From Bacteroidetes bacterium 2013_40CM_41_45 (lineage in GTDB: Bacteria > Bacteroidota > Bacteroidia > AKYH767-A > 2013-40CM-41-45), in assembly GCA_002215675.1 (NCBI GenBank), contig NGFH01000004.1:62001-126000 (forward strand): a stretch of DNA of 64,000 nt. The letters are read 5' to 3'. The stretch's first letter is position 1; the number at the start of each line of letters is the position of its first letter. Below are positions 1 through 64,000 of this stretch, one piece after another. The position numbers and the translations under genes were made by a program. The notes beneath the pieces were generated by a model. It had not been told where the DNA came from, did no database searches, and saw only the letters and a program-made list of their open reading frames with translations.

Positions 1-281
1 TCATCATCCGGGTCGCACAGTACCTGGAAAGGAATTCGCTCGTCAATAGATTTCGGATACAGAGAATAGCAGCCGGGTAAGTCAATAATTTCAGCAGAAA
101 TTTTCTGACCCGACTCATTTTCCAGGTTGAAAAAACCAATACGTTTTTCAACGGTAACACCGGGGAAGTTTGCAATCTTTTGGTTTAATCCTGTCAGCGC
201 ATTAAACACAGTTGACTTGCCGCTGTTGGGATTTCCTACAATGGCAATTTTAATTTTGCTTTTATTCTGAACGTTGGACAC
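1..281 (-). CDS. feoB: Ferrous iron transport protein B, N-terminal part (runs off the window)
   Basis: Only about the first 93 codons are present; the gene continues beyond base 1. FeoB is the inner-membrane Fe(II) transporter with an N-terminal GTPase. Visible are the G1 loop GNPNSGKS, the switch region [10 protein letters not shown] and the G3 motif [10 protein letters not shown], all typical of FeoB. No ATG lies in frame. A GTG at 281 is the most natural start ([11 protein letters not shown], then the beta-strand IAIVGNPN), but a later non-ATG start is possible. It follows feoA on the same strand, with a 7-base-period tract between them. Confidence 0.93.
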
Positions 282-320
282 GTATAATAAAATTTTTGAG
301 AGCGCCCATGAACGGGACAA

Positions 321-353
321 CTCTAATCTCTAATCTCTAAACTCTAAACTCTT
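321..353. repeat. 7-base tandem tract at the feoA/feoB junction
   Basis: Read on the minus strand the tract is GAGTTTA, GAGTTTA, GAGATTA, GAGATTA, GAGTTGT: about four and a half units of 7 bases. The feoA stop codon TAG (346-344) lies inside the first unit. The same GTTTAGAG arrangement ends pheT at 60090. Function unknown. Confidence 0.8.
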
Positions 354-583
354 CTGACTTCAACAGCAGCGGCTTCGGCTTTCCGCATGCTTAGGAGATA
401 ACCGGATATGTTAACAGCAATCGGGTCGCCTAGCGGAGCAATCCGTTCAACGGAAATTGTTTCTCCCGGAATACATCCCATTTCAAGCAGAATCAGCTTG
501 ACAGCGTCATTGGTAAACGACATTACAACGGCTTGCTCGCCCACTGGAAGTTTGTCGAGCGTCAGCATTTTATTTTTATTCAT
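344..583 (-). CDS. feoA: Ferrous iron transport protein A
   Basis: This 79-residue protein has the SH3-like FeoA fold pattern: LPVGEQAVV, then LLEMGCIPGETISV, then LGDPIAVNISGYLLSMRKAEA. FeoA is a small cytoplasmic partner needed for FeoB-driven Fe(II) uptake. It lies between a small lipoprotein gene, whose stop is 9 bases upstream, and feoB downstream, so the three probably form one operon. Its last codons (Arg-Val-stop) run into a 7-base repeat tract. The ATG start at 583 is the only sensible one. Confidence 0.95.
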   Translation of the reverse strand: MNKNKMLTLDKLPVGEQAVVMSFTNDAVKLILLEMGCIPGETISVERIAPLGDPIAVNISGYLLSMRKAEAAAVEVRRV

Positions 584-592
584 TATCTGGTG

Positions 593-745
593 TCAGGATG
601 ATTTCTGTAAACCGGCATTCTTATTAATTTCTTTACCCCACGAGGGACAATGGCAGTTTGATTTTTTTCGGGTAACACACCCCGATGTGAGAAGAAAAAG
701 AGCGGTTCCTGCGGCAATAATTACGAGGCGAAATCTTTTTTTCAT
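593..745 (-). CDS. Small Cys-rich lipoprotein at the head of the feo operon
   Basis: This is a 50-residue ORF. It has a lipoprotein signal (MKKRFR, a hydrophobic stretch, lipobox LTSGC with Cys23) and a short mature part with NCHCPSWGKE followed by a polar tail. A TATCTTTG box (759-752) lies 6 bases before the ATG, so the transcript may be leaderless and this ORF would open the feo operon. FeoA starts 9 bases after its stop. The CHC pair could bind metal, but that is inference. I do not recognise a named family. Confidence rests on the lipobox, the promoter spacing and the tight packing with feoA. Confidence 0.75.
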   Translation of the reverse strand: MKKRFRLVIIAAGTALFLLTSGCVTRKKSNCHCPSWGKEINKNAGLQKSS

Positions 746-751
746 CGGAAA

Positions 752-759
752 CAAAGATA
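752..759 (-). promoter_or_regulatory. -7 box TATCTTTG of the feo operon
   Basis: This matches the Bacteroidota -7 consensus TAnnTTTG. It is followed by TTTCCG and then the ATG of the small lipoprotein, so transcription would begin at or within a few bases of the start codon. No clear TTG element is seen at the usual distance upstream. Confidence 0.5.
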
Positions 760-874
760 AATCAATTTAGAGCCTGCAGTCTACCTAATAATGGGTATAT
801 CATGCTTAATAATTCCTGTTGCAGACTTTTTCATAATTCCTTTATATTTACCCCGCCAAGCGAATTTTGAACCG

Positions 875-2701
875 ATGAAAAAACTGCTTTTTACCTCTTG
901 CTGCATTGCAGCATTTGCAATGAATTCTTTTACACAAAATATTACAACCGGTTCTCAAAATCAAAGCGCTCAGTTTGTTCCACAAAGTTTTGAGGATAAT
1001 TTTTGCCTCATTCATACAAACTGCCTTACATTAAAAGAAGCAAATCAAACAGCAGAAAAAATTCATGAAGCGGGAGGAAGGATTGCTGTAATTGGTTCTC
1101 CTGAATTTATGGTTGGATGGATACCCGCCGGAATAAGAGAGACATTAACCCAAGAGAAAAATATTCAGGCGATTTTTAGCGGAAGTTATGATTTGAAAAA
1201 TATAAATCAAAGCTCCGCTTCAACTGCGATAATCAATTATTTCAATTCTGTGTTATCAGGTGAGCTTTTTCAGAATGAGCAAGAGGCAAGTCAGAATTAT
1301 TTTTCTCATGGAAATGGCTGTATGTTCATTGAGAAGAAAAATTCCACACATGATAACAATGAACTTTCTTCCAGAAGTATTTGCGAGAAAGATAAAAACA
1401 GTGAATATCTTAAGGGCTCGGTTTCGTGCGGAGTATTTTTTGTTGAAAGTAATGGCGCGGTTGACCCCAATACCTATACTTGGACATCTTTAAATATTAC
1501 CAATCTGAAAAACCAGATCATAGATGCATTTTCTATATGGGCATATACGGCAAGCCAGAACGGAATCAGTGTTACGTTTACACCGGTTTGGTACGAGGCC
1601 CCTTCAACAATTATAAACCAGCCCTATGAGCCGATTCTGCATCCTGCCTCTGATGACGGGCTTTGGGTGAGTTCTATTCTCGGCAATCTCGGATATAATA
1701 CCGGAGATAAATTTACCGACACGCATAGCTATAACTGGGACTTGAGAAATACCAACGGCACCAACTGGGCCTATTCTGCCTTTGTGATAAACAATCCATC
1801 TCCCGCTCCTACAGGGTTTACAGATGGACCAACATCCTACGCCTATAAGGGCGGACCATATTGCATGATGCTTCTAAGAGCAAGTGGGTGGCCTACCAAC
1901 ACATTTTTCAGAGCCTTTGGTCATGAGAGCACGCATATATTTAATGCATTTGACGAATACTCTTCTTCTGATCCCAACAATTGCTTTGTTTCCTTCAACG
2001 GAGTTGTAAACACTAATTACCAGGGCTCACCGTGTTTTGGACCTCAGTCATGTCTTATGATAGACAATACCTATTTCGGAACGGGGAGCAGCAGGCAATG
2101 GTACTTGTGCAATGCAACTAAATCACACATAGGGTGGCAGAACCTTGCTCCGGCGCCCACGCTTGTTTCTCCTGGTAACAATGCTGGAGTGAGCCCCGGA
2201 ATCATTTCTTTCACATGGAACAGGAATACATCCAACTCAGCAATAAACTCTTTGGTCAGGATTACAGATACGCTAAATAATATTATTGATTGTTCTGTAG
2301 TCGGAGTCACCAATAATTCGTTAGCTAGCCTGGGAACGGGAGTTTATAAATGGCAGGTAATAAATGGCACTGATTCATGGGACGGTGGTTACGCCGAGGT
2401 TCCATCACCCGCGAATTATTTATTTGTGGGCATGAACGGAATAGATGGGCCACAAGGCGATCTGACAGGGGAAATATTTCCTAACCCGGCCGCTGACCAA
2501 ATTACCATTCAGAACTTACAGGCGGGTATCAACCTGATTGAAATTTACGATATGCCCGGTCAAAAGATTTTTTCTAAACAGGTAACAGGGTTAAAAGACC
2601 GAGTTTATTCAATGAATGTCGGAGAACTAACGAAGGGATTCTATCTTGTTTCCGTAACAAATAATGAGCGAAGAAAGATTACCAAGCTACTTATTCATTA
2701 A
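875..2701 (+). CDS. Secreted zinc-metallopeptidase-like protein with T9SS sorting tail
   Basis: From the ATG at 875 the product is 608 residues. An in-frame ATG at 791 only adds 28 residues ahead of an obvious signal peptide (MKKLLFTSCCIAAFAMN..TQN), so 875 is preferred. At about residues 350-354 there is HESTH followed by IFNAFDEY, a HExxH zinc-peptidase signature with a downstream acidic residue. A fibronectin-like segment (PTLVSPGNNAGVSPGI) follows at about 430. The C-terminus (IFPNPAADQITIQN..GQKIFSKQV..GFYLVSVT) is a type A T9SS sorting domain, so the enzyme is exported across the outer membrane. The peptidase family is not identifiable by eye; substrate unknown. Confidence 0.85.
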   Translation: MKKLLFTSCCIAAFAMNSFTQNITTGSQNQSAQFVPQSFEDNFCLIHTNCLTLKEANQTAEKIHEAGGRIAVIGSPEFMVGWIPAGIRETLTQEKNIQAIFSGSYDLKNINQSSASTAIINYFNSVLSGELFQNEQEASQNYFSHGNGCMFIEKKNSTHDNNELSSRSICEKDKNSEYLKGSVSCGVFFVESNGAVDPNTYTWTSLNITNLKNQIIDAFSIWAYTASQNGISVTFTPVWYEAPSTIINQPYEPILHPASDDGLWVSSILGNLGYNTGDKFTDTHSYNWDLRNTNGTNWAYSAFVINNPSPAPTGFTDGPTSYAYKGGPYCMMLLRASGWPTNTFFRAFGHESTHIFNAFDEYSSSDPNNCFVSFNGVVNTNYQGSPCFGPQSCLMIDNTYFGTGSSRQWYLCNATKSHIGWQNLAPAPTLVSPGNNAGVSPGIISFTWNRNTSNSAINSLVRITDTLNNIIDCSVVGVTNNSLASLGTGVYKWQVINGTDSWDGGYAEVPSPANYLFVGMNGIDGPQGDLTGEIFPNPAADQITIQNLQAGINLIEIYDMPGQKIFSKQVTGLKDRVYSMNVGELTKGFYLVSVTNNERRKITKLLIH

Positions 2702-2797
2702 TTTCTATTCTTTCTTTAAATTATTTTTCTTGCAGTCATTTGCGACTGACTGACTTTTACAAGCCGACTTGTACTATTTTTATCAAAATTTTTTTCA

Positions 2798-3538
2798 GTG
2801 AATTATTTTTTTCATTTAGGAAGATACTGGCAGTTTCTTCGCCTGCTCATTAACAAGCCGGAAAAATTTTCCATTTATTTAAAATTATTCTTTCGCGAAA
2901 TGGATGCGGTCGGGTTCAGCTCGCTGGGCATTGTAGCCATCACATCTATTTTCATGGGAGCGGTTATCACCATTCAAACGGTTTACAACCTCGTAAACCC
3001 GCTGGTTCCCTTATGGGCAGTTGGCGTTGTAACCCGCGATTCTATCATTATAGAATTTTCTCCTACCATGATTTCGCTGGTGCTGGCAGGCAAAGTAGGG
3101 TCGAGTATTGCCTCTGAAATAGGAACCATGCGTGTTACCGAGCAGATAGATGCACTGGAGATTATGGGCATCAATTCATCGGGATACCTGGTGTTGCCAA
3201 AACTTTTTGCAGCCGTTTTAATTTTCCCTTTCATTGTTATCATCAGCATGTTCCTGGGGATTGCAGGCGGATGGGTTGCCGGTGATTTATCAGGCGTAAT
3301 CAGCTCGGCAGAATTCATCAGGGGAGCGCAGGATTCTTTTGTCCCCTTCAATGTAACGTTTGCCATGATAAAAACAGTAACATTTGGTTTTCTTATTGTA
3401 ACTATATCTGCTTACCAGGGTTTTTACACAACAGGCGGCGCACTTGAAGTAGGACAATCGAGCACTAAAGCGGTTGTATTCAGCAGCATCATGATTCTTG
3501 TGTTCGATTACATCCTTACGCAATTGATACTTGCATGA
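2798..3538 (+). CDS. mlaE: MlaE-type ABC transporter permease (phospholipid/MCE transport)
   Basis: The 246-residue inner-membrane permease belongs to the MlaE/YrbE family: an N-terminal interface helix, then about five membrane segments. Family motifs are visible: GVVTRDSIIIEFSPT, LAGKVGSSIASEIGTMRVTEQIDALEIMG cut into its parts LAGKVGSS and EIGTMRVTEQIDAL, and FGFLIVTISAYQG. It starts with GTG at 2798. Its end overlaps the ATPase gene by 4 bases (ATGA). In the family this permease moves lipids between membranes together with an ATPase and an MCE (MlaD) protein; no mlaD gene follows here. Confidence 0.95.
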   Translation: MNYFFHLGRYWQFLRLLINKPEKFSIYLKLFFREMDAVGFSSLGIVAITSIFMGAVITIQTVYNLVNPLVPLWAVGVVTRDSIIIEFSPTMISLVLAGKVGSSIASEIGTMRVTEQIDALEIMGINSSGYLVLPKLFAAVLIFPFIVIISMFLGIAGGWVAGDLSGVISSAEFIRGAQDSFVPFNVTFAMIKTVTFGFLIVTISAYQGFYTTGGALEVGQSSTKAVVFSSIMILVFDYILTQLILA

Positions 3539-4287
3539 TAGAGCTAAAAAATATTTCTAAAAGTTTTGGCAGCAAAGCGATACTGGAAAATATTTCTGCC
3601 GGATTCGAAAAAGGAAAAACCAACCTAGTAATTGGAGGAAGCGGCTCGGGCAAAACAGTACTGATGAAATGCATGGTTGGATTGCTGGAAGTAAACAGCG
3701 GTGAAGTTTTTTTTGACGGGAGAAATTTTTCTTCACTTAGTTTCAAAGAGCGAAAACCATTCCGGCAGGAAATAGGAATGGTGTTCCAGGGAGGCGCCTT
3801 GTTCGATTCGCTGAATGTGGAGAGGAACGTGATGTTTCCGTTGTCTATGTTTACCGATATGACAGACGCTGAAAAACGCGACCGTGCCAACGATTGCCTT
3901 AAGCGGGTGAACCTGATTAATGTGACTAAGCTTTTTCCGTCAGAGCTTAGCGGTGGAATGAAAAAACGCGTTGCCATTGCCCGCGCCATTTCTCCCACTC
4001 CTAAATATTTATTCTTTGATGAACCCAATTCGGGCCTCGACCCTCAGACCGCTATATTAATTGACAACCTGATTAAAGAGATAACGGAGGAATACCAAAC
4101 CACTACCGTTATCAATACCCACGACATGAATTCGGTACTGGAAATTGGCGACAAAATTATTTTTCTTCACGAGGGAAAAAAATGGTGGGAAGGTTCCAAC
4201 AGGGAGATAACTGCTTCAAATAATAATGAACTGAAGAATTTCATTTTTGCTTCTAAAATTCTCCGCGAGCTGATGGAGAAAAATTAA
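3535..4287 (+). CDS. mlaF: MlaF-type ABC transporter ATP-binding protein
   Basis: This 250-residue ABC ATPase starts inside the permease stop codon (ATGA), which implies translational coupling. Walker A is GGSGSGKT (about residues 34-41), the signature is LSGGMKKRVAIARA (about 141-154) and Walker B is YLFFDEPNSGLDP. It would power the MlaE permease in lipid transport between inner and outer membrane. A hairpin terminator follows at once, and the next gene is convergent, so the periplasmic MCE subunit must be encoded elsewhere in the genome. Confidence 0.95.
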   Translation: MIELKNISKSFGSKAILENISAGFEKGKTNLVIGGSGSGKTVLMKCMVGLLEVNSGEVFFDGRNFSSLSFKERKPFRQEIGMVFQGGALFDSLNVERNVMFPLSMFTDMTDAEKRDRANDCLKRVNLINVTKLFPSELSGGMKKRVAIARAISPTPKYLFFDEPNSGLDPQTAILIDNLIKEITEEYQTTTVINTHDMNSVLEIGDKIIFLHEGKKWWEGSNREITASNNNELKNFIFASKILRELMEKN

Positions 4288-4322
4288 AAAACCCCTGCGA
4301 AATTATTCACAGGGGTTTCTTT
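4286..4322. terminator. Hairpin terminator between convergent genes
   Basis: ACCCCTG (4291-4297) pairs with CAGGGGT (4310-4316). It is flanked by A-rich sequence on the left and T-rich on the right, so it can stop transcription from mlaF and probably also from the convergent gene at 4339. Confidence 0.85.
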
Positions 4323-4338
4323 AAGAAAAAGGAATAAA

Positions 4339-5568
4339 TTATTTAGCAATCATCATTTTCTTGGTGAATGAAATATCGCCAACATTCAGGGTATAGAAAT
4401 AAAGCCCTTCAGACAATGTACCTGAATCAACGGTAATGCTGTGCTTGCCTGCAGATTTGCTGCCTTCATCCAATACTGCAATTTTCCTTTGAGCAATATC
4501 ATAGATTGCGAGAGAAACATTTCCTGGTTTTGCAAGCTCATAATTAATAGTCGAACTGTGTGCAAATGGATTCGGAGTGTTCTGATATAAGCGAATTCCG
4601 GCCTTCATATATTCTGCTTCAATTCCGCTAGGTGCGTCAGTTGTAACCACAGCCCTGATAAGCCAATTTTGAACATAATTTTCACCATCTGTTCCTGCAT
4701 CATAGGTACCGTTAGAATTGCAATCATAAAAAATGCTGGCACCGTCTGCCGCCCGGGGAAGCAATCCATATTGTGTATACTTAGTCCAAAGCATAACGCT
4801 ATTTGCCACAAAACTAGGTGGCGGTGGTGTACCAGAAGTAATAGTCGAAAAATTAGTTGTAACGGCTAAATCGAAATTTTGCGATGGGCATGGAGCATTG
4901 AATGAGCCAAATCCATAAACCACACCAAAAGTATCGGCTCTATCTCCGTGGTATTCCATTCTAACGGCAAAACGTTTGGAGGTAGGCAACAAAAGATTTG
5001 GAGCCCAGCTTAATTCAGCAAGGTTACTAAAGTTATCCCATGGAACACCTCCTGCAAAACTTTGGCTAATCGATGTGTCTCTCCAAAGAATTGTAGAAGT
5101 TGGGTAACCTCTTGAATCAACCGTAACTATCTTTGTAATGAGGGTGTCATCTAAACCCGTATTGTTTTCGTGTCCTACAATTGCAAAAAGTGAATCAACA
5201 CGAATGTTGCTATAGCTGGTTTGAGGATATCCGGTTTGTGTATAAGCATCAAATGCGCTATCGAAAGCAATCACTATATAATTTTTTTCATTATTAAGCG
5301 TATCACCGTTGGCCTTTGTATAATTCCAGTTCATTCTTGAAATATCATTAAAATAGTTGTTTCCCAACGATTGGTGCTGGATATACGAATCGGCTGAATC
5401 GTAATCAAGTACAAACGTATTCGTTGCCCGATCTGCAGGAACGCCAACATGCTTTTGATAATGTCTAAACTGATGAGGTGCAGTACTTGCATCTCCCATA
5501 ATATGTACCTGAGAATAGGCACTGCCTACAAATAATGATAATACAATAATTGCGTAAATGTTTTTCAT
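4339..5568 (-). CDS. Secreted protein of unknown function with T9SS sorting tail
   Basis: This 409-residue protein starts with a signal peptide (MKNIYAIIVLSLFVGSAYSQ). The middle 300 residues are rich in Asn, Asp, Tyr and Thr, with no motif I recognise. The tail (YQNTPNPFAHSSTINYEL, then GLYFYTLNVG and FTKKMMIAK) is a classic T9SS type A sorting domain beginning near residue 325. It is therefore predicted to be secreted or surface-attached. It is a lone gene between two convergent or opposed units. Function unknown. Confidence 0.85.
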   Translation of the reverse strand: MKNIYAIIVLSLFVGSAYSQVHIMGDASTAPHQFRHYQKHVGVPADRATNTFVLDYDSADSYIQHQSLGNNYFNDISRMNWNYTKANGDTLNNEKNYIVIAFDSAFDAYTQTGYPQTSYSNIRVDSLFAIVGHENNTGLDDTLITKIVTVDSRGYPTSTILWRDTSISQSFAGGVPWDNFSNLAELSWAPNLLLPTSKRFAVRMEYHGDRADTFGVVYGFGSFNAPCPSQNFDLAVTTNFSTITSGTPPPPSFVANSVMLWTKYTQYGLLPRAADGASIFYDCNSNGTYDAGTDGENYVQNWLIRAVVTTDAPSGIEAEYMKAGIRLYQNTPNPFAHSSTINYELAKPGNVSLAIYDIAQRKIAVLDEGSKSAGKHSITVDSGTLSEGLYFYTLNVGDISFTKKMMIAK

Positions 5569-5648
5569 AGTTTGTTGATTTAAGGGTTTATAAATTTCAT
5601 GAACAAAAGTATTAAAATAATAACAAATGCAAAATGAATTAAGGATTT

Positions 5649-8534
5649 TTAAGTTTTTAGCTCTGATAGCTCGGTATATGTCTCAATTTCAGGGCAGGTG
5701 CAAACTAAATTTCTGTCACCATATGCATTGTCGACCCGCGAAACAGAAGGCCAGAATTTATTTTCTTTTACCCATTCCAGAGGGAAGCATGCCTTTTCTC
5801 TGCTGTAAGAATGACTCCAGTCATTAGCTGCGGCAATGTATATAGTATGCGGAGCATTTTTCAAAACATTATCCGTTTTGTCGGCCATGCCTTTCTCCAC
5901 TTCTTCTATTTCGTTTCGTATGCTTTTCATCGCATCGCAAAAGCGGTCGAGCTCGTGCATCGATTCGCTTTCAGTGGGCTCAATCATAAGCGTACCCGCA
6001 ACCGGAAAAGAAACGGTAGGAGCGTGGAATCCATAATCCATCAGCCGCTTGGCGATATCTTCAACTTCTATTCCATGCTTCTTAAAGCCGCGGCAGTCGA
6101 GCAGCAGCTCATGCGCCACTCTTCCGTTTTTGCCCTGGTATAAAACAGGATAGTATTTTTCGAGAACAGCTTTCAGGTAGTTCGCATTAAGAATTGAAAT
6201 CAAAGTGGAATTCTTCAACCCGGTTTTACCAAGCATACGAATGTATCCGTATGAAATTAAAAGAATACTTGCACTTCCCCAGGGTGCAGCAGCAACTACG
6301 GGAGATTGTTCTGAGCCGGTGCCAAGAAACGGATGAGAAGGAAGGAACGGAACAAGATGAGCAGCAACACCTACGGGTCCCATACCCGGCCCCCCACCGC
6401 CATGAGGGATAGCAAAAGTTTTATGCAAATTCAAATGACAAACATCAGCGCCTATCATGGCAGGCGAGGTAAGCCCGACCTGCGCATTCATGTTAGCACC
6501 ATCCATATAAACCTGCCCGCCATTCTGATGAATGATGGAAGTGATTTCTTTTATCGATTCTTCAAACACACCGTGAGTAGAAGGATACGTTATCATCAGC
6601 GATGACAAATTATTCTTATGCAGCCCGGCTTTTTCTTTCAGGTCGTTGATGTCAACATTTCCGTTTTCATCAGTACGTACCACTACTACTTTCATTCCGG
6701 CCATTACAGCACTCGCGGGGTTTGTTCCATGAGCAGACTGAGGAATCAGCACTACATTCCTATGGCCTTCTCCTTTATGTTTCTGGTAGTAATGAATAAT
6801 CATCAGCCCGGCATATTCACCCTGCGCACCTGAATTTGGTTGAAGCGACACACCTGCAAACCCGGTGATTTCACACAAGTGTTTTTCGAGTTCTTTAATA
6901 ATTTGCCTGTATCCTTCTGCCTGGTCTGCCGGAACAAACGGATGCAATGAGCTGAAATGCCTCCAGCTAAGCGGAACTAATTCTGATGCAGCATTCAGCT
7001 TCATGGTGCATGAGCCCAACGGAATCATGGAGTGTGTAAGAGATAAATCTTTTTTCTCCAGCTTTGAGATGTACCGCATCATTTCCGTCTCGGTGCGGTG
7101 TGTATTAAATACAGGATGGGTGAGGATTGCAGAAGCTCTTTTCAGTTCAGAAGGAAAATTTCCAACGTCATTACCCGGTGAAGTCATTTTTTCAGGCTTC
7201 GCATTTTTCGCCTGTGCAAAAACAGAAATAATTTTTTCCAAATCCTTTTCATCGGTGGTTTCATCCAATGAAATTCCTACACAGTTATTGTCATACCTGA
7301 AATTAATTTCATTCTTCAGCGCAATCTCTTTTATTTTCCCGGTCAGCTCTCCGGCTTCTACGCAAAGCGTATCGAAATAATTTTTGTTCAGTTGCTTATA
7401 CCCGAGATTTTTCAATGTACCGTTTAGGCTTCCCGCAAGCCCATGAACCCGCGATGCAATTTTCTTTAATCCATCCGGGCCATGATACACGGCATACATC
7501 GAAGCCATTACCGCCAGCAGCACCTGTGCTGTGCATATATTTGAAGTTGCTTTATCTCTGCGTATGTGCTGCTCTCTGGTTTGTAGTGACATCCTCAGCG
7601 CGCGATTTCCATGTGCGTCCTTTGAAACACCTATGATTCTTCCCGGCATTAGCCGCTTAAATTCTTCCGATGCAGAAATATAAGCCGCATGCGGGCCACC
7701 GTATCCAATCGGAACTCCAAATCGCTGTGTGGAACCTATCACAATATCAGCGCCCCATTCCCCGGGAGGAATAAGTAGAACGAGTGATAAAATATCAGCA
7801 GCAACTGCAATCCTCACATTATTATGTTTCGCAAAAGTTACCCACTCTGAGTAATCATGGATTTCACCGTTTGCATCGGGATACTGAAGCAGCGCACCGA
7901 AAAATGTTTTATCGGGAACAAACGTTTTAAAGTCATCAATCACCAGTTCAATTCCCAACGGTGCGGAGCGGGTTTTAAGAACTTCGAGAGTTTGGGGAAA
8001 GCAACGCTTGTCAACAAAAAATTTATTTGCTTCTCCCGTTTCTCCGTGACCGGAGCGGCTGGCAAACAACATGTGCATTGCTTCACCTGCTGCTGTTGCT
8101 TCATCCAGCAATGATGCGTTAGCTATAGGCAACCCGGTAAGTGAAACAACCATGGTCTGGAAATTCAGCAGTGCTTCCAACCGACCTTGCGCAATCTCTG
8201 CCTGGTAAGGCGTATAGGCGGTGTACCATCCCGGATTTTCAAAAATGGTTCTTTGAATTACAGAAGGCACAATACAATTATAATATCCCTGCCCTATATA
8301 TGATTTATAGACTTTGTTTTTGTTAGCAATCTCTCTAAGCTCCTTAAGGTATTGCCACTCGGTAAGCGCTTCGGGAATATTCAAATCACGATTCATGCGT
8401 ATGGACGCAGGAATCGTTTGGCTAATAAGCTCATCAATGGATGAAGCATCTATTTCAGCAAGCATTTTTTCTGCATCTTCTTCAGAAATGCCTATGTGCC
8501 TGCTTTCGAACTCTGTTTTGGTCATAATTTTCAT
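5649..8534 (-). CDS. gcvP: Glycine dehydrogenase (decarboxylating), P protein
   Basis: About 961 residues, the full-length fused form of the P protein. It decarboxylates glycine with pyridoxal phosphate and passes the aminomethyl group to the H protein lipoyl arm (glycine cleavage system). The N-terminus [17 protein letters not shown] is typical. The cofactor lysine lies near residue 705 in [19 protein letters not shown]. The ORF stays open to 8603, but a TAACTTTG promoter box sits at 8553-8546, so the ATG at 8534 (MKIMTKTEF) or 8525 is the real start. gcvT and gcvH are not in the window. Confidence 0.96.
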
Positions 8535-8545
8535 AAACGGGAGCG

Positions 8546-8553
8546 CAAAGTTA
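8546..8553 (-). promoter_or_regulatory. -7 box TAACTTTG of gcvP
   Basis: This exact TAnnTTTG match lies 11 bases before the ATG at 8534. It sits inside the longer open frame and is the main reason for rejecting the upstream start at 8603. Confidence 0.5.
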
Positions 8554-8650
8554 ATATTGAAAATGGTATGCGTAACAGGAATCGGTTCTGCCAAAATTGG
8601 CACGTTTGAAACTAATAAAAGGAGGCGGATACAGGATAATTTTAAAACTG

Positions 8651-8658
8651 TACTTTTG
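8651..8658 (+). promoter_or_regulatory. -7 box TACTTTTG before the membrane protein at 8672
   Basis: This matches TAnnTTTG and lies 13 bases before the ATG, which implies a very short leader. No good upstream TTG element is visible. Confidence 0.45.
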
Positions 8659-8671
8659 AAAAAACTCTTTT

Positions 8672-9289
8672 ATGCTAAGAATCGCTTTCGCTTTTTTTAT
8701 CATTATTTTCCTGCAGTTTTCATGGAAAACAGCAATATCACAGGACGTGCTTACGCTTTATAACGGAAGAAAAATCTATACCAAAATTGTTGAGGTCAAT
8801 GCGGAATACATTATTTACAAGCATTCTACCGACATTAAGGAAAGAAACAAAAGCATTTTGCTGGCACGGGTTTTTTCCATTGAAAGTGCGGGTAAGGAAG
8901 AAGTGCTTTATAAGCCCGACCAACTCGACCCCGACCTTTTCAGCATGGATGAAATGCGGATGTTTATAAAAGGAGAGCAGGAAGCTATGCGGTTTTACGA
9001 TAGCGATGCATTAAAAATAACAAGCGTTGTTGTAGGTGTTGCAAGCGGTTACTTTGGTTTTTTCTACGGGCTTATAGGCCCGCCTCTTTTTACGACCGTT
9101 GTAGGGAGTTTTTCGCCCAGGATGTCGAAGCAAAAAATCACCGACCCTGAACTTTTAAATAGCCCTGATTTTGTTGAGGGGTATTCCAAAAAAGTAAGGG
9201 ATTACAAAATCCGCAAGTCCATTGTGTGGGGCGGAATAGGATATGGAATTGGATTGGTTGGATTTATTGTTTTGGCCAATAATAAATAG
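8672..9289 (+). CDS. Conserved-looking envelope protein of unknown function
   Basis: This 205-residue protein has a signal peptide or first membrane helix (MLRIAFAFFIIIFLQFSWKT). A beta-rich segment follows (DVLTLYNGRKIYTKIVEVNAEYI), in the style of short repeats seen in Bacteroidota envelope proteins. Two further hydrophobic segments are at about 122-150 (VVVGVASGYFGFFYGLIG) and at the C-terminus (GGIGYGIGLVGFIVLA). It is probably exported and membrane-anchored. I do not recognise the family. It is divergent from gcvP and has its own -7 box. Confidence 0.75.
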   Translation: MLRIAFAFFIIIFLQFSWKTAISQDVLTLYNGRKIYTKIVEVNAEYIIYKHSTDIKERNKSILLARVFSIESAGKEEVLYKPDQLDPDLFSMDEMRMFIKGEQEAMRFYDSDALKITSVVVGVASGYFGFFYGLIGPPLFTTVVGSFSPRMSKQKITDPELLNSPDFVEGYSKKVRDYKIRKSIVWGGIGYGIGLVGFIVLANNK

Positions 9290-9366
9290 CCGGAATTTTT
9301 TGCTCCGGTTTCCTGTATCGGTCTATTGTAGTTATTGAAAGCAGATTATATCTGTTGAACCTGCTT

Positions 9367-9374
9367 TACCTTTG
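9367..9374 (+). promoter_or_regulatory. -7 box TACCTTTG, leaderless arrangement
   Basis: This exact TAnnTTTG match lies 6 bases before the ATG at 9381. The transcript start would fall at the start codon, which supports 9381 rather than the earlier in-frame ATG at 9372 that lies inside the box. Confidence 0.5.
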
Positions 9375-9380
9375 CCCATC

Positions 9381-11354
9381 ATGTATCGCAATACGCAGCA
9401 TTGGATTAAAACGCTTGAAGATGCAGGGGAGCTTGTCCGCATCAGGGAGTATGTTAACCCGCATCTTGAAATTCCTGAAATCACAGACCGCGTATCAAAA
9501 GCTGACGACAGTAGGAATAAAGCATTGCTCTTTGAAAACACCGGAACAAAATTCCCGCTTCTTATAAATTCTTTCGGCACCGAAAAGAGAATGGCAATGG
9601 CATTGGGTGTTAAAAATCTGGATGCTGTTGGAAAGCAAATTGAAGAGCTTCTGAAACAACTGATGAAGCCGAAGGATTCCATTTCAGAAAAGCTAAAAAT
9701 GCTTCCCACCCTGAGCAGCATTGCCTCATGGATGCCCAAAGTAAAAAAAGGAAAGGGTGAATGCCAGGAAGTGGTGATGCAGAATCCTGATGTTACAAAA
9801 TTTCCTGTGCTGCAATGCTGGCCGCGAGATGGAGGCCCGTTCATCACGTTGCCCATTATCCACACCAAAGACCCGCAAACGGAAATACGCAATGTAGGTT
9901 TATACCGCATGCAGGTTTATTCTCCCACGCTTACGGCCATGCACTGGCACCGGCATAAAGTTTCGGCACGGCATTTTGCAGAATATAAAAAGCTTGGAAT
10001 AAAAATGCCTGTTGCTGTTGCGCTGGGTGGCGACCCGGTATATTCTTATGCTGCCACGGCCCCTATGCCCGACGGCATTGACGAATATATGCTGGCGGGT
10101 TTTATACGAAAGAAAAAAGTTGAGTTGGTTCAGTGCCTTACCCAGGATGTGCAAGTGCCTTCTGATGCAGACATTATTATAGAAGGATATATTGACCCCG
10201 AAGAAGAATACATTCTTGAAGGCCCGTTTGGAGATCATACCGGGTATTATTCATTGGCAGATTATTATCCGCGGTTTCATATCACCTGCATTACGCATCG
10301 CAGAGATGCCGTTTATCCCGCTACTATCGTTGGTATTCCTCCGCAGGAGGATGCATGGCTGGGCAAAGCCACAGAGAGAATTTTTCTGGTGCCCATAAAG
10401 ATGACCATGGTTCCCGAAATAATTGACATGGAACTTCCGGTGCACGGAGTGTTTCACAACTTAGCTATTATCAAAATAAAAAAAGAGTATCCGGGACAGG
10501 CGATAAAAGTGATGCACTCTCTTTGGGGAGCAGGGCAGATGATGTTCAACAAATTTATGATTGTGGTGGATGGCGATGTAAACATTCACGATTACGAGGA
10601 AGTTGCACGATACATTTTGCAAAACTGCAATCCATCTGCTGATATCCATTTCACACAAGGACCGGTTGACGTACTTGACCACTCATGTTCGGTGATGGCT
10701 TTCGGGGGCAAGATGGGTATTGATGCAACAAAAAAATTCCCGGAAGAAAACACCCCACCCCTAAATCCCCTCTCCAAAGGAGAGGGGACTTTTGCCGGAG
10801 CAGCTTCTTCAACAAAAGAAAGTAACCCTCTCCCCTTTGGGGAGAGATGGAGGGGGGTGTCATTCCCTGAAGTATCAGACATAAATTCTTCCCTCCTTGA
10901 AAAGAACATTTCACTCATTTTTATTACTGTGCAGAAGAACAGAAAAAATCATATCAAAGAATTGTCAGAAAAAATATTTAAAAGCGGAATACTCGAAGGA
11001 ATCAAAGTAGTCCTCTTTCTCGACCATACCATTGACATTACTTCTGTTGCCGATGCTGTTTGGCGCTTTACAAATAATGTTGACCCAAAGAGAGACTCTA
11101 TAATACTTCCTGATAATAACTCCCTCCCCTCGGGAGAGGGCAGAGGTGGGGTCATTTTTTTAGATGGCACCCGCAAAACCAAAGCTCTCGATGGCTTTGA
11201 ACGCGACTGGCCCAACATACTTTGCTCCGATGATAAAACAATTCAAAAAGTGGACGAGATATGGAATGCGCTTGGCCTTGGAGAATTTATTCCTTCTCCA
11301 TCGCTTAAATATCAAAAGCAGTTATACAAAGGTGGCGCTGTAGTGGAAGAATGA
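9381..11354 (+). CDS. UbiD-family decarboxylase with two in-frame palindromic-repeat insertions
   Basis: The product is 657 residues and belongs to the UbiD family of prenylated-FMN decarboxylases, which act on aromatic acids. In this phylum it most likely serves menaquinone synthesis. Family stretches include LFENTGTKFPLLIN, CWPRDGGPFITLP, YRMQVYSPTLTAMHWHRHK, EGYIDPEEEYILEGPFGDH and GKATERIFLVPIKMT. Near residues 457-494 the frame runs through a G/C-rich palindromic element (TPPLNPLSKGEGTF ... GERWRGVSF). Near 580-591 it runs through a half-copy (NSLPSGEGRGGV). Both leave the frame open. Neither segment looks like native UbiD, so both appear to be inserted loops. Whether the enzyme is still active cannot be told here. 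Confidence 0.9.
   Translation: MYRNTQHWIKTLEDAGELVRIREYVNPHLEIPEITDRVSKADDSRNKALLFENTGTKFPLLINSFGTEKRMAMALGVKNLDAVGKQIEELLKQLMKPKDSISEKLKMLPTLSSIASWMPKVKKGKGECQEVVMQNPDVTKFPVLQCWPRDGGPFITLPIIHTKDPQTEIRNVGLYRMQVYSPTLTAMHWHRHKVSARHFAEYKKLGIKMPVAVALGGDPVYSYAATAPMPDGIDEYMLAGFIRKKKVELVQCLTQDVQVPSDADIIIEGYIDPEEEYILEGPFGDHTGYYSLADYYPRFHITCITHRRDAVYPATIVGIPPQEDAWLGKATERIFLVPIKMTMVPEIIDMELPVHGVFHNLAIIKIKKEYPGQAIKVMHSLWGAGQMMFNKFMIVVDGDVNIHDYEEVARYILQNCNPSADIHFTQGPVDVLDHSCSVMAFGGKMGIDATKKFPEENTPPLNPLSKGEGTFAGAASSTKESNPLPFGERWRGVSFPEVSDINSSLLEKNISLIFITVQKNRKNHIKELSEKIFKSGILEGIKVVLFLDHTIDITSVADAVWRFTNNVDPKRDSIILPDNNSLPSGEGRGGVIFLDGTRKTKALDGFERDWPNILCSDDKTIQKVDEIWNALGLGEFIPSPSLKYQKQLYKGGAVVEE
10750..10861. 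repeat. Palindromic element, full copy, in frame inside the UbiD-like gene
   Basis: Two half-units lie in inverted orientation. The outer ends are ACACCCC and GGGGTGT. Inner hairpins are CCCCTCTCC-AAA-GGAGAGGGG and CTCTCCCC-TTT-GGGGAGAG. The composition (C-runs then G-runs) is unlike the surrounding gene. Related copies are at 11118, 18276, 32812, 33335 and 54257. Confidence 0.9.
11118..11153. repeat. Palindromic element, half copy, in frame inside the UbiD-like gene
   Basis: The hairpin CTCCCTCCCC-TC-GGGAGAGGG is followed by CAGAGGTGGGGTC. This matches the right half of the full copy at 10750. It replaces a loop before the native-looking sequence FLDGTRKTKALDGF. Confidence 0.8.
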
Positions 11355-11356
11355 GG

Positions 11357-11390
11357 ATTTCACAGGTTACTTATGTGAAATATTTTTAAT
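11357..11390 (+). terminator. Terminator after the UbiD-like gene
   Basis: ATTTCACA (11357-11364) pairs with TGTGAAAT (11374-11381) and is followed by ATTTTTAATT. It starts 3 bases after the stop codon. Confidence 0.75.
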
Positions 11391-11434
11391 TCAGAATTAA
11401 TTTATCTTGCATCCTTATTAAAAATTTACCTGAC

Positions 11435-12061
11435 ATGAAAAATTTTTCTCTACTTCTCATCTCATTTGTTTGCATCACATTCTGCGGCAAAGCACAGAGC
11501 TTTGACGAGAACTACGTAGTTTGGTCTGCCGGCTATGGGCTTGGCAGTTGGTGGGATGCCATTGCCAGCAGCGCGGAATCGAACAGCGCTGTGACGGAAT
11601 TTAGAAAATCTTCCACCGGCCCGCTTTATGGTAAGATAGAATTTGGCCTTTCTGACGAGCAGGGAATCGGAGTTAATCTTGCCTGGGTAGGCCGTAGTTA
11701 CACATACAATTATCGCGGGTATAGCAGTGCCAGCGGCAGCGACACATCTTACCTGGAGAAGCAGGATTATTCCTCTTTCAGTTTTTTGCTACGCTACAAC
11801 AGGCATTTCAGCGATAACGATAAAGTAGATGCATACTGGGGTGTGGGCATTGGTTACCGAAGTGATAATTACACGTATTCCAGTAACGACCCCAACAACG
11901 GAACCAATCATCTTGAATTCAACTCCATCTTTCCTCTCGGCTTTGATGCAACCTTAGGTGTGCGCTTTTATTTTACTCCCCGCCTTGGTTTATATGTCGA
12001 AACGGGTTTTGCCAAATCGGTGATTCAGTTTGGTTTGGTGGGTACAATCGGCAATAATTAA
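11435..12061 (+). CDS. Outer-membrane beta-barrel protein, tandem paralogue 1
   Basis: This 208-residue protein has a signal peptide (MKNFSLLLISFVCITFCGKAQ) and alternating beta-strand pattern through to an aromatic C-terminus, as in small outer-membrane barrels of this phylum. The segment DNDKVDAYWGVGIGYRSDNYTYSSNDPN closely matches DNDKLDPYYGIGIGYRTGNWSFTSNDPS in the next gene (compare shorter blocks such as GVGIGYRS and GIGIGYRT). The two are therefore tandem duplicates. Role unknown. Confidence 0.85.
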   Translation: MKNFSLLLISFVCITFCGKAQSFDENYVVWSAGYGLGSWWDAIASSAESNSAVTEFRKSSTGPLYGKIEFGLSDEQGIGVNLAWVGRSYTYNYRGYSSASGSDTSYLEKQDYSSFSFLLRYNRHFSDNDKVDAYWGVGIGYRSDNYTYSSNDPNNGTNHLEFNSIFPLGFDATLGVRFYFTPRLGLYVETGFAKSVIQFGLVGTIGNN

Positions 12062-12209
12062 AAGGGCATATAACCCGCATAAATTATAGCCTTTTACCTT
12101 TTAAACAGGTGTTTGTATGTTAAAAAATATTTTTGTTCATTTAAAATTAATTTTCCTATGTTTACCCGCAGAACCAATAAATAATAAAACCACTAAAAAA
12201 ATCATTCAC

Positions 12210-12851
12210 ATGAAAAAAACACTCACTTTATTTCTTTGCCTCCTGACAGCAATGTTCATGGGTGGAAAAACTTCTTCTGCGCAAGCGTTTGAGGAAGAAA
12301 AATCAGTCGTATCGCTTGGCTACGGTTTCGGAACTTTGGCAAGTGCTCTTGCTGCTAACTTTAAAAGCGAAGACGGATACAAATTTACTAATTTCGGACC
12401 GATGTATGCTAAATGGGAATATGGCATTGGAGAAAGCATAGGCGTAGGGATTAACATTGCTTATGTTGCTTATACTTTTGAGTATAACACCACAAATCAA
12501 GCAATTACTGGTTATGATGCTTTCGGTAATCCAACTTACTCTAATAGTACGTACAATTATAAAGATGAATTCAATTCCGTCAGCGCGCTGCTCCGTATCA
12601 ACTGGCACTTCGGAGATAACGACAAGCTGGACCCTTACTATGGAATAGGAATCGGTTACAGAACCGGTAACTGGAGCTTTACCTCAAACGACCCATCAGG
12701 AACACAATCTGTTGACCTGGTTAATCCCATTCCTCTTGGTTTTGAAACCACTTTTGGACTTCGTTTCTTGTTCTCAGAGAATTTCGGAGCATATCTTGAA
12801 GCAGGCGCTGCAAAATCTGTAATGCAGGTTGGTTTCTGCGGAAAGTTCTAA
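12210..12851 (+). CDS. Outer-membrane beta-barrel protein, tandem paralogue 2
   Basis: The product is 213 residues from the ATG at 12210, where a clear signal peptide begins (MKKTLTLFLCLLTAMFMGG..SSAQA). The open frame extends back to 12117 but those codons precede the signal peptide. It is homologous to the gene at 11435 along its length (SVGVGINIAYV, GIGIGYRTGNW, NPIPLGFETTFGLRFLF). It ends in a typical barrel terminus (VGFCGKF) and is followed by a hairpin terminator. Probably a structural or small-solute outer-membrane protein; no specific substrate can be inferred. Confidence 0.87.
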   Translation: MKKTLTLFLCLLTAMFMGGKTSSAQAFEEEKSVVSLGYGFGTLASALAANFKSEDGYKFTNFGPMYAKWEYGIGESIGVGINIAYVAYTFEYNTTNQAITGYDAFGNPTYSNSTYNYKDEFNSVSALLRINWHFGDNDKLDPYYGIGIGYRTGNWSFTSNDPSGTQSVDLVNPIPLGFETTFGLRFLFSENFGAYLEAGAAKSVMQVGFCGKF

Positions 12852-12880
12852 AAGAGAATCAACATACCTCATCAAATAAA

Positions 12881-12912
12881 AAAGTCTTCCGCAGAGCGGG
12901 GGACTTTTTTTA
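12881..12912 (+). terminator. Terminator after the tandem barrel genes
   Basis: AAAGTCTTCCGC pairs with GCGGGGGACTTT around an AGA loop and is followed by a T-run. The gene on the other side is convergent, so it may work both ways. Confidence 0.85.
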
Positions 12913-12929
12913 TTGTGCTCTGTCAGGAT

Positions 12930-13562
12930 TTATTTTGAACCGAACACGTAAGCAAGGCGCAGCCCAATATATGAATACGTGGTGTTCTTTTCTGAAGTAG
13001 TTGTTTGTTGTGTAACAGGATTTGTAGAAGTTACCGTTGCCTTTACAAATATCATCTGGTAACGTATGCCAAAATCGAGGTTTGCCAGGTGAAAGCCAAG
13101 TTCAGGCGCCAGCCCGAAGTCACTGCTGGTTTTGGTATTATCCGAGGTAGAACTGTATCCATTTACAATCGTTTCGCTTGAAACTTTAAATGAACTCACA
13201 TGCACCCCCGTTTCAAGAGCAACATAAAAGCCATCCATCATCTTTTGCGTATAATACTTTAAACCAATCTGTATGGGAATCATGGTGCTGGTAGTTTTTC
13301 TCCTGTATTCATTATAATAGGGAACGCCCGATGAAATTTCATCACCCCCGAAAGAGATTAATCCGGCAGTGCCGGTTAAGCTCAGCTTATCGTTGAGCGG
13401 TTGCTCAAAACGGAGCGTGCCTCCAACGCCAACGTTCGATTGGTCGGCAAAATCGCCTATGGGTGCAGCAACTTCTACACCTAACGAAAGCCGTCCGTTC
13501 TGTGCCTTAGCAGTAACAGACAAAAGCGCCATGCATAATAATGCAATTAGTTTTGTTTTCAT
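12930..13562 (-). CDS. Outer-membrane beta-barrel protein
   Basis: This 210-residue protein has a signal peptide (MKTKLIALLCMALLSVTAKAQ). The barrel pattern is RLSLGVEVAAPIGDF, GVGGTLRFEQPL, FYVALETGVHVSSF and DFGLAPELGFHLANLDFGIRYQM, and the terminal strand is YSYIGLRLAYVFG. It is of the porin-like small barrel type common in Bacteroidota. It converges with the tandem barrel pair. Confidence 0.85.
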   Translation of the reverse strand: MKTKLIALLCMALLSVTAKAQNGRLSLGVEVAAPIGDFADQSNVGVGGTLRFEQPLNDKLSLTGTAGLISFGGDEISSGVPYYNEYRRKTTSTMIPIQIGLKYYTQKMMDGFYVALETGVHVSSFKVSSETIVNGYSSTSDNTKTSSDFGLAPELGFHLANLDFGIRYQMIFVKATVTSTNPVTQQTTTSEKNTTYSYIGLRLAYVFGSK

Positions 13563-13692
13563 TCCACGATAATTTTGAATACAAAACTACCGTTGCCGAA
13601 AATTAATCAGGATAATTTTCGATATGTTACACAAAAAAAACGGTGAGCGTAAGAAAAGGAAGGATAACTAATAAATTATTGCAGACCAATAG

Positions 13693-14526
13693 TTAAAGCG
13701 CAAACCGTAATCCTATTTTCAATCCGATAGATGAATTAATATAGTCTTTCTCTAAGTTGGGACTATAATCGCCCCGGTCTTTCCAATACAAATATGTTTG
13801 GTTCTGATAAACAACTTCTGCTTTTTTGTTTTTTACATTTACCAAGCCAAAACTATATTGCGGCATAAGGGTTAAACACTTTTTATCTGAAAGCATTATC
13901 CTGATGCCTATGCCGGCAATTAACCCATAATCATAAGCATTATATGGCTCTTCTTTCAAGGAGGCATTTATGTTTATAGTAGTGGTGCTTGAAGTTAATG
14001 ATTCAGTAAGTGATTTACCCTCAGCTGTAGCGGAGCCAATGCTGCCATCATACAGAAAAAGTTTATTTTCATCTTTATACGATACAAGCAGCGCAGCATA
14101 ACCACCTGCAGCAGCTATTAACGATACTTTTTTTCCGGGAGAATGTGTATAATAAATCTGCAGAGGCACCTCGATATAATTTAAAGATAACTTTCTTTTA
14201 TATTCAATGGTAAATCCTGAATAGTTATACATATAGTTGTAATATTCGTGACCGAGCATTGAATAGGTAAGTCCTATGCTTACACCTATACGCTCGTTGA
14301 TATTGTAACCTGCCGCGGCTCCAATGCTTATCTTTGGAGTAAAGGCAGTGTGCATGGGCACATAATTGCCAGAACTGTCTAAAATATCAGTGTGCAAAAA
14401 ATAATCTCCGATCCTGGAGTTTTTTATTTCAGCGCTGCCGTCCAGCCAAAAACCTTTTTGCGCATGTGAACCAGTTGGAGAAACAAAAAATAAAATTGCA
14501 ACGAGAATAATTGTTTTAGCTTTCAT
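13693..14526 (-). CDS. Outer-membrane beta-barrel protein (PorT-like)
   Basis: The product is 277 residues from the ATG at 14526, where the signal peptide starts (MKAKTIILVAILFFVSPTGSHAQ). The open frame begins at 14568. Barrel strands are regular (KISIGAAAGYNINERIGVSI, GLTYSMLGHEYY, KVSLIAAAGGYAALLVS, ISSIGLKIGLRFAL). It belongs to the broad PorT-type outer-membrane group. No specific role can be assigned. Confidence 0.85.
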   Translation of the reverse strand: MKAKTIILVAILFFVSPTGSHAQKGFWLDGSAEIKNSRIGDYFLHTDILDSSGNYVPMHTAFTPKISIGAAAGYNINERIGVSIGLTYSMLGHEYYNYMYNYSGFTIEYKRKLSLNYIEVPLQIYYTHSPGKKVSLIAAAGGYAALLVSYKDENKLFLYDGSIGSATAEGKSLTESLTSSTTTININASLKEEPYNAYDYGLIAGIGIRIMLSDKKCLTLMPQYSFGLVNVKNKKAEVVYQNQTYLYWKDRGDYSPNLEKDYINSSIGLKIGLRFAL

Positions 14527-14589
14527 GAAAGGGCCGGCCAGGTTTTTATGGGTTACGAAACTAAGCACATTTTTTTGTTTGCAGTAAAA

Positions 14590-15372
14590 TTATTTTTCTT
14601 CCGGTGCCTCTGCAGCATTTTTCTTTTTTGAGGACGAAAAAAATTTAACGCCCAGCGTAGCTCCAATGGTGCTGAAAGGAAATGAGGGCCTTAGTCTTTC
14701 ATCTGGTGCATTAGGGTTGGGTTCATCAACGAGATGATACGTATTCTTGACTGAGCCGGGCACATACTGTGTAAGCATTTCGGGTAAATAATTCTGGTGA
14801 CAAAAATTCACTTCAAGAAAAACAGAAGTGGTTTGATTTTCAGAAAAGTCAATGCCAAAGGCACCCGTCCATCCGAAAGATGTGCCTCCTCTGAATTCCT
14901 GCCGTGCAAATACCGGGGTGGAACCGCCGGAAGAAGGAACAAAGTATGTTTCATCATCATTAAGTTCGGTGGCAATGCCGAGGATGAATCCGAATTTTGC
15001 ATACAACTTATTTTTCTTTTCCGAAGAAACTTTTAAAGCAGGCATAATACGGATAGTTTTTCCGCTTACCATATCGGTAACATTGCCAACAGTTGTATCG
15101 AAAGTTACAAATTCATACGTGGAGCCGGTGACGTACCATATTCCAATGTCAAAACCAACATTATTGTTTACCATATAGCCGGTGTTCAGTCCCAGGGTAA
15201 GCCCTTTTCCGAAGGACCCATAAACATTTTTGTCAGCACCGCCCGGTGATTCAATACCGATGCGTTCGCCTGCAGGAAACCCGTAACCGAATGCCCCGCT
15301 GAAATAAGAACTCTGTGCAGTTGCCAGGGTGTGCAAAATAATTATGGTGGCAAATGCCGTAAATAGTTTCAT
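14590..15372 (-). CDS. Outer-membrane beta-barrel protein with charged C-terminal tail
   Basis: The product is 260 residues from the ATG at 15372 (signal peptide MKLFTAFATIIILHTLATAQ). The frame is open to 15438, but the extra residues have no export signal. Barrel pattern: GLTLGLNTGYMVNNNVGFDI, KLYAKFGFILGIA, FGWTGAFGIDFSENQTTSV. Unusually, the last strand (GATLGVKFF) is followed by a Ser/Lys/Glu tail (SSSKKKNAAEAPEEK), so the barrel does not end in the usual aromatic residue. It is transcribed away from rnr. Confidence 0.83.
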   Translation of the reverse strand: MKLFTAFATIIILHTLATAQSSYFSGAFGYGFPAGERIGIESPGGADKNVYGSFGKGLTLGLNTGYMVNNNVGFDIGIWYVTGSTYEFVTFDTTVGNVTDMVSGKTIRIMPALKVSSEKKNKLYAKFGFILGIATELNDDETYFVPSSGGSTPVFARQEFRGGTSFGWTGAFGIDFSENQTTSVFLEVNFCHQNYLPEMLTQYVPGSVKNTYHLVDEPNPNAPDERLRPSFPFSTIGATLGVKFFSSSKKKNAAEAPEEK

Positions 15373-15516
15373 GTTTAAATTTCTTAAACAAAAATAGGAA
15401 AGATTTACTCTGCACCTGGCATTCATCGTATTGGTCATAACAGGGATATAATCAACTTTACTATTATTTAACCTTTTCTGAAAAATTTTATCCGCACCTT
15501 TGCAGAGAATTTTAAT

Positions 15517-17757
15517 ATGAAACAGAAAAAACAGGAAGACGATTTACTGAAGCCGGAAAAAATTGCCGGGGAGCTGCTCGAAATTTTCACGAATAATCCG
15601 GGTAGAAATTATAATCCGCGGCAGCTTGCAAAAATGCTGCGCAAAGACGCAGTAAAAGAAGAGGGAAAAGAAACAATCAAATCCCGCTATGAAGACCATT
15701 TCAACAAGCTCATGCGGCAGGCAGTAGCTTCTGTCATTGACAAACTGGTTAAAGAAGAAAAAATTATTGAAGCCGAGCCATATCGCTATAAGCTTAAACC
15801 CGTTCATGCGTTTATGGAAGGGATACTTGATGTTACCCAAAGCGGAGCGGCCTTTCTTTTATCGGAAGATGGCGAAGACGATATATATATATCGGAAAAA
15901 TACCTGCGCAATGCCCTTCATGGCGACAGGGTGAAGGTGCTGCTTCATCCCCGCCATAAAAACAAAAAAATGGAAGGAGAAGTGATAGAGGTGCTGCAGC
16001 GCGCCCGGACTCATTTTACCGGAACTGTTCAGCTTTCAAATAAATATGCATTCCTTGTTCCCGACAGTCCGAGAATGCACACTGATATTTTTATTTCGCC
16101 CGAACATATTAACGGAGCTCAGAACGGAATGAAAGCCGTTGCTGAAATACTGGAGTGGGAGAAGGGCAGAAAAAACCCTATCGGGAAAATCGTTGAGCTG
16201 CTGGGAATGCCCGGTGAAAACGAAACGGAAATACTTTCAATACTTACGGAGTTTGGTTTGCCGAACCGTTTTCCAAATAAAGTGGAAGCTGAAGTATCTA
16301 CCATAAGAGACACTATCTCGCAGGCAGACATTGCCGTGCGTAAAGATTTTCGCACCGTAACAACCTTCACTATAGACCCGGTTGATGCGAAGGACTTTGA
16401 CGATGCACTATCTATCAGGAGAACTGAAAATAACCAATGGGAAATCGGCGTGCATATTGCCGATGTAAGTCATTACGTAAAGGAAGATTCACTGCTTGAT
16501 ACGGAAGCATACTCAAGGGCAACATCCGTCTACCTGGTAGACCGCGTGGTTCCCATGCTTCCCGAAAAACTTTCCAATGATTTGTGCTCTCTTCGCCCTA
16601 AGGAGGATAAGCTTTGTTATTCAGCCGTGTTTACGATAGATGACCAAGCCGTAGTTCATTCAAAATGGTTCGGGCGAACGGTGATTCACTCTGATAAAAG
16701 ATTCACGTATGAAGAGGCACAGAAAATTCTTGATGAAGGCAAGGGAATTTTTTATGATGAATTAAACGAACTCAACCGGCTTGCAAAAATTCTGCGCAAA
16801 GAACGATTCGGCAAGGGCGCCATTGGTTTTGAGAAAACCGAAACACGGTTTGCGCTGGATGAAAAAGGAAACCCTGTCAGTGTATTTCTGAAAGAAACTC
16901 TGGAGACCAATAATCTTATTGAGGAATTTATGCTGCTTGCAAACAAATATGTTGCGGAGCTTGTCGGCAAAAGCGGCGGGAAGAAAATGGATTTTGTATA
17001 CCGCATTCACGAAGGCCCCGTTGCAGAGCGAATTGCCGATTTTGCCCGCGTTGCCGGAGCATTCGGATATAAAATAAATACGAGCAATGATAAATCCATC
17101 AGCAAATCGCTGAATAAATTATTGCAGGATGTTAAAGGCAAAGACGAACAAAATATGCTGGAGCAATTAGCCATCCGGAGCATGTCCAAAGCACGATACA
17201 CTTCCGATAATGTTGGGCATTATGGATTGGCGTTCGATTATTATACGCATTTCACATCGCCTATCCGCAGGTTTCCCGATGTAATGGTTCATAGGTTGCT
17301 CGATAATTTCCTGGAAGGAAAAAGAACCGGCGCAAAAAACCTGGAAGACCGCTGTAAACATTGCACCGATATGGAAATACGCGCCACCGATGCGGAAAGA
17401 GCATCCAATAAATTTATGCAGGCAAAATTTATGCTCACAAAAAAAGGACAGGAATTTGCAGGCATCATTACCGGTTTGACCGATTGGGGAATTTTTGTAG
17501 AGATAACGGAAAACAAATGCGAAGGTATGGTGCGCATGCGCGATTTAGAAGATGACTTTTATGAATTTGACGATTACAATTTCAGGATTAAAGGAGCCCG
17601 CACAGGAAAAATTTATCGCCTTGGCGACCACGTGAAAGTGAAAGTTAAAAATGCTGATCTCGTTAAAAAGCAAATAGACCTTTTAATGGCTGATGCGACA
17701 GGGGATAAGTCAAATACAAACAGACCTAAAAAGCACTACAAAAAGTTTCATAAATAA
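15517..17757 (+). CDS. rnr: Ribonuclease R
   Basis: This 746-residue 3'-5' exoribonuclease degrades structured RNA in the cytoplasm. Domains in order: N-terminal helix-turn-helix-like region (about 15-90), cold-shock domains (about 98-235), RNB catalytic domain with the metal-binding motif DPVDAKDFDDALS (about 288-299), then PIRRFPDVMVHRLL and the S1 domain (FAGIITGLTDWGIFVEI, from about 646). The C-terminus is basic (NRPKKHYKKFHK), as in other RNase R proteins. The ATG at 15517 gives the usual family length. Confidence 0.97.
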   Translation: MKQKKQEDDLLKPEKIAGELLEIFTNNPGRNYNPRQLAKMLRKDAVKEEGKETIKSRYEDHFNKLMRQAVASVIDKLVKEEKIIEAEPYRYKLKPVHAFMEGILDVTQSGAAFLLSEDGEDDIYISEKYLRNALHGDRVKVLLHPRHKNKKMEGEVIEVLQRARTHFTGTVQLSNKYAFLVPDSPRMHTDIFISPEHINGAQNGMKAVAEILEWEKGRKNPIGKIVELLGMPGENETEILSILTEFGLPNRFPNKVEAEVSTIRDTISQADIAVRKDFRTVTTFTIDPVDAKDFDDALSIRRTENNQWEIGVHIADVSHYVKEDSLLDTEAYSRATSVYLVDRVVPMLPEKLSNDLCSLRPKEDKLCYSAVFTIDDQAVVHSKWFGRTVIHSDKRFTYEEAQKILDEGKGIFYDELNELNRLAKILRKERFGKGAIGFEKTETRFALDEKGNPVSVFLKETLETNNLIEEFMLLANKYVAELVGKSGGKKMDFVYRIHEGPVAERIADFARVAGAFGYKINTSNDKSISKSLNKLLQDVKGKDEQNMLEQLAIRSMSKARYTSDNVGHYGLAFDYYTHFTSPIRRFPDVMVHRLLDNFLEGKRTGAKNLEDRCKHCTDMEIRATDAERASNKFMQAKFMLTKKGQEFAGIITGLTDWGIFVEITENKCEGMVRMRDLEDDFYEFDDYNFRIKGARTGKIYRLGDHVKVKVKNADLVKKQIDLLMADATGDKSNTNRPKKHYKKFHK

Positions 17758-17771
17758 ATTACGATGCATTT

Positions 17772-17879
17772 ATGCGAAAGGGATTGAAGGTTCTGGTCTT
17801 AGCTGCCGGCTTAGTTTGCTGTCCTGGTAATTGGATGTCCCTTATGACAAATTCCTTTTTACTAAACCGTCTGCCATGA
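17772..17879 (+). CDS. Possible 35-residue leader or lipoprotein peptide
   Basis: The short ORF begins MRKGLKVLVLAAGLVCC. It looks like a signal or lipoprotein sequence with a CC pair near residue 16. Its stop overlaps the start of the DCC gene (ATGA), the arrangement expected for coupled translation. No upstream promoter is obvious and the coding evidence is weak; it may be chance. Confidence 0.3.
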   Translation: MRKGLKVLVLAAGLVCCPGNWMSLMTNSFLLNRLP

Positions 17880-18274
17880 CCGATAACTATATCGTTGTCT
17901 TTGACGGAGTTTGTCATTTGTGCAATGGCTTTGTCAATTTTCTCTTGAAGCACGATAAAAAAGACCGGCTGCGGTTCGCTTTACTTCAGTTTGCCGGCAA
18001 TTTGGAGGCTGACGAAATCATAAAGCAAAACATTTCTTCAACAGACTCCATCGCTTTGATTGCAGACCGTAAGGTTTATTTCCGGTCGACCGCTGTCCTG
18101 AAAATTATGAAACGCCTGGGAGGCGGGTGGCAATTTTTTTATGTTTTTATGCTCATTCCCCGACCTATTCGTGACTGGGTTTATGATGTTGTGGCCCGTA
18201 ACCGGTACAAATGGTTCGGCAAGAAGAACGAATGTATGGTGCCGGATGAAAAAGTGAGAAGAAAATTTTTGTGA
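17876..18274 (+). CDS. DCC-family thiol-disulfide oxidoreductase-like protein
   Basis: The product is 132 residues from the ATG at 17876, where the family pattern begins. The N-terminal motif VVFDGVCHLCNGFVNFLL carries the DxxCxxC signature of the DCC (DUF393) family, which resembles thioredoxins. LIADRKVYFRSTAVLKIMKRLGG and the C-terminal NRYKWFGKKNECMVPD also fit. Members are predicted redox proteins; the substrate is unknown. The frame continues upstream to 17831 without family similarity. A palindromic repeat follows directly after the stop. Confidence 0.9.
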   Translation: MTDNYIVVFDGVCHLCNGFVNFLLKHDKKDRLRFALLQFAGNLEADEIIKQNISSTDSIALIADRKVYFRSTAVLKIMKRLGGGWQFFYVFMLIPRPIRDWVYDVVARNRYKWFGKKNECMVPDEKVRRKFL

Positions 18275-18275
18275 C

Positions 18276-18373
18276 TTCATTCCCCAAACCCCTTCTCCTT
18301 CAGGAGAAGGGGAGTACGATCCGGAAGAATCCCCTCTCCTAAAGGAGAGGGGACGAAAGGGGTGAGGTAATGA
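18276..18373. repeat. Palindromic element, full copy, in a convergent intergenic gap
   Basis: The ends TTCATTCCCC and the GGGGT..AATGAA arm are inverted. Two hairpins are CCCCTTCTCC-TTCA-GGAGAAGGGG and CCCCTCTCC-TAAA-GGAGAGGGG. It fills nearly the whole gap between the DCC gene and the convergent protease gene. Same family as the copies at 10750, 11118, 32812, 33335 and 54257. Confidence 0.9.
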
Positions 18374-18386
18374 ACGTGTTTTACAA

Positions 18387-18830
18387 TTAAAGAGTCAGCA
18401 CCATCTGCTTTTTTCCGTAATCAATTTCTGCTTTATGTTTTTGCAAAACATCCCCTCCTAAAACGCCATCTATTGCAGGCAGCCCGAGCATCTGGTAACT
18501 TTTATTCACATTGTCTAGGTTGAGAAGAACAGATTCGAAATTATTTATAGTCAGCCCCCCGATAAAAAAATTTTCAAGCATAATAATGTGGCTCTTCATC
18601 CTGCTTGTGCCAAGGCCAATCGACAAACTGTGATGCCGCTTGAAACGTTTCTTGCGGAACAATTTTTTAATTCTCTTCTTGTCGAATACAGTCTTGGAAG
18701 CGCCCGTATCAACAAGCAGCTTAATGGCATTACCATTAATTATGGCATCAATTAAAAGATGCACACCTCCTTCATCGAGTGGAAGAAATGTGAGAGGGAT
18801 GATGATTTTATCAGGGGAGAATTCATTCAT
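18387..18830 (-). CDS. Retropepsin-like aspartic protease
   Basis: The product is 147 residues from the ATG at 18830; the open frame to 18896 runs through repeat DNA and is not credible. The catalytic motif LLVDTGASKTVFD holds the single Asp (about residue 41) of a retropepsin monomer, and GVLGGDVLQKHKAEIDY forms the matching C-terminal strand. Such enzymes work as dimers. No signal peptide is seen, so it is probably cytoplasmic. It may share transcripts with pgk upstream, separated only by a 7-base-period tract. Confidence 0.88.
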   Translation of the reverse strand: MNEFSPDKIIIPLTFLPLDEGGVHLLIDAIINGNAIKLLVDTGASKTVFDKKRIKKLFRKKRFKRHHSLSIGLGTSRMKSHIIMLENFFIGGLTINNFESVLLNLDNVNKSYQMLGLPAIDGVLGGDVLQKHKAEIDYGKKQMVLTL

Positions 18831-18838
18831 AGGCGCTA

Positions 18839-18912
18839 TTGATTTCGGATTTCGGATTTTAAATTGCGGAATCGAGTAATAATCCGCAATCCACAATTCG
18901 CAATTCGAAATT
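18839..18912. repeat. 7-base-period tract with inverted arms after pgk
   Basis: On the plus strand the units are GATTTCG, GATTTCG, GATTTTA, AATTGCG, then AATCCGC, AATCCAC, AATTCGC, AATTCGA. The two blocks are partly complementary (ATTGCGGA with TCCGCAAT), so the tract can fold back on itself. It begins just after the pgk stop and ends just before the protease start. Confidence 0.85.
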
Positions 18913-18916
18913 TCAT

Positions 18917-20107
18917 TTAGTCCATTATAGCTTTAATTCCCGGCAAAATTTTTCCTTCAAAATATTCGAGCAAGGCGCCTCCGCCTGTGGAAACGTAGCT
19001 TACCTTGTTTTCATATCCAAATTGTACAACAGCAGCAGCGGAATCACCACCGCCTATAAGCGAGTAAGCTCCTTTTGCAGTGGCGTCTGCAACTGCCTTG
19101 GCGACAGCTTTAGTTCCCGTTGCAAATTTTTCCATTTCAAAAACACCCATAGGGCCATTCCATAAAATGGTTTTTGAATTGATAACCACCTCTGAAAAAC
19201 TTTTTATACTTTCAGGACCAATGTCAAGCCCCATCCATCCCTCGGTAATTTTCTCAACCGGAGCAACAGCTGACTGCGCTTCATTTGAAAATGCATCGGC
19301 AATCACGGCATCCGTAGGAAGGTGAAGCTGAACGTTTTTCTTTTTTGCATCGTCCATTATCTTAAGCGCCAGGTCAAGCTTATCGGCTTCCACCAGCGAC
19401 CTGCCGATATTTCCACCCTTAGCTTTCACAAACGTAAAAGCCATGCCACCGCCAATAATCAGATGGTTCACGCGTTCGAGAAGGCTGTCAATAACCAGGA
19501 TTTTGTCAGACACCTTCGCTCCGCCCATGATTGCCGTCAACGGTTTTTCCGCATACCGCATAACTCGTTCTGCGTTTTCTATTTCAGCAGCCATCAGGTA
19601 TCCGAAACATTTTCTTCCTGGAAAAAACTTTGCGATGACCGCGGTAGAAGCATGCGCACGGTGTGCGGTGCCGAAACCGTCATTAATATAAAAATCTCCG
19701 AGCTGTGCAAGTTTTTTTGCAAACGCTTCATCACCTTTTTCTTCTTCTTTATGAAAGCGAAGATTTTCCAGCAGAAGGACTTCGCCATTTTTAAGAGCGG
19801 ACGATTTCTTTTCGGCTTCTTCGCCAATGCAGTCGTTGGCAAAGTATACCGTTACGTTTAGCAGAAGCATCAGGTGCTTCACTACATGTTTCAGCGAAAA
19901 TTTTTCTTCCGGCCCCGACTTTGGCCTTCCATGATGCGACATAAGAATTGCCGAACCTCCATCGTTTAAAATCTTTCTTATGGTGGGTATGGCTGCGCGT
20001 ATTCTTTTGTCATCAGTAATATGATATTCCTTGTCGAGCGGAACATTAAAATCAACCCGCACCAGCACTTTCTTCCCCAGGAAATCAAAATCGTCAACGG
20101 TTTTCAT
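18917..20107 (-). CDS. pgk: Phosphoglycerate kinase
   Basis: This 396-residue glycolytic enzyme transfers phosphate between 1,3-bisphosphoglycerate and ADP. Motifs: [12 protein letters not shown] near the start, [58 protein letters not shown] and the terminal [10 protein letters not shown]. The open frame reaches back to 20197, but a TATTTTTG promoter box lies at 20119-20112, so the ATG at 20107 is the start. It is divergent from holB. Confidence 0.97.
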
Positions 20108-20111
20108 GCAG

Positions 20112-20119
20112 CAAAAATA
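20112..20119 (-). promoter_or_regulatory. -7 box TATTTTTG of pgk, leaderless arrangement
   Basis: This exact TAnnTTTG match lies only 4 bases before the pgk ATG, so transcription would start at or inside the start codon. Confidence 0.5.
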
Positions 20120-20170
20120 AAAGGAAAGAAATATCGTTGATTTTCCGGAAGTTTTTTCAAATTTACAGCC

Positions 20171-21319
20171 ATGCGTTTTGCAGACATTATAGGGCATTCG
20201 GAGCTAAAACAGCAATTAATTCATTCAGTTCTTGAAAACCGAATCAGTCACGCTCAGTTGTTTTTGGGTGCAGAAGGAACCGGTGCATTGCTCCTCGCCA
20301 TTGCCTACGCGCAGTTTATTTCATGCACGCAAAAAAAGAAGGATGATTCATGCGGAGAATGTAATTCCTGCCTTAAGTTTTCCCGGTTCATTCATCCCGA
20401 TGTACATTTTTCTTTCCCGGTTTCGCCTGTTAAAGGAATCACTAAACCCAAAAGTGTTGACTTTATTGCCGAATGGAGAAATGCGCTGACTCAAAACTCT
20501 TATATGTCTTTTTTGGACTGGACACAGCAATTGGAAATTGATAACAAGCAGCCGCAGATTTCTGTGGATGAAAGTGCAGATATTATTCACACATTATCTC
20601 TAAAAAGTGTTGAAGGTGGTTATAAATACATAATACTCTGGCTGCCGGAAAAACTTAATGCAAGCGCTGCAAATAAACTTCTCAAATCACTTGAAGAACC
20701 TGAACCGCACACATTGTTTGTCCTGGTAAGTGAAAACTACGAGCACATCCTTAGCACTATCTCTTCACGAACGCAGCTTGTGCAGGTAAGCAGGATTGCA
20801 GAGAAGGAATTAACTCATGTGATTGAAAAAAACTACGAGCTAAGTTTATCGCGGGCAAAAAATATAAGCCGCCTTGCAGAAGGAAATTATAATCTTGCCG
20901 TGAAGCTGGCTCTGAAAGATGATGCCCTGGAAAACTCTACAGAGCCGTTTCTTGCATGGATGCGACTTTGCTATTCATTGAATTATAAAGAGCTTATTTT
21001 GTGGACGGAAAAAATGCAGGAGAAAAAACGCGAAGGGCAAAAAAATTTCCTGGCTAATGCATTAGATATCTGCCGGGAGTGTGTGCTGATGAATTATGGG
21101 GATAATTCCCTGGTGCGCATTTCTGAAAATGAAATGGATGAGCTGAAACGATTCTCCCCATTTATTACTGTTAACAATGCAAACCAGATTATGGATAAAC
21201 TTAGCAAAGCACATTATCATATTGAACGAAATGCAAATCCTAAAATACTTTTCCTGGCGCTCTCATTGGAGATGAACAAATTACTTACTCAAAAGCAAAC
21301 AGAAAACGCTACAGTTTGA
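20171..21319 (+). CDS. holB: DNA polymerase III delta-prime-like clamp-loader subunit
   Basis: This 382-residue AAA+ clamp-loader subunit helps load the sliding clamp at replication forks. The N-terminus is [18 protein letters not shown]. The Walker A position reads [11 protein letters not shown], without the usual GK[ST], so it probably does not hydrolyse ATP, as is common for delta-prime. A zinc site is formed by Cys52, Cys61, Cys64 and Cys67 (CGECNSC). SISSRT-like sequence ([11 protein letters not shown]) carries the trans-acting arginine. It is followed by ricT and gldH on the same strand. Confidence 0.92.
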
Positions 21320-21324
21320 TTGCG

Positions 21325-21332
21325 TAACTTTG
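21325..21332 (+). promoter_or_regulatory. Possible -7 box TAACTTTG before ricT
   Basis: This exact TAnnTTTG match lies 54 bases before the ricT ATG and just after the holB stop. No -33 partner is clear. Confidence 0.35.
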
Positions 21333-21347
21333 CGCACGCTTTTATCA

Positions 21348-21382
21348 GGATAACTAATAGCATATAACATTTAACTTATTTA
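21348..21382. repeat. 7-base-period tract before ricT
   Basis: The units are GGATAAC, TAATAGC, ATATAAC, ATTTAAC and TTATTTA, ending 4 bases before the ricT ATG. The same AAC phrasing appears before asnS at 62657. Confidence 0.6.
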
Positions 21383-21385
21383 AAA

Positions 21386-22597
21386 ATGGGCTGCAGTACA
21401 GGAGCAAATACAGGTGGGCAAACCGTTGCGGGATGCCGGAGTAATGGCACTTGCGGAACAGGCGGCTGCAACAAGCTGAATGTTTTTAACTGGCTGGGGG
21501 ATATGCTGCTGCCCCCGGGACAGGCGCCTTTTGATGTAGTGGAAGTTCGCTTTAAAGGAACGCGAAAAGAATTTTATCGCAATAAGGAAAAGCTGGAATT
21601 AAAAACAGGGGATGTGGTGGCTGTAGAATCTACCGGCGGGCACGATATAGGTGTGGTTTCGCAGGTAGGAGAATTGGTACGGCTTCAGTTGAAGAGTAAA
21701 AATGTAATGGAAAATTCCGACCAGATACGGATACTCTACCGCAAGGCCAAAGAGGTTGACGTTGAAAAATGGAATTCGCTGCGGGATAAGGAAACATCTG
21801 TGCTGCATCGCACGCGGGCTATTATTGGAGACTTAAAACTTGAAATGAAACTGAGCGATGTAGAATTTCGTGGTGACGGAAAAAAAGCGACCTTTTATTA
21901 CACGGCTGAAGGGCGCGTAGATTTCAGAGAATTAATCCGCAAGCTGGCCGAAGAGTTTCATGTGCGTGTAGATATGCGTCAAATAGGGATGCGGCAGGAA
22001 GCGGGACGCCTGGGCGGCATCGGTTCATGCGGTAGGGAACTTTGTTGTTCTACATGGCTTACAGATTTTAAAACCGTCACCACCAGTGCAGCGCGGTACC
22101 AGAATCTTTCATTGAACCCTGCAAAGCTGGCGGGACAATGCGGCAAATTAAAATGTTGCTTAAACTATGAACTTGATTCATACATGGATGCATTGCGAGA
22201 CATACCTTCTTCAGACATTGTTCTGAAAACAGAAAAAGGCAGGGCGTTTCATCGCAAGACCGATATTTTTAAGCGCATGCTTTGGTATGCGCTGGAGACT
22301 GAGGATGAAAAAAGAACATCAGAGCAGGACGATGCATCGAGCTGGATTGCCTTAAGCGCAGAGAGAGCAAAAGAAATTATTGAGCTCAATAAAAAGAATC
22401 AGTTTCCTGTCGCACTGGCCGATAAAAAATACGTGGAAGAAATTGAAGAGGAACCGGAGTATGAAAATGCAGCAGGACAGGATAGCATCAGCCGGATGGA
22501 CCGCCCGAAGAAAAAGAAGAAAAAGAAAAACCGGGGCCACAGGCAGGGCAGTAACAGGAACCAGCAACAAGGTCAGCAGCAAAAGCCGCAGAGTTAA
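21386..22597 (+). CDS. ricT: PSP1/RicT family regulatory protein
   Basis: This 403-residue protein belongs to the PSP1 family (RicT/YaaT). In Bacillus, RicT forms an iron-sulfur-containing complex that modulates RNA processing. The N-terminus is Cys-rich (GCSTGANTGG..GCRSNGTCGTGGCNK). The core holds RELIRKLAEEFHVRVDMRQIG, and the paired Cys motifs GSCGRELCCSTW and GQCGKLKCCLNYE could bind a cluster. The last 40 residues are a basic Lys/Gln/Arg tail (PKKKKKKKNRGHR), longer than the core family needs. In this phylum it is usually next to gldH, as here. Confidence 0.92.
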   Translation: MGCSTGANTGGQTVAGCRSNGTCGTGGCNKLNVFNWLGDMLLPPGQAPFDVVEVRFKGTRKEFYRNKEKLELKTGDVVAVESTGGHDIGVVSQVGELVRLQLKSKNVMENSDQIRILYRKAKEVDVEKWNSLRDKETSVLHRTRAIIGDLKLEMKLSDVEFRGDGKKATFYYTAEGRVDFRELIRKLAEEFHVRVDMRQIGMRQEAGRLGGIGSCGRELCCSTWLTDFKTVTTSAARYQNLSLNPAKLAGQCGKLKCCLNYELDSYMDALRDIPSSDIVLKTEKGRAFHRKTDIFKRMLWYALETEDEKRTSEQDDASSWIALSAERAKEIIELNKKNQFPVALADKKYVEEIEEEPEYENAAGQDSISRMDRPKKKKKKKNRGHRQGSNRNQQQGQQQKPQS

Positions 22598-22601
22598 TAA
22601 T

Positions 22602-23159
22602 ATGATAATTGGAAAAATTGAAAAATTGAAAGACTGGAATATTCGAAATAAGATTTCTTCTATCATTCCATCCCTCCATTCTTCCCGATTATTTATTTAT
22701 TTTTTTTTATTGATTCTTTTTGCCTCATGCGACAAGGCGCGTGTGTATGAAAAGAATATCAAAATTCCTAAGTTTGAATGGGATATGAATAATGTCTTGA
22801 AATTTGAAGTCCCTATAACCGATACGGTTGCTTCCTACAATATGTATTTCAATATCCGCAATGCTTCGGGATATTCTTTCAGTAATTTATTTTTATTTTT
22901 TACTGTTCGTTCACCGGATGGCAGGCGCGAACGCGATACCGTTGAAATAAGACTTGCCGATGAAACAGGAAAATGGATAGGTAATGGACTGGGCGATATT
23001 TGGGACAACAAAATACTATTCAAGGAAAATTTTCGTTTTCCAGTTTCAGGCACTTATTTTTTTGAAATGGAACAAGCGATGCGGGTAAACCCCCTCTCAT
23101 ATATTATGGACGCAGGAATAAGGATTGAATACGCGGAAAAGACTCAACCTAAGGGGTGA
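22602..23159 (+). CDS. gldH: Gliding motility lipoprotein GldH
   Basis: About 185 residues from the ATG at 22602. The lipobox LILFASC is followed by DKARVYEKNIKIP. The family core includes FEVPITDTVASYNMYFNIRN, FSNLFLFFTVRSPDGRRERD, LADETGKWIGNGLGDIWDNK and FPVSGTYFFEMEQAMR. GldH is an outer-membrane lipoprotein required for gliding in flavobacteria. The first 17 codons lie inside an 8-base repeat tract (GGAAAAATTG units). The true start could therefore be a later TTG; as drawn, the segment ahead of the hydrophobic core is unusually long. Confidence 0.9.
   Translation: MIIGKIEKLKDWNIRNKISSIIPSLHSSRLFIYFFLLILFASCDKARVYEKNIKIPKFEWDMNNVLKFEVPITDTVASYNMYFNIRNASGYSFSNLFLFFTVRSPDGRRERDTVEIRLADETGKWIGNGLGDIWDNKILFKENFRFPVSGTYFFEMEQAMRVNPLSYIMDAGIRIEYAEKTQPKG
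22606..22649. repeat. 8-base-period tract overlapping the gldH start
   Basis: The units are approximately AATTGGAA, AAATTGAA, AAATTGAA, AGACTGGAA and TATTCGAA. The tract starts inside the first codons of gldH and would encode MIIGKIEKLKDWNIRNK. Confidence 0.65.
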
Positions 23160-23217
23160 TTTCATTCCCACTTTCAATTTATTTTTGCTTAATTTCTTTT
23201 TTGTAATTTCACCTTCA

Positions 23218-24573
23218 ATGATACAACGAATTCTTATAGCGGACGATGATGTAGATACATGTAACCTCTTATCGGGTTTTCTGAAACGCAAAGGTTACGA
23301 AACATACACAGCATACAGCGGAACGCGTGCCCTGGAGGCGCTCTCGCAATCACCGGTGGATATTTTTATCTGTGATTTTCGCCTGGGCGACACCGATGGA
23401 ATGGAGATGCTGATTAAAATAAAAAAATCGCATCCGCAATTACCGGTCATAATGATTACAGGGTATTCAGATATCCGTATGGCAGTTAATGTTATTAAAG
23501 CCGGTGCGTTTGATTATATCACCAAACCTCTTATTCCTGATGATATTCTTCACCTGATAAAAAAAGTTTCTGAATCTTCGGGAAACGGAAAAGTGAACAC
23601 AGATTCTGTAAACACAATTAAGCCGGAAGAAAATTCCGACGGATACATTCGCGGCATTAGCAGGCAGTCAGAAGAAATGCAGCGACAAATCGAGTTGGTT
23701 GCACCTACTGAATACAGCGTAATTATTTATGGCGAGAGCGGTTCGGGGAAGGAAGCAGTGGCCAGGATTATCCATGAAAAAAGCAAACGGGCAGGCAAGC
23801 CGTTTGTTGCTATGGATTGCGGAGCTATTCCGAAAGATATTTCTGCCGGAGAACTTTTCGGTTATGAAAAAGGCGCATTCACGGGCGCAGTAAACTCCAA
23901 ACCCGGACATTTTGAAATGGCAAACGGAGGTACGTTATTTCTTGATGAGGTTGCCAATCTGCCTTACGATGTGCAGGGTTCATTGCTTCGCGTGGTGCAG
24001 GAAAGAAAATGCAGGCGGTTGGGAAGCACAAAGGATATTACTCTTGATGTGCGTATACTGATTGCATCAAATGAAAATTTACTCAGCGCTTGCAAGGCAG
24101 GGAGATTCCGTGAAGACCTATATCACCGCTTTAACGAGTTCAGCATTCATGTGCCTGCATTGCGCGAAAGAAAAGATGATATCGTTCCCCTGGCAACGCA
24201 TTTCCTTACGGTCGTTAATAATGAGCAGTCAAGAAATGTCAGGGGATTCAGCTCAAAGGCAGAAAGCATTCTGCGCGAATATCCATGGCCCGGAAATGTA
24301 CGCGAGCTTAAAAACGTAATTCGCAGAGCGGTGCTGATTAATACGAGTGAAGAGCTGGATGCATCTTCTTTCCCCGAAGAAATGATAGCCATGTCGAGCG
24401 AACCTGCTACAGGAGAAGTGAATCTTAAAGATGCTGCGCTTCATGCAGAATATGAAATGATAAAAAAGGTTCTTAACGAGGTGAACAATAACAAAAGTAA
24501 GGCGGCAAAAATTCTGAATATAGACCGCAAGACACTCTACAACAAGTTGCGCCAGTTCAATCTTGACAGTTAA
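23218..24573 (+). CDS. Sigma-54-dependent response regulator (NtrC type)
   Basis: 451 residues from the ATG at 23218. The open frame extends to 23125, but family similarity starts at MIQRILIADDD. Domains in order: receiver with phospho-acceptor Asp53 (ICDFRLGDTDG); AAA+ domain with Walker A GESGSGKE (172-179), the sigma-54 contact loop GAFTGA (219-224) and Walker B LFLDEVAN; and a Fis-type helix-turn-helix at the end (NKSKAAKILNIDRKTLYNKL). It activates sigma-54 promoters when phosphorylated. The next gene is its likely histidine kinase. Target genes are unknown. Confidence 0.95.
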   Translation: MIQRILIADDDVDTCNLLSGFLKRKGYETYTAYSGTRALEALSQSPVDIFICDFRLGDTDGMEMLIKIKKSHPQLPVIMITGYSDIRMAVNVIKAGAFDYITKPLIPDDILHLIKKVSESSGNGKVNTDSVNTIKPEENSDGYIRGISRQSEEMQRQIELVAPTEYSVIIYGESGSGKEAVARIIHEKSKRAGKPFVAMDCGAIPKDISAGELFGYEKGAFTGAVNSKPGHFEMANGGTLFLDEVANLPYDVQGSLLRVVQERKCRRLGSTKDITLDVRILIASNENLLSACKAGRFREDLYHRFNEFSIHVPALRERKDDIVPLATHFLTVVNNEQSRNVRGFSSKAESILREYPWPGNVRELKNVIRRAVLINTSEELDASSFPEEMIAMSSEPATGEVNLKDAALHAEYEMIKKVLNEVNNNKSKAAKILNIDRKTLYNKLRQFNLDS

Positions 24574-24631
24574 AAGTCATACGTTATACGCCGTTATGCA
24601 GGATTATTTTTTCGTATAACATTCTTTACCA

Positions 24632-26236
24632 ATGATTTTTTCAGGAAACCATTACCGCATCCCCGATTTTTATGTAGGACTGGTTTCCGCGCTGTGCGTG
24701 CTTCCTCTTTTCCTGAATTTATTGGGAATCGATTTCGGAAATGTTGTCGAGCAGCTTTCTCCTGTAAAAGTGGTTGAGATGACCCAAATTGAAGAGCAGC
24801 CGGGCTACCGCGATTTGCTTACCGGAAGGTACGTTCACACCATACTGGTAAGCGTATCAGTTTCTATCGCAATTCTTACCCTGGTACTTGCAATGATTGA
24901 TTACAACATAAGGAGAGAAGCCGGAACGCTGATTGTTGCCATGGCATTTTTCTGCGCGGCGTTGCTCGAGGTATTTCACCTGTTGGTTGCAACACGTGTC
25001 ATTGCAACAACTGTAAATTCATTTTATCTTACTTCGTACACCTGGTTTTTCTGCCGGCTTTTTCTTGCATCCATTATATCGCTTGGAATAATTTTTTACC
25101 TGTCACCAACACCGAAAGGCAAGGTGCCTTCTCAAAAACGTTTCGGTAACTTTCTCGGTTATGTCTCCCTCACTTTTTTTGCTGTCACTATATTGACCAT
25201 AGCTTTTCTTTTGCTAAGCACCAATGTATCACATACTGCATACCCATACAGGAACAATTCCAGGCAGTTCGAAATGATTCCGCTGGCGGTGTATCTCTTT
25301 TTAACATTTTATCTTTTACCGCGATACTGCGAACGCCTCCCTACGGTTTTTTCAAAATCACTTTTATTAAGTATGATTCCCGCTGTGGCAGCGCAGCTTT
25401 ACATGACGTTCGGCTCGCTTGAATTGTTTGATAATAATTTTAATGTATCGCATTTCCTGATAGCGGGAGTTTATTTTATTCCCTTTGTAGGATTGAGCTT
25501 GAATTATCTTGAGGCACACCGGAAAGAAAAGCTGGCAACAGACGCGCTCATCAAGGCAGAAAAGTTTGCAATGACGGGAAGAATAGCCCGCACGCTGGCG
25601 CACGAAGTGCGAAACCCTCTTACAAACATTAATCTTTCGGCAGAGCAGTTGCGTTCTAATGTGCTGCCTGCAGAAGAAACAGGGAAGAAATACATCGAAA
25701 TCATTGAACGAAATTCAAAACGTATCAATGACTTGGTAAGTGAAATGCTCAATATCTCCCGTCCTTCAGAACTTAAACTTGCTCCCCACAATATCAGCGC
25801 GCTGCTCAACGAAACACTGGCCGTAGCGCAGGACAGAATACAACTTAAAGACATCAAGGTTGAAAAAAAATTGCCTGAACAGATGAAACCGATGATGCTG
25901 GATGTAGAAAAATTTCAGACAGCGTTGCTCAACATTATTATCAATGCCATCGAAGCGATGGAAGAAAAAAAAGGGTTGCTGAGAATTTCTGTCTCAGCAA
26001 AAGAAAATGCCTGCGATATCATTGTTGAAGACAACGGGAAAGGACTGGAGCCCTTCCAGATCATTCACATCTTTGAACCTTTCTATACCACAAAATCTAC
26101 CGGCACCGGCTTGGGACTTTCGGCAGCAAAAAGTATTATAGACAGTCACGGAGGAATTATTAATGTAGAAAGCTTGCCCGGCAAGGGGACACGCTTCATT
26201 ATTACGTTAGGGGTTTCAGAACCTGCTGCTTCCTGA
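24632..26236 (+). CDS. Membrane sensor histidine kinase
   Basis: 534 residues. The N-terminal 290 residues hold about eight membrane segments (for example HTILVSVSVSIAILTLVLAM and IPLAVYLFLTFYLLP), a MASE-like integral sensor with no obvious periplasmic domain. The HisKA box ARTLAHEVRNPLTNINLS holds the phosphorylated His324. The ATPase domain has the N box (NIIINAIEAME), G1 (VEDNGKGLE), the F box (IFEPFYTTK) and G2 (GTGLGLSAAKSI). It lies 58 bases after the sigma-54 regulator, so the two form a two-component pair. The signal sensed is unknown. Confidence 0.95.
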   Translation: MIFSGNHYRIPDFYVGLVSALCVLPLFLNLLGIDFGNVVEQLSPVKVVEMTQIEEQPGYRDLLTGRYVHTILVSVSVSIAILTLVLAMIDYNIRREAGTLIVAMAFFCAALLEVFHLLVATRVIATTVNSFYLTSYTWFFCRLFLASIISLGIIFYLSPTPKGKVPSQKRFGNFLGYVSLTFFAVTILTIAFLLLSTNVSHTAYPYRNNSRQFEMIPLAVYLFLTFYLLPRYCERLPTVFSKSLLLSMIPAVAAQLYMTFGSLELFDNNFNVSHFLIAGVYFIPFVGLSLNYLEAHRKEKLATDALIKAEKFAMTGRIARTLAHEVRNPLTNINLSAEQLRSNVLPAEETGKKYIEIIERNSKRINDLVSEMLNISRPSELKLAPHNISALLNETLAVAQDRIQLKDIKVEKKLPEQMKPMMLDVEKFQTALLNIIINAIEAMEEKKGLLRISVSAKENACDIIVEDNGKGLEPFQIIHIFEPFYTTKSTGTGLGLSAAKSIIDSHGGIINVESLPGKGTRFIITLGVSEPAAS

Positions 26237-26239
26237 ATT

Positions 26240-26836
26240 CTATTTTCCCAACCGCACTCCAAGGCCGAATATCAATTCGCTGGGTGATGCAAAATTTGAT
26301 TGCGATGATTCGGAGGAATTAATTTTTAATCCCTGGTAGTGGACACCAAGTCCTATTCTTCCTAATTCAACCCCGGCACCAACGCGGTATCCCATGCCAC
26401 CCTGTTTTATGCTCACGTTTTCATTATTAAAATTTTCCGTAACACTAAGCACCTTGTTGTAAACAGGCCCGGCCTCTATGACCACAGGCCCCAACAGTTC
26501 AAGGCCGAACATTACAGGAATTTCGAGACGGTTCATTTTGAAATCCGCAGACTCTGTATTTGTTTCGCTCTGTATATCCACCGTTCCTGAACGGTGATTC
26601 AAAAGCAGTTCCGGTTTTCCATAAAATGGTCCCGCATTAAGCTTCATATAAAAGCCCGCTTCATATCCCATTATATTATCTCCTTTAATAGCGCTGGTTG
26701 CGCTGTTGGGAATTTCTGATATTTTCACCGACCCGGTTGATACGCCTCCCATAATTCCGCCCGTAATTCTTTGGGCGCTTGCCTGCACTGCCAAAAGCAG
26801 AAGAACCACAGGCAAAATTTTTTTCAATGATTTCAT
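26240..26836 (-). CDS. Outer-membrane beta-barrel protein (PorT-like)
   Basis: 198 residues with signal peptide MKSLKKILPVVLLLLAVQASAQ. Barrel strands: ITGGIMGGVSTGSVKI, GYEAGFYMKLNAGPFYGKPE, GMGYRVGAGVELGRIGLGV, and the terminal LIFGLGVRLGK. It belongs to the PorT-type small barrels. It ends 4 bases from the histidine kinase stop on the opposite strand, with no terminator between them. Confidence 0.85.
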   Translation of the reverse strand: MKSLKKILPVVLLLLAVQASAQRITGGIMGGVSTGSVKISEIPNSATSAIKGDNIMGYEAGFYMKLNAGPFYGKPELLLNHRSGTVDIQSETNTESADFKMNRLEIPVMFGLELLGPVVIEAGPVYNKVLSVTENFNNENVSIKQGGMGYRVGAGVELGRIGLGVHYQGLKINSSESSQSNFASPSELIFGLGVRLGK

Positions 26837-26872
26837 GATAATTTTTTTTAAATAAATAACGATTCAATAGTT

Positions 26873-27451
26873 TTAACTGAGCGAAGGGTCAAATACTTCG
26901 GCAAACAAACCGTAGAGGTTACCCTTCTGCAAAAGTTTCAGCGTCCATAAATTTTCGGGAGCTGCATTAAATAGTTCGTTGGCGTGAATATCGGATACCC
27001 ACCATTTATTGTCAGCAATTTCAAATTCAAGCTGACCGCTGGTCCATTCTACAGAGCCGACAAAGAATTTTATTTTTCTAAAGTCAATAGTGTCTCTCCT
27101 TATTAAATCTTCTATGCTCATCGGGTCTCCTCCATAGTAAATACCATTTCCGAAATAATCCGCTTCGGGAATTAAAGGCAGGTTATGCAGGTACGAAATG
27201 GTCTCCACAGATTCGGGCCCTCCGTAATAAATTCTTTTATTGATTTTAAATTCAGGGCTGTTCATCACTTCATATACGTGGATATTGCTAGCCTTATTGA
27301 TGATGATTCCCCGCGTGCCGGTAGGGCTATAATCTGTAATGAGAATAACAGAGCGTCTGTAAATTTCTTCCCTCCAAAACGGCTGTGCTATTACGATAGA
27401 GCCAACTTTAAGTGCAGTGGAGAATTTTCTGTTATAAGTTGCAGGTCTCAT
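26873..27451 (-). CDS. YqgE/AlgH family protein
   Basis: 192 residues of the YqgE/AlgH (DUF179) family: LKVGSIVIAQPFWREEIYRRSVILI, here read as GSIVIAQPF and RRSVILITDY, then GTRGIIINKAS, IYYGGPES and FFVGSVEWTSGQLEFEI. It is a cytoplasmic protein of unclear function that is widespread in Gram-negative bacteria. It is transcribed with the barrel gene downstream, 36 bases apart. Confidence 0.93.
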   Translation of the reverse strand: MRPATYNRKFSTALKVGSIVIAQPFWREEIYRRSVILITDYSPTGTRGIIINKASNIHVYEVMNSPEFKINKRIYYGGPESVETISYLHNLPLIPEADYFGNGIYYGGDPMSIEDLIRRDTIDFRKIKFFVGSVEWTSGQLEFEIADNKWWVSDIHANELFNAAPENLWTLKLLQKGNLYGLFAEVFDPSLS

Positions 27452-27792
27452 GATATAGATTTTTGGTTTGTATAATTCGCTTAAAGAAAATATCGTACCC
27501 TATTTTTTTTATATCGCAATATTTGCCTGAAACAGTTTTTTTTGAAAAAAAAGTGGGGAAAATATTCTTCGTTTGGGGATATAAATTCTCTTTTTTTCTT
27601 TCCAAAATGGATCCACGAATTTTCAATTTGAAATGACGGATGAAATCGTTATGACAAATTAAAAATGTGGTTAAAAAAAATGAATTTTTTGTTATGCCTC
27701 AAAAATTTCAATATTTGAAAGATAGAAAGGTGCGGTTTTTGCAAATCCTGTTTATAACACAATTGTTTTTATACAATTTAAAAATCTTAAAA
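27452..27792. other. 341-base AT-rich gap between divergent genes
   Basis: No convincing gene is seen. It holds the divergent upstream regions of yqgE and the DUF6600 gene. Short frames on both strands here are low-complexity Phe/Lys/Ile translations of A- and T-runs. A TTTG followed by TTTATAAC-type sequence near 27737-27760 may belong to the promoter of the rightward gene, but it does not match the consensus well. Confidence 0.6.
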
Positions 27793-29109
27793 ATGAAAAA
27801 GATAAAAAGATTGTTAACAAGTGTTGCAATTGCTGCTCTTGCAGTATGCGCTTCAACATTTCAAACAAAAGCAGAACCTGCTGTTGCGGTCAGCTTCCAG
27901 TTTTTTTATGATAACCTTTCGCCCTATGGAGCGTGGGTTTCATATCCAAGCTACGGATATGTATGGGTGCCCAGAGTATCTGCCGGTTTCAGGCCCTATT
28001 TTTCCAGCGGTAATTGGGTCTATACAGACTTAGGCTGGACATGGGTTTCGTCATACGACTGGGGATGGGCGCCGTTTCACTATGGCTCCTGGCTCGATGA
28101 CCCATTTTACGGATGGCTGTGGGTTCCGGGATATGCCTGGTCTCCTGCATGGGTAACGTGGGGATATTATTCTGACTATTATGGATGGGCGCCTTTAGCT
28201 CCGGGAATTTCATTCAGCGTTTCATATTATCCGCCTATTGATTATTGGGTATTTGTTCCTCCAAGGTATATCACAGTTTCAGGATGGAACAATACATACT
28301 ATGTTGCAAACAGAAACCGAATTGTATTTGACAACAACACCGCCGTCAGCAGTGTAAAGAGTATAAGGGTAGTAGATAATACAGGAACCTATAACGGGCA
28401 AAGATTTAGTGCCGGCCCGCCAAGGGCAGAATTTGAAAGAGCAGCAAATACAAAAATTGCTCCTGTTGCTCTACGGGAAAGTAATGCTCCGGGCAAAACG
28501 CAGCTCAGTGGTAATAGCGTAAGTATCTATCGTCCAAAAGTGGATGCAAGTGATAAATCAAGTGCTAAACCGTCCAAGGTCACTCCGCTTGAAAGTATGA
28601 AACGGTCAGGCGGTGGGACAAACGATGCAGGTAAATTGAAGAGCCGCGAAGGCAATGAGAGAACTGCTCCTGCTCCGGCAGTAAAAGAAAAAGCGCCTGC
28701 TAATAAAACTGCACCTGTGCAAAAGGAACAACCAAAGATGCAGGAACGCAAGCAACCGGCAATGGAGCAAAAGAGAAATGATAATGTACAACCAAGAACG
28801 AAGGAAAGACAGCCGGAAGCAAAACCTAAATCGAATGTTGAATCTTCACCGCAGATGAATGAAAGGAAGAATGCAGCTCCTAACCGTGAGAGGCCCGAAC
28901 CGAGTCCGCAATACAGAGAAAGATCAAAGCAATCACCATCCGGTGAAAAAATTCAGCGCTCGCGGCAGAGGGAACCTCAACCTCAGGTAATGCCTGAAAG
29001 AAAACAGCAAATGGACAGGCAACCGCCAAGAGAACCAAAGGAACAGCGGCAACCTAATCAACCGCAACCACAGCAACGCGAAGAACATGAACCTCATATT
29101 CCAAAATAA
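27793..29109 (+). CDS. DUF6600-type envelope protein with long charged Pro/Gln tail
   Basis: 438 residues from the ATG at 27793 (signal peptide MKKIKRLLTSVAIAALAVCAS). Residues 35-160 hold repeated Trp/Tyr/Gly blocks (YGAWVSYPSYGYVWVP, WGWAPFHYGSWLDDP, YGWLWVPGYAWSPAWVTWG, YYGWAPLAPG), as in DUF6600 proteins. From about residue 240 the protein becomes a disordered Pro/Gln/Lys/Arg/Glu-rich tail (PQPQQREEHEPHIPK at the end). A paralogue with the same head but a shorter tail is at 41409. It is probably periplasmic or surface-associated; function unknown. The frame before 27793 lacks an export signal. Confidence 0.87.
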   Translation: MKKIKRLLTSVAIAALAVCASTFQTKAEPAVAVSFQFFYDNLSPYGAWVSYPSYGYVWVPRVSAGFRPYFSSGNWVYTDLGWTWVSSYDWGWAPFHYGSWLDDPFYGWLWVPGYAWSPAWVTWGYYSDYYGWAPLAPGISFSVSYYPPIDYWVFVPPRYITVSGWNNTYYVANRNRIVFDNNTAVSSVKSIRVVDNTGTYNGQRFSAGPPRAEFERAANTKIAPVALRESNAPGKTQLSGNSVSIYRPKVDASDKSSAKPSKVTPLESMKRSGGGTNDAGKLKSREGNERTAPAPAVKEKAPANKTAPVQKEQPKMQERKQPAMEQKRNDNVQPRTKERQPEAKPKSNVESSPQMNERKNAAPNRERPEPSPQYRERSKQSPSGEKIQRSRQREPQPQVMPERKQQMDRQPPREPKEQRQPNQPQPQQREEHEPHIPK

Positions 29110-29152
29110 TTTTTTGGTTGGTTCGTTATAATAAAGAATTGTTTTCATGTTG

Positions 29153-29196
29153 GCACCGGTCCTCTTGCCAAAAGCAGGAGGGCCGGTGTTTTTTTT
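29153..29196 (+). terminator. Terminator after the DUF6600 gene
   Basis: CACCGG-T-CCTCTTGCC pairs with GCAGGAGG-G-CCGGTG and is followed by a run of eight T. A strong hairpin. Confidence 0.9.
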
Positions 29197-29244
29197 AAGG
29201 CAGTTCCTGCCAACCTCAGAACAGAAAAACTTTGGGGTTAGTCT

Positions 29245-29430
29245 TTAAAAATTGTCAACCACTTTGGCGTTAGGATAACGCTCAATCCACAATTTGAGGG
29301 CTGACATATCGGGAAGAGTAATGGTGGTACGATGGTCAAGACGCACCTTAATTTTTGCTTTCGTAGTTGCCTGGGTTAGAATAAGCGCTTTTTTTCTGGG
29401 ATATTCCGGTCTTTTTGCTTTGTTTCTCAT
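29245..29430 (-). CDS. Small basic protein, unknown function
   Basis: 61 residues. It is rich in Lys and Arg at the N-terminus (MRNKAKRPEYPRKKALI) and continues as ATTKAKIKVRLDHRTTITLPD and LKLWIERYPNAKVVDNF. The mixed, non-repetitive composition and its isolation in a 400-base gap make it likely to be a real gene. It is cytoplasmic by lack of a signal. Not recognised with confidence. Confidence 0.6.
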   Translation of the reverse strand: MRNKAKRPEYPRKKALILTQATTKAKIKVRLDHRTTITLPDMSALKLWIERYPNAKVVDNF

Positions 29431-29517
29431 TTCCCAAATATAACATAATAATGCAGAAAAGCAATAGCTGGTATCATGAAGTTATTGAGGGTAAATTTCC
29501 CGTGCTAGTGACACCGT

Positions 29518-31263
29518 TCAATTCACGCATACTTTGCAGGTCATAGCTTCTTCCCTGGTATGGACACCTTTGTTAAGCACCTGCAATCCTTTGGAACCGT
29601 CGCGGAAAATAGTGATGCCTTTAGCCCCCAGTTTCCATGCCATTAAATATGCATTGGCAATGTCTTCCTCCGTTGCACTGTTGGGGAAGTTGATGGTCTT
29701 TGAAACAGCATTGTCTGTGTATTTTTGAAAGGCCACCTGGTGCCGAACGTGCCATACATAATCAATCTCCATCGCGGTTTTGAAAAGTTCTCTGCATGCT
29801 GCCGGTAGTTCTTTTATATTTCCGGCTACACCTTCGGATTTTATGTTTTCAATAACATTCTCAGAATAAAGATCATTTTTTTTCAGGTAGTCAATGAATA
29901 AACTGTTCACCTCCATGAGCGATTCATTCTTTAATACATGTTCACGCATAAACGCAAGCGCAAATAAGGGCTCGATGGAAGAAGAAGTATTGGCAATGAT
30001 GGAAATAGTTCCGGTAGGAGCAATGCTGGTGCGCGTTGCATTTCTGATTTTAGTATGCGGATAATAAATACTCTTTTCCCAATTGCTGAATGCACCCCGC
30101 TCATTGGCCAATTCCATTGATGCTGCAAAACTTTTTTCGTTGATGAATTTCATTAGCCGCTCTCCCAAGGCAATTGCTTCTTCCGAAGCATAAGGTATTT
30201 CAAGCTTAATCAGCAACTCTGCCCAGCCCATAACGCCCAACCCGATTTTACGGTTTCCCGTCACCATATTTTTTATTTCGGGAATGATATAATTATTCAC
30301 TTCAATCACGTTGTCAAGAAACCGCACAGCAGTAACTACTAAGTCTTCTAGCTTGCTGAAATCAATTTCTTTTCCCTTCGCACATTTTGAAACATCAATG
30401 GAACCAAGGTTGCACGATTCATAGGGAAGCAGCGGCACCTCACCGCAGGGATTAGTGCATTCAATACGTCCTATAGCAGGAGTGGGATTGGTTTTATTCA
30501 TGGTATCCAGAAAGATAAGCCCCGGGTCGCCGGTGCTCCATGCGCTGTTTATGATTTGTTCCCAGATGTATTTTGCGTTCACTGTTTTCACTACCTCTTT
30601 ATTGTGAGGGCCGATTAACTTCCATTCTTTTTCTTCTGCCACTGCATTCATAAAATCATCGGTAGCGCCAACGGAAATATTAAAGTTGGTCATTGTTTTT
30701 CCATCGCGTTTCATGTTGATGAATTCTTCAATGTCCGGATGGGTGCAATTAAGAATGCCCATGTTAGCGCCTCTTCGTTTGCCGCCTTGCTTTATATTAT
30801 CGGTAGCGGCATCATAAATTTTCATGAATGAAATCGGGCCCGATGATTCTCCGCCTGTAGAGGCAACAAAATCATTTTTATTTCTTAGCTCGGAAAAATT
30901 AAATCCGGTTCCGCCCCCGCTTTTCTGGATGAGCGCTGTATGCAGCAGCGTGGTGAAGATGCCCGTCATATCATCATGCACCGGCAGCACATAGCAGGCG
31001 CTAAGCTGGTTCATATTGGTTCCGGCATTCATCAGCGTAGGCGAGTTAGGCACAAACTCCAGGGCGCTCAATGCGTCATAGAATTTCTTTTCCCATTTAG
31101 CAAAATCGTTTTTGCGGCCATATGAAAGCTCTGCTTTTGCAATAGCTGTTGCCACCCTTGCAAATAACTGCGCAGGTGTTTCGGCTATTTCGGCATTCTC
31201 ATTTTTTAAAAGATACCTGCTTTGCAGCACACGCAGCGCATTATCAGTCAGCGATAATTCCAT
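29518..31263 (-). CDS. nrdJ: Adenosylcobalamin-dependent ribonucleotide reductase (class II)
   Basis: 581 residues. It reduces ribonucleotides to deoxyribonucleotides using a radical derived from vitamin B12. Motifs: NSPTLMNAGT, LSACYVLPVHDDM, KSGGGTGFNFSELR, GGKRRGANMGIL, ECTNPCGEVPLLPYESCNLGS (NPCGE active region), NRKIGLGVMGWAELL and TSIAPTGTISIIANTSSSIEP. The C-terminal CKVC pair is the usual redox shuttle. It is shorter than many class II enzymes, with no ATP-cone at the N-terminus. A TAAATTTG box lies upstream. No B12 riboswitch was recognised ahead of it. Confidence 0.95.
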   Translation of the reverse strand: MELSLTDNALRVLQSRYLLKNENAEIAETPAQLFARVATAIAKAELSYGRKNDFAKWEKKFYDALSALEFVPNSPTLMNAGTNMNQLSACYVLPVHDDMTGIFTTLLHTALIQKSGGGTGFNFSELRNKNDFVASTGGESSGPISFMKIYDAATDNIKQGGKRRGANMGILNCTHPDIEEFINMKRDGKTMTNFNISVGATDDFMNAVAEEKEWKLIGPHNKEVVKTVNAKYIWEQIINSAWSTGDPGLIFLDTMNKTNPTPAIGRIECTNPCGEVPLLPYESCNLGSIDVSKCAKGKEIDFSKLEDLVVTAVRFLDNVIEVNNYIIPEIKNMVTGNRKIGLGVMGWAELLIKLEIPYASEEAIALGERLMKFINEKSFAASMELANERGAFSNWEKSIYYPHTKIRNATRTSIAPTGTISIIANTSSSIEPLFALAFMREHVLKNESLMEVNSLFIDYLKKNDLYSENVIENIKSEGVAGNIKELPAACRELFKTAMEIDYVWHVRHQVAFQKYTDNAVSKTINFPNSATEEDIANAYLMAWKLGAKGITIFRDGSKGLQVLNKGVHTREEAMTCKVCVN

Positions 31264-31285
31264 ATCTATTTTTAGAGCGATTAAA

Positions 31286-31293
31286 CAAATTTA
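31286..31293 (-). promoter_or_regulatory. -7 box TAAATTTG of nrdJ
   Basis: This exact TAnnTTTG match lies 22 bases before the nrdJ ATG. No -33 partner is seen at the usual spacing. Confidence 0.45.
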
Positions 31294-31338
31294 AGAATAA
31301 ATAAATCCTTCTGAATTTCTTATGAGATTGTGTCAAAA

Positions 31339-31370
31339 GTAAAAACAAAAGTCCCGTAAAACAGGACTTA
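31339..31370 (-). terminator. Minus-strand terminator after the 30-residue ORF
   Basis: On the minus strand AAGTCCTGTTTTACGGGACTT forms a 6-bp hairpin directly followed by TTGTTTTT. It lies immediately after the stop codon at 31371. This indicates a minus-strand transcript that ends before nrdJ. Confidence 0.75.
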
Positions 31371-31463
31371 TTATAAGGTGGAAATGCAAACGACTTTAAT
31401 GCGCTTTGCCGTATCTCTTTTAAGAGTATCCGTGCTTCTCATGGTATCCGTGCCTTTCACCAT
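31371..31463 (-). CDS. 30-residue ORF with three hexapeptide-like repeats
   Basis: The ORF encodes MVKGTDTMRSTDTLKRDTAK followed by RIKVVCISTL. The middle is built from 18-base units (KGTDTM, RSTDTL, KRDTAK). It ends exactly at a minus-strand hairpin terminator, which argues for a real short transcript. It is divergent from the amine oxidase gene. The frame continues upstream into that gene, so the start is uncertain. Family not recognised. Confidence 0.45.
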   Translation of the reverse strand: MVKGTDTMRSTDTLKRDTAKRIKVVCISTL

Positions 31464-31503
31464 TTTCTTTGCTATTTCATGATGATGTAGTAAATTGCCA
31501 TAA

Positions 31504-32826
31504 ATGTATGATGCAATAATTATTGGGGCAGGCGCCAGCGGATTGATGGCTGCCCGCGAACTTTCGAGGGCGGGTATGAGTGTACTTGTTCTTGAAGCAA
31601 GAGACCGGTTGGGCGGGCGAATATTCACTTTCAGTGGTAATGGTTTTACGGTTCCTGTTGAAGCAGGAGCAGAGTTTATTCATGGTGATGTGCCTGTTAC
31701 TATTGGCGTGCTCAATGAATATAAAATACCTTTTACAGAAACAGCAGGAGAATTCGTGCAGATAAGACATGGAAAGAAAAATAGAAGAGAAATCACCAGG
31801 GAACAATATCATGAATTGCAGGAGCGGTTGAGCATGTTAAATGATGATATGCCGGTTGAAGATTTTCTTAACCGTTTTTTTCAGGGCGAGGAATATGCTT
31901 CGCTTAGGGAATTTGTAAACGGTTTTATGATAGGTTATGAAGCGGCAGACCCGAAACGGGCAAGCATTTTTTCTTTCCGCGAAGACTGGTTTGATATGGG
32001 CGAGATGAACCAATACCGTGTAAATGGCGGTTACGGAAAAATGATTTCCGCTCTGGCAGATGAATCGGTGCGCAAAGGATGCATATTGCGCCTTTCAACA
32101 ATAGTTAAAGCGGTACAATGGCAGAAAGGAGAAGTGACTGATGACTCAGGAAATGTATTTACAGCAAAAAAGATATTGGTCACTGTTCCGCTGGGCGTGC
32201 TTACGGCAGCTTCTCTCCTTAAAGACGCCATCGTATTTTCTCCACCTGTTCCTCAAAAAATAGAGGCTGCAGTAAAGCTGGGCTATGGTGACGTGATAAA
32301 AATAATTATGCAGTTCAGCGATGTCTTCTGGAAAACAAAAGATGTGGAGAAAGCCGCAGGTGAAAAGATTGCTGACTCAGGATTTATTTTGTCTGATGCT
32401 GAAATTCCTACATGGTGGACACAACTTCCCGATAATTCAACGGTGCTTACAGGCTGGCTTGCAGGCACCAATGCAAAAAAGTTTATGGGAATGGATAAAG
32501 AAAAAATTCTTGAAGCAGCGCTGCAATCGCTTGCATTTATTTTCCGTTTAAGCGCAGTCGTACTGAAGCAAAAATTAATTGCAGCCGAAATTTTTGATTG
32601 GTCAGCCGAGGCGTTTACACGAGGTGCATACGGTTACGCTACACCTGATGCATTGGTGCAGAAAAAAATTCTAAGCGCACCCGTTGAAAACATCTTATAT
32701 TTTGCGGGCGAGGGTTTATACACCGGTAAGGAAACTGGCACAGTGGAAGCAGCACTGGCAAACGGCCTTGCCGTTGCAAAAGAAATCCTGGCAAGTGATA
32801 AAATAAAATTACAACACACCCCTTAG
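31504..32826 (+). CDS. FAD-dependent amine oxidase (flavin monoamine oxidase family)
   Basis: 440 residues. The FAD-binding motif is at the start (IIIGAGASGLMAARELSRAG), then VLEARDRLGGRIFTF and AGAEFIHGD. Further family parts are KKILVTVPLGVL and the C-terminal YFAGEGLYTGKETGTVEAAL, which binds the flavin. It oxidises primary or secondary amines; the substrate is not evident. No signal peptide. The last residues (KIKLQHTP) and the stop codon come from the left arm of a palindromic element, so the native C-terminus may have been altered. Confidence 0.93.
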   Translation: MYDAIIIGAGASGLMAARELSRAGMSVLVLEARDRLGGRIFTFSGNGFTVPVEAGAEFIHGDVPVTIGVLNEYKIPFTETAGEFVQIRHGKKNRREITREQYHELQERLSMLNDDMPVEDFLNRFFQGEEYASLREFVNGFMIGYEAADPKRASIFSFREDWFDMGEMNQYRVNGGYGKMISALADESVRKGCILRLSTIVKAVQWQKGEVTDDSGNVFTAKKILVTVPLGVLTAASLLKDAIVFSPPVPQKIEAAVKLGYGDVIKIIMQFSDVFWKTKDVEKAAGEKIADSGFILSDAEIPTWWTQLPDNSTVLTGWLAGTNAKKFMGMDKEKILEAALQSLAFIFRLSAVVLKQKLIAAEIFDWSAEAFTRGAYGYATPDALVQKKILSAPVENILYFAGEGLYTGKETGTVEAALANGLAVAKEILASDKIKLQHTP

Positions 32827-32874
32827 TCCCCTCTCGCCACCACATTGGCTTTTGCTAAAGGGGAAATTGCATCT
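32812..32874. repeat. Palindromic element, left arm before the DUF559 gene
   Basis: The arm starts with ACACACCCCTTAGTCCCCTC, and CCCCT pairs with the later AAGGGG around a GCC/GGC inner stem. It overlaps the end of the amine oxidase gene and supplies its stop codon. It is more diverged than the copy at 10750. Confidence 0.65.
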
Positions 32875-32899
32875 CTAAAATTTCTCCCCACATATAATA

Positions 32900-32947
32900 G
32901 TGTGAAAGGGAATTAAATTTTCTACTTTCACATCTAATGGTGAAAGT
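32900..32947. promoter_or_regulatory. Inverted GTGAAAG/CTTTCAC motifs around the DUF559 start codon
   Basis: GTGTGAAAG (32900-32908), ACTTTCAC (32924-32931) and GTGAAAGT (32940-32947) are one motif in alternating orientation. The last two form a perfect 8-bp inverted repeat whose loop contains the ATG (32937). It could be an operator or a hairpin hiding the start codon. Confidence 0.45.
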
Positions 32948-33314
32948 AATAATCCCATACCGTCCGGAATTGACCGAATTGGCGCGAGAGTTTAGAAATA
33001 ACCCCACACCTGCGGAAAAAATTTTGTGGCAGAAATTAAAGGGAAAGCAAATAATGGGCTATGATTTTCATCGTCAGAAACCTATTGGACACTACGTTGT
33101 GGATTTTTTCTGTCCTCGCTTACTCCTCGCTATTGAACTTGACGGAAGTGTTCATGAAACTGACTACGCAATGCTCAGAGATGAAGTCCGGCAAGAGTCG
33201 ACAGAAGAATTCGGAGTAATTTTTTTGAGATTTAAAAACTTTGAGGTAGAAAAAAATGTTGATGGTGTTGTAAAAGAAATTGAAGAATGGATAAGAAGGA
33301 ATAAAAGATTCTGA
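32937..33314 (+). CDS. DUF559 nuclease-like protein
   Basis: 125 residues of the DUF559 family, which is related to very-short-patch-repair and PD-(D/E)XK-type nucleases. Visible parts are AREFRNNPTPAEKILWQKL, FHRQKPIGHYVVDFFCP and LLLAIELDGSVHE; the Asp of VDF and the Glu of IELDG are likely catalytic metal ligands. Family members are small endonuclease-like proteins, often of unknown role. Here the gene lies alone between inverted palindromic arms. The start codon sits in the loop of an inverted repeat. Activity and DNA target are unknown. Confidence 0.9.
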   Translation: MVKVIIPYRPELTELAREFRNNPTPAEKILWQKLKGKQIMGYDFHRQKPIGHYVVDFFCPRLLLAIELDGSVHETDYAMLRDEVRQESTEEFGVIFLRFKNFEVEKNVDGVVKEIEEWIRRNKRF

Positions 33315-33334
33315 TACTAAGTACACGAACGATA

Positions 33335-33396
33335 AGCCCCCTTCTGCGCGTATGCTATATGCGAAGGAGAGAAGGGGGTTGGGGGATGTGTTAAAG
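33335..33396. repeat. Palindromic element, right arm after the DUF559 gene
   Basis: CCCCCTTCT (33338-33346) pairs with AGAAGGGGG (33370-33378) and is followed by TTGGGGGATGTGT. The end is inverted relative to the left arm at 32815. Confidence 0.75.
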
Positions 33397-33464
33397 GATC
33401 ATGCGGCATAGAAATTGCCTGTAATATTATCGGACAATAGTATTAATATTTAAATTTTTAAAAA

Positions 33465-33965
33465 ATGTCAGGCAAATCAATTACACCCTGCTTGTGGTTC
33501 GACAACAAGGCAGAAGAAGCAGCTAAGTTTTATACTTCTATTTTTAAAGATTCACAGATTGGAAACATAAGCCGTTATGGAAAAGAAGGATATGAAATTC
33601 ACGGACAGAAGGAAGGCACCGTGCTCACGGTAGATTTTGAGCTCAACGGGCAACCCTTCACTGCGCTTAATGGTGGTCCGGCTTTTTCATTCAATGAAGC
33701 GGTTTCGTTCCAGGTCTTTTGCGAAACCCAGGATGAGATAGATTACTACTGGAATAAATTTACTACTAATGGTGGGCAGGAAAGCCAGTGCGGATGGGTT
33801 AAAGACAAGTTCGGGCTTTCATGGCAAATTGTTCCTACTATACTGCCTGAGCTCATGAGAGATGTTACAAGGGCCGGAAAAGTTATGGCTATGTTTCTTA
33901 AGATGAAAAAACTGGATATAGAAAAATTAAAAGAAGCGGCACACGAACCGGAAACGATAATATAA
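33465..33965 (+). CDS. VOC-superfamily protein (PhnB-like)
   Basis: 166 residues. CLWFDNKAEEAAKFYTSIF at the N-terminus, VLTVDFELNGQPFTALNGGP in the middle and GGQESQCGWVKDKFGLSWQI near the end are the signature of the PhnB-like branch of the vicinal-oxygen-chelate fold (often labelled 3-demethylubiquinone methyltransferase domain). These are metal-dependent or metal-derived proteins of varied function; here it is not assignable. Cytoplasmic. It is the first gene after the DUF559 unit. Confidence 0.92.
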   Translation: MSGKSITPCLWFDNKAEEAAKFYTSIFKDSQIGNISRYGKEGYEIHGQKEGTVLTVDFELNGQPFTALNGGPAFSFNEAVSFQVFCETQDEIDYYWNKFTTNGGQESQCGWVKDKFGLSWQIVPTILPELMRDVTRAGKVMAMFLKMKKLDIEKLKEAAHEPETII

Positions 33966-34045
33966 ATCCAGCCCGTCCGTGAATCTGTATCCGCACAATG
34001 GGGAAAAATTTTCTCGTAACTTCCTGTTTAGAATTATAATTTATT

Positions 34046-34246
34046 ATGCAAGCACAAAACAGACCTGTAGAAATTCCGTCTCCGAAACCGGAAATCGAGC
34101 CGAAGAAAACTATTCCCGAACCTGAAATACAACCGGAGCATCCTCCTACTATAATTCCTGAAGAAGATCCAAAACCGGGAAAACCCGGGCCACCCAGGAT
34201 TGAGCCGATACCGCCGGAAATCGAACCGCAGAAAATCCATTACTGA
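34046..34246 (+). CDS. Small Pro/Glu-rich protein
   Basis: 66 residues, almost entirely Pro, Glu, Ile and Lys (PVEIPSPKPEIEPKKTIPEP, then KPGKPGPPRIEPIPPEIEP). It has no signal peptide and is predicted to be disordered or a polyproline rod. Regular PxE spacing across the whole frame makes chance unlikely. It precedes the pirin gene by 67 bases. Function unknown. Confidence 0.6.
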   Translation: MQAQNRPVEIPSPKPEIEPKKTIPEPEIQPEHPPTIIPEEDPKPGKPGPPRIEPIPPEIEPQKIHY

Positions 34247-34312
34247 TTTTTCTTCATTCGATAATGCTTCTTCAATTCATATTTTCGCATTATGAAAAAT
34301 AAAGACAACGAT

Positions 34313-35281
34313 ATGAAACGCAGAGAATTTATCAAGGGCTCGGCCATTATAGGTGCAACAGCTGTGGCGCCCGGTTTGCTTAAAGATACATCGGGAATGC
34401 TTGAATCATCAGCGGGCAGAAAAGTGTACCGTGTGCTTACGGCAGACAGAACCATGGTGGGCACATTACCGGTGCTTCGTGCCTTTGCCGGTGACCATAA
34501 TGACTATGTTTCACCTTATGTTTTCTTTGATGAGTTTGGCCCCGTAACGGTAAACGCACAGGATAAACCGCTTCGTGTGGATGCGCATCCCCATGCAGGG
34601 ATAATTCCTACTACATATTTTCTTGCAGGCAATGGCCATCACAGGGACAGCTTAAACTATGACTTCCAGATTGGCAAAGGCGATTTTATGATGTTCACTT
34701 CGGGCAAAGGAGCTATTCACATGGAAGAAACCGGAAAAAAACTTTATGATGATGGAGGCCTGTATCACGGCTTTCAGATATGGCTCAACATGCCTTCGAA
34801 ATATAAATTCATTGACCCTTCCACCGATGTGCACCGCACAGATAAAATGGCCGACATCCATGCAAAAGATTACACAGCTAAAATTGTTTTGGGCGAAATG
34901 TTCGGAGCAAAATCAAAAATTGAAACACTCTTCCCTGTATTTTACTTTCATATACAAATGAAACCCGGAGCGCGCCTCAGCATCCCGGTTGACCCTACGC
35001 ATAACGCTTTCGTGTATGTGATTAAGGGAACTATTGAAACGGAAGGAAGAAAAGAAATCAAAACAAACCAGGTAGCGCTGTACGAACGCGGAGGCGATAC
35101 GGTGAATATATTCAGTGCCGGAGAAGCGGAAATACTTTTGCTCGGAGGCAAGCCGCACAATGAGCCGGTATATGCTTATGGCCCGTTTGTGATGAATACC
35201 GAAGAAGAAATCCGCAAGTGCTTTATGGCTTACCAAACCGGCAGAATGGGTAATCCCGATGCGGTAAATCGCGGGCAGTAA
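34313..35281 (+). CDS. Pirin-family protein with Tat-type export signal
   Basis: 322 residues from the ATG at 34313 (an in-frame ATG at 34292 adds MKNKDND). The N-terminus MKRREFIKGSAIIGATAVAPG carries an RR-x-F-[IL]-K twin-arginine signal. The rest is a pirin-type double cupin: VDAHPHAGIIPTTYFLAGNG, here read as the metal-ligand motifs DAHPHAGI and GKGAIHMEE, then VYVIKGTIETEGRK. Most pirins are cytoplasmic metal or quercetinase-like proteins, so an exported one is unusual. The substrate is unknown. Confidence 0.9.
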   Translation: MKRREFIKGSAIIGATAVAPGLLKDTSGMLESSAGRKVYRVLTADRTMVGTLPVLRAFAGDHNDYVSPYVFFDEFGPVTVNAQDKPLRVDAHPHAGIIPTTYFLAGNGHHRDSLNYDFQIGKGDFMMFTSGKGAIHMEETGKKLYDDGGLYHGFQIWLNMPSKYKFIDPSTDVHRTDKMADIHAKDYTAKIVLGEMFGAKSKIETLFPVFYFHIQMKPGARLSIPVDPTHNAFVYVIKGTIETEGRKEIKTNQVALYERGGDTVNIFSAGEAEILLLGGKPHNEPVYAYGPFVMNTEEEIRKCFMAYQTGRMGNPDAVNRGQ

Positions 35282-35289
35282 TCAGAAAT

Positions 35290-36240
35290 TTATTGAAGAG
35301 GAATTTTTAAGTTAAAGCCTTCGTCAAAACCCGAAAAGTCATCTTTCAGGTTGTGCGAGAACACACGCAATTCATTGTCTTCCCTGCAAACAGTTACATA
35401 ATGGAACATAGGTTTATAAGGCAGGGATAAATCCTCGAGGTATTTTGTACCCGTACTGCGTAACGGATGGTGCAACCCTCCGCCTCCCCCGATAACCAGG
35501 AAATCTTTTCCTTCCATTTTGAAATATTCAAACGCGTGGCAGTGGCCGGAAATAAAGAGCCGGCACTTTTCGGACTGCAAAAAAACTTTTACAAATTGTT
35601 CCTGCACTTGTACAGAAGAATTTACCAGCTTGCTGTTGGTATACGGAGAATGATGGCAGCTCATAACAATGGCACAAACGGCAGGATTTGTTTCAAGAGA
35701 AGAAACGGTTGCCTGGAGCCATTGCTGCTGCTGCTCCACTTCTGTTTTTGAAAGCGAAGAAAAGTTAGAGTTAAGCATAATGACGGCAACAGAATCTACT
35801 ACCTCAAGGTAGCCCGTGCGCTGATGTTCAGGAAAACGTTTTTGAAAATTAGCTTCACCCTGTCTGGGGCGTCCCATCAGCTCGTGGTTTCCAAGCAAAG
35901 CATACACAGGAGTGCCGCTATCACGCACGGTAGAAAGATATTGGTCAACGGCTGTCCATTTGCGTGTATTGTATCCAAGCGAGACCACATCACCTAAAAT
36001 AAATAATGCCTGCGGTTGTTCGCGTATAATTTCATTGAATATAATTCCCGTAGCTCTTGTGTTGTGATAGTCTTTTAAAAAAACACTTTCAATCCAGATA
36101 GGCGCCTGGGTATCACTTACAAAAGCAATATCGCGATTTGTTGAAAGAGGAACTTGTGCCTGCTGCGCCTGTACTTTAAAAACCTGCGTGTTCATAAATG
36201 CAATAATTATAAAAAACTTTCCCGGTATTTTACCACTCAA
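35290..36240 (-). CDS. Calcineurin-like metallophosphoesterase
   Basis: About 316 residues if translation begins at the TTG at 36240, which gives a signal-like start (SGKIPGKFFIIIAFMNTQVF). An ATG at 36195 is the alternative; the frame open to 36300 overlaps the upstream gene. Metal-binding motifs run in order: AFVSDTQAP, FILGDVVSLGYN, LLGNHELMG, VMSCHHSPY and ISGHCHAFEYF. It hydrolyses phosphate esters in the presence of two metal ions. It is last in a four-gene envelope operon and may act on products of the glycerophosphodiesterase. Probably periplasmic. Confidence 0.88.
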   Translation of the reverse strand: MSGKIPGKFFIIIAFMNTQVFKVQAQQAQVPLSTNRDIAFVSDTQAPIWIESVFLKDYHNTRATGIIFNEIIREQPQALFILGDVVSLGYNTRKWTAVDQYLSTVRDSGTPVYALLGNHELMGRPRQGEANFQKRFPEHQRTGYLEVVDSVAVIMLNSNFSSLSKTEVEQQQQWLQATVSSLETNPAVCAIVMSCHHSPYTNSKLVNSSVQVQEQFVKVFLQSEKCRLFISGHCHAFEYFKMEGKDFLVIGGGGGLHHPLRSTGTKYLEDLSLPYKPMFHYVTVCREDNELRVFSHNLKDDFSGFDEGFNLKIPLQ

Positions 36241-36832
36241 GAAATGTCCATGCCAGCAGTAATTGCGCGCTGAGCGTTGCGTTTTCTGTTTCAGTTGCAT
36301 TGAGCCATTTTATTTCTGCAGTTGCTGAAAGTATTCTCGAAACCTGATGGTTGTATGAAACGGCCGCCATCCATCCCAATGCCCTGCTTTTAGATTTTAC
36401 GTTACCTGCGTAGTCGAGTTTCGAAGTGAGAAAATAAATTCCACCGCCTGCGTATGCATGGAGTTGTTTTGTTACCGGCATTGAAAATTCTGCCAGCAAC
36501 GGAACAGCAGTAAGTGAAAGCTTTCCGGGGATAGAAGTATTTTCCAGTTGATAGGAGTAGAAAGTAGCCCAGCCGGTTTCAACGCCTGCACTTAACCGGT
36601 GGTCGGGGTGCCAGAGCAAACGCAAAGTTGCAGCAGGTTCTGCTTTCTGCGTGGAGGTTTCAAGATATGCGGGTATGCCTGTCTGCGAAGAATAGTAAGA
36701 TGCACCGCCTCCTGCATATAAAACCAGGGAATAGCTTCCACTTTTCAGAGAATCAACTTGCGCATTTACATTTATTGTTCCGAAAAAAAAGCAAAAGGCA
36801 AGCAGCACAAAACATCTTTTACTGTTTTGCAT
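36230..36832 (-). CDS. Outer-membrane beta-barrel protein in the phosphodiesterase operon
   Basis: 200 residues from the ATG at 36832 (signal peptide MQNSKRCFVLLAFCFFFGTI..NAQ). Barrel pattern: SYSLVLYAGGGASYYSSQTG, LSAGVETGWATFYSY, QLHAYAGGGIYFLTS and the terminal AQLLLAWTFLEW. Its start overlaps the end of the glycerophosphodiesterase gene by 14 bases, and its end overlaps the next gene. The frame is open to 36892. Confidence 0.85.
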   Translation of the reverse strand: MQNSKRCFVLLAFCFFFGTINVNAQVDSLKSGSYSLVLYAGGGASYYSSQTGIPAYLETSTQKAEPAATLRLLWHPDHRLSAGVETGWATFYSYQLENTSIPGKLSLTAVPLLAEFSMPVTKQLHAYAGGGIYFLTSKLDYAGNVKSKSRALGWMAAVSYNHQVSRILSATAEIKWLNATETENATLSAQLLLAWTFLEW

Positions 36833-38084
36833 AATAATAAAAGGCAACAACGGAAGGCCGGTCCGACAGGATACCGTCAAAATGACCTTCATTAATATAT
36901 TGTAGAATAAATTCAGGTTCGTCCATTGTCCACACTATTGCCTTTCTTCCTTCAGAGTGAACCTGTGCGACCTCTGCTTCCTGCAGCCCAAGCTCCCACG
37001 GTGCGCCCCACACTTGAGAGTTGAGCGCACTGACTTGTTCAAACTTTTCGCAGAGAGAAGGAACGGATAGGTAACCGGCTAATGCCGTAAAATTATTTTT
37101 CACTCCGTCATCCGGTATGCCAATCAGTATTTTAAGATTGCGTCCCAATTCAGCTGCTGTCTGGAGATATTGCGCCTGTAAATTTCTAACTGACTCCAAT
37201 GAGCCGCTGTATTTAATATCGAGCCAGACAAATTCAAGCGGAGTTTGATACACGACAGTATGAAGCGCCTCATCCAAGGTAGGAATACGTTCTCCGTTAA
37301 TTAGTCGCACCAGGTCGTGCAGCTGCGCGTAGCTGTAATTTGCAATGGGGCCAAGCATACCGTTTGGTATAGTGAGCCGGTTGTTAAGCGTTTCATCGTG
37401 ATATAAAATCGGTATCCCGTCACTGGTAAGACGTACGTCTACTTCTATTCCTGTAGCTCCTAATTTGGGAGCGAGCTTGATAATTTCAACCGAATTTTCA
37501 GAAGCGGGAAGCAAATCATCTGTTCTTCCGCCTCCGCGATGAGCAAGTATTTGGAATTCATTAGACGTGTTCAAAATGCGTTGGTAACGGAATGTAATCT
37601 TAAAAGCAGGAAGATCTTCTCCGTTTCCAAACGTTCCATCTATAATAATGCTGTCGGTTCCTACTTGTGGAGAAGGGTTCATCAATAGCTGTCCTCCTTT
37701 TTCAGGATGAATTATAAAACGTGCAATGCCGGTTTCTGTATTTACCATCTTGCGCCAGTAACCATTCAGAAGTATGGAGTCACCAAGCCGTTTTGCCTCG
37801 CAAATAAAATATGAGGCATCTTTTTCGCAGAATGCAGATAAATAAAAAGTAGAATCAGAACCATCTGTCGTATAGCTCCACCTGAGCGCAACAAGATTTC
37901 CGAAAGTTTCCGCCCCATCGGTTATCGTGTAAATCCCTTCCATAGGTGCGCGTGAATACGAGTGCAGCGGAAGAGCGCCAGGAGATTCAAATAAATTCCA
38001 TCGCGTGTTGGGCATGGGAGCTTCGTAATTTTTTTGGCAGCATATGCAGGCAAAAAGCAAGAGTAGCATAAAAAAAGTTTTCAT
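36819..38084 (-). CDS. Glycerophosphodiester phosphodiesterase lipoprotein
   Basis: 421 residues. A lipoprotein signal (MKTFFMLLLLFACICC) suggests membrane anchoring; which Cys is lipidated is unclear. The first 170 residues form a beta-rich extra domain with no motif known to me. The catalytic GDPD domain begins at about 180: LAHRGGGRTDDLLPASENS, then GIEVDVRLTSDGIPILYHD (metal-binding E-x-D), EFVWLDIKYSG, IVWTMDE and DGILSDRP. It cleaves glycerophosphodiesters from lipid head groups. Overlaps at both ends show tight operon packing. Confidence 0.92.
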   Translation of the reverse strand: MKTFFMLLLLFACICCQKNYEAPMPNTRWNLFESPGALPLHSYSRAPMEGIYTITDGAETFGNLVALRWSYTTDGSDSTFYLSAFCEKDASYFICEAKRLGDSILLNGYWRKMVNTETGIARFIIHPEKGGQLLMNPSPQVGTDSIIIDGTFGNGEDLPAFKITFRYQRILNTSNEFQILAHRGGGRTDDLLPASENSVEIIKLAPKLGATGIEVDVRLTSDGIPILYHDETLNNRLTIPNGMLGPIANYSYAQLHDLVRLINGERIPTLDEALHTVVYQTPLEFVWLDIKYSGSLESVRNLQAQYLQTAAELGRNLKILIGIPDDGVKNNFTALAGYLSVPSLCEKFEQVSALNSQVWGAPWELGLQEAEVAQVHSEGRKAIVWTMDEPEFILQYINEGHFDGILSDRPSVVAFYYYAKQ

Positions 38085-38782
38085 AGTATGAATGTTGCCG
38101 TTAATTCAGGATAAAAAATATTCCTGTCGTAATTTTCAAACAATGACCATGCCTGCCAGAAAAAATTGCTATACATAGCCCTGAATGCCAGGGTTACCCA
38201 TGTGTCTTTAAAGAACGGTTGCTCCAGCGCAAGGGTGAATGCTTCCCCGCTGTATATCTGCGGGTTTTGCTCAATCTCCTGTTCGCCTGCAAAAAATTTC
38301 TGGTGAAAATTCAGGAGAACTTCTGCTTTAAGTGTGACCAACAATTCTTCGTCTACCTTGTATCCTAAACTTACATTCGGATAATTCAGCAAGCCATGTC
38401 CGCGTGTGTTAATGTTTTCAATTTTTATCCATCCTATCCATCCTGCAACATCATCACCTGCTGAAATGTTAACTTTATCCGAAAGGGCGTGGAGCCATCT
38501 AAAGCCAATGGATGCGTGGTTTTGAATGACCTGTATATAAGCATGTGCATCGAGATTAAAATTTTCTCCGGCTCTTTTCAGAACATGAAAATCTATAGCA
38601 GGCACGCTGATATGTTCTTCTTCTGTGATGGCACGAGGGGTTGTGGTGAATGTTAATCCCAAAGATGAACTCCATGCGCTTGGCATAGTGCCGGGGAAAA
38701 TGATGAATTGCGGTAGCGCATTTTGGCCATAAGCCGTCACGTTGATGAACCACAAAAAAATAAGAACACCGCCTTTGAACAT
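38081..38782 (-). CDS. Outer-membrane protein heading the phosphodiesterase operon
   Basis: 233 residues from the ATG at 38782 (signal peptide MFKGGVLIFLWFINVTAYGQ). The frame is open to 38821. It is beta-strand rich, with many aromatic residues (ASIGFRWLHALSDKVNISAG, NYPNVSLGYKVDEELLV, YSNFFWQAWSLFENYDRNIF) and ends ELTATFIL. It is probably an outer-membrane barrel. It overlaps the glycerophosphodiesterase gene by 4 bases. Its role is unknown, but it is coupled to three envelope genes. Confidence 0.8.
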   Translation of the reverse strand: MFKGGVLIFLWFINVTAYGQNALPQFIIFPGTMPSAWSSSLGLTFTTTPRAITEEEHISVPAIDFHVLKRAGENFNLDAHAYIQVIQNHASIGFRWLHALSDKVNISAGDDVAGWIGWIKIENINTRGHGLLNYPNVSLGYKVDEELLVTLKAEVLLNFHQKFFAGEQEIEQNPQIYSGEAFTLALEQPFFKDTWVTLAFRAMYSNFFWQAWSLFENYDRNIFYPELTATFIL

Positions 38783-38881
38783 ATTTTCAACTTGCACTGA
38801 ATTGAGGGCAGCAAAAACCATGACAAGAAGCTACGGAGCGAAAATTATTTTTATGTAATTTTATGGTTTGATTTTTTAACC

Positions 38882-39343
38882 ATGAAAAATACTGTTATAC
38901 AATTACGAAACATTATTGATAAATATTCTGAAAAGCTGCGGTTGCTGACCGAAGAAGAATTTTCTTTAAAGCCAAACCCGGATAAATGGAGTAAAAAAGA
39001 GGAGCTCGGCCACCTCATTGATTCGGCACATAATAACCTGAGAAGGTTTATTGTGGCGCAATACGAGGCAAATCCTAAAATAGTATATGAGCAGGATACA
39101 TGGGTACGCCTGTTTGATTATTTGCACCAACCTGCGTTTCAGCTCATCAATTTATGGACGCTGCTCAACTGGCAGATTTGTTATGTGCTTGAAAAAATGC
39201 CTTCGGATGCAGGCGAAAAAATGTGTGACACGGGAAGACAGAAACAAGAGCTTCATTCGCTCAATTGGCTTGCCGAAGATTATGTAAAGCATCTGCTGCA
39301 TCATTTGCACCATATACTGGAACTGGAAGCGGTTACGTATTAA
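38882..39343 (+). CDS. DinB-family protein
   Basis: 153 residues, four-helix DinB/YfiT-like fold. SLKPNPDKWSKKEELGHLID carries the first metal-binding His, and VKHLLHHLHHILELE near the end carries the other His ligands. Members bind a metal and many are thiol transferases, but most are uncharacterised. It is cytoplasmic. It starts a run of four same-strand genes with short gaps (13, 6 and -1 bases). Confidence 0.9.
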   Translation: MKNTVIQLRNIIDKYSEKLRLLTEEEFSLKPNPDKWSKKEELGHLIDSAHNNLRRFIVAQYEANPKIVYEQDTWVRLFDYLHQPAFQLINLWTLLNWQICYVLEKMPSDAGEKMCDTGRQKQELHSLNWLAEDYVKHLLHHLHHILELEAVTY

Positions 39344-39355
39344 AGAAAAATAGCT

Positions 39356-39940
39356 ATGGCAATTTATGATAGCGCTCAAACGGTGAATAAATCCCTTGAG
39401 CTTTATTTTATAAAAGAAAATTTAGGTGAGGACGGTGGACTTAATGACGCGTGGGGAAGAATTAAAGTCTGGAAATTTTATATCCCCATTCCGAATATAC
39501 AAGCAAGAAAAAGAGCATTGGTGTTTCATGACATCCACCATATTCTTACCGGTTACGATGGCGATTGGAAAGGGGAAGTATCCATCGGGGCATGGGAAGT
39601 TGCATCGGGCTGTGGAAAATATTATGTGGCGTGGTATTTAAATTTAGGAGCAATGGGTGTTGGGCTTTTTATTTATCCCCGCAGTGTGTTTAACGCGTTT
39701 ATGCGAGGTATGAGAACGGAGAATCTATACCACCACACCGTTCCGCAGGAGCAAGCGGTGCAGATGCAGGTTGGTGAACTTCAGAAAAAATTAAAGCTTG
39801 ACCGGGACTTTCAACACAACTTTACTGTTGGCGAGCTATTTTCTTTTTTATCCTGGTCTGTGGTTGCATTTGCGGTTACATTAGCACCCCTTATTTTATT
39901 TTTACTTATTTTGAAATCGTTTGCTTGGCTCTTGCATTAA
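39356..39940 (+). CDS. Coq4-like protein with C-terminal membrane segment
   Basis: 194 residues. FHDIHHILTGYDGDWKGE reproduces the HDxxH-x11-E metal motif that defines Coq4 proteins of ubiquinone synthesis. Near the C-terminus, SWSVVAFAVTLAPLILFLLI is a membrane helix. A second hydrophobic stretch (YLNLGAMGVGLFIYP) lies in the middle. Coq4 binds a polyisoprenoid head-group intermediate in eukaryotes. This phylum makes menaquinone, so a different lipid substrate is likely. The assignment rests on the motif alone. Confidence 0.65.
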   Translation: MAIYDSAQTVNKSLELYFIKENLGEDGGLNDAWGRIKVWKFYIPIPNIQARKRALVFHDIHHILTGYDGDWKGEVSIGAWEVASGCGKYYVAWYLNLGAMGVGLFIYPRSVFNAFMRGMRTENLYHHTVPQEQAVQMQVGELQKKLKLDRDFQHNFTVGELFSFLSWSVVAFAVTLAPLILFLLILKSFAWLLH

Positions 39941-39946
39941 TGATGT

Positions 39947-40513
39947 ATGTCAGATTTAAAAACGATTCAGGAAATACTCAAGGAAAATTCATCGCCCCAG
40001 GGAAAAGCGGCACATGAGAAATTTGTTCCCGGTGTGGAAAAAGCATATGGTGCAAGAGCTCCAATAATAAATGAGCTCGCCAGAGAGTATAGAGACAGGG
40101 ATTTTAATTTGGTTGAAGAGCTTTGGAACTGTGAGCATATAGAAGAAAAAATTCTTGCGGGGAAACTGCTCGGAAAAATTGCTAAGAAAAATCCTGATAA
40201 AACATTGTCGCTCATAAAACAGTTTTCAAAGGACATTACCGACTGGGCAGTGTGCGATACACTTGCCATGCAGGCGCCAAAAAAAATAAACAAGAGCCAC
40301 TCGAAAGAAATTTTTCAAATTGCAAATGTACTTATCCGCTCTAAAAATCTGTGGCAAAGGCGGCTTGCCATCGTGTTGGTTGAATGGTATACACGCGATA
40401 AAAGCTTTCATCCTGCCGTCAGGCGGCTTTTGAAAAAAGTGGAGAACGACAACGAGTATTATGTGAAGAAAGCAGTGGTGTGGATTAACCGCAACTTCAG
40501 GAAAGGAAGATAA
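39947..40513 (+). CDS. DNA alkylation repair (AlkD-like) HEAT-repeat protein
   Basis: 188 residues. MSDLKTIQEILKENSS then KFVPGVEKAYGARAPIINEL, followed by helical repeats (LAGKLLGKIAKKNPDKTL, DWAVCDTLAMQAPKKI, WQRRLAIVLVEWYTRDK), matches the AlkC/AlkD family. AlkD removes positively charged alkylated bases without flipping them. The stop codon overlaps the next ATG (TAATG), so it is coupled to the radical SAM gene. Confidence 0.9.
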   Translation: MSDLKTIQEILKENSSPQGKAAHEKFVPGVEKAYGARAPIINELAREYRDRDFNLVEELWNCEHIEEKILAGKLLGKIAKKNPDKTLSLIKQFSKDITDWAVCDTLAMQAPKKINKSHSKEIFQIANVLIRSKNLWQRRLAIVLVEWYTRDKSFHPAVRRLLKKVENDNEYYVKKAVVWINRNFRKGR

Positions 40514-41400
40514 TGCCGCTTGAGATTTCTGCTAAAACCATTCTCAACAAAAAGAAAAAACCCGATGAATGGTTCCTTGATGATTACACCCTGAATCCTT
40601 ACAGCGGATGTTCATTCAACTGTCTGTACTGCTATATACGGGGCAGTAAATATGGCATTCACATGGAAGAAAAGCTGGCAGTAAAAACCAATGCTGCAGA
40701 ACTTTTGGAAAAGCAATTACGAAACCTGGCGAAGAAAAATAAATACGGAGTAATTGTTCTCGCATCTGCCACAGACCCGTATCTGCAGATTGAAAAAGAG
40801 ATGGGGCTTACACGAAGGCTCCTTGAAGTGATTTTAAAATACCGGTTTCCCCTGCATGTAATCACAAAGTCAGATTTGGTTATGCGCGATTTTGATTTGC
40901 TGCACAAAATTGATGAGAGTGCAATTCTTCCTCCCAACTTGCAGGGAAAAACAAAACGCGGTTTATTTATCACATTTTCTTTTTCCACTCTTGACGATAA
41001 AGTTGCAAAAATTTTTGAGCCGGGAGCAACTCCGCCTTCTGTACGTTTACAGATATTGGAGCAAACATCTACAGCAGGATTTCATTGCGGAGTAAGCATG
41101 ATGCCGGTGCTTCCTTTTATTTCTGATACTGAAGAGCAAATGGATAATATGTTGACAGCATTCAGCAAAGCAGGCGCTAAGTACGTTTTTCCGGCATCAC
41201 TTACATTATTTGGCGAGGGGCCTGCGGACAGCAAAACGCTTATGTTTCGTGCTGTCGAAAAACATTACCCGGATTTATATGAGCGGTACAAAAAGTTATT
41301 TCCCGGTGACTTCAGGGCCGCAGGATATTACCAGGCTGAATTATCGGCAAAAACAAACCGGCTTTTAAAAAAGCATGGAATAAAAAACCGGATTGTGTAA
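40513..41400 (+). CDS. SPL-family radical SAM protein
   Basis: 295 residues. YTLNPYSGCSFNCLYCYIRG carries the CxxxCxxC cluster-binding motif (Cys33, Cys37, Cys40) that generates the 5'-deoxyadenosyl radical. ASATDPYLQIEKEMGLTRRL, HVITKSDLVMRD and GVSMMPVLPFISDTEEQ match the spore-photoproduct-lyase-related branch common in non-spore-formers. The substrate in such organisms is unknown; a DNA-repair role is inferred from the adjoining AlkD-like gene. Confidence 0.93.
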   Translation: MPLEISAKTILNKKKKPDEWFLDDYTLNPYSGCSFNCLYCYIRGSKYGIHMEEKLAVKTNAAELLEKQLRNLAKKNKYGVIVLASATDPYLQIEKEMGLTRRLLEVILKYRFPLHVITKSDLVMRDFDLLHKIDESAILPPNLQGKTKRGLFITFSFSTLDDKVAKIFEPGATPPSVRLQILEQTSTAGFHCGVSMMPVLPFISDTEEQMDNMLTAFSKAGAKYVFPASLTLFGEGPADSKTLMFRAVEKHYPDLYERYKKLFPGDFRAAGYYQAELSAKTNRLLKKHGIKNRIV

Positions 41401-41408
41401 GCGATAAA

Positions 41409-42329
41409 CTATTTTTTCTGCGGTACTGTTTTCTTTGTACTTGTAGTTTTTGATTTACCCTTGGCAGCAGGCTTCTTGCTTGTTCCTGCTTTAGGCTGAA
41501 TGGTATTTGCATTCGAAGCAAGAGCAGATATTTTCCCGATGGGATATGCAGCATTGGTAAACTTTGCCGGTTTAGGTTCATTGCCTTTTTCCCATTTTTC
41601 AATGGCCGGCATGTACAGTGATAATTCATTATTACCCACGGTAGCTTTCCCCGGCTTTGCCATTTTCTTTATTGCGTAAAGAGTTACATTTTGCCCTGTC
41701 CGTGCAAACTGGTTTGCGAGTGGACCTGTAAGATAAGATTCTTCGTAGCTTGATTCCGTATGCGTATTTGTATTCACTGAAGTTTTTTTAAGTAAGTCCG
41801 GGTTGTTGCGGACCGGCTCGCAACGACTCTGAAACTCACGGCTCAAAAAATATTTCCGCTGAACAAAAAGCCACCAGTCATCAGGAACATAATAAGAGGG
41901 GCCCATAGCTACGCTGATGTTTGTGCCAGGGGTTATAGGAGTCCATCCACAATATTCTCCGCTGGTTCTCCATACAACCCATGCTGGTGCCCATGTTGTG
42001 CCGGGTACCCATACCCAGTGATAAAAAGAATCATACAACCATCTTCCATAATGAAAAGGCGCCCATCCCCATGGATAGGTGGATACCCAGGTGCTTCCGT
42101 ATTCTGTCATCACCCAGTTGCCGTTTGTATAATACGGCCTGAATTTCTTGTCTGCCGGAGTCCAAACATAGCCGTAGGTTTTATCATACATCCATTGCCC
42201 AAATGGAGAAAGCGCTTCGTAAAAAACTTTAGCAGAAACAGTTTCCTGCGACTGTGCAATAATTTTATTTGCTGAAACGGTCAGGATAGCTACAGCAAGA
42301 ACAAAAAATAATGCATGGCGTGTTTTCAT
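41409..42329 (-). CDS. DUF6600-type envelope protein, shorter paralogue
   Basis: 306 residues with signal peptide MKTRHALFFVLAVAILTVSAN. It repeats the head of the protein at 27793: LSPFGQWMYDKTYGYVWTP, YYTNGNWVMTEYGSTWVSTY, WGWAPFHYGRWLYDSFYHWV and VWVPGTTWAPAWVVW. The tail is short and basic (Lys/Thr/Ser, ending KKTVPQKK) instead of the long Pro/Gln tail of the paralogue. Probably periplasmic or surface; function unknown. Confidence 0.87.
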   Translation of the reverse strand: MKTRHALFFVLAVAILTVSANKIIAQSQETVSAKVFYEALSPFGQWMYDKTYGYVWTPADKKFRPYYTNGNWVMTEYGSTWVSTYPWGWAPFHYGRWLYDSFYHWVWVPGTTWAPAWVVWRTSGEYCGWTPITPGTNISVAMGPSYYVPDDWWLFVQRKYFLSREFQSRCEPVRNNPDLLKKTSVNTNTHTESSYEESYLTGPLANQFARTGQNVTLYAIKKMAKPGKATVGNNELSLYMPAIEKWEKGNEPKPAKFTNAAYPIGKISALASNANTIQPKAGTSKKPAAKGKSKTTSTKKTVPQKK

Positions 42330-42440
42330 AATGTTTGATTAATTAAGGGCTTGAATGCTACTTCGACCATAGGCAATTAATGTACCGTTGAGACGAATGG
42401 CACAGATTTTTCTTTATATTCTCTAAACGAAGATACCTTT

Positions 42441-42611
42441 ATGATGAAAGCAAAAGAATTAAAAGCAGTGGTTCGCTCGCAGCATGATATAATTATTCGG
42501 CAGGCAAAGCGTATAAGTCTGCTGGAGGACAAGGTTGCAGAGGTTCGCGGAAAATATTTCGACCTGAAATATTCTGACGATATGCTGCTGTATCCTCATC
42601 CAAAAAATTAA
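42441..42611 (+). CDS. Small coiled-coil protein, 56 residues
   Basis: The ORF MMKAKELKAVVRSQHDIIIR continues as a charged amphipathic helix (QAKRISLLEDKVAEVRGKYF) and ends DMLLYPHPKN. Heptad spacing of Ile, Leu and Val suggests a coiled coil. GATACCTTT lies directly before the ATG and resembles a -7 box. The region is otherwise empty, and the codon pattern fits a gene. Confidence 0.6.
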   Translation: MMKAKELKAVVRSQHDIIIRQAKRISLLEDKVAEVRGKYFDLKYSDDMLLYPHPKN

Positions 42612-42650
42612 AGCGCGCTAATCTCTCACAGGCGGAAAAAGTGCACAGAG

Positions 42651-42668
42651 TGTGGAATAATTTCCACA
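42651..42668. promoter_or_regulatory. Palindromic site 1, before the ferredoxin gene
   Basis: TGTGGAATAATTTCCACA, a perfect 7-bp inverted repeat around TAAT. It shares TGTnG-N5-TTTnnACA with sites at 43173, 44080, 45534 and 52345. It ends 123 bases before the ferredoxin ATG. Confidence 0.6.
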
Positions 42669-42756
42669 AAGGATGTTTTTGTATCTTTTCTTTTCCCCAT
42701 TGTAAAATTTTATAGAGATTTTTTTACCAACAGTAGGGTATATTTTTTTGTTATTG

Positions 42757-42764
42757 TATTTTTG
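42757..42764 (+). promoter_or_regulatory. -7 box TATTTTTG of the ferredoxin gene
   Basis: This exact TAnnTTTG match lies 27 bases before the ATG. A GGTATATTTTTTTG stretch (42737-42750) just upstream resembles the box shared by the neighbouring stress genes, so either may be the promoter. Confidence 0.5.
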
Positions 42765-42791
42765 CTATAAATCAGTTAAATATTTTTAATC

Positions 42792-43112
42792 ATGACATAC
42801 ATTATAACAAGCAAATGTGTCGGGGTATGCGACACTTCATGTGTTAAAGTTTGCCCTGTTGACTGCATTCATGGGCCTATTAATAAAACCGGTTCCGGTG
42901 CGGAAGTGGATGAGTTGAAAGCTAAACCGGACGGGCTTAAAGGTCTTCAGCTTTATATTGATTCTGAAACCTGCATTGACTGTGGCGCTTGTGAACCGGA
43001 ATGTCCCGTGGATGCCATATATCCTTCACCGGAGGATGCTCCCGCAGAAGAAAAAGAATCTGTAAGGAAGAACTTTGAGTTCTATGGAAACGCGGTGCCG
43101 CCGGGTTTTTGA
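42792..43112 (+). CDS. 4Fe-4S dicluster ferredoxin
   Basis: 106 residues. The first cluster region reads KCVGVCDTSCVKVCPVDCIHG, with Cys ligands spaced as in 7Fe/8Fe ferredoxins (blocks CVGVCDTSC and CPVDC). The second reads CIDCGACEPECPVDAIYP. The tail is acidic (EDAPAEEKESV) and ends FYGNAVPPGF. It carries single electrons in the cytoplasm; the partner is unknown. It follows palindromic site 1 and a TATTTTTG box. Confidence 0.94.
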   Translation: MTYIITSKCVGVCDTSCVKVCPVDCIHGPINKTGSGAEVDELKAKPDGLKGLQLYIDSETCIDCGACEPECPVDAIYPSPEDAPAEEKESVRKNFEFYGNAVPPGF

Positions 43113-43172
43113 TTTTTTTTCTGACTATACAATTTTTCTTGTAATTTTTTTCGTGTACCAACGGGTACACAC

Positions 43173-43190
43173 TGTTGCTGCTTTTCTACA
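43173..43190. promoter_or_regulatory. Palindromic site 2, before the Lys-rich coiled-coil gene
   Basis: TGTTGCTGCTTTTCTACA fits TGTnG-N5-TTTnnACA and ends 141 bases before the ATG at 43332. CTGCTTTT within it also pairs with AAAAGCAG at 43196-43203. A separate 7-bp hairpin (GTGTACC with GGTACAC) sits at 43153-43170. Confidence 0.5.
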
Positions 43191-43273
43191 GATATAAAAG
43201 CAGAAATTCATCTATAAAAAATAGTTGCGCGAAAATTTATTTATTGCGCAGGTTTCGTGAAGAACCTTAGTGT

Positions 43274-43286
43274 GGTATGCTATTGG
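43274..43286 (+). promoter_or_regulatory. GGTAT...TTGG box before the Lys-rich coiled-coil gene
   Basis: GGTATGCTATTGG then TTTATTAT, very similar to GGTATGTTTTTGG then TTTATTAT at 44180. It lies 45 bases before the ATG. Confidence 0.45.
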
Positions 43287-43331
43287 TTTATTATATCCAC
43301 GGAAAAAACTGTTTTAAAAAAGGAGGATAAA

Positions 43332-43973
43332 ATGAAAACCCTAAAATTGAAAGTAATGTTTGCTTTGGGAGCATTAATAATATGCACCTTTAGTATTTCA
43401 GATGCTGCATTAACAGGCATGGCAGGTGTGACTCCGGGTAGTAAATTTGAGAAAGAAAATTCGGATATAAGGCACGATTTAGGAAATATTAATATGCAGA
43501 AGGACAGGATTCAGTTTCTTGATGCAAAATATAAAGCAGATAAAAAAGCCGGTAATAAAGTGGCTATGCTTGCCGACCAGAAAGAGCTGGAGAAAGCGAA
43601 AGCAGACCTGAAAAAACATAAAGCATACCTCGTAGCCGATAAAAGAGACTTGATGAAAGACCATAATCTTGCTATCAGCGAGCAGAAGAAAGAAATAAGG
43701 AAAGACAGAAGCAATGTGAGTGCAAACAGAAGAAAACTCGATAAAGAACTTGCGAAAGGCAATGAAACAGCAGCACAGGAATGTGTTAGCAAAATTGTCC
43801 GGCATCAGAACGATCTGAAGAATGATAAAACAGCTCTTCATAACGCAAGAACGGACAGGAATGAGAATATTTTAGCTGTAAACAAGGATATTAAAAAATC
43901 CCAAGGTCAGCCTGCTGCTGTTCTTACTGCTGAAAATACGGTTGCTCATGTCGACAACTGGATAAGTAAATAG
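43332..43973 (+). CDS. Exported Lys-rich coiled-coil protein
   Basis: 213 residues from the ATG at 43332 (signal peptide MKTLKLKVMFALGALIICTF..SDAA). The start is set by an AAGGAGG sequence 7 bases upstream, an unusually strong ribosome-binding site for this phylum. The mature protein is almost all charged helix (DLGNINMQKDRIQFLDAKYK, KELEKAKADLKKHKAYLVAD, KEIRKDRSNVSANRRKLDKE), so it is probably a periplasmic coiled coil. Strikingly rich in Lys, Asp and Asn. Function unknown; it may be stress-related, from the shared upstream sites. Confidence 0.78.
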   Translation: MKTLKLKVMFALGALIICTFSISDAALTGMAGVTPGSKFEKENSDIRHDLGNINMQKDRIQFLDAKYKADKKAGNKVAMLADQKELEKAKADLKKHKAYLVADKRDLMKDHNLAISEQKKEIRKDRSNVSANRRKLDKELAKGNETAAQECVSKIVRHQNDLKNDKTALHNARTDRNENILAVNKDIKKSQGQPAAVLTAENTVAHVDNWISK

Positions 43974-44022
43974 CATCATCACATCCAATATATAAAGCCA
44001 CTTTTCAATAAATGCAGTTTAG

Positions 44023-44057
44023 GCAAACGTCCCGATAAAGTCGGGACGTTTGCTTTT
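44023..44057 (+). terminator. Terminator after the Lys-rich coiled-coil gene
   Basis: GCAAACGTCCCGA (44023-44035) pairs perfectly with TCGGGACGTTTGC (44041-44053) and is followed by TTTT. A 13-bp stem. Confidence 0.93.
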
Positions 44058-44079
44058 ATGAGTATTGCAATTCCCCCTG

Positions 44080-44097
44080 TGTTGCACTTTTTCTACA
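44080..44097. promoter_or_regulatory. Palindromic site 3, before the OmpA lipoprotein gene
   Basis: TGTTGCACTTTTTCTACA fits TGTnG-N5-TTTnnACA and ends 138 bases before the ATG. It lies just after the preceding terminator. Confidence 0.5.
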
Positions 44098-44179
44098 ATA
44101 AAAATAATCGACTTCATACTAAGCCGGCATTATCCTGTAAATTTTAAAATGAGAATTGATTTGATGAAAAAAATTTTAC

Positions 44180-44192
44180 GGTATGTTTTTGG
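44180..44192 (+). promoter_or_regulatory. GGTATGTTTTTGG box before the OmpA lipoprotein gene
   Basis: It lies 43 bases before the ATG. It differs from the box at 45604 (GGTATATTTTTGG) at one base. Confidence 0.5.
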
Positions 44193-44235
44193 TTTATTAT
44201 TAAATGTAAATCTTTTTAATTAAATCAATAGAGAA

Positions 44236-45027
44236 ATGAAAACATCAATCAAAGTAGTTTTATTTTTATCGGTCATCGGGATAATTTCGCTTGGCTCCTG
44301 TGTTTCTTCTAAGAAATATAAAGCTGAGTTGTCGAGGAATACAGAACTTCAGGAAAAAAACCAGGCATTGCAGGCAAGTAATGCAAAACTGGAGGGCAAT
44401 ATTAATCAGTTGAAAGGTACGGTTTCTTCTAACCAGCAGGATTTAAATACGAAAGACAGAATGCTTGCAGATGAGCAAAAGCGAATGAGAGACATGAAAG
44501 CGATGGTAGATGATGAGCGGAATGCCATCCGTAAGCTTAAACAGGAAGTTTGCAGCGCATTAAAATGTTTTACTCCTGATGAATTGAAGATAGAAGTAAG
44601 AAATGGAAAACTTTATGTATCCATGTCAGACAAGCTGTTGTTTCCTTCGGGGAGTGATGTAGTGAACCAGCGCGGCAAGGAAGCTATTTCAATGCTTGCG
44701 GCAGTCTTGAAAAACAGCGACTTGGAAGTAATGGTTGAAGGCCATACCGACCCCGTTCCGATTCATACGTCGCGCAATCCTGATAACTGGGATTTGAGCG
44801 TGCACCGTGCAACAAGTGTAACAAGGATTTTCATTGACAATGGAATTCCTGCCGAACGGATTATAGCAAGCGGTCGCGGCCCGTATCATCCTTTAGCCGA
44901 AAATGAATCAGCAGAAGGCCGCCAGACAAATCGCAGAACGGAAATTGTTCTTGCTCCGAAGCTGGATAAACTCTGGAAACTGACCGAACAGGAAGACATC
45001 AGTACATCATCATCAGAAAACAAATAA
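44236..45027 (+). CDS. OmpA-family lipoprotein with coiled-coil linker
   Basis: 263 residues. The lipobox ISLGSC places lipidated Cys22. Residues 30-110 form a coiled coil (KKYKAELSRNTELQEKNQAL, LADEQKRMRDMKAMVDDERN). The C-terminal OmpA domain (about 120-245) binds peptidoglycan: DKLLFPSGSDVV, VEGHTDPVPIHT, WDLSVHRATSV and GRQTNRRTEIVL. It is predicted to tie the outer membrane to the cell wall. The next gene, 43 bases on, may be co-transcribed. It carries palindromic site 3 and the GGTAT box upstream. Confidence 0.94.
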   Translation: MKTSIKVVLFLSVIGIISLGSCVSSKKYKAELSRNTELQEKNQALQASNAKLEGNINQLKGTVSSNQQDLNTKDRMLADEQKRMRDMKAMVDDERNAIRKLKQEVCSALKCFTPDELKIEVRNGKLYVSMSDKLLFPSGSDVVNQRGKEAISMLAAVLKNSDLEVMVEGHTDPVPIHTSRNPDNWDLSVHRATSVTRIFIDNGIPAERIIASGRGPYHPLAENESAEGRQTNRRTEIVLAPKLDKLWKLTEQEDISTSSSENK

Positions 45028-45070
45028 AAATTTCTAATCATTATTTAATAACTTTTAAATTTTAAAAATC

Positions 45071-45448
45071 ATGAAAAGGTTAATTGGATTTATAATAATG
45101 GCATTTGCTTTGAATGCATTTGCCCAGGAACCGGTAGCGCCTGAAAAAAAAGAACCAGCGGCACAGGTTCAACAAAAAAGTGAACAGAAGGTCAAAGAGG
45201 GCATAAGTTTTAAATCAGGAAAGGCATGGATGACTAAGGACGGAAAAACCACAGCTCTCGATAAAGAGGTAACTCTCATGAATGGAACCAGAGTAACTCC
45301 TTCAGGCGCTGTGATTATGAAGGATGGTTCAAAGGCAATGTTGAAAGAAGGTGATTTTGTTTCGATGGAAGGAGCGGTAGAAAGAAAAGTCCCGGTGAAA
45401 GCAACAGATAGAACGAAGGCCTATCCTGAAAAGGACGCTAACAAGTAA
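45071..45448 (+). CDS. DUF6799-type exported protein
   Basis: 125 residues with signal peptide MKRLIGFIIMAFALNAFAQ. A Glu/Lys/Gln-rich linker is followed by the domain SFKSGKAWMTKDGKTTALD, VTLMNGTRVTPSGAVIMKDG and KAMLKEGDFVSMEG, the repeated strand pattern of DUF6799. Probably periplasmic; function unknown. It lies 43 bases after the OmpA gene, with no promoter box of the local type, so it is probably in the same transcript. A terminator follows. Confidence 0.82.
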   Translation: MKRLIGFIIMAFALNAFAQEPVAPEKKEPAAQVQQKSEQKVKEGISFKSGKAWMTKDGKTTALDKEVTLMNGTRVTPSGAVIMKDGSKAMLKEGDFVSMEGAVERKVPVKATDRTKAYPEKDANK

Positions 45449-45472
45449 ATTTGCTTTCTGAATCCGGATTTA

Positions 45473-45510
45473 TAAAACCATCGGTGAGAACCGGTGGTTT
45501 TATTTTTTTT
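45473..45510 (+). terminator. Terminator after the DUF6799 gene
   Basis: AAAACCA-T-CGGT pairs with ACCG-G-TGGTTTT around GAGA and is followed by ATTTTTTTT. Confidence 0.92.
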
Positions 45511-45533
45511 GCAGGCTGAAAGTCCTCACTCCT

Positions 45534-45551
45534 TGTTGAATTGTTTCCACA
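45534..45551. promoter_or_regulatory. Palindromic site 4, before the 21-residue ORF
   Basis: TGTTGAATTGTTTCCACA fits TGTnG-N5-TTTnnACA and ends 109 bases before the tiny ORF at 45661. Confidence 0.5.
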
Positions 45552-45603
45552 TTTTGTCCGGCCAGGTTTCAGAAAAATCGATTTTTAAGGCGGAAAATGT
45601 CTT

Positions 45604-45616
45604 GGTATATTTTTGG
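45604..45616 (+). promoter_or_regulatory. GGTATATTTTTGG box, contains an exact TATTTTTG
   Basis: It lies 44 bases before the ATG of the 21-residue ORF, the same spacing (42-46 bases) that similar boxes have from the ferredoxin, coiled-coil and OmpA starts. Confidence 0.5.
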
Positions 45617-45660
45617 AAATGATACATGTAAGTGAATTTTTATATCAACAACTTACGGGT

Positions 45661-45726
45661 ATGAAAAGAATATACTTCAACTATTTTAAAGGAAGATTTG
45701 CTCTGGTACGATGGGTTATCGCATAG
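45661..45726 (+). CDS. Possible 21-residue leader peptide
   Basis: The ORF encodes MKRIYFNYFKGRFALVRWVI then A and stop. It is aromatic and basic. Its start has the same spacing from a GGTAT box as three real genes nearby. Its last codons and stop form the left arm of a 13-bp hairpin (45713-45749), as in leader-peptide attenuators. No homology is known to me. It could also be a small-RNA region that happens to be open. Confidence 0.35.
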   Translation: MKRIYFNYFKGRFALVRWVIA

Positions 45727-45749
45727 TTGCTTTAATTATGCGATAACCC
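45713..45749 (+). ncRNA. Strong hairpin after the 21-residue ORF
   Basis: GGGTTATCGCATA (45713-45725) pairs perfectly with TATGCGATAACCC (45737-45749) around an 11-base loop. There is no T-run next to it. About 22 bases on, GACT-CGA-AGTC and CCCTTTTTTT (45771-45791) look like a short terminator. Together they suggest a transcript of about 170 bases, or an attenuator ahead of the T9SS gene. Confidence 0.45.
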
Positions 45750-45853
45750 CATACTAATCGCCAGACACGAGACTCGAAGTCCCCTTTTTTTAAATTTCTT
45801 TTATCAATTTAACCCTTGTTCTGTGACTAGAGAACAGCAAAATAAAAATCATC

Positions 45854-47641
45854 ATGAAAAAAAAGATACTTAATGCAGGAGTTATTGCTATAACACTGCT
45901 GTTATTCACAACATCATTTTCATCGGGCGCAACATTTACCGCAGTGGCTTCGGGCAACTGGAGCAGCACTACAACATGGGGTGGTTCTGTTCCGCCTTTA
46001 ACTATTATCTCCGACCAGGTTATTATTTCTTCAGGCATTAATGTAACAATGGATAACAGTGTTACACTGAATGGAGGGCTTGCCATGCTTAATGTTGAAG
46101 GTACATTATCATCAGCATCGAGTGGAATGCTTACCGTTATGGCAGGTTCGGTAACAGGCGCGGGAGCCATTAATGTAGGCAGCGTGGTATGTCAAACAGC
46201 TGCGATAGTTTCTTTCACCGGCTCGCTTACGGCAAACACGCTTACATGTAACGTGCTGAACTTGCTTGTTGCTGCCGACATTATGGTGAACCAGACTTTG
46301 AACATGTCCTCAGGGGTGCTGAATCTGCAAACAGGCAGCAGCCTCGATGTCGGAGCAAATGCTACGATTGTTATTTCGGGAGGAATGATCACTCTAAACG
46401 GAGGTACGGTAGGTTTGTCCGGTTCATACAATGTCAGTTATATTGTAGGGTCGGCGGTTGCAGGAGTTGAGTTAAGCGGTTCAGGGCTAAATAATGTAGC
46501 CGTTAATGTAGGCATCGGAAACACAGTAACTCTTTCTTCGGATTTAACCGTTTCGGGAACGCTGACATTGACCAGCGGCACATTGGTGCTTGCAGGAAAC
46601 GACCTTACCCTATCGGGCAATCTATCCGCAACAGCAGGCGCAACAGTTTCTTCTACCGCAAGCTCTAATATTTCCATCAGCGCCGCAACTTCTCTTTCCG
46701 GTGTTCTCACTTTTAGTTCTTCGGGTAATGTCGTAAATAATTTTACAGTAAATATCGGAAGCAATGGTTCCGTTATGCTCGGCTCAGACATCGTTATCCA
46801 GGGAATGTTAAGCCTGGTAAGCGGTCATTTGAATGTAGGCAGTTACAATGCTGAAATAGGAGCAAGCGGTTCTGTTACCGGTGAATCAGGTTCGGCTTAT
46901 GTTATCACGGGCGTTACAGGCAGTTTATCGATGCACTTAACAGCAGGTGCCTCTGCTTCCACGACATTTCCGGTGGGCACATCCGTTCATTTTTGCCCGG
47001 CACAAATACTTTTGAATGCAGGTTCTGCAAGCGGAGAAGTTTTTGTTGGTGCTGCAACCGATGTTTATGCGCAGGGAACGTCAGGAGTAGATATCTCTAT
47101 GACACAGCCCCTTGTAGACGCAACATGGTTTATTCATTCAGACATTATTGCTAATCTTAACATGAATATCAGGCTAATGTGGGCTGCGACAGCGGAAGTG
47201 AATGCGTTTAACCGCACTATGGCTTATATCTCGCACTATATGGCAGGAAACTGGGATGTAACTGCAACAGCATCTGCAAACATAGAAGCAAACGGAATGT
47301 ACAGCTTAAGCAGGAATAACATCACTTCACTAAGTCCCTTTGCTGTGTTTGACCAGAATACAATTCCAACCGCCGTGGAAAACGAGGCTGCCGACCTTAT
47401 TTCATTTAATGTTTATCCAAACCCTGCGGCTGATTTCATTAACGTGAAATATCCCCTAAGTTCTCTAAATTCCGAACCCACATACATTGAAGTTGTCGAT
47501 ATCCTCGGCTCAAGAATATATAGTGCGCGGTTAACAAAAGTTAACACGATAATTCCCGTAGAAAGATTTCTTCCGGGTAACTACTTCATCCGCGTTTACA
47601 ACGACAATATGAGTACAGTAAAGAAATTCATCAAAATGTAA
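45854..47641 (+). CDS. T9SS-secreted beta-helix-like adhesin
   Basis: 595 residues with signal peptide MKKKILNAGVIAITLLLFTT. The region 35-400 is a monotonous Ser/Thr/Gly/Val/Asn pattern of short strands (GNTVTLSSDLTVSGTLTLTS, ASGSVTGESGSAYVITGVTG) typical of a right-handed beta-helix. Residues from about 525 (ISFNVYPNPAADFINVKYPL, PGNYFIRVYNDN) are the T9SS sorting tail. Predicted to be a surface protein, perhaps adhesive. It follows a 200-base untranslated region that holds a leader-like ORF and hairpin. Function inferred only from composition. Confidence 0.87.
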   Translation: MKKKILNAGVIAITLLLFTTSFSSGATFTAVASGNWSSTTTWGGSVPPLTIISDQVIISSGINVTMDNSVTLNGGLAMLNVEGTLSSASSGMLTVMAGSVTGAGAINVGSVVCQTAAIVSFTGSLTANTLTCNVLNLLVAADIMVNQTLNMSSGVLNLQTGSSLDVGANATIVISGGMITLNGGTVGLSGSYNVSYIVGSAVAGVELSGSGLNNVAVNVGIGNTVTLSSDLTVSGTLTLTSGTLVLAGNDLTLSGNLSATAGATVSSTASSNISISAATSLSGVLTFSSSGNVVNNFTVNIGSNGSVMLGSDIVIQGMLSLVSGHLNVGSYNAEIGASGSVTGESGSAYVITGVTGSLSMHLTAGASASTTFPVGTSVHFCPAQILLNAGSASGEVFVGAATDVYAQGTSGVDISMTQPLVDATWFIHSDIIANLNMNIRLMWAATAEVNAFNRTMAYISHYMAGNWDVTATASANIEANGMYSLSRNNITSLSPFAVFDQNTIPTAVENEAADLISFNVYPNPAADFINVKYPLSSLNSEPTYIEVVDILGSRIYSARLTKVNTIIPVERFLPGNYFIRVYNDNMSTVKKFIKM

Positions 47642-47670
47642 GTGAGTAGTTTCTGCATGGTTTATCGAGC

Positions 47671-47702
47671 AAAAAAGGACTCTTAACGGAGTCCTTTTTT
47701 TA
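47671..47702. terminator. Terminator between convergent T9SS gene and trehalose operon
   Basis: AAAAAAGGACTC pairs with GGAGTCCTTTTTT around TTAAC, with A-run and T-run on either side, so it can work in both directions. Confidence 0.92.
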
Positions 47703-47718
47703 TTAGCATATCTTAAAC

Positions 47719-49920
47719 TCAGGAATGCAAATCATTTAAAAGATTTACAACGTCCTCCTGGGTTGGCACATTTAAAAGCGCATAAGATGATTGCTGCCCG
47801 ACTTTTATAGAGAATGCTCCGGCAGGCATTACCCTGAAAAGGTCCTCATCCGTCCAGTCGTCACCGGCAGCAAGGATGAAGCGGTTGTTCTTTTTTATTT
47901 TAGAAAGCCAGTGCAAGGCAGCCACGCCTTTATCAATACCGGAGTTGCGCATTTCAAGAGCGTTGTTGCTGTTAAGTATTTGTATGTCGAGATTCGAAGT
48001 AAAACTTACAAGATGATTTACCAGTTCCTTAACCCGCAAAGCAGCAAACACCGGCTCTGACATGCGATAGTGAAATACAACAGAAAATTCTTTTTCTTCC
48101 ACGTAAGAACCCGGTAATCTTTCTGCAAAGTGATTCATAATCGGGATAATTCTTTTCTTCCAGTTACTCCTCACCGGTTTCAGGAGTTGCCAGGCATGAT
48201 TTTTTTCTTTCAGCCAGATGCCATGCTCTGCAACCAAATTAAGGGGCAAATGAGAAAACCAATTTTTCAGCGTGTGCCGGTCTCGCCCGCTTATAATTAC
48301 AACTTCTGTATTCTTCATGCCTGATAAGCGCTCAAGAATGCTCATAAGCCTTTTATCGGGTGATGCATCTTCGGGATGATTGACGAAAGGGACCAGCGTT
48401 CCGTCATAATCAAGAAATAAAATATGCGAAGCTGAACGGCCGAATTTTGTGAGGATTTTTTTTCTTAGCTGCGGAGTAATCATTTTCGCGCGCAAACGTC
48501 TCTGTTTCTTTTTTATCGATTTTAATTGTGACAAAAAATCATCGGCCCACCTGAATACGTCATAGGTCATCAATCGTTTTTGCATCACTTCCAAATGCTT
48601 CTTTTGTTTTTTTTCATCGGCATGAAGAGCTTCCACTAATGCATTGCTTATTTCTTCGGTGTTGGGATTGATAACAATAGATTCGGCAAGTTCATCCGCA
48701 GCGCCGGCCATCTCACTTAGGATAAGCACGCCCTTATTATCTGTGCGCGAAGCGATATATTCCTTAGCAATAAGATTCATGCCGTCACGAAGGGGAGTTA
48801 CAAGAGCAATATCACTTGTATTGTATAATGCAATCAGCTCCGTAAAAGAAAGCGAGCGGTATTGATAATGAATAGGTACCCATTCAAAGTTTCCATACCT
48901 GCCGTTAATGCTGCCAACCAGCTCATCAATCTGGCTTTTTATGGCCTGGTAACTTTCAACGCCAATCCTGCTGGGAACAATTATCATCATCAATATCACT
49001 TTCTCCATCCATTGCGGGTTATTTTTCAGAAAATGGTCATATCCTCTCAGGCGATTTAAAATTCCTTTTGAATAATCTTGTCGGTCGAGAGAAAGAATTA
49101 ATTTTTTTCCCGGGATAGTTTTCCGCAGCAACGTTTTTTCCTTCTTCACTTTTTGACTCAGCGCAGCAGAATGATATTTATGGTAATCAATGCCCATGGG
49201 GAATGTATCTACTTTTACAAGGCGGTTGTTGTAGGAAACTTCTCCCATGTGATTATGTAAGCCAAGAATGCGTAGCGTGCTTCGCAGAAAATATGTCCTG
49301 TAGTCATGAGTGTGAAAGCCGATAAGGTCTGCACCGTACATCCCCTCAAAAATCTGCCTTCTCCATTCGCTGGGTAACAGGCGAAACACTTCATAAGACG
49401 GAAAAGGTATATGAAGAAAAAAACCGATTTCTGCGTCCGGCATTTTTTTTCGCAACATGGCAGGAAGCAGCATGAGGTGATAATCATGTATCCAGATTAC
49501 GTCATTGCGTTTTGCGATGCGGCACAGCGCTTCGCAATAAACCTGGTTTACTGCAACATATTCTTCCCAGTTTTCTGTTTCATAAGATGCAAGAGAAGGA
49601 AAATAATGAAAGAGAGGCCAAATGGTTTTATTGCAAAATCCCTGGTAAAATCTTTCCATAACATCTTCGGACAAGAAAACACTCTGTACGTCAAACTTTT
49701 TTAAGATTTCTTTCCTGACCTTATTTTCATCACTCTCGGGAACTGCTGTGCCCGGCCATCCCAGCCAGGTAATTTTATTGCCAGGTGATTTTTTCTTCAC
49801 CCGTTCTACGTAGGTACGCAAGCCGGATGCAAGTCCGCCCGAACTTTCATCATAGCGATATTTTCCGCCTTCACTTACAATGCTGACGGGTGCCCGGTTT
49901 GAAACAATGATAAGTCCCAT
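47719..49920 (-). CDS. Bifunctional trehalose-6-phosphate synthase/phosphatase
   Basis: 733 residues, OtsA fused to OtsB. Residues 1-465 are the glycosyltransferase (IIVSNRAPVSI, IWIHDYHLMLLPAML, GFFLHIPFPSYEVFRLLP, GFHTHDYRTYFL, LVTPLRDGMNL), which joins UDP- or GDP-glucose to glucose-6-phosphate. From about 485 the HAD phosphatase begins (FLDYDGTLVPFVNHPE, EVVIISGRDR, AAGDDWTDEDLFRVMP) and removes the phosphate to give trehalose. Trehalose protects against drying and osmotic stress. It lies 5 bases after the trehalase gene in the same operon, so making and breaking are co-expressed. Confidence 0.96.
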   Translation of the reverse strand: MGLIIVSNRAPVSIVSEGGKYRYDESSGGLASGLRTYVERVKKKSPGNKITWLGWPGTAVPESDENKVRKEILKKFDVQSVFLSEDVMERFYQGFCNKTIWPLFHYFPSLASYETENWEEYVAVNQVYCEALCRIAKRNDVIWIHDYHLMLLPAMLRKKMPDAEIGFFLHIPFPSYEVFRLLPSEWRRQIFEGMYGADLIGFHTHDYRTYFLRSTLRILGLHNHMGEVSYNNRLVKVDTFPMGIDYHKYHSAALSQKVKKEKTLLRKTIPGKKLILSLDRQDYSKGILNRLRGYDHFLKNNPQWMEKVILMMIIVPSRIGVESYQAIKSQIDELVGSINGRYGNFEWVPIHYQYRSLSFTELIALYNTSDIALVTPLRDGMNLIAKEYIASRTDNKGVLILSEMAGAADELAESIVINPNTEEISNALVEALHADEKKQKKHLEVMQKRLMTYDVFRWADDFLSQLKSIKKKQRRLRAKMITPQLRKKILTKFGRSASHILFLDYDGTLVPFVNHPEDASPDKRLMSILERLSGMKNTEVVIISGRDRHTLKNWFSHLPLNLVAEHGIWLKEKNHAWQLLKPVRSNWKKRIIPIMNHFAERLPGSYVEEKEFSVVFHYRMSEPVFAALRVKELVNHLVSFTSNLDIQILNSNNALEMRNSGIDKGVAALHWLSKIKKNNRFILAAGDDWTDEDLFRVMPAGAFSIKVGQQSSYALLNVPTQEDVVNLLNDLHS

Positions 49921-49925
49921 AAAAA

Positions 49926-51119
49926 TTAACTATCTCCGAATTGATTCAACAAGCGGACAAAAACTGCATTGGTCCATCCAAAGCCCGACTGGGTGGGATA
50001 ACGCTCCGATTTACCTATAGTGCATTTAACAACATTATATTTTTCCCACAGCTTTCCCGTTTCATCAAATACTTTTTTGTTCAGGTCTAAATATTTTTTT
50101 GCAAGCCGGGCTGCATCTTTATGGAACCCATAATTCATCAATCCTCTTATTACAATCCATTGCTGGTTGGGCCAGCCATTGGGATAGTCGTGCTGCTTAT
50201 ATTCTTTTGACAATCCTGTTGCCTGCGAGTTGGCCAGCCCCCCGGCATATTCAAACTTGTCAAGGTTATCGATGATTTTTCTTGCCTGGGTATATGTAGC
50301 CATTCTGGCCCATAGCGGGTAGAAGCCGGCAATGGAATAAAAGCTGCTCTGCCGTTTGTGCTTATAATCGTAATCAAAATAAAAACCCTTATTATAATTC
50401 CACATCAGTTTGTTTATCTTTCTTCTCCTTTTTTCTGACTGAAGAATATATGCTTCAGATTTTTTATAATTGCGAATGCTCTTATAAAATTCCGCCAGGT
50501 CCGTTTCGTATTTATATAAAGCACAGTTTAAATCTACCGGCAGATAATTGAGGCAGCGGTTCCTGAATCGTGAGGTCATGTCCCAACCCGATTCGTGTTC
50601 AGCGGCAAGATGAGTGATATAATGGTCGCAGTAGCGCGAAAGCCCTTCATAAACGATATGAATCTCTGTGAGCTTTTTGTTCATCCAATAACTATTCAGC
50701 TCATGTTCTGCAGCCGCCATAGTGGTTTTCATCCAATGCAAGTCATTGTTCACATTGAAAACTTCCCTTGCCATGGTAGATAAAAACGGAATTTGCGAGG
50801 AACCCAGGTTATAAAACCGGTTGCGCATGGGAATAATGTTAAACCGCTTTTGCAGGAAAATAAAATTATCAATCATGCCTTTGGCAATATCTGCCCGGCC
50901 GCATTTTACCAAACCAACAATAATGAAATAGCTATCCCAATAAAACTGGTCATCCTTATAAATGGAATTGTCGGGTGAAATGAATTTATGGGGGAGACCG
51001 AGATGTATAAACTCATCATGTGGATAATAACAGGTAATTTCCTTCCAATATTTTTCAATATATCTTGAGCAGTCCTTGTAATCTTTAGCGGTTATTACTG
51101 TTTTGATATTTTTTTTCAT
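49926..51119 (-). CDS. GH37 trehalase
   Basis: 397 residues of glycoside hydrolase family 37, which splits trehalose into two glucose molecules. Signatures are DDQFYWDSYFIIVGL, AEHESGWDMTSRF (catalytic acid region), NGWPNQQWIVIRGLMNYG and EKYNVV near the C-terminus. It lacks a signal peptide and is shorter than typical 550-residue trehalases, so it is a compact cytoplasmic form. It is first in an operon with the trehalose synthase/phosphatase. Confidence 0.94.
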   Translation of the reverse strand: MKKNIKTVITAKDYKDCSRYIEKYWKEITCYYPHDEFIHLGLPHKFISPDNSIYKDDQFYWDSYFIIVGLVKCGRADIAKGMIDNFIFLQKRFNIIPMRNRFYNLGSSQIPFLSTMAREVFNVNNDLHWMKTTMAAAEHELNSYWMNKKLTEIHIVYEGLSRYCDHYITHLAAEHESGWDMTSRFRNRCLNYLPVDLNCALYKYETDLAEFYKSIRNYKKSEAYILQSEKRRRKINKLMWNYNKGFYFDYDYKHKRQSSFYSIAGFYPLWARMATYTQARKIIDNLDKFEYAGGLANSQATGLSKEYKQHDYPNGWPNQQWIVIRGLMNYGFHKDAARLAKKYLDLNKKVFDETGKLWEKYNVVKCTIGKSERYPTQSGFGWTNAVFVRLLNQFGDS

Positions 51120-51185
51120 CCAGAAAAATTAAACTCAAATGTACTGAATATGTAAATTATAAAAAAAAGACCCGGTTGGATTAGA

Positions 51186-51222
51186 GGGAAAAGAAAAGTC
51201 CCCCGATATACCGGGGGACTTC
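51186..51222 (-). terminator. Terminator, minus strand
   Basis: AAGTCCCCCG (51196-51205) pairs with CGGGGGACTT (51212-51221) over 10 bp. On the minus strand the hairpin is followed by TTTCTTTTC. It ends transcription from the lipoprotein gene and the RNA region. Confidence 0.9.
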
Positions 51223-51331
51223 TTACCTCTCCTCGCGCCGTTCGGGTGAACAGCAGCGAAACACTTCATGCTATGTTTACCTGACGAGATGCATGGTCTA
51301 TGGATATGCTCCGCCTGAGGAGAGGAAGCTC
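51196..51331 (-). ncRNA. Candidate structured RNA with its own terminator
   Basis: On the minus strand, directly after the stop of the lipoprotein at 51332, CCTCTCCTC (51325-51317) can pair with GAGGAGAGG (51234-51226), enclosing about 82 bases. Inside are GTTC-ACCC-GAAC and a CATGC/GCATG pair. The element is followed by the terminator AAGTCCCCCG with CGGGGGACTT and TTTTCTTTT. It could be a processed 3' small RNA or a structured 3' UTR. It matches no RNA family I recognise. Confidence 0.45.
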
Positions 51332-52201
51332 TTAGCGTTGAACCATTACTACCAGGTACTTGGATGCTTTCCAGAACTGGTCGGGGTCATTGATGACAAG
51401 GTTCGTAACATATTTTTTGTCTTTCTCTTTGGTTTCAAGAACGTATGAACTGCTCGGATGCGTGGTAATCACTTTAGCGTTCCGGCTTTCAATCGGAATA
51501 ACTTTCGTTTGGGTGATATCAACCTTTGCAAAAGCATCGGGGTCGAAATCACTAGCCACTTTTTGTTCCTTGCCTAGCCCAAGGAAACCGCCTTCTTTGG
51601 TAAGAACTTTTTTGCTTTCAAGCTCTTTATAGGTGCCTTTGGTATAATAAGCAGTGTGCATCTTTTGAGTTTGGTCGTCAATAACTTTTGTTTTCTCATC
51701 GTTCTGAGCGGTAAGCGAGGTTACCGAGGTATTCAAAGTTGCTACTTGTCCGTTAAGGTCGTTAAGCTTAACATTTAATTCGGCAAGCTCTTTATCCTTA
51801 GCATCAACCTGCTGAGTTAACGTGGCAACCATCTTTTCAAACTCGCCAATTCTTGAGTTTGATTTTTTCATTTTCTTCTGAAGATCAGCAATTTTGTCTC
51901 TGTTGGTCTTCATTAAATCGTTGATGGCAGCAATCTCATCATTAATTCTGTCTTTCTGTGAGCGTGTCATTTCCGGGTTTGAAGCCGACATATTTACAGA
52001 TGCCTGCTTTTCTGTAATGGAATTCAGGTTGGTTTCAATCTCATTCATAGAAGTCACAAATTCATTAATCATTGTGTTCTTCTGTTTGGTATCATTAGTA
52101 AGCGTTTCCTTTTCTTTATTAAGTGCCTCTACATCGGCCTTGTAGTTGTGGCATCCTGCTGCAAGAATCGCAACTGCAGTAATCATTAAGATCTTTTTCA
52201 T
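51332..52201 (-). CDS. Coiled-coil lipoprotein, copy A
   Basis: 289 residues. The lipobox ILAAGC gives lipidated Cys17. Residues 20-180 are an almost unbroken coiled coil (MNEIETNLNSITEKQASVN, KMVATLTQQVDAKDKELAEL, NTSVTSLTAQNDEKTKVIDD). The C-terminal domain has KGTYKELESKKVLTKEGGFL, VITTHPSSSYVL and DPDQFWKASKYLVVM. A paralogue of exactly the same length lies at 54296. It is anchored in the inner or outer membrane; function unknown. A structured RNA region and terminator follow. Confidence 0.87.
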   Translation of the reverse strand: MKKILMITAVAILAAGCHNYKADVEALNKEKETLTNDTKQKNTMINEFVTSMNEIETNLNSITEKQASVNMSASNPEMTRSQKDRINDEIAAINDLMKTNRDKIADLQKKMKKSNSRIGEFEKMVATLTQQVDAKDKELAELNVKLNDLNGQVATLNTSVTSLTAQNDEKTKVIDDQTQKMHTAYYTKGTYKELESKKVLTKEGGFLGLGKEQKVASDFDPDAFAKVDITQTKVIPIESRNAKVITTHPSSSYVLETKEKDKKYVTNLVINDPDQFWKASKYLVVMVQR

Positions 52202-52344
52202 AGTTATTAGTTTTTAAATGTTTAGATTAGAAATTCAGGGATGTGCTTACCCTAATATAAATAATCATGCCGTGTAGCCGCCCGGCATAAAAGTGCCTTA
52301 ACACAGCGAAATCGATTTTTTTTAAGGATATCTTAAGAATTTTC

Positions 52345-52362
52345 TGTGGAATATTTTTCACA
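52345..52362. promoter_or_regulatory. Palindromic site 5, before the DUF4382 gene
   Basis: TGTGGAATATTTTTCACA fits TGTnG-N5-TTTnnACA and matches site 1 at 15 of 18 positions. It ends 126 bases before the ATG at 52489. No GGTAT-type box is seen here. Confidence 0.5.
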
Positions 52363-52488
52363 CGGGGATGTGTACTGAGGAAACCCATCCACACAATTCC
52401 AATGAAAATTCATCGAAAATCTTACAATAAGCGATGGAACCCTGTTTGCAACACCTGGAATATCAAATCATTTAAAAAAACATATATC

Positions 52489-53259
52489 ATGAAACCACTA
52501 GGAAATTTATTGCTTTTCGCAGCCGCAGCGCTTATGCTGATTACAGCATGTAAAAAAGAAAACGATGCTACCGCATCCATGACCCCTGTTAAAGTAAGAA
52601 TGACCGATGCTCCCGCCTCCTATGACCAGGTGAATGTGGATGTTATAGGAGTAGAGTTTAAAGTCAATTCAGAAACAACAGTTAACCTGAATGTAACTGC
52701 CGGTATCTATAATCTTCTTGATTTTGCCAACGGCATTGACACATTAATTGCAAGTGCCGATGTTCCTTCAGGAACATTATCACAAGTGCGTTTAATTCTA
52801 GGCTCAAACAACACTGTAGTTGTTAACGGGCAACCGCATCCCTTGGCAACACCCAGCGCAATGCAATCGGGCCTTAAGCTGAATGTACACAGTACACTTC
52901 AACCGGGAATTCTTTACGAGCTTCTTCTCGACTTTGACGCAAATCAATCTATAGTAGTAACGGGTACCGGGGAATACCAGCTTAAGCCGGTTATACGCGT
53001 GATAAGCGTAGCAACCAGCGGCTCCATTCATGGACATATTGCCACAGTGCTGGCACTGCCTGCAACCATCAGCGCAACGAATGGCACGGAAACATATTCA
53101 ACAGTGACTGACGCCAATGGTAATTTCCTGTTGCGTGGTATGGTAGCCGGAACCTATACGGTTACAATTACTCCCGAAGCTCCATATCCGGCAACCACTA
53201 TTGCTAATGTAAGTGTAACGGTTGGTAACCTGACGGAAATAGGCCCCATTGTTTTCTAA
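52489..53259 (+). CDS. DUF4382 lipoprotein with carboxypeptidase-regulatory-like domain
   Basis: 256 residues from the ATG at 52489. The open frame reaches 52402 but lacks a signal there. The lipobox LITAC places Cys21. The first domain (VKVRMTDAPASYDQVNVDVI, GVEFKVN, LLDFANGID, LSQVRLILGSNNTVVVNG) is DUF4382. The second, SGSIHGHIATVLALPATISA with VTDANGNFLLRGMVAGTYTV, is a beta-sandwich of the carboxypeptidase-regulatory type. Anchored in the envelope; function unknown. Confidence 0.9.
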   Translation: MKPLGNLLLFAAAALMLITACKKENDATASMTPVKVRMTDAPASYDQVNVDVIGVEFKVNSETTVNLNVTAGIYNLLDFANGIDTLIASADVPSGTLSQVRLILGSNNTVVVNGQPHPLATPSAMQSGLKLNVHSTLQPGILYELLLDFDANQSIVVTGTGEYQLKPVIRVISVATSGSIHGHIATVLALPATISATNGTETYSTVTDANGNFLLRGMVAGTYTVTITPEAPYPATTIANVSVTVGNLTEIGPIVF

Positions 53260-53315
53260 GATAAAAAAATGTAAACCGATAGTTAATTTTTTAAAACCTG
53301 ATAAAAACAACCAAC

Positions 53316-53885
53316 ATGAAAAACAAATTTAAAATCGCAATGACTTTGCTAGCATTTTTGCTAAGCGCAACCGTAATTGATTGCTATGCTCAGGAAAACA
53401 AAGCCCAGGAAAACAAAAGTAATTCCGGCGAAGGGCAGGATTATAATACCGGTATTGGTGTCCGCCTGGGCGGGCTCACCAGCGGCTTAACCGTTAAGCA
53501 TTTTACCAATCCGTCAACAGCGTTGGAAGGCCTGCTTAGCTTCGGCTACAGAAGCTTTATTATTACGGGCTTATATGAGAAACACCGCGACATAAGCACA
53601 GCCCCCGGGTTAAAATGGCTCTATGGAATTGGAGGGCACGTTGGTTTTTTCCGCTACGGAGGTTACTACTACCGGGTTAGGTACGACAAGAACGGTTATG
53701 TTTATTATGTTGACTATCCCGACGGGTCGGCTGCAGTTGCCGGAATTGATTTCATTCTCGGACTCGATTATAAATTCAAAGATGCTCCATTTAATATAGG
53801 GCTCGATGTTAAACCCTTTGTGGATTTCTTTAACGGGCCCTACGGGTATTTTGACGGAGCATTGAGTATCCGTTTTGCTTTTTAA
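53316..53885 (+). CDS. Outer-membrane beta-barrel protein
   Basis: 189 residues with signal peptide MKNKFKIAMTLLAFLLSATV..CYAQ. The N-terminal part has a short duplicated segment (ENKAQENKS). Barrel strands: GIGVRLGGLTSGLTVKHFTN, LLSFGYRSFIITGLYEKHR, VAGIDFILGLDYKF and the terminal GALSIRFAF. It lies 56 bases after the DUF4382 gene and is probably co-transcribed. Confidence 0.85.
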   Translation: MKNKFKIAMTLLAFLLSATVIDCYAQENKAQENKSNSGEGQDYNTGIGVRLGGLTSGLTVKHFTNPSTALEGLLSFGYRSFIITGLYEKHRDISTAPGLKWLYGIGGHVGFFRYGGYYYRVRYDKNGYVYYVDYPDGSAAVAGIDFILGLDYKFKDAPFNIGLDVKPFVDFFNGPYGYFDGALSIRFAF

Positions 53886-53911
53886 TTCTTAAAAAATTTA
53901 AAAAATAATTT

Positions 53912-54091
53912 ATGAAAAGGAAAATCATAAATAACCTGGCAAGGCGGCTTCAGAAAAAATATCCGCGCTTGTACAGTAGTATGGGCACAAAGCGGGTAAA
54001 GAAAGTACTGGGTGGAATTTTTGGAGAAAAAGTTTTTACCAGGCAAGGCAACACAAATAATTTTCGGCAACAATTTGATATTTTGAAATGA
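53912..54091 (+). CDS. Small basic protein, 59 residues
   Basis: The ORF MKRKIINNLARRLQKKYPRL continues YSSMGTKRVKKVLGG and FGEKVFTRQG. It is strongly basic, without a signal peptide. Its stop codon overlaps the ATG of the next small ORF (ATGA). It may be the first half of a translationally coupled pair. Not recognised. Confidence 0.55.
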   Translation: MKRKIINNLARRLQKKYPRLYSSMGTKRVKKVLGGIFGEKVFTRQGNTNNFRQQFDILK

Positions 54092-54198
54092 CAGTTTCCA
54101 AGGCAAAGACCATAAACACTACCGTTATTACAGTGCTGTTTTCTATTCTGCTTATTTACGGAGCGCTGATTTTTTTTGCATTGATGATGCACGAATAG
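54088..54198 (+). CDS. Single-pass membrane microprotein, 36 residues
   Basis: The ORF MTVSKAKTINTTVITVLFSI continues LLIYGALIFFALMMHE. One membrane helix spans about residues 12-33. It is coupled to the upstream basic ORF by ATGA, and a terminator follows 20 bases after its stop. The pair looks like a genuine micro-operon tail. Function unknown. Confidence 0.55.
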   Translation: MTVSKAKTINTTVITVLFSILLIYGALIFFALMMHE

Positions 54199-54216
54199 AT
54201 ATTTTTTAAAAGGCAC

Positions 54217-54258
54217 AAAAAAACTCCCCCGATTTACGAGGGAGTTTTATTTTTATTA
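54217..54258 (+). terminator. Terminator after the small-protein pair
   Basis: AAAACTCCC pairs with GGGAGTTTT and is followed by ATTTTTATT. Confidence 0.88.
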
Positions 54259-54298
54259 GCCCTTCCCCTTTGGGGAAGGATTAGGGAAGGGGTACTTA
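54257..54298. repeat. Palindromic element, half copy
   Basis: The hairpin CCTTCCCC-TTT-GGGGAAGG is followed by ATTAGGGAAGGGGT. It ends at the stop codon of the lipoprotein at 54296. Same family as the copies at 10750 and 18276. Confidence 0.8.
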
Positions 54299-55165
54299 TT
54301 TTTCAATCATCACTACCAGGTACTTGGATGCTTTCCAAAACTGGTCGGGGTCTGTAATGACAAGCTGGCTGACGTGGTTTTTATCTTTCTTCTCAATTTT
54401 ATAGGACGAAGAAGGATGCGTGGTAACCACCGAAGCCGTTTTTGAATTAAGTTCGATAGTTTTGGTTTGTGTAACGTCGATAGCTTTAAATGCATCCGGT
54501 TTAAAATCATTTACCATCTGCTTATTCTTGCCTATTCCCAGGAAGCCGCCGGTCTTATTCAGAACTTTTTTTGTTTCAAGCTCTTTGTACGTGCCTACGG
54601 TATAATATGCAGTATTAAGCTTGGTGGTTTTATCCGCAATGGTTTTTGCCTGGTCTTCGGTTTGAGCAGTAAGTGTTTTAACATTTGTATTCAGGTTTTC
54701 GACTACAATATTCATATCGCCCAGCTTTTGGTTAAGAGCGGCCAGCTCCGTATTTTTTTCATCGAGCTGTTGCTGCAATGACGCAATTGTCTTTTCCAGT
54801 TCTTTGATTTTGAAATTGGAACCTTTGAGTTTTTTGGTCAGGTCATCCAGCTTCTTGCGGTTTGCATCCATCAAAGTGTTAATGCTTTGTATGTCCTCAT
54901 TAATACGGTCGAACTGGTTTTTGCTCAGCTCATGCTGTGCAGACATATCAGCAACTTCGCCCTGTTTTTCAGTAATGGCGCTTATGTTGGTTTCTACCTG
55001 GTTGAGCCCGGCTAAAAACGCATTGATAGTGGAATCTTTATAATTCGCCTCAGTCATCATGGCTTGCTTTTCCTTGGTAAGCGAGTCAACATCGGCTTTA
55101 TAATCATGGCAGCCGGCCAGCAGGATGCACGCGGCTGAGTAGAGAAAATATTTCTTAAGGTTCAT
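54296..55165 (-). CDS. Coiled-coil lipoprotein, copy B
   Basis: 289 residues, exactly the length of copy A at 51332 and similar along its whole length: lipobox ILLAGC then HDYKADVDSLTKEKQAMM; coiled coil through residue 180; and the C-terminal YTVGTYKELETKKVLNKTGG, VVTTHPSSSYKI and DPDQFWKASKYLVVMIEK. The two copies flank two divergent plus-strand units. Lipid-anchored in the envelope; function unknown. Its end is abutted by a palindromic half-copy. Confidence 0.87.
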   Translation of the reverse strand: MNLKKYFLYSAACILLAGCHDYKADVDSLTKEKQAMMTEANYKDSTINAFLAGLNQVETNISAITEKQGEVADMSAQHELSKNQFDRINEDIQSINTLMDANRKKLDDLTKKLKGSNFKIKELEKTIASLQQQLDEKNTELAALNQKLGDMNIVVENLNTNVKTLTAQTEDQAKTIADKTTKLNTAYYTVGTYKELETKKVLNKTGGFLGIGKNKQMVNDFKPDAFKAIDVTQTKTIELNSKTASVVTTHPSSSYKIEKKDKNHVSQLVITDPDQFWKASKYLVVMIEK

Positions 55166-55204
55166 GGTTTGGTTTATTTAGTTAGGGTTAAATTAAAAAT
55201 GCAA

Positions 55205-56407
55205 TCAGTTTTTTACACCGCAAAAATCGAGCACGGTTTTTTCACCCGGAATTTGCAGGGAACGGAATTGTTTATGGGCAACAAGAAATACAATCAGGTC
55301 AGCTTTTTTAACGGCATGTTCCATAGATACAGTTTCTAACTTTTCCTGCAAGCCGTTTTGAGCATGAGGTTCAACGGAAACAATGTCATAGTAGTTTCGC
55401 TTAAGTGCATGAACAATTTCTATCGCGGGCGATTCCCTTAGGTCATCCACATCGGCCTTGTAAGTAAGCCCCATGCATGCAATTATAGGCTTTCTGCCCA
55501 AAACCATTTCCAGTTCTTTCGCTTTCGAGATGATTTTTTCAATAACCCATTCGGTCTTATTCAGGTTTACCTTTCGCGCCTGTTCGATGAGCTTTGAATG
55601 GTCCCTGTAGCTGCTCACAATAAACCATGGGTCAATGGCTATGCAATGACCACCCACACCCGGACCGGGGTTTAGAATATTCACACGCGGATGCCGGTTG
55701 GCAAGCTGTATCAGTTCGTTGGTATTAATATTAGCTTCCTCGCAAATCATAGAAAGCTCGTTTGCAAAAGCTATGCTCACATCGCGGCTTGCATTTTCAA
55801 CCAGCTTGCACATTTCTGCTGTGCGCACATTGGTCAGGTGCATGGCTCCGTTTACAAACTGCCTGTAAAAATTTGCTGCTTCGGTTGTTGAGGCTTCGTC
55901 CAGCCCGCCTATAACACGGTCGTTGCTGGTAAGTTCATGAATAATGTTTCCCGGCAAAACTCTCTCGGGACAGTAGGCAATGTGCAGGTTGTTTTTCAGG
56001 TCAGGACGCAGGTTGAATATCAGTTCCGCCATCTGTTCCGTTGTTCCTACCGGGCAGGTAGATTCAATAATAAGAAGATTTCCTTTTTGCAGATATGGAA
56101 TAACACTCCTGACTGCGTTTTCAACATAATTCAAATCAGGATTAAAATTATCGAGGATAGGGGTAGGGACTGAGATAACAAATACATCTGCCTCGGCCGG
56201 TTTTGTATCAGCAACCAGCAATTTTTTTGTAACAGCATTGTGAATTAAACCTTCAAGGTCAGGCTCAATGAAATGAATTTTCCCCGAGTTGATAGTAGTT
56301 ACAATTTTTTCGTTGATGTCAACTCCATGAACGGGAATTCCCTTGCCGGAAATCAAAGCCGCAGCGGGAAGGCCGATATATCCTAAACCTACAACAACAA
56401 CTTTCAT
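55205..56407 (-). CDS. wecC: UDP-N-acetylmannosaminuronate dehydrogenase-type nucleotide-sugar dehydrogenase
   Basis: 400 residues. The NAD-binding motif VVVGLGYIGLPAAALISGKG opens the protein. VFVISVPTPI, ESTCPVGTTEQM and AYCPERVLPGN are family blocks. NILNPGPGVGGHCIAIDPWF holds the catalytic Cys that oxidises the sugar C6 to a carboxylate. It makes an activated uronic sugar for surface polysaccharide. The wecC assignment over other UDP-sugar dehydrogenases rests on the overall pattern and is less certain. Confidence 0.88.
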   Translation of the reverse strand: MKVVVVGLGYIGLPAAALISGKGIPVHGVDINEKIVTTINSGKIHFIEPDLEGLIHNAVTKKLLVADTKPAEADVFVISVPTPILDNFNPDLNYVENAVRSVIPYLQKGNLLIIESTCPVGTTEQMAELIFNLRPDLKNNLHIAYCPERVLPGNIIHELTSNDRVIGGLDEASTTEAANFYRQFVNGAMHLTNVRTAEMCKLVENASRDVSIAFANELSMICEEANINTNELIQLANRHPRVNILNPGPGVGGHCIAIDPWFIVSSYRDHSKLIEQARKVNLNKTEWVIEKIISKAKELEMVLGRKPIIACMGLTYKADVDDLRESPAIEIVHALKRNYYDIVSVEPHAQNGLQEKLETVSMEHAVKKADLIVFLVAHKQFRSLQIPGEKTVLDFCGVKN

Positions 56408-56434
56408 GATACGAATAACGAAAAAAAAATCAAT

Positions 56435-57847
56435 TCAAATCACAACGCCTTGAACTTTCTTTTCCAACAGCGCTACATTCTCGACATGACTTGTGTTCGG
56501 AAACATATCCACGGGCTGCATTTTTGTGACACGATATCTTTCCGCCATCAAGGCAATGTCGCGTGCCTGCGTAGCGGGGTTGCAGCTTACATACACTATT
56601 CTTTCGGCTCCGGATTCAGAAATTTTTTTTGCCACATCAGGGTGCATTCCTGCGCGAGGCGGGTCGGTGATAATTACATCAGGTTTGCCGTGTGCTTCAA
56701 TAAAATTATCGCTCAGAGTTTCTTTTATATCGCCTGAAAAGAAATCTGTATTATTTATGCCATTGAGGCGGGAATTTTCTTTCGCGTTTTCAATCGCATC
56801 TGCAATGTAATCTATACCGGTAACTTTTTTTGCACGGTGCGCGATAAAGTTGGCGATGGTTCCTGTGCCGGTATAAAGGTCATACACAACTTCGTTGCCG
56901 GTCAGCGAGGCAAAGTCAAGCGCTGCTTTGAAAAGTTTTTCCGCTTGTTTGGTGTTAGTTTGGAAAAAAGACTTGGGACTGATTTTAAAACTCACTTCTC
57001 CAATCTTCTCGGTAAGAGTTTCTTTGCCATTAAAATGAATCACATCCAAATCATAGATGGTCGGGTTTCTTTTTGTATTGATAACATAGTGTAATGAAGT
57101 TACCTGCGGAAACTTTTCTGAAAGCGCACCAAGTACAGCAGAAATTTTTTCGTCATCTCTTGAACCGAAAATAACCACCACCATCCATTCGCCTGTGGTT
57201 GTATTGCGGATAATCATATCCCTGATAAAGCCCTCATATTTTACAGGGTCATAGAAACTCCATTCTCTTTCAGCAGCAAAATTCTTTGCGAAATGCCGGA
57301 TAGCATTAGTTGGTTCGGGTTGAAGGTGGCATATATTAATGTCAATGATTTTGTCATACCTGCCCGGCATATGGAATCCGGCAAAGCTGCCTGTCGCTTT
57401 TATTTCTGTATTCAGTTCATCATTCGTCAGCCAGCGCCTGTTAGCGAATGCAAAATCAAGGCGGTTGCGGTACCGGGTTGTTTCATCGCAAGGGATAATC
57501 GGGAAAATCTTTTCTGCTTCAACTTTCCCGATGCGCTTCAGAGTGTCTTCAACAAATTGCTGCTTGATGCGAAGCTGTTCTGCATAGTTTATATGCTGCA
57601 GGGAGCAGCCGCCGCATAGCCCGAAATGTTCACAGAACGGAATAACTCTTTGCCCGGATTCTTTTTTCAGTTCAGTTATTTTCCCGAAAACATGATTCCT
57701 TTTTTTGCTTGTAATAATAATGTCCGCCACATCCCCGGTCAATGCTTTCGGAATAAAAACCACCCAATTGTCAATCCTTGCTATGCCAAGCCCGTCAACA
57801 GTTGAGCTGGTAATTTCCACATCATTAAAAATATCCTTCGGCTTCAT
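56435..57847 (-). CDS. rlmD: 23S rRNA (uracil-5-)-methyltransferase, RlmD-like
   Basis: 470 residues. It methylates a specific uracil in 23S rRNA using S-adenosylmethionine. Domains in order: N-terminal TRAM (about 10-65), Cys cluster FCEHFGLCGGCSLQH for a 4Fe-4S, then the Rossmann methyltransferase with VYDLYTGTGTIANFIA, VIITDPPRAGMHPDV and the nucleophile Cys in VYVSCNPATQARD. SFFQTNTKQAEKL is also a family mark. It is divergent from the ornithine aminotransferase gene. Confidence 0.92.
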   Translation of the reverse strand: MKPKDIFNDVEITSSTVDGLGIARIDNWVVFIPKALTGDVADIIITSKKRNHVFGKITELKKESGQRVIPFCEHFGLCGGCSLQHINYAEQLRIKQQFVEDTLKRIGKVEAEKIFPIIPCDETTRYRNRLDFAFANRRWLTNDELNTEIKATGSFAGFHMPGRYDKIIDINICHLQPEPTNAIRHFAKNFAAEREWSFYDPVKYEGFIRDMIIRNTTTGEWMVVVIFGSRDDEKISAVLGALSEKFPQVTSLHYVINTKRNPTIYDLDVIHFNGKETLTEKIGEVSFKISPKSFFQTNTKQAEKLFKAALDFASLTGNEVVYDLYTGTGTIANFIAHRAKKVTGIDYIADAIENAKENSRLNGINNTDFFSGDIKETLSDNFIEAHGKPDVIITDPPRAGMHPDVAKKISESGAERIVYVSCNPATQARDIALMAERYRVTKMQPVDMFPNTSHVENVALLEKKVQGVVI

Positions 57848-57874
57848 AATTGGGGGTAAAGTTGAATAAAATAC

Positions 57875-57921
57875 AATTGCGAATTGCGAATTTTTGATTG
57901 TGGATTCATTAAATCAGAAAT
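57875..57921. repeat. 7-base-period tract between rlmD and rocD
   Basis: The units are AATTGCG, AATTGCG, AATTTTT, GATTGTG, GATTCAT, TAAATCA and GAAATG. It lies in the divergent promoter gap. Same style as the tract at 18839. Confidence 0.75.
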
Positions 57922-57936
57922 GTAACCGCAGTTATG

Positions 57937-57944
57937 TATTTTTG
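57937..57944 (+). promoter_or_regulatory. -7 box TATTTTTG of rocD
   Basis: This exact TAnnTTTG match lies 19 bases before the ATG at 57964. The 7-base tract ends just upstream. Confidence 0.55.
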
Positions 57945-57963
57945 CTCTATAAACCATTTCCCT

Positions 57964-59193
57964 ATGAATCCGATAGACATTATGACCAAAACAGACGAAG
58001 CCATCGAAAAAGAAAGACAGTTTGGAGCGCATAATTACAAGCCCATTCCTGTGGTATTAGAGCGTGGTGAAGGAGTATATGTCTGGGATGTGGAAGGCAA
58101 ACGGTATTACGATTTTCTCTCTGCCTATTCGGCTGTAAATCTCGGGCACAACCATCCGAAAGTAGTAGCAGCATTGACAGAGCAGGCAAAAAAACTTTCA
58201 CTCACCTCGCGGGCATTCTATACCAATGCTCTAGGAGAATATGAGGAATACGTTACGAAGCTTTTTGGCTACGATAAAGTGTTGCCGATGAATACCGGTG
58301 CTGAGGGCGTGGAAACAGCTATAAAGCTCTGCCGAAAATGGGCGTATCAGAAAAAAGGCATAGCAGCTGATAAGGCAAAAATTATTGTGTGCGAAGGAAA
58401 TTTTCATGGACGCACCACCACTATTATTTCCATGTCGACTGACCCGGATGCACGTAACGAATTTGGTCCTTACACCCCCGGGTTCGTAACCATTCCATAC
58501 AATGATATCGAAGCTCTTAAAGAAGCTCTAAGTGATGATAATGTTGCCGGGTTTTTGGTTGAACCCGTGCAAGGCGAAGCAGGAGTCGTTGTTCCTGATA
58601 TTGGGTACATCCGCAATGCCGATGATTTGTGCCGCCAGCACAAAGTTCTCTTCATTGCTGATGAAGTGCAGACAGGGCTTGGGAGAACCGGAAAAATGCT
58701 TTGCTGCGACTATGAGCATGTGCATCCCGACATTCTCATTCTCGGCAAAGCTTTGTCGGGCGGACTGTATCCTGTTTCGGCTGTGCTCGCCGATGATGAA
58801 ATCATGCTCTGCATAAAACCCGGTGAACATGGCAGCACCTATGGCGGTAATCCCGTTGCATGCAAGGTTGCGATTGCTGCGCTCGATGTTTTACAAAACG
58901 AAAATTTGAGTGCAAATGCCGAGCGTCTCGGAAAAATTCTGCTCGCTGAACTAAAAAGTATCCGTCACCCGAAAATAAAAACCGTTCGCGGCAAAGGATT
59001 ATTCTGCGCCATGGTAATTGATGATAGTATCGGAAAGAATGTCTGGGATTTATGTCTTGCTCTAAAAGAAAACGGACTGCTTGCCAAACCCACTCACGGA
59101 GATATTATCCGATTTGCGCCTCCATTAATAATTACTGAAGAGCAATTGAAAGAATGTATCGGAATAATTAAGCATACATTAAGTCAGTTCTGA
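57964..59193 (+). CDS. rocD: Ornithine aminotransferase
   Basis: 409 residues from the ATG at 57964 (a later ATG at 57982 is also possible). It converts ornithine and 2-oxoglutarate to glutamate semialdehyde and glutamate, using pyridoxal phosphate. Motifs: [86 protein letters not shown], and the PLP lysine in [15 protein letters not shown]. It converges with the flavin reductase gene, whose stop codon directly abuts its own. Confidence 0.96.
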
Positions 59194-60078
59194 TTAACTC
59201 ATCAGCACCAGCCACGCTTCTTTGACTTTTTTTTCTTCAAGGAGTTTTTTTGCCAGCTGGTGAATTTCATCGATTAACTTTTTTTCCGCAAGTGGAAACA
59301 CTTCTTTCCGGTAAAATTCTGTTTCACGGAATTGGTTCAATTCTTCTTCATTGGGAAGAGCCGGAACATTTCCCAACATACCGAGGTGATTTCCGGTAAG
59401 CACATAACTATTGCGAACAGAAAGAGGTATATTGTCAATGCCGAGTGCAGGCGGCTCATGCTGCGGCTTGGGAACTTCAAACAAGGCGCTTCCCGATGCA
59501 CGGCAATACCAGTCAAAGCCCATTCGTGCAACCAAATCAATTTTGTTTTGATCAATTTTTTTGTCGGGTGTAAGAACATCTTCACTAATGTGCATCAGAA
59601 GAATATGACACACAATAAGGTTTGCCGCTCCGCCCTCGTTTCCGGTTTTAATCACATCAACCACTTTACACTCCATCTGTACAGGTGATTCTTTTACACG
59701 CGGGGGGCGAATAAGCACAGATGGCTCTTCTGTGAATCCCGCTTTTACAAATTCATTTACCCCTTTCGGATATTCCGAGCTAGCCAGCGATGCCTGCTCA
59801 ACCATAGCATAATTCACTACGTTGATAGTTACTTCAGGAACTTCAAGAATATTTTCCAGTGTATGTTTGGTTGAATTATCGCGCACTCTGCGCGCGGGAG
59901 AAAAAACAACCAGCGGAGGATTGGAACCAAACGCATTGAAGAATGAAAAAGGGGAGAGGTTTACGTTTCCTCCTTTGTCAATCGTAGAGGCAAATGCAAT
60001 AGGGCGGGGGGCAATGGCGCTGAGCATATAGCTGTGCAGCAGCGTTGTCTTTATTTCTTTCGGGTTGATGGTGAACAT
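59194..60078 (-). CDS. Flavin reductase-like / flavoredoxin family protein
   Basis: 294 residues. The N-terminal half is a flavin reductase-type FMN-binding barrel: YMLSAIAPRPIAFASTIDKG, NLSPFSFFNAFGSNPPLVVF, then STKHTLENI and ASLASSEYPKGVNEF. The C-terminal half is an extension (GSALFEVPKPQHEPPALGID). Members reduce flavin with NAD(P)H or use bound FMN for other redox steps; the partner is unknown. It starts 11 bases after the pheT stop. Confidence 0.9.
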   Translation of the reverse strand: MFTINPKEIKTTLLHSYMLSAIAPRPIAFASTIDKGGNVNLSPFSFFNAFGSNPPLVVFSPARRVRDNSTKHTLENILEVPEVTINVVNYAMVEQASLASSEYPKGVNEFVKAGFTEEPSVLIRPPRVKESPVQMECKVVDVIKTGNEGGAANLIVCHILLMHISEDVLTPDKKIDQNKIDLVARMGFDWYCRASGSALFEVPKPQHEPPALGIDNIPLSVRNSYVLTGNHLGMLGNVPALPNEEELNQFRETEFYRKEVFPLAEKKLIDEIHQLAKKLLEEKKVKEAWLVLMS

Positions 60079-60095
60079 TTCTCTAAACTCTAAAC
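60079..60095. repeat. 7-base tract at the pheT stop codon
   Basis: On the minus strand GTTTAGA, GTTTAGA. The pheT stop TAG (60092-60090) lies in the first unit, exactly as the feoA stop does at 344. Confidence 0.65.
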
Positions 60096-62546
60096 CGCTT
60101 TCCTTACCACTGCTCCCAGCTTTTTTTCATAGGCGTTAATCAGTTTTCCTACCACCGAATCAATCTCGGCATCGGTGAGCGTCTTTGTATCATCGCGCAG
60201 GATGAATGAAAGCGCGCACGACTTTTTTCCGGCAGGAATATTTTCTCCTGCATACAAATCAAACAGGTTCACATCGCGCAGAAGATTTTTTTCAGTTTGG
60301 TAGGCGAGCGTGCGGATAGAATCATAGGTAGTCTGCTGGTCAACAATCATAGAGATGTCACGTTTCACCTGCGGAAAACGGGGAAGCTCACGGAAAGAGA
60401 TTAAATGCTGCGAAGCCATTTCAGATAGTATGTCCCAATTTATATCGGCATAGAAAACGGGTACGTTGATATCAAACTGCTTCAAAATATTCCTGTTTAA
60501 AGAGGCATAGAAAGCGAGAAAACTTTTGTCTGAAGATATTTTCATTCCGTAAGAAAATGTTTTATCGCTGAAATTATCCGAAGAAAATTTTTCCGAATTC
60601 GCATCAACTCCAAGCCGGAGAAAAATATTTTCTACGAAAGCTTTCAGGTAGAAAAAATCAACTGGAACAGCAGGAGAATTCCATCGGTGCGGATTTTTAT
60701 TTCCCGTAAGGTAAACGGCAAGATGATTCGCTTCGTTATAACGTCCGTTATTTTTCGAATACGTTTTCCCAAATTCAAAGAATTTTAAATCGTGCTGCTG
60801 CCGGTTGATGTTGTAGCTTACCGATTCAAGTCCCGTAAGAAACATTTCAGTGCGCATTACATTCAGTTCTGCGCTAAGAGGATTCAGTAGATTAACAATT
60901 GTCTGTTCATCAGAGACATTTTTTGCCCGTGCTGAAGAGGTCATGGAAATGGTTACTATTTCATTGAAACCGACAGATGAAAGAAAATCTTTTGCAATAT
61001 TTACCCGTGCATCAGACTGTGGCGAGTGATGCTCGCTAAACGAGTAACTGATTTTTCTGGACAATGGGATTTCAGTATAGCCGTAGATGCGTAAAATTTC
61101 TTCTGCAAGGTCAGCGGGCAAGGCGACATCGGTTTTATGGTAAGGAACTTCAACCGTAAGCGAATCCATTTTCTCCGATTTAATTTCAAAGCCAAGCGAT
61201 TCGAGAATGCTTTTTGAAACTGATTCGGTTAAATTTGTTCCGCTTATTGTACTGAGATAATCATAATTCAGTATTATAATTTTTTTCAGAAGCGGTGATG
61301 GATATGTATCTGAAATTTCAGAAGAAATTTTTCCCCCGGCTATTTCTTTCATTAGCAATGCGGCTCGTTTAATCGCATACAAAGTCATGCTTACATCAGC
61401 CCCGCGCTCAAAACGAAATGAGGCATCGGTATGTAAATCATGATGACGGACAGATGCACGGATTCCCTCAGGAGAAAAGTAAGCGCTTTCGATAAAAACC
61501 GATTTTGTTTTCTCTGTGATGCCCGATTCCATTCCCCCGAAAATTCCTGCAATACATATAGGTTTTTCCGAATCGCAAATCATCAAGTCTCCGGACGAAA
61601 GTTTCCTTTCCTTGCCATCAAGCGTGATGAACAGAGTTCCTTCCTTAAGCTTCTGAACAATGATTTTATTTCCTGCAATTTTATCTGCATCAAAGGCATG
61701 CAGCGGCTGCCCGCATTCGTGCAAAACAAAATTGGTGATGTCAACGATATTGTTTATTGGGTTAATACCAACGGAAAGTAATTTTTCCTGCAGCCATTTC
61801 GGAGAAGGAGCAACAGTAATATCCGAAACCGTCACTCCGCAATAACGCGGGCAGGCGACAGTATCTTTTACTTCTATATCAACGGTGAAATTTTTGTTGT
61901 CCGCAGAAAATTTATCAACGGAAGGAAGCGTTGGCTCCTCCGGCAACCCTTTTAAACTTACTGGAGATATAATTAAACAAGCGAACAAATCCCTGTCCAC
62001 TCCGAAATGCGAAGCTGCATCAGCCCGGTTTGGCGTCAAACCGATTTCAAAAATATAATCAGAAGTAATATGGAAGTATTCAGAGGCAAGTGAGCCGACT
62101 TTTGCATCATCCTTCAAAATTAAAATACCATCGTGTGATGTTCCAAGACCAATTTCATCTTCAGCGCAAATCATTCCTTCAGAAATTTCGCCTCTGATTT
62201 TTGCATTCTTGATTTCAAACGGAGCCCCTTTAACCGGATGTACAGTGGTACTGACAGGCGCCACAACAACTTTTTGCCCTGCCTTTACATTGGGCGCACC
62301 ACAGACGATGTGCTTGGCCGCTCCTGTTCCTATGTTAACAGTTGTGAGCGATAAGCGGTCGGCAGACGGATGCTTTTCACAGGTGAGAACTTCACCCACA
62401 ACCAACCCTTTCATTCCACCGGGTATGGAATAATTTTCCTCTAATGATTCGACTTCAAGCCCGCAATTCGTCAGAACAGTCGCGGTATCAGCCGGAGATA
62501 AATCAAACTTTAAGTAATCTTTAAGCCAGTTATATGAAATACGCAT
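60090..62546 (-). CDS. pheT: Phenylalanine-tRNA ligase beta subunit
   Basis: 818 residues. It forms the alpha2-beta2 enzyme that charges tRNA(Phe). In order: MRISYNWLKDYL; tRNA-binding EMAP domain (CEKHPSADRLSLTTVNIGTG, ICAEDEIGLGTSHDGILIL); B3/B4 editing domain (NIVDITNFVLHECGQPLHAF, PICIAGIFGGMESGITEKTK); B5 (about 400-470); core domain (GFNEIVTISMTSSARA, NPLSAELNVMRTEMFLTGLE); and the C-terminal FDX-ACB domain (RDISMIVDQQTTYDSI). Full length for the family. pheS is not in the window. Confidence 0.97.
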   Translation of the reverse strand: MRISYNWLKDYLKFDLSPADTATVLTNCGLEVESLEENYSIPGGMKGLVVGEVLTCEKHPSADRLSLTTVNIGTGAAKHIVCGAPNVKAGQKVVVAPVSTTVHPVKGAPFEIKNAKIRGEISEGMICAEDEIGLGTSHDGILILKDDAKVGSLASEYFHITSDYIFEIGLTPNRADAASHFGVDRDLFACLIISPVSLKGLPEEPTLPSVDKFSADNKNFTVDIEVKDTVACPRYCGVTVSDITVAPSPKWLQEKLLSVGINPINNIVDITNFVLHECGQPLHAFDADKIAGNKIIVQKLKEGTLFITLDGKERKLSSGDLMICDSEKPICIAGIFGGMESGITEKTKSVFIESAYFSPEGIRASVRHHDLHTDASFRFERGADVSMTLYAIKRAALLMKEIAGGKISSEISDTYPSPLLKKIIILNYDYLSTISGTNLTESVSKSILESLGFEIKSEKMDSLTVEVPYHKTDVALPADLAEEILRIYGYTEIPLSRKISYSFSEHHSPQSDARVNIAKDFLSSVGFNEIVTISMTSSARAKNVSDEQTIVNLLNPLSAELNVMRTEMFLTGLESVSYNINRQQHDLKFFEFGKTYSKNNGRYNEANHLAVYLTGNKNPHRWNSPAVPVDFFYLKAFVENIFLRLGVDANSEKFSSDNFSDKTFSYGMKISSDKSFLAFYASLNRNILKQFDINVPVFYADINWDILSEMASQHLISFRELPRFPQVKRDISMIVDQQTTYDSIRTLAYQTEKNLLRDVNLFDLYAGENIPAGKKSCALSFILRDDTKTLTDAEIDSVVGKLINAYEKKLGAVVRKAV

Positions 62547-62656
62547 TGAAAAAATTTATCTGACAAAGATAATTTTAGTGAGATAATGAGACGAAAAAGG
62601 TTTGAAAAAGTAATTGTTGCGGAGACGGGAGATATTTAGTTTTTTTGTTCGCTGAA

Positions 62657-62677
62657 TATAACGGATAACAGGTAACC
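62657..62677. repeat. 7-base-period tract before asnS
   Basis: Three units (TATAACG, GATAACA, GGTAACC) end 5 bases before the asnS ATG. Compare the ATAAC tract before ricT. Confidence 0.5.
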
Positions 62678-62682
62678 ATTTT

Positions 62683-64000
62683 ATGCTGTCTCATACACTG
62701 ATTAAAAATTTACTCGCGTCCACAACTTTTGGAACTGAAGTTAATGCCCGCGGCTGGGTGCGTACAAGGCGGGGCAATAAGAACATTGCCTTCATTGCTT
62801 TGAATGACGGCTCCACTATTCATAGCATACAGGTTGTTGCGGAAATGAGCAAGTTCAGCGAGGACCTTATGAAGAAAATTACTACGGGCTGCTGCCTGAG
62901 TGTTACCGGTGATTTGGTTCAATCGCATGGCAAAGGGCAGACCGTGGAGATACAGGCAAAACAGGTTGAAATTCTTGGCGAAGCTGATGCAGAAACATTT
63001 CCGTTACAGAAAAAAGAACACACCATGGAGTTCCTTCGCGAGATTGCTCACCTGCGTCCGCGCACCAATACATTTGGAGCGGTGTTCCGCATACGCCATC
63101 ACCTGGCTTTTGCGATACACAAATTCTTTAACGATAGAAATTTCTACTACCTGCATACGCCTATCATTACCGGTTCGGATGCAGAAGGGGCAGGGGAGAT
63201 GTTCCACGTTTCAACATTAAATGCTGCCAATCCGCCGCGCAACCCGGACGGCTCAGTAAATTTTGCTGAAGATTTTTTTGGCAAAGAAACCAACCTTACG
63301 GTTTCCGGGCAGCTCGAAGGAGAACTTGGCGCTCTTGCGCTGGGATTGATTTATACGTTTGGCCCCACATTCCGTGCAGAGAATTCAAACACACCGCGGC
63401 ATCTTGCAGAATTCTGGATGATTGAACCAGAGATGGCGTTCCATGACATCAACGACAACATGGATTTGGCGGAAGAGATGCTGAAATATCTTGTGAGCTA
63501 TGTTCTTGAGCATGGCGCTGATGATTTGCAGTTCCTCAACGACCGTTACGATAAAGAGCTTCTGGCGCGTCTGCGTTCGGTTACAGAAAAAAAGTTTGCA
63601 CGCATTACATACACAACCGCTGTTGATATGCTTACCACATCAGGGAAAACATTTGAGTATCCTGTAAAGTGGGGAAGTGATTTGCAGAAAGAGCATGAAA
63701 CATTTTTAGTTGAAAAACATAACGCTCCTGTCATTATCACCGATTATCCGAGAGAGATTAAAGCATTTTATATGAAGCAAAACGATGATGGTAAAACGGT
63801 TCGTGGCATGGATATTCTTTTCCCATGGATTGGCGAAATCATTGGCGGCTCTCAACGCGAAGAAAACCTTGAAAAACTTCAACAGAGAATTCGGGAAATG
63901 AAACTCCCCGAAAAAGAATTATGGTGGTATTTGGATACGCGCAAGTTCGGCACGTGCGTTCACAGCGGTTTCGGGCTGGGTTTTGAGCGGCTTGCGCTTT
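62683..64000 (+). CDS. asnS: Asparagine-tRNA ligase, truncated by the window end
   Basis: About 439 codons are present; some 25-30 C-terminal residues lie beyond the window. It charges tRNA(Asn). The N-terminal OB fold ([20 protein letters not shown]) binds the anticodon. The class II catalytic core shows [20 protein letters not shown], motif 2 [19 protein letters not shown] and motif 3 [17 protein letters not shown]. The frame reads cleanly from the ATG at 62683. Confidence 0.96.

Follow-up and report, generated by a model that had tools for sequence, protein, structure and literature searches.

The seven-base repeat tracts at gene boundaries in the window, a 64,000-nt stretch of the genome of Bacteroidetes bacterium 2013_40CM_41_45 (G000:C6:62001-126000), are read here, with about even confidence, as members of a class of dispersed short repeats that spreads by copying and insertion, many of them decayed. 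An element arm would consist of about four to five heptads, typically 32 nt, in which five tetrad anchors (e.g., AATC) are separated by 3-nt spacers. Arms would usually form an inverted pair around a short centre, would be copied and inserted in lineage-specific bursts, and would settle or survive where tolerated (right after stops, right before starts, and in variable coding stretches). Their behavior would resemble that of non-autonomous elements (MITEs, REPINs), and the heptad array would serve as the end that is recognised; once an arm has arrived, its units would drift and whole units would be gained or lost (25, 32, or 39 nt).

The genome is 3.38 Mb long, and the figures for it come from an 864-kb sample. 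An earlier note on this stretch had proposed a genome-wide periodicity scan, with a signal no stronger than in shuffled DNA as its refutation; the signal was clearly stronger, at 82 period-7 tracts versus 4 in shuffles (one, in coding sequence, was a masked N run, leaving 81 real). Sixty of the 82 were intergenic, though intergenic DNA makes up ~10% of the genome. Other periods were mostly near chance (6, 9, and 12 slightly over, mostly in coding sequence), and the excess at period 14 arises because of period 7. A degenerate AATC-type heptad pattern gave 63 matches and its reversed control 0. Many unit families coexist (AATCCGA/C, TATAACG, AATGACC/T, AACGTCC/T, AATTATC, AACTCTA, AATCGTA, and others). 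The boundary location claimed for the window held genome-wide: with edges taken from simple ORF calls, 29 of 52 testable tracts lay ≤8 nt from a gene edge (12.9 expected; the second gene-edge figure was 34 versus 12.3), and stop and start edges were used equally (26:26). A masked 5-kb segment (N; G000:C2:232501-237500), possibly rRNA, closely follows a tRNA-like sequence preceded by AAACTGT heptads.

Within the window, pgk and an aspartyl-protease-like gene, two minus-strand genes, flank the tract at 18839-18912, an inverted pair. Its left arm (18841..18870, minus strand; GATTTCG, GATTTCG, GATTTTA, and AATTGCG, then GA), an AATC-type unit read on the minus strand, lies 10 nt from the aspartyl-protease-like gene's start codon; the centre is ATCGAGTAAT (18871..18880); and the 32-nt right arm (18881..18912, plus strand; AATCCGC, AATCCAC, AATTCGC, and AATTCGA, then AATT) ends 4 nt short of the pgk stop codon. 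TRF called the pair at 18841-18859 and 18881-18912. Self-complementarity, noted previously for this tract, was borne out, with 29-nt arms 79% complementary and RNA folding better than in shuffles (z = −3.1 on the minus strand and −4.0 on the plus strand). No intrinsic terminator (stem, then T-run) was found at 18839, and the best Rfam result was a 23-bit match to a microRNA family with a cut-off of 90, none being above the gathering score; the tract was rejected as an intrinsic terminator or known Rfam family. Arrays with other units also lie behind pgk in two further genomes (G006 and G008), a shared pattern that is only suggestive because ~11% of gaps in the window’s genome hold an array (46/409). 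In a family-mate (L248, genome G003), ~60-nt tandem repeats with CAGATCTTTTTCTGCGG stems immediately follow the pgk stop.

Three more heptad arrays were found in the window: a single plus-strand AACTCTA/AATCTCT array of 4.9 units (319..352), 55 nt upstream of a plus-strand ORF and of the same family as G000:C2:412267; a short minus-strand AATTGCG array of 2.6 units (57875..57892) in a divergent gap, with degenerate heptads continuing to about 57910; and a plus-strand CTCTAAA array of two units (2.1; 60081..60095), called by TRF and under the lag-scan threshold, which spans the end of a minus-strand gene. With the 18839 pair, these account for the heptads listed earlier that were recovered (TRF); the other two listed sites, both on the plus strand, were not significant individually. 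These two (21348..21375, before a start codon, and 62657..62676, ATAACGGATAACAGGTAAC) match with one mismatch the TAACNN-type heptad of the TATAACG family, common in the genome, and are best read as probable decayed members of it (5 matches at ≤2 mismatches versus 1.6 expected). An 8-base version reported near 22606 is real but a single instance (22597..22647, plus strand; AATTGAAA; TRF and lag scan). The lag scan of the window at period 7 returned 3 segments with a score of ≥12 versus 0.0 in shuffles and 4 with a score of ≥10 versus 0.2, and most other periods were near chance.

The unit recurs far outside this genome. Among the matches listed, the exact 24-mer of three AATCCGA units plus AAT occurs in about ten or more phyla, under record names that include Acidobacteria, Verrucomicrobia, Bacteroidetes, Planctomycetes, Deltaproteobacteria, Chloroflexi, Armatimonadetes, Cloacimonadota, Calditrichaeota, and several candidate-phylum lineages. 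These cross-phylum loci were selected by the AATCCGA pattern, and reversed-pattern controls gave 0 in all 24 whole genomes searched via them. Occurrence of the strict pattern is uneven: within the window’s own phylum, 6 of 395 genomes have it. A burst is seen in the Acidobacteriota MAG SZAS-13 (G041; figures from a 628-kb sample), with 1446 matches versus 12, 3, and 4 in three genus-mates. Periods 9 (61 tracts) and 8 (23 tracts) are likewise in excess in the SZAS-13 sample, unlike in the window’s genome. Nineteen IMG/VR stretches (L189-L207), which may be viral genomes or host DNA, hold the exact 24-mer array; a BLAST search of phage and plasmid records with a 32-nt array returned no match under a low-complexity filter that makes the result uninformative.

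The arrays have a preferred length of 31-33 nt (~4.5 units) and locked ends. Outside SZAS-13, 113 of 311 arrays were 31-33 nt long, and 84 of 127 AATCCGA runs began in two of the seven phases and 83 of the 127 ended after AAT or AATC; the length peak of non-AATCCG families was identical (31-33 nt). SZAS-13 arms trimmed to AATC ends were exactly 32 nt (five AATC anchors) in 50 of 76 cases, with 13 at 39 nt and 11 at 25 nt, i.e., one unit more or less than 32 nt. Most neighbouring arms are inverted relative to each other, the A-rich strand of the unit being directed outward to the right (−+ versus +− pairs, 42:2 in SZAS-13 and 8:0 in the window’s genome; weak in the mixed cross-phylum set, 39:23). 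Pair members complement each other better than re-paired arms do (0.93 versus 0.71, 0.72 versus 0.59, and 0.81 versus 0.74), and the two arms of one pair may come from different families. In SZAS-13, the centre measures 49-57 nt in 14 of 27 AATCCG pairs, and 11 of the 27 centres resemble another (shuffles, 0); a dispersed element of about 115 bp therefore accounts for many of the copies in that genome. Block dispersal is seen only in SZAS-13, no shared centres being found in the window’s genome.

Armless orthologous sites are present in the SZAS-13 genus. At L211:5610-5925 in SZAS-13, arms lie immediately after a stop and a short way upstream of the following start, and two congeners (G065 and G067) have armless gaps homologous to the DNA that these arms enclose, a terminator-like stem included; to judge from this homology, the arms were added around native DNA and not inserted as one block. 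A separate array of ~21- to 23-nt units (CATATGCGAGTGCTCGCAAAG; L218:12080-12300) shares a gap with a heptad arm in the same genome.

Transposition-like copying, which we infer as the route of spread with the heptad array as what the machinery would recognise, best explains why units are reused and length is fixed, and why there are bursts, similar centres, and armless orthologs. Dispersal does not by itself explain the native centres, mixed-family pairs, missing target duplications (around single arms, k = 3-9, at chance), or choice of heptads, and against it stands the observation that the same site in congeners may bear different families. REPINs and MITEs are non-autonomous elements, short inverted-pair repeats between genes that burst to hundreds of copies; the present repeats differ in their heptad-array arms, lack of RAYT correlation, lack of target duplication, and native centre at one tested site. 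The MITE test of a shared, non-native centre found sharing in 11/27 pairs in SZAS-13, a native centre at L211:5610-5925, and none shared in the window’s genome. Candidate mobilisers were rejected, as presence and copy number did not track with arrays: RAYT, a Y1 transposase, numbered 10 in SZAS-13, 10-13 in its array-poor congeners, and none in the array-rich G053 and G059; reverse transcriptases did not follow array-rich versus array-poor genomes; and Cas1 was absent from G000, G002, G041, G054, and G059, an absence on which CRISPR-type 32-nt integration was also rejected.

Local mutation offers a different and rather doubtful account, in which polymerase slippage in 7-nt steps, with hairpin-templated repair (quasi-palindrome correction) copying arm to arm, would build the arrays site by site. 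A bacterial heptamer excess has been ascribed to the polymerase footprint (as cited in PMC4692102), and the one-unit differences in array length (25, 32, and 39 nt), the better complementarity of paired than of other arms, and the native centre at L211:5610-5925 all accord with this account. So does a change of unit, and even of period (7, 8, 9), at a single gene boundary whose arms stay complementary: the four congeners each have a different tandem element at L213:14731 (periods 9, 8, and 7 and one degenerate), with complementary arms in three. At the coding linker L211:1555, SZAS-13, G065, and G067 carry different heptad units at the same place, G066 being without a clear array. At L213:9744, one array family is nested within another; the orthologs of these two L213 sites (L285, L297, L298, L286, and L292) are gene boundaries whose differing inverted tandem elements have a period of 7, 8, or 9. 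Local mutation sits poorly with identical units at hundreds of sites across many phyla, with the species burst and shared centres in SZAS-13, with the consistent polarity, and with a length peak and locked ends in place of a decaying length spectrum. Simple slippage fails: under it, lengths should decay, ends should be free, and units should come from local sequence, and the data show the opposite. The common mechanism suggested earlier for the window’s tracts thus keeps its support as a common cause, but slippage alone, one of the options then named, misfits the recurrence of units across genome and phyla, the 31-33-nt peak, the locked ends, the inverse pairs, and the single-species burst. 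A recognition code or the spacing of regulators, also named then, is conceivable, but tracts lie within T9SS-domain coding sequence as well and are as frequent after stops as before starts (26:26). Under dispersal, slippage and hairpin-templated repair may well remodel arrays afterwards, which would cover the 25/32/39-nt steps, complementary arms, and site-level turnover.

Selected function, as tandem regulator-binding sites in DNA or RNA or as RNA stem-loops at transcript ends or starts, is an improbable source of the class. It finds support in a tRNA/SRP-RNA-like spacer, where the arm pair is retained in three congeneric species with the heptad register and GATT/AATC anchors mostly kept while the 3-nt spacers vary, and in the gene-edge position and the folding of the 18839 pair. 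The four- or five-unit elements of Geobacter are annotated as putative global-regulator sites (PMC2700814), and a role as translational sites has been suggested for TAACTGA arrays (PMC4679880). Many unit families per genome, arrays inside T9SS-tail coding sequence, equal use of stop and start edges, the lack of a terminator at 18839, and the lack of arrays at most congeneric sites count against it. A coding pair gave no stem on RNA folding (z = +1.5) and, with paired arms sometimes of different families, hairpin function was rejected as a general rule. Single sites may have a regulatory or RNA role, as the folding of the 18839 pair suggests, but such a role is unlikely as the general cause. 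Chance, low complexity, or assembly artefact, to which short tracts such as 60081 and 62657 might be ascribed when taken by themselves, is already refuted by the genome-wide counts (82 versus 4), the empty reversed-pattern controls, and the occurrence of heptad arrays in complete chromosomes (e.g., CP087563 and CP011210).

Heptad repeats have been described singly in Nostoc, Xanthomonas, Geobacter, and Beggiatoaceae (PMC4692102, PMC2700814, PMC4476775, PMC4679880). In Xanthomonas and Nostoc, GGGAATC and GGGGA(C/T)T units, mostly about four, lie between genes near ORFs, frequently as opposite-strand pairs, with the G-rich strand downstream of ORFs on the coding strand (PMC4692102). The window’s genome shares with them a tandem 7-nt unit with intergenic excess, about four units, and opposite-strand pairs; the Xanthomonas unit moreover reads AATC plus GGG, and left arms here have the same G-rich-strand placement. 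The units here (e.g., AATCCGA and TATAACG) differ in having no GGG, so that no quadruplex is expected, and here there are many families per genome, T9SS-tail copies, and a documented burst with armless orthologous sites. Multicopy elements of Geobacter metallireducens consist of four or five tandem hepta- or octanucleotides in opposite-strand pairs with variable spacing, also within genes (PMC2700814); unit number (four to five, of 7 or 8 nt), pairing, and presence within genes agree with ours, whereas the units differ, the elements are annotated there as putative regulator sites, and no cross-phylum link is drawn (PMC2700814). In the P6b stem of the Nostoc trnL intron, degenerate heptads TDNGATT and NNTGAGT form a stem, either class occurring at the same place (PMC4476775); degenerate, stem-forming heptads with a GATT or GAGT anchor are common to both cases, but there they are confined to one intron stem. 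TAACTGA repeats form intergenic heptad arrays in Beggiatoaceae, cyanobacteria, and Bacteroidetes, with patchy occurrence across phyla as here, but consist of one unit, repeated directly, that mostly precedes start codons in a single orientation (PMC4679880); the units here are others, and stops and starts are equal (26:26).

The window’s tracts match this described but unexplained kind of heptad repeat (about four units, opposite-strand pairs, gene edges, and GATT/AATC in several). What appears new is the common frame: one unit in many phyla, fixed length and locked ends, polarity, a burst with armless sites, and T9SS tails. Priority is not certain, subscription literature being outside the search; unit strings used as a literature query returned no title or abstract on bacterial intergenic repeats. 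The heptanucleotide excess of bacteria is an old observation with no agreed cause; given a fixed length and locked ends, together with polarity, bursts, and armless orthologs, a vague slippage account gives way to testable predictions, and SZAS-13 and its three congeners offer a natural experiment ready for use. It is unlikely, yet conceivable, that the heptad repeats of many phyla are one mobile class whose unit is the ~32-nt array, with a putative enzyme that would read spacing over sequence and write fixed-polarity arms on both sides of a short DNA segment, also within genes. Should the arrays prove mobile, small elements that remodel gene borders, and even the tails of secreted proteins, would form a widespread class that still lacks a name.

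Such tails were found in the window’s genome, where all seven array-bearing coding sequences chosen for a domain test (7/7) end in a T9SS sorting domain, a domain type that accords with a probable place in the Bacteroidota. In translation, the arrays read as peptides such as KSEIRNPKSEI; the domains keep their usual 70-78 residues against a 75-position profile, with no net length change, and the arrays are written over, or take the place of, variable parts of secreted-protein tails. The T9SS type A arrays lie at G000:C2:394287-394397, C2:268054-268163, C2:258474-258580, C1:157534, C2:295517, C2:220821, and C1:153910, and flank a conserved IEIYDxLGQKVF-like stretch on one or both sides.

Follow-up and report, generated by a model that had tools for sequence, protein, structure and literature searches.

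A plausible regulated leader that carries a 21-codon ORF before a T9SS protein gene, under a promoter of a small, apparently organism-specific regulon

Introduction

Systems close to the locus described here are found in Bacteroides. For Bacteroides thetaiotaomicron, the accessible portion of one report describes short ORFs in long 5′ UTRs, intergenic small RNAs such as GibS, and a second promoter motif that is centred at −10 and −30 and is linked to oxidative-stress genes, while the primary promoter of the Bacteroidetes is given as TTTG at about −33 and TAnnTTTG at −7 (PMC7366714). According to the same portion, the median 5′ UTR of B. thetaiotaomicron is 32 nt, and long leaders are a minority. 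The locus analysed here lies in a 64-kb stretch (the window) of the 3.38-Mb genome of Bacteroidetes bacterium 2013_40CM_41_45, which is available in 11 contigs. The original prediction had proposed a short transcript at this place, either a small RNA, a stress microprotein or an attenuator for the T9SS gene that follows. Our analysis points instead, tentatively, to a longer leader of that gene and, with more confidence, to a small regulon to which its promoter would belong.

Results

The promoter and its copies in the genome

Upstream of the locus are an OmpA-family gene (44236-45027) and, after it, a DUF6799 gene (45071-45448). This unit is closed on the plus strand by a strong terminator at 45472-45510, a 14-bp stem followed by a T run that was detected by folding (45466-45512, −19.4 kcal/mol, z −5.97) and by the hairpin scan, so the locus appears to be shielded from upstream transcription. 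Behind it, on the same strand, come the 18-bp palindrome TGTTGAATTGTTTCCACA (45534-45551), a putative activator site, and the promoter box GGTATATTTTTGGAA (45604-45618), together called P4 here. They are the palindromic site 4 and the box of the original prediction, and a separate regulated promoter at this position is supported by the exact genome matches of both elements, by their spacing and by the promoter score. The numbered sites of that prediction were taken to be the four palindromes of the window, namely TGTGGAATAATTTCCACA at 42651, TGTTGCTGCTTTTCTACA at 43173, TGTTGCACTTTTTCTACA at 44080 and the one at 45534, in which seven, four, five and six of the nine base pairs, respectively, are symmetric. 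In the genome, the palindrome pattern TGTNGNANNNTTTCYACA is matched exactly at four places, one of them the site at 45534. When up to one mismatch is allowed, there are 19 matches against 18 for the reversed-pattern control, and thus only the exact matches and those within the cluster carry much meaning. One sequence with a single mismatch, TGTGGAATATTTTTCACA at 52345-52362, lies upstream of an ORF at 52402; no box was seen after it in the stretch inspected.

For the box pattern GGTATRNTWTTGGWW, too, there are four exact genome matches, at 43274, 44180 and 45604 of the window and in a copy on another contig (L005, 1501-1614; G000:C2:26486-26599), a count that is partly circular because the pattern was derived from these four boxes. 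A related 18-bp palindrome is present 70-101 bp upstream of every one of them. The copy L005 was found via its palindrome only, and the box that it carries downstream of the site, GGTATGCTTTTGGTT, is the one whose repetition at 43274 and 44180 had been noticed earlier; since the box was recognised only after the palindrome had located the copy, L005 is an independent point. The genes behind the exact boxes are the 238-aa ORF (43274), the OmpA gene (44180), a lipoprotein-like gene of 147 codons (L005) and the locus of the 21-codon ORF (45604). The distance from site to box is 99 bases in L005, 101 at 43274 and 100 at 44180, whereas it is 70 at P4, which is shorter by about three helical turns. 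Before the ferredoxin gene stands a looser box, GGTATATTTTTTTGT, at 86 bases past the palindrome at 42651. Moreover, the box at 43274 falls inside the listed reading of the 238-aa ORF (43257-43973, from GTG 43257), and this ORF therefore probably starts at ATG 43332, after AAGGAGGATAAA.

In the region 45440-45860 the highest primary-promoter score is found at 45607, and the scores from there to 45854 are ordinary; the scan detected no second good primary-type promoter between P4 and 45854, and it is blind to other promoter types, such as a possible promoter of the T9SS gene itself. Outside its own genome the promoter pair was found neither in 42 genomes of the order nor in the 395 genomes of the class (own genome included), with search patterns that recover two of the four copies known here; divergent copies could be missed. 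Near the relatives of the OmpA gene, palindrome and box occur together on one strand at none of 80 loci kept of 339, and among these 80 the nearest relative, from a Bacteroidia MAG (L063), has 55% identity and is not syntenic. That the exact box occurs four times in this genome and the pair, by these patterns, in none of the 394 other genomes of the class suggests a small, apparently organism-specific regulon around the 18-bp palindrome and the GGTATRNTWTTGG box. As far as the nucleotide sequence can tell, this regulon is a more solid result than the locus, where the best-supported element is its own, putatively stress-type promoter. Beside the regulon, on the minus strand, are located a trehalose-phosphate synthase/phosphatase fusion (47719-49920) and a trehalase-like gene (49926-51119), and trehalose genes in this neighbourhood are fitting for a stress locus.

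The 21-codon ORF

The predicted 21-residue ORF MKRIYFNYFKGRFALVRWVIA, a possible leader peptide or microprotein, is present on the plus strand from ATG 45661 to TAG 45724-45726. Its distance from the promoter box is 57 bases, and the corresponding distances are 55 for the ferredoxin gene, 56 for the OmpA gene and 58 for the 238-aa ORF, the last presuming the start at ATG 43332, so that all four promoters of the window agree within 55-58 bases. This match favours a real start codon at 45661. The rule fails in L005, where the distance is 134. An open ATG frame of at least 21 codons at +55 to +58 is expected by chance with a frequency of 0.017 in a Markov model of intergenic DNA and 0.039 over the window, both calculated post hoc. 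The length of the ORF means little by itself, as shuffling the 163-base stretch 5000 times gave an ATG ORF of at least 21 codons in 858 cases, and a better argument is where it lies with respect to the promoter.

By eye, the peptide is rich in aromatic and basic residues, and none of its amino acids forms a run. Pfam gave no match for the 21-aa and 44-aa frames, and the single weak NCBIfam match of the peptide (TetR, E 0.13) is not above chance, so a TetR fragment was dropped as an explanation. The DNA of the ORF has a similarity of 11.5 to the region for the DUF6799 signal peptide, compared with 6.2 ± 2.2 for shuffled codons (fraction 0.024); as four genes had been compared, an origin of the ORF from this signal peptide is not claimed.

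The hairpin and the terminator-like stem

A perfect 13-bp inverted repeat (45713-45725 and 45737-45749; with 16-base arms the identity is 94%) forms a strong hairpin at 45713-45749 of the plus strand. The hairpin stands as predicted; its 5′ arm runs into the stop codon of the ORF and takes in the T and A of TAG. The fold of 45700-45760 has −26.0 kcal/mol (z −5.94), and none of 200 shuffles was as good. The window contains two perfect hairpins of at least 13 bp, and such hairpins were found in one of 12 simulated 64-kb sequences; the exact hairpin had no match in viral contigs. The whole stretch 45620-45793 also folds better than its shuffles (z −4.78), which seems to be accounted for by the 13-bp hairpin: 45629-45709 (−9.0 versus −8.3 ± 3.5 kcal/mol) and 45753-45853 (−10.4 versus −9.2 ± 3.7) fold like shuffles.

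Further downstream comes the sequence GACT-CGA-AGTC, and after it CCC and a tract of seven T that ends at 45791, in agreement with the original prediction as regards the letters. As a terminator it is no stronger than chance, since the 4-bp stem in 45756-45793 folds with −2.0 kcal/mol (z +0.34) and 122 of 200 shuffles were as good. The terminator consensus scan, which requires five pairs, does not report a stem at 45772-45791, and this stem with its T7 tract is probably not an efficient terminator. For comparison, a hairpin of 12-14 bp stands after each of the neighbouring units examined, namely the 238-aa ORF, the OmpA-DUF6799 unit and the T9SS gene.

These data bear directly on the proposal of a short transcript ending near 45791. 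A stand-alone RNA of about 165 bases that shares the induction of the regulon and stops at the T7 tract, acting as a small RNA, as the mRNA of a microprotein or in both ways, is possible and somewhat doubtful. The locus has its own promoter, its start codon is placed as in the other genes of the cluster, the hairpin and the fold of the whole stretch are strong and the T run follows CCC, whereas the terminator stem is at chance level, the pieces 45629-45709 and 45753-45853 beside the hairpin fold no better than shuffles, and the searches given below found neither conservation nor an Rfam match above the gathering score. An end of the transcript at the T7 tract, as it had been predicted, is thus unsupported.

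The ORF (45661-45726) lies upstream of, and on the same strand as, the T9SS gene at 45854, as an attenuator would need. In translation-coupled attenuation, the position of the ribosome on the 21 codons would decide whether the polymerase enters the T9SS gene, and a ribosome at the stop codon, at the end of the 5′ arm, would melt the hairpin. Short ORFs in long leaders are reported for B. thetaiotaomicron in the accessible portion of PMC7366714. However, a competing structure is absent: no mutually exclusive pair of terminator and antiterminator was found in the folds of sub-stretches, the freed 3′ arm forms only a 5-bp hairpin away from the T run, and the peptide lacks a run of one amino acid. 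Since the alternative pairings of the arms build no terminator beside the T run, the predicted attenuator is unsupported in its classical form, and we consider this mechanism unlikely.

Conservation

In none of the searches for DNA, peptide, DUF6799, promoter pair, T9SS protein and RNA model did the genomes include another one with the genus label of this organism, and absence beyond the genus thus does not show absence of function. The DNA search gave matches in three of 61 genomes, one of which is its own. In the other two (G016 and G032) only 32-36 bases around CCCC-T-run-AAATTTCTTTTA match; they lie at one end of a repeat of about 110 bases that is not whole in the window, and the match was treated as composition. 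This repeat, which has inverted ends, occurs in two order-level relatives (L002, about 1500-1620; L003, about 1420-1535; L004, about 1495-1620), and only one of its ends resembles 45777-45806 of the window. The peptide search returned five of 40 other genomes at E 0.32 to 1.1, which is chance level. With an RNA model built from a single sequence (two identical rows) and strict filters, the search of 41 other genomes gave one match (E 0.32) besides the locus and its reverse strand. Rfam 15 has no match at the gathering score in the whole window; all of the ten permissive matches are below it and were taken as chance, including BSnc120 (27.7 of 114 bits), which lies antisense to the upstream terminator. 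Among the neighbours, DUF6799 relatives are present in two of ten other genomes of the family, and the T9SS protein has one other match among 41 genomes of the order (residues 299-505 of 519), near a contig end where the leader is unreadable. The conservation in relatives that the original prediction had named as a check was therefore found for none of DNA, peptide, RNA model and promoter pair in these genomes.

The same outcome would be expected of a relic: P4 would formerly have driven a different gene, with the ORF and hairpin as remnants or as a functionless inserted palindrome. The last codons and the stop are indeed largely encoded by the hairpin arm. On the other hand, palindrome and box are intact and 13 bp of the hairpin still pair perfectly, and we regard a relic as quite improbable.

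Discussion

The T9SS gene (45854-47641, plus strand), identified by domain search, encodes a 595-aa secreted protein with a T9SS type A sorting domain. It starts 62 bases past the T7 tract and is likely the main gene of the unit. Its stop codon is followed by a separate hairpin with a T run: a 12-bp inverted repeat at 47671-47700 whose 3′ arm enters the T run, likely the end of the unit. Given the terminator before P4, the lack of a good terminator or primary-type promoter in between, and this hairpin and T run, the simplest unit is P4, leader and T9SS gene. We therefore favour, with a likelihood that we put not far below even, the reading that the RNA from P4 is a leader that spans about 225 bases and includes an upstream ORF. 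P4 would start the RNA at about 45615-45630, and the polymerase would run through into the T9SS gene. The 21-codon ORF would be translated from the usual start-codon position of the regulon, and since its end lies within the 5′ arm, a ribosome finishing it would melt the hairpin. This hairpin, together with the poor stem at the T tract, would probably do no more than pause or slightly lower transcription, or mark a boundary of processing or stability.

For the leader we count the palindrome-box pair at all four exact boxes, the box-to-ATG distances of 55-58, the chance-level stem at 45772-45791 and the T9SS gene's own hairpin and T run. Against it we count the distance of 134 in L005, the post hoc chance of 1.7% and 3.9%, the minority of long leaders in B. 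thetaiotaomicron, and the T9SS start, whose masking is not beyond chance: the 5′ end of the RNA is predicted to be able to pair with the region before the ATG, which leaves an unpaired probability of 0.38, and a fraction of 0.12 of 100 shuffles was as low. If the leader exists, it would tie a surface-exported protein to a small envelope or stress regulon, and the short ORF could couple the T9SS protein to translation. A more elaborate version is a dual-function transcript in a genus-specific stress regulon that has a promoter type of its own, a transcript whose basic, aromatic 21-residue peptide is made while its translation opens the hairpin at its own stop and controls the T9SS-exported surface protein; this we consider very unlikely.

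Compared with known promoters, the box of P4 contains TATTTTTG and so fits the −7 motif TAnnTTTG of the Bacteroidetes primary promoter as given in the accessible portion of PMC7366714, whereas it has no TTTG at the right distance, and in the other three boxes (TATGCTATTGG, TATGTTTTTGG and TATGCTTTTGG) TTG is two bases too far from TA. All four boxes have GG-N9-GG in common, which can also be read as GG-N10-G(T/A). Sigma-54 promoters have GG at −24 and GC at −12 with ten bases between them, and enhancer sites upstream of the promoter. Their consensus is TGGCAC-N5-7-TTGCT in the accessible portion of PMC12316311. The boxes resemble it in the GG pair at their 5′ end, with the palindrome about 70-100 bp upstream as in an enhancer layout, and rpoN is present in the genome; they differ in having TTGG rather than TTGC and in a spacing that is one base off, and the sigma-54 pattern TGGNANGNNNNTTGCW, with 12 genome matches versus six for controls, is uninformative. 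By its motifs, the P4 type is neither a proper primary promoter nor one with the sigma-54 consensus.

The locus lies between genes, has a promoter to itself and is strongly structured, and in these points it is similar to Bacteroides small RNAs such as GibS; however, high-confidence small RNAs of Bacteroides have a Rho-independent terminator, according to the same portion of PMC7366714, and the stem here is at chance level. It differs from bacterial leader peptides in having no recognised stalling motif, no terminator/antiterminator pair and no conservation, and in being known from sequence alone. With the leader uORFs, for example the sORFs in leaders of B. thetaiotaomicron (PMC7366714, in the portion cited), it shares the order of promoter, short ORF and longer gene and a strong hairpin at the end of the ORF. 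A regulated leader that contains an upstream ORF is a plausible description of the locus.
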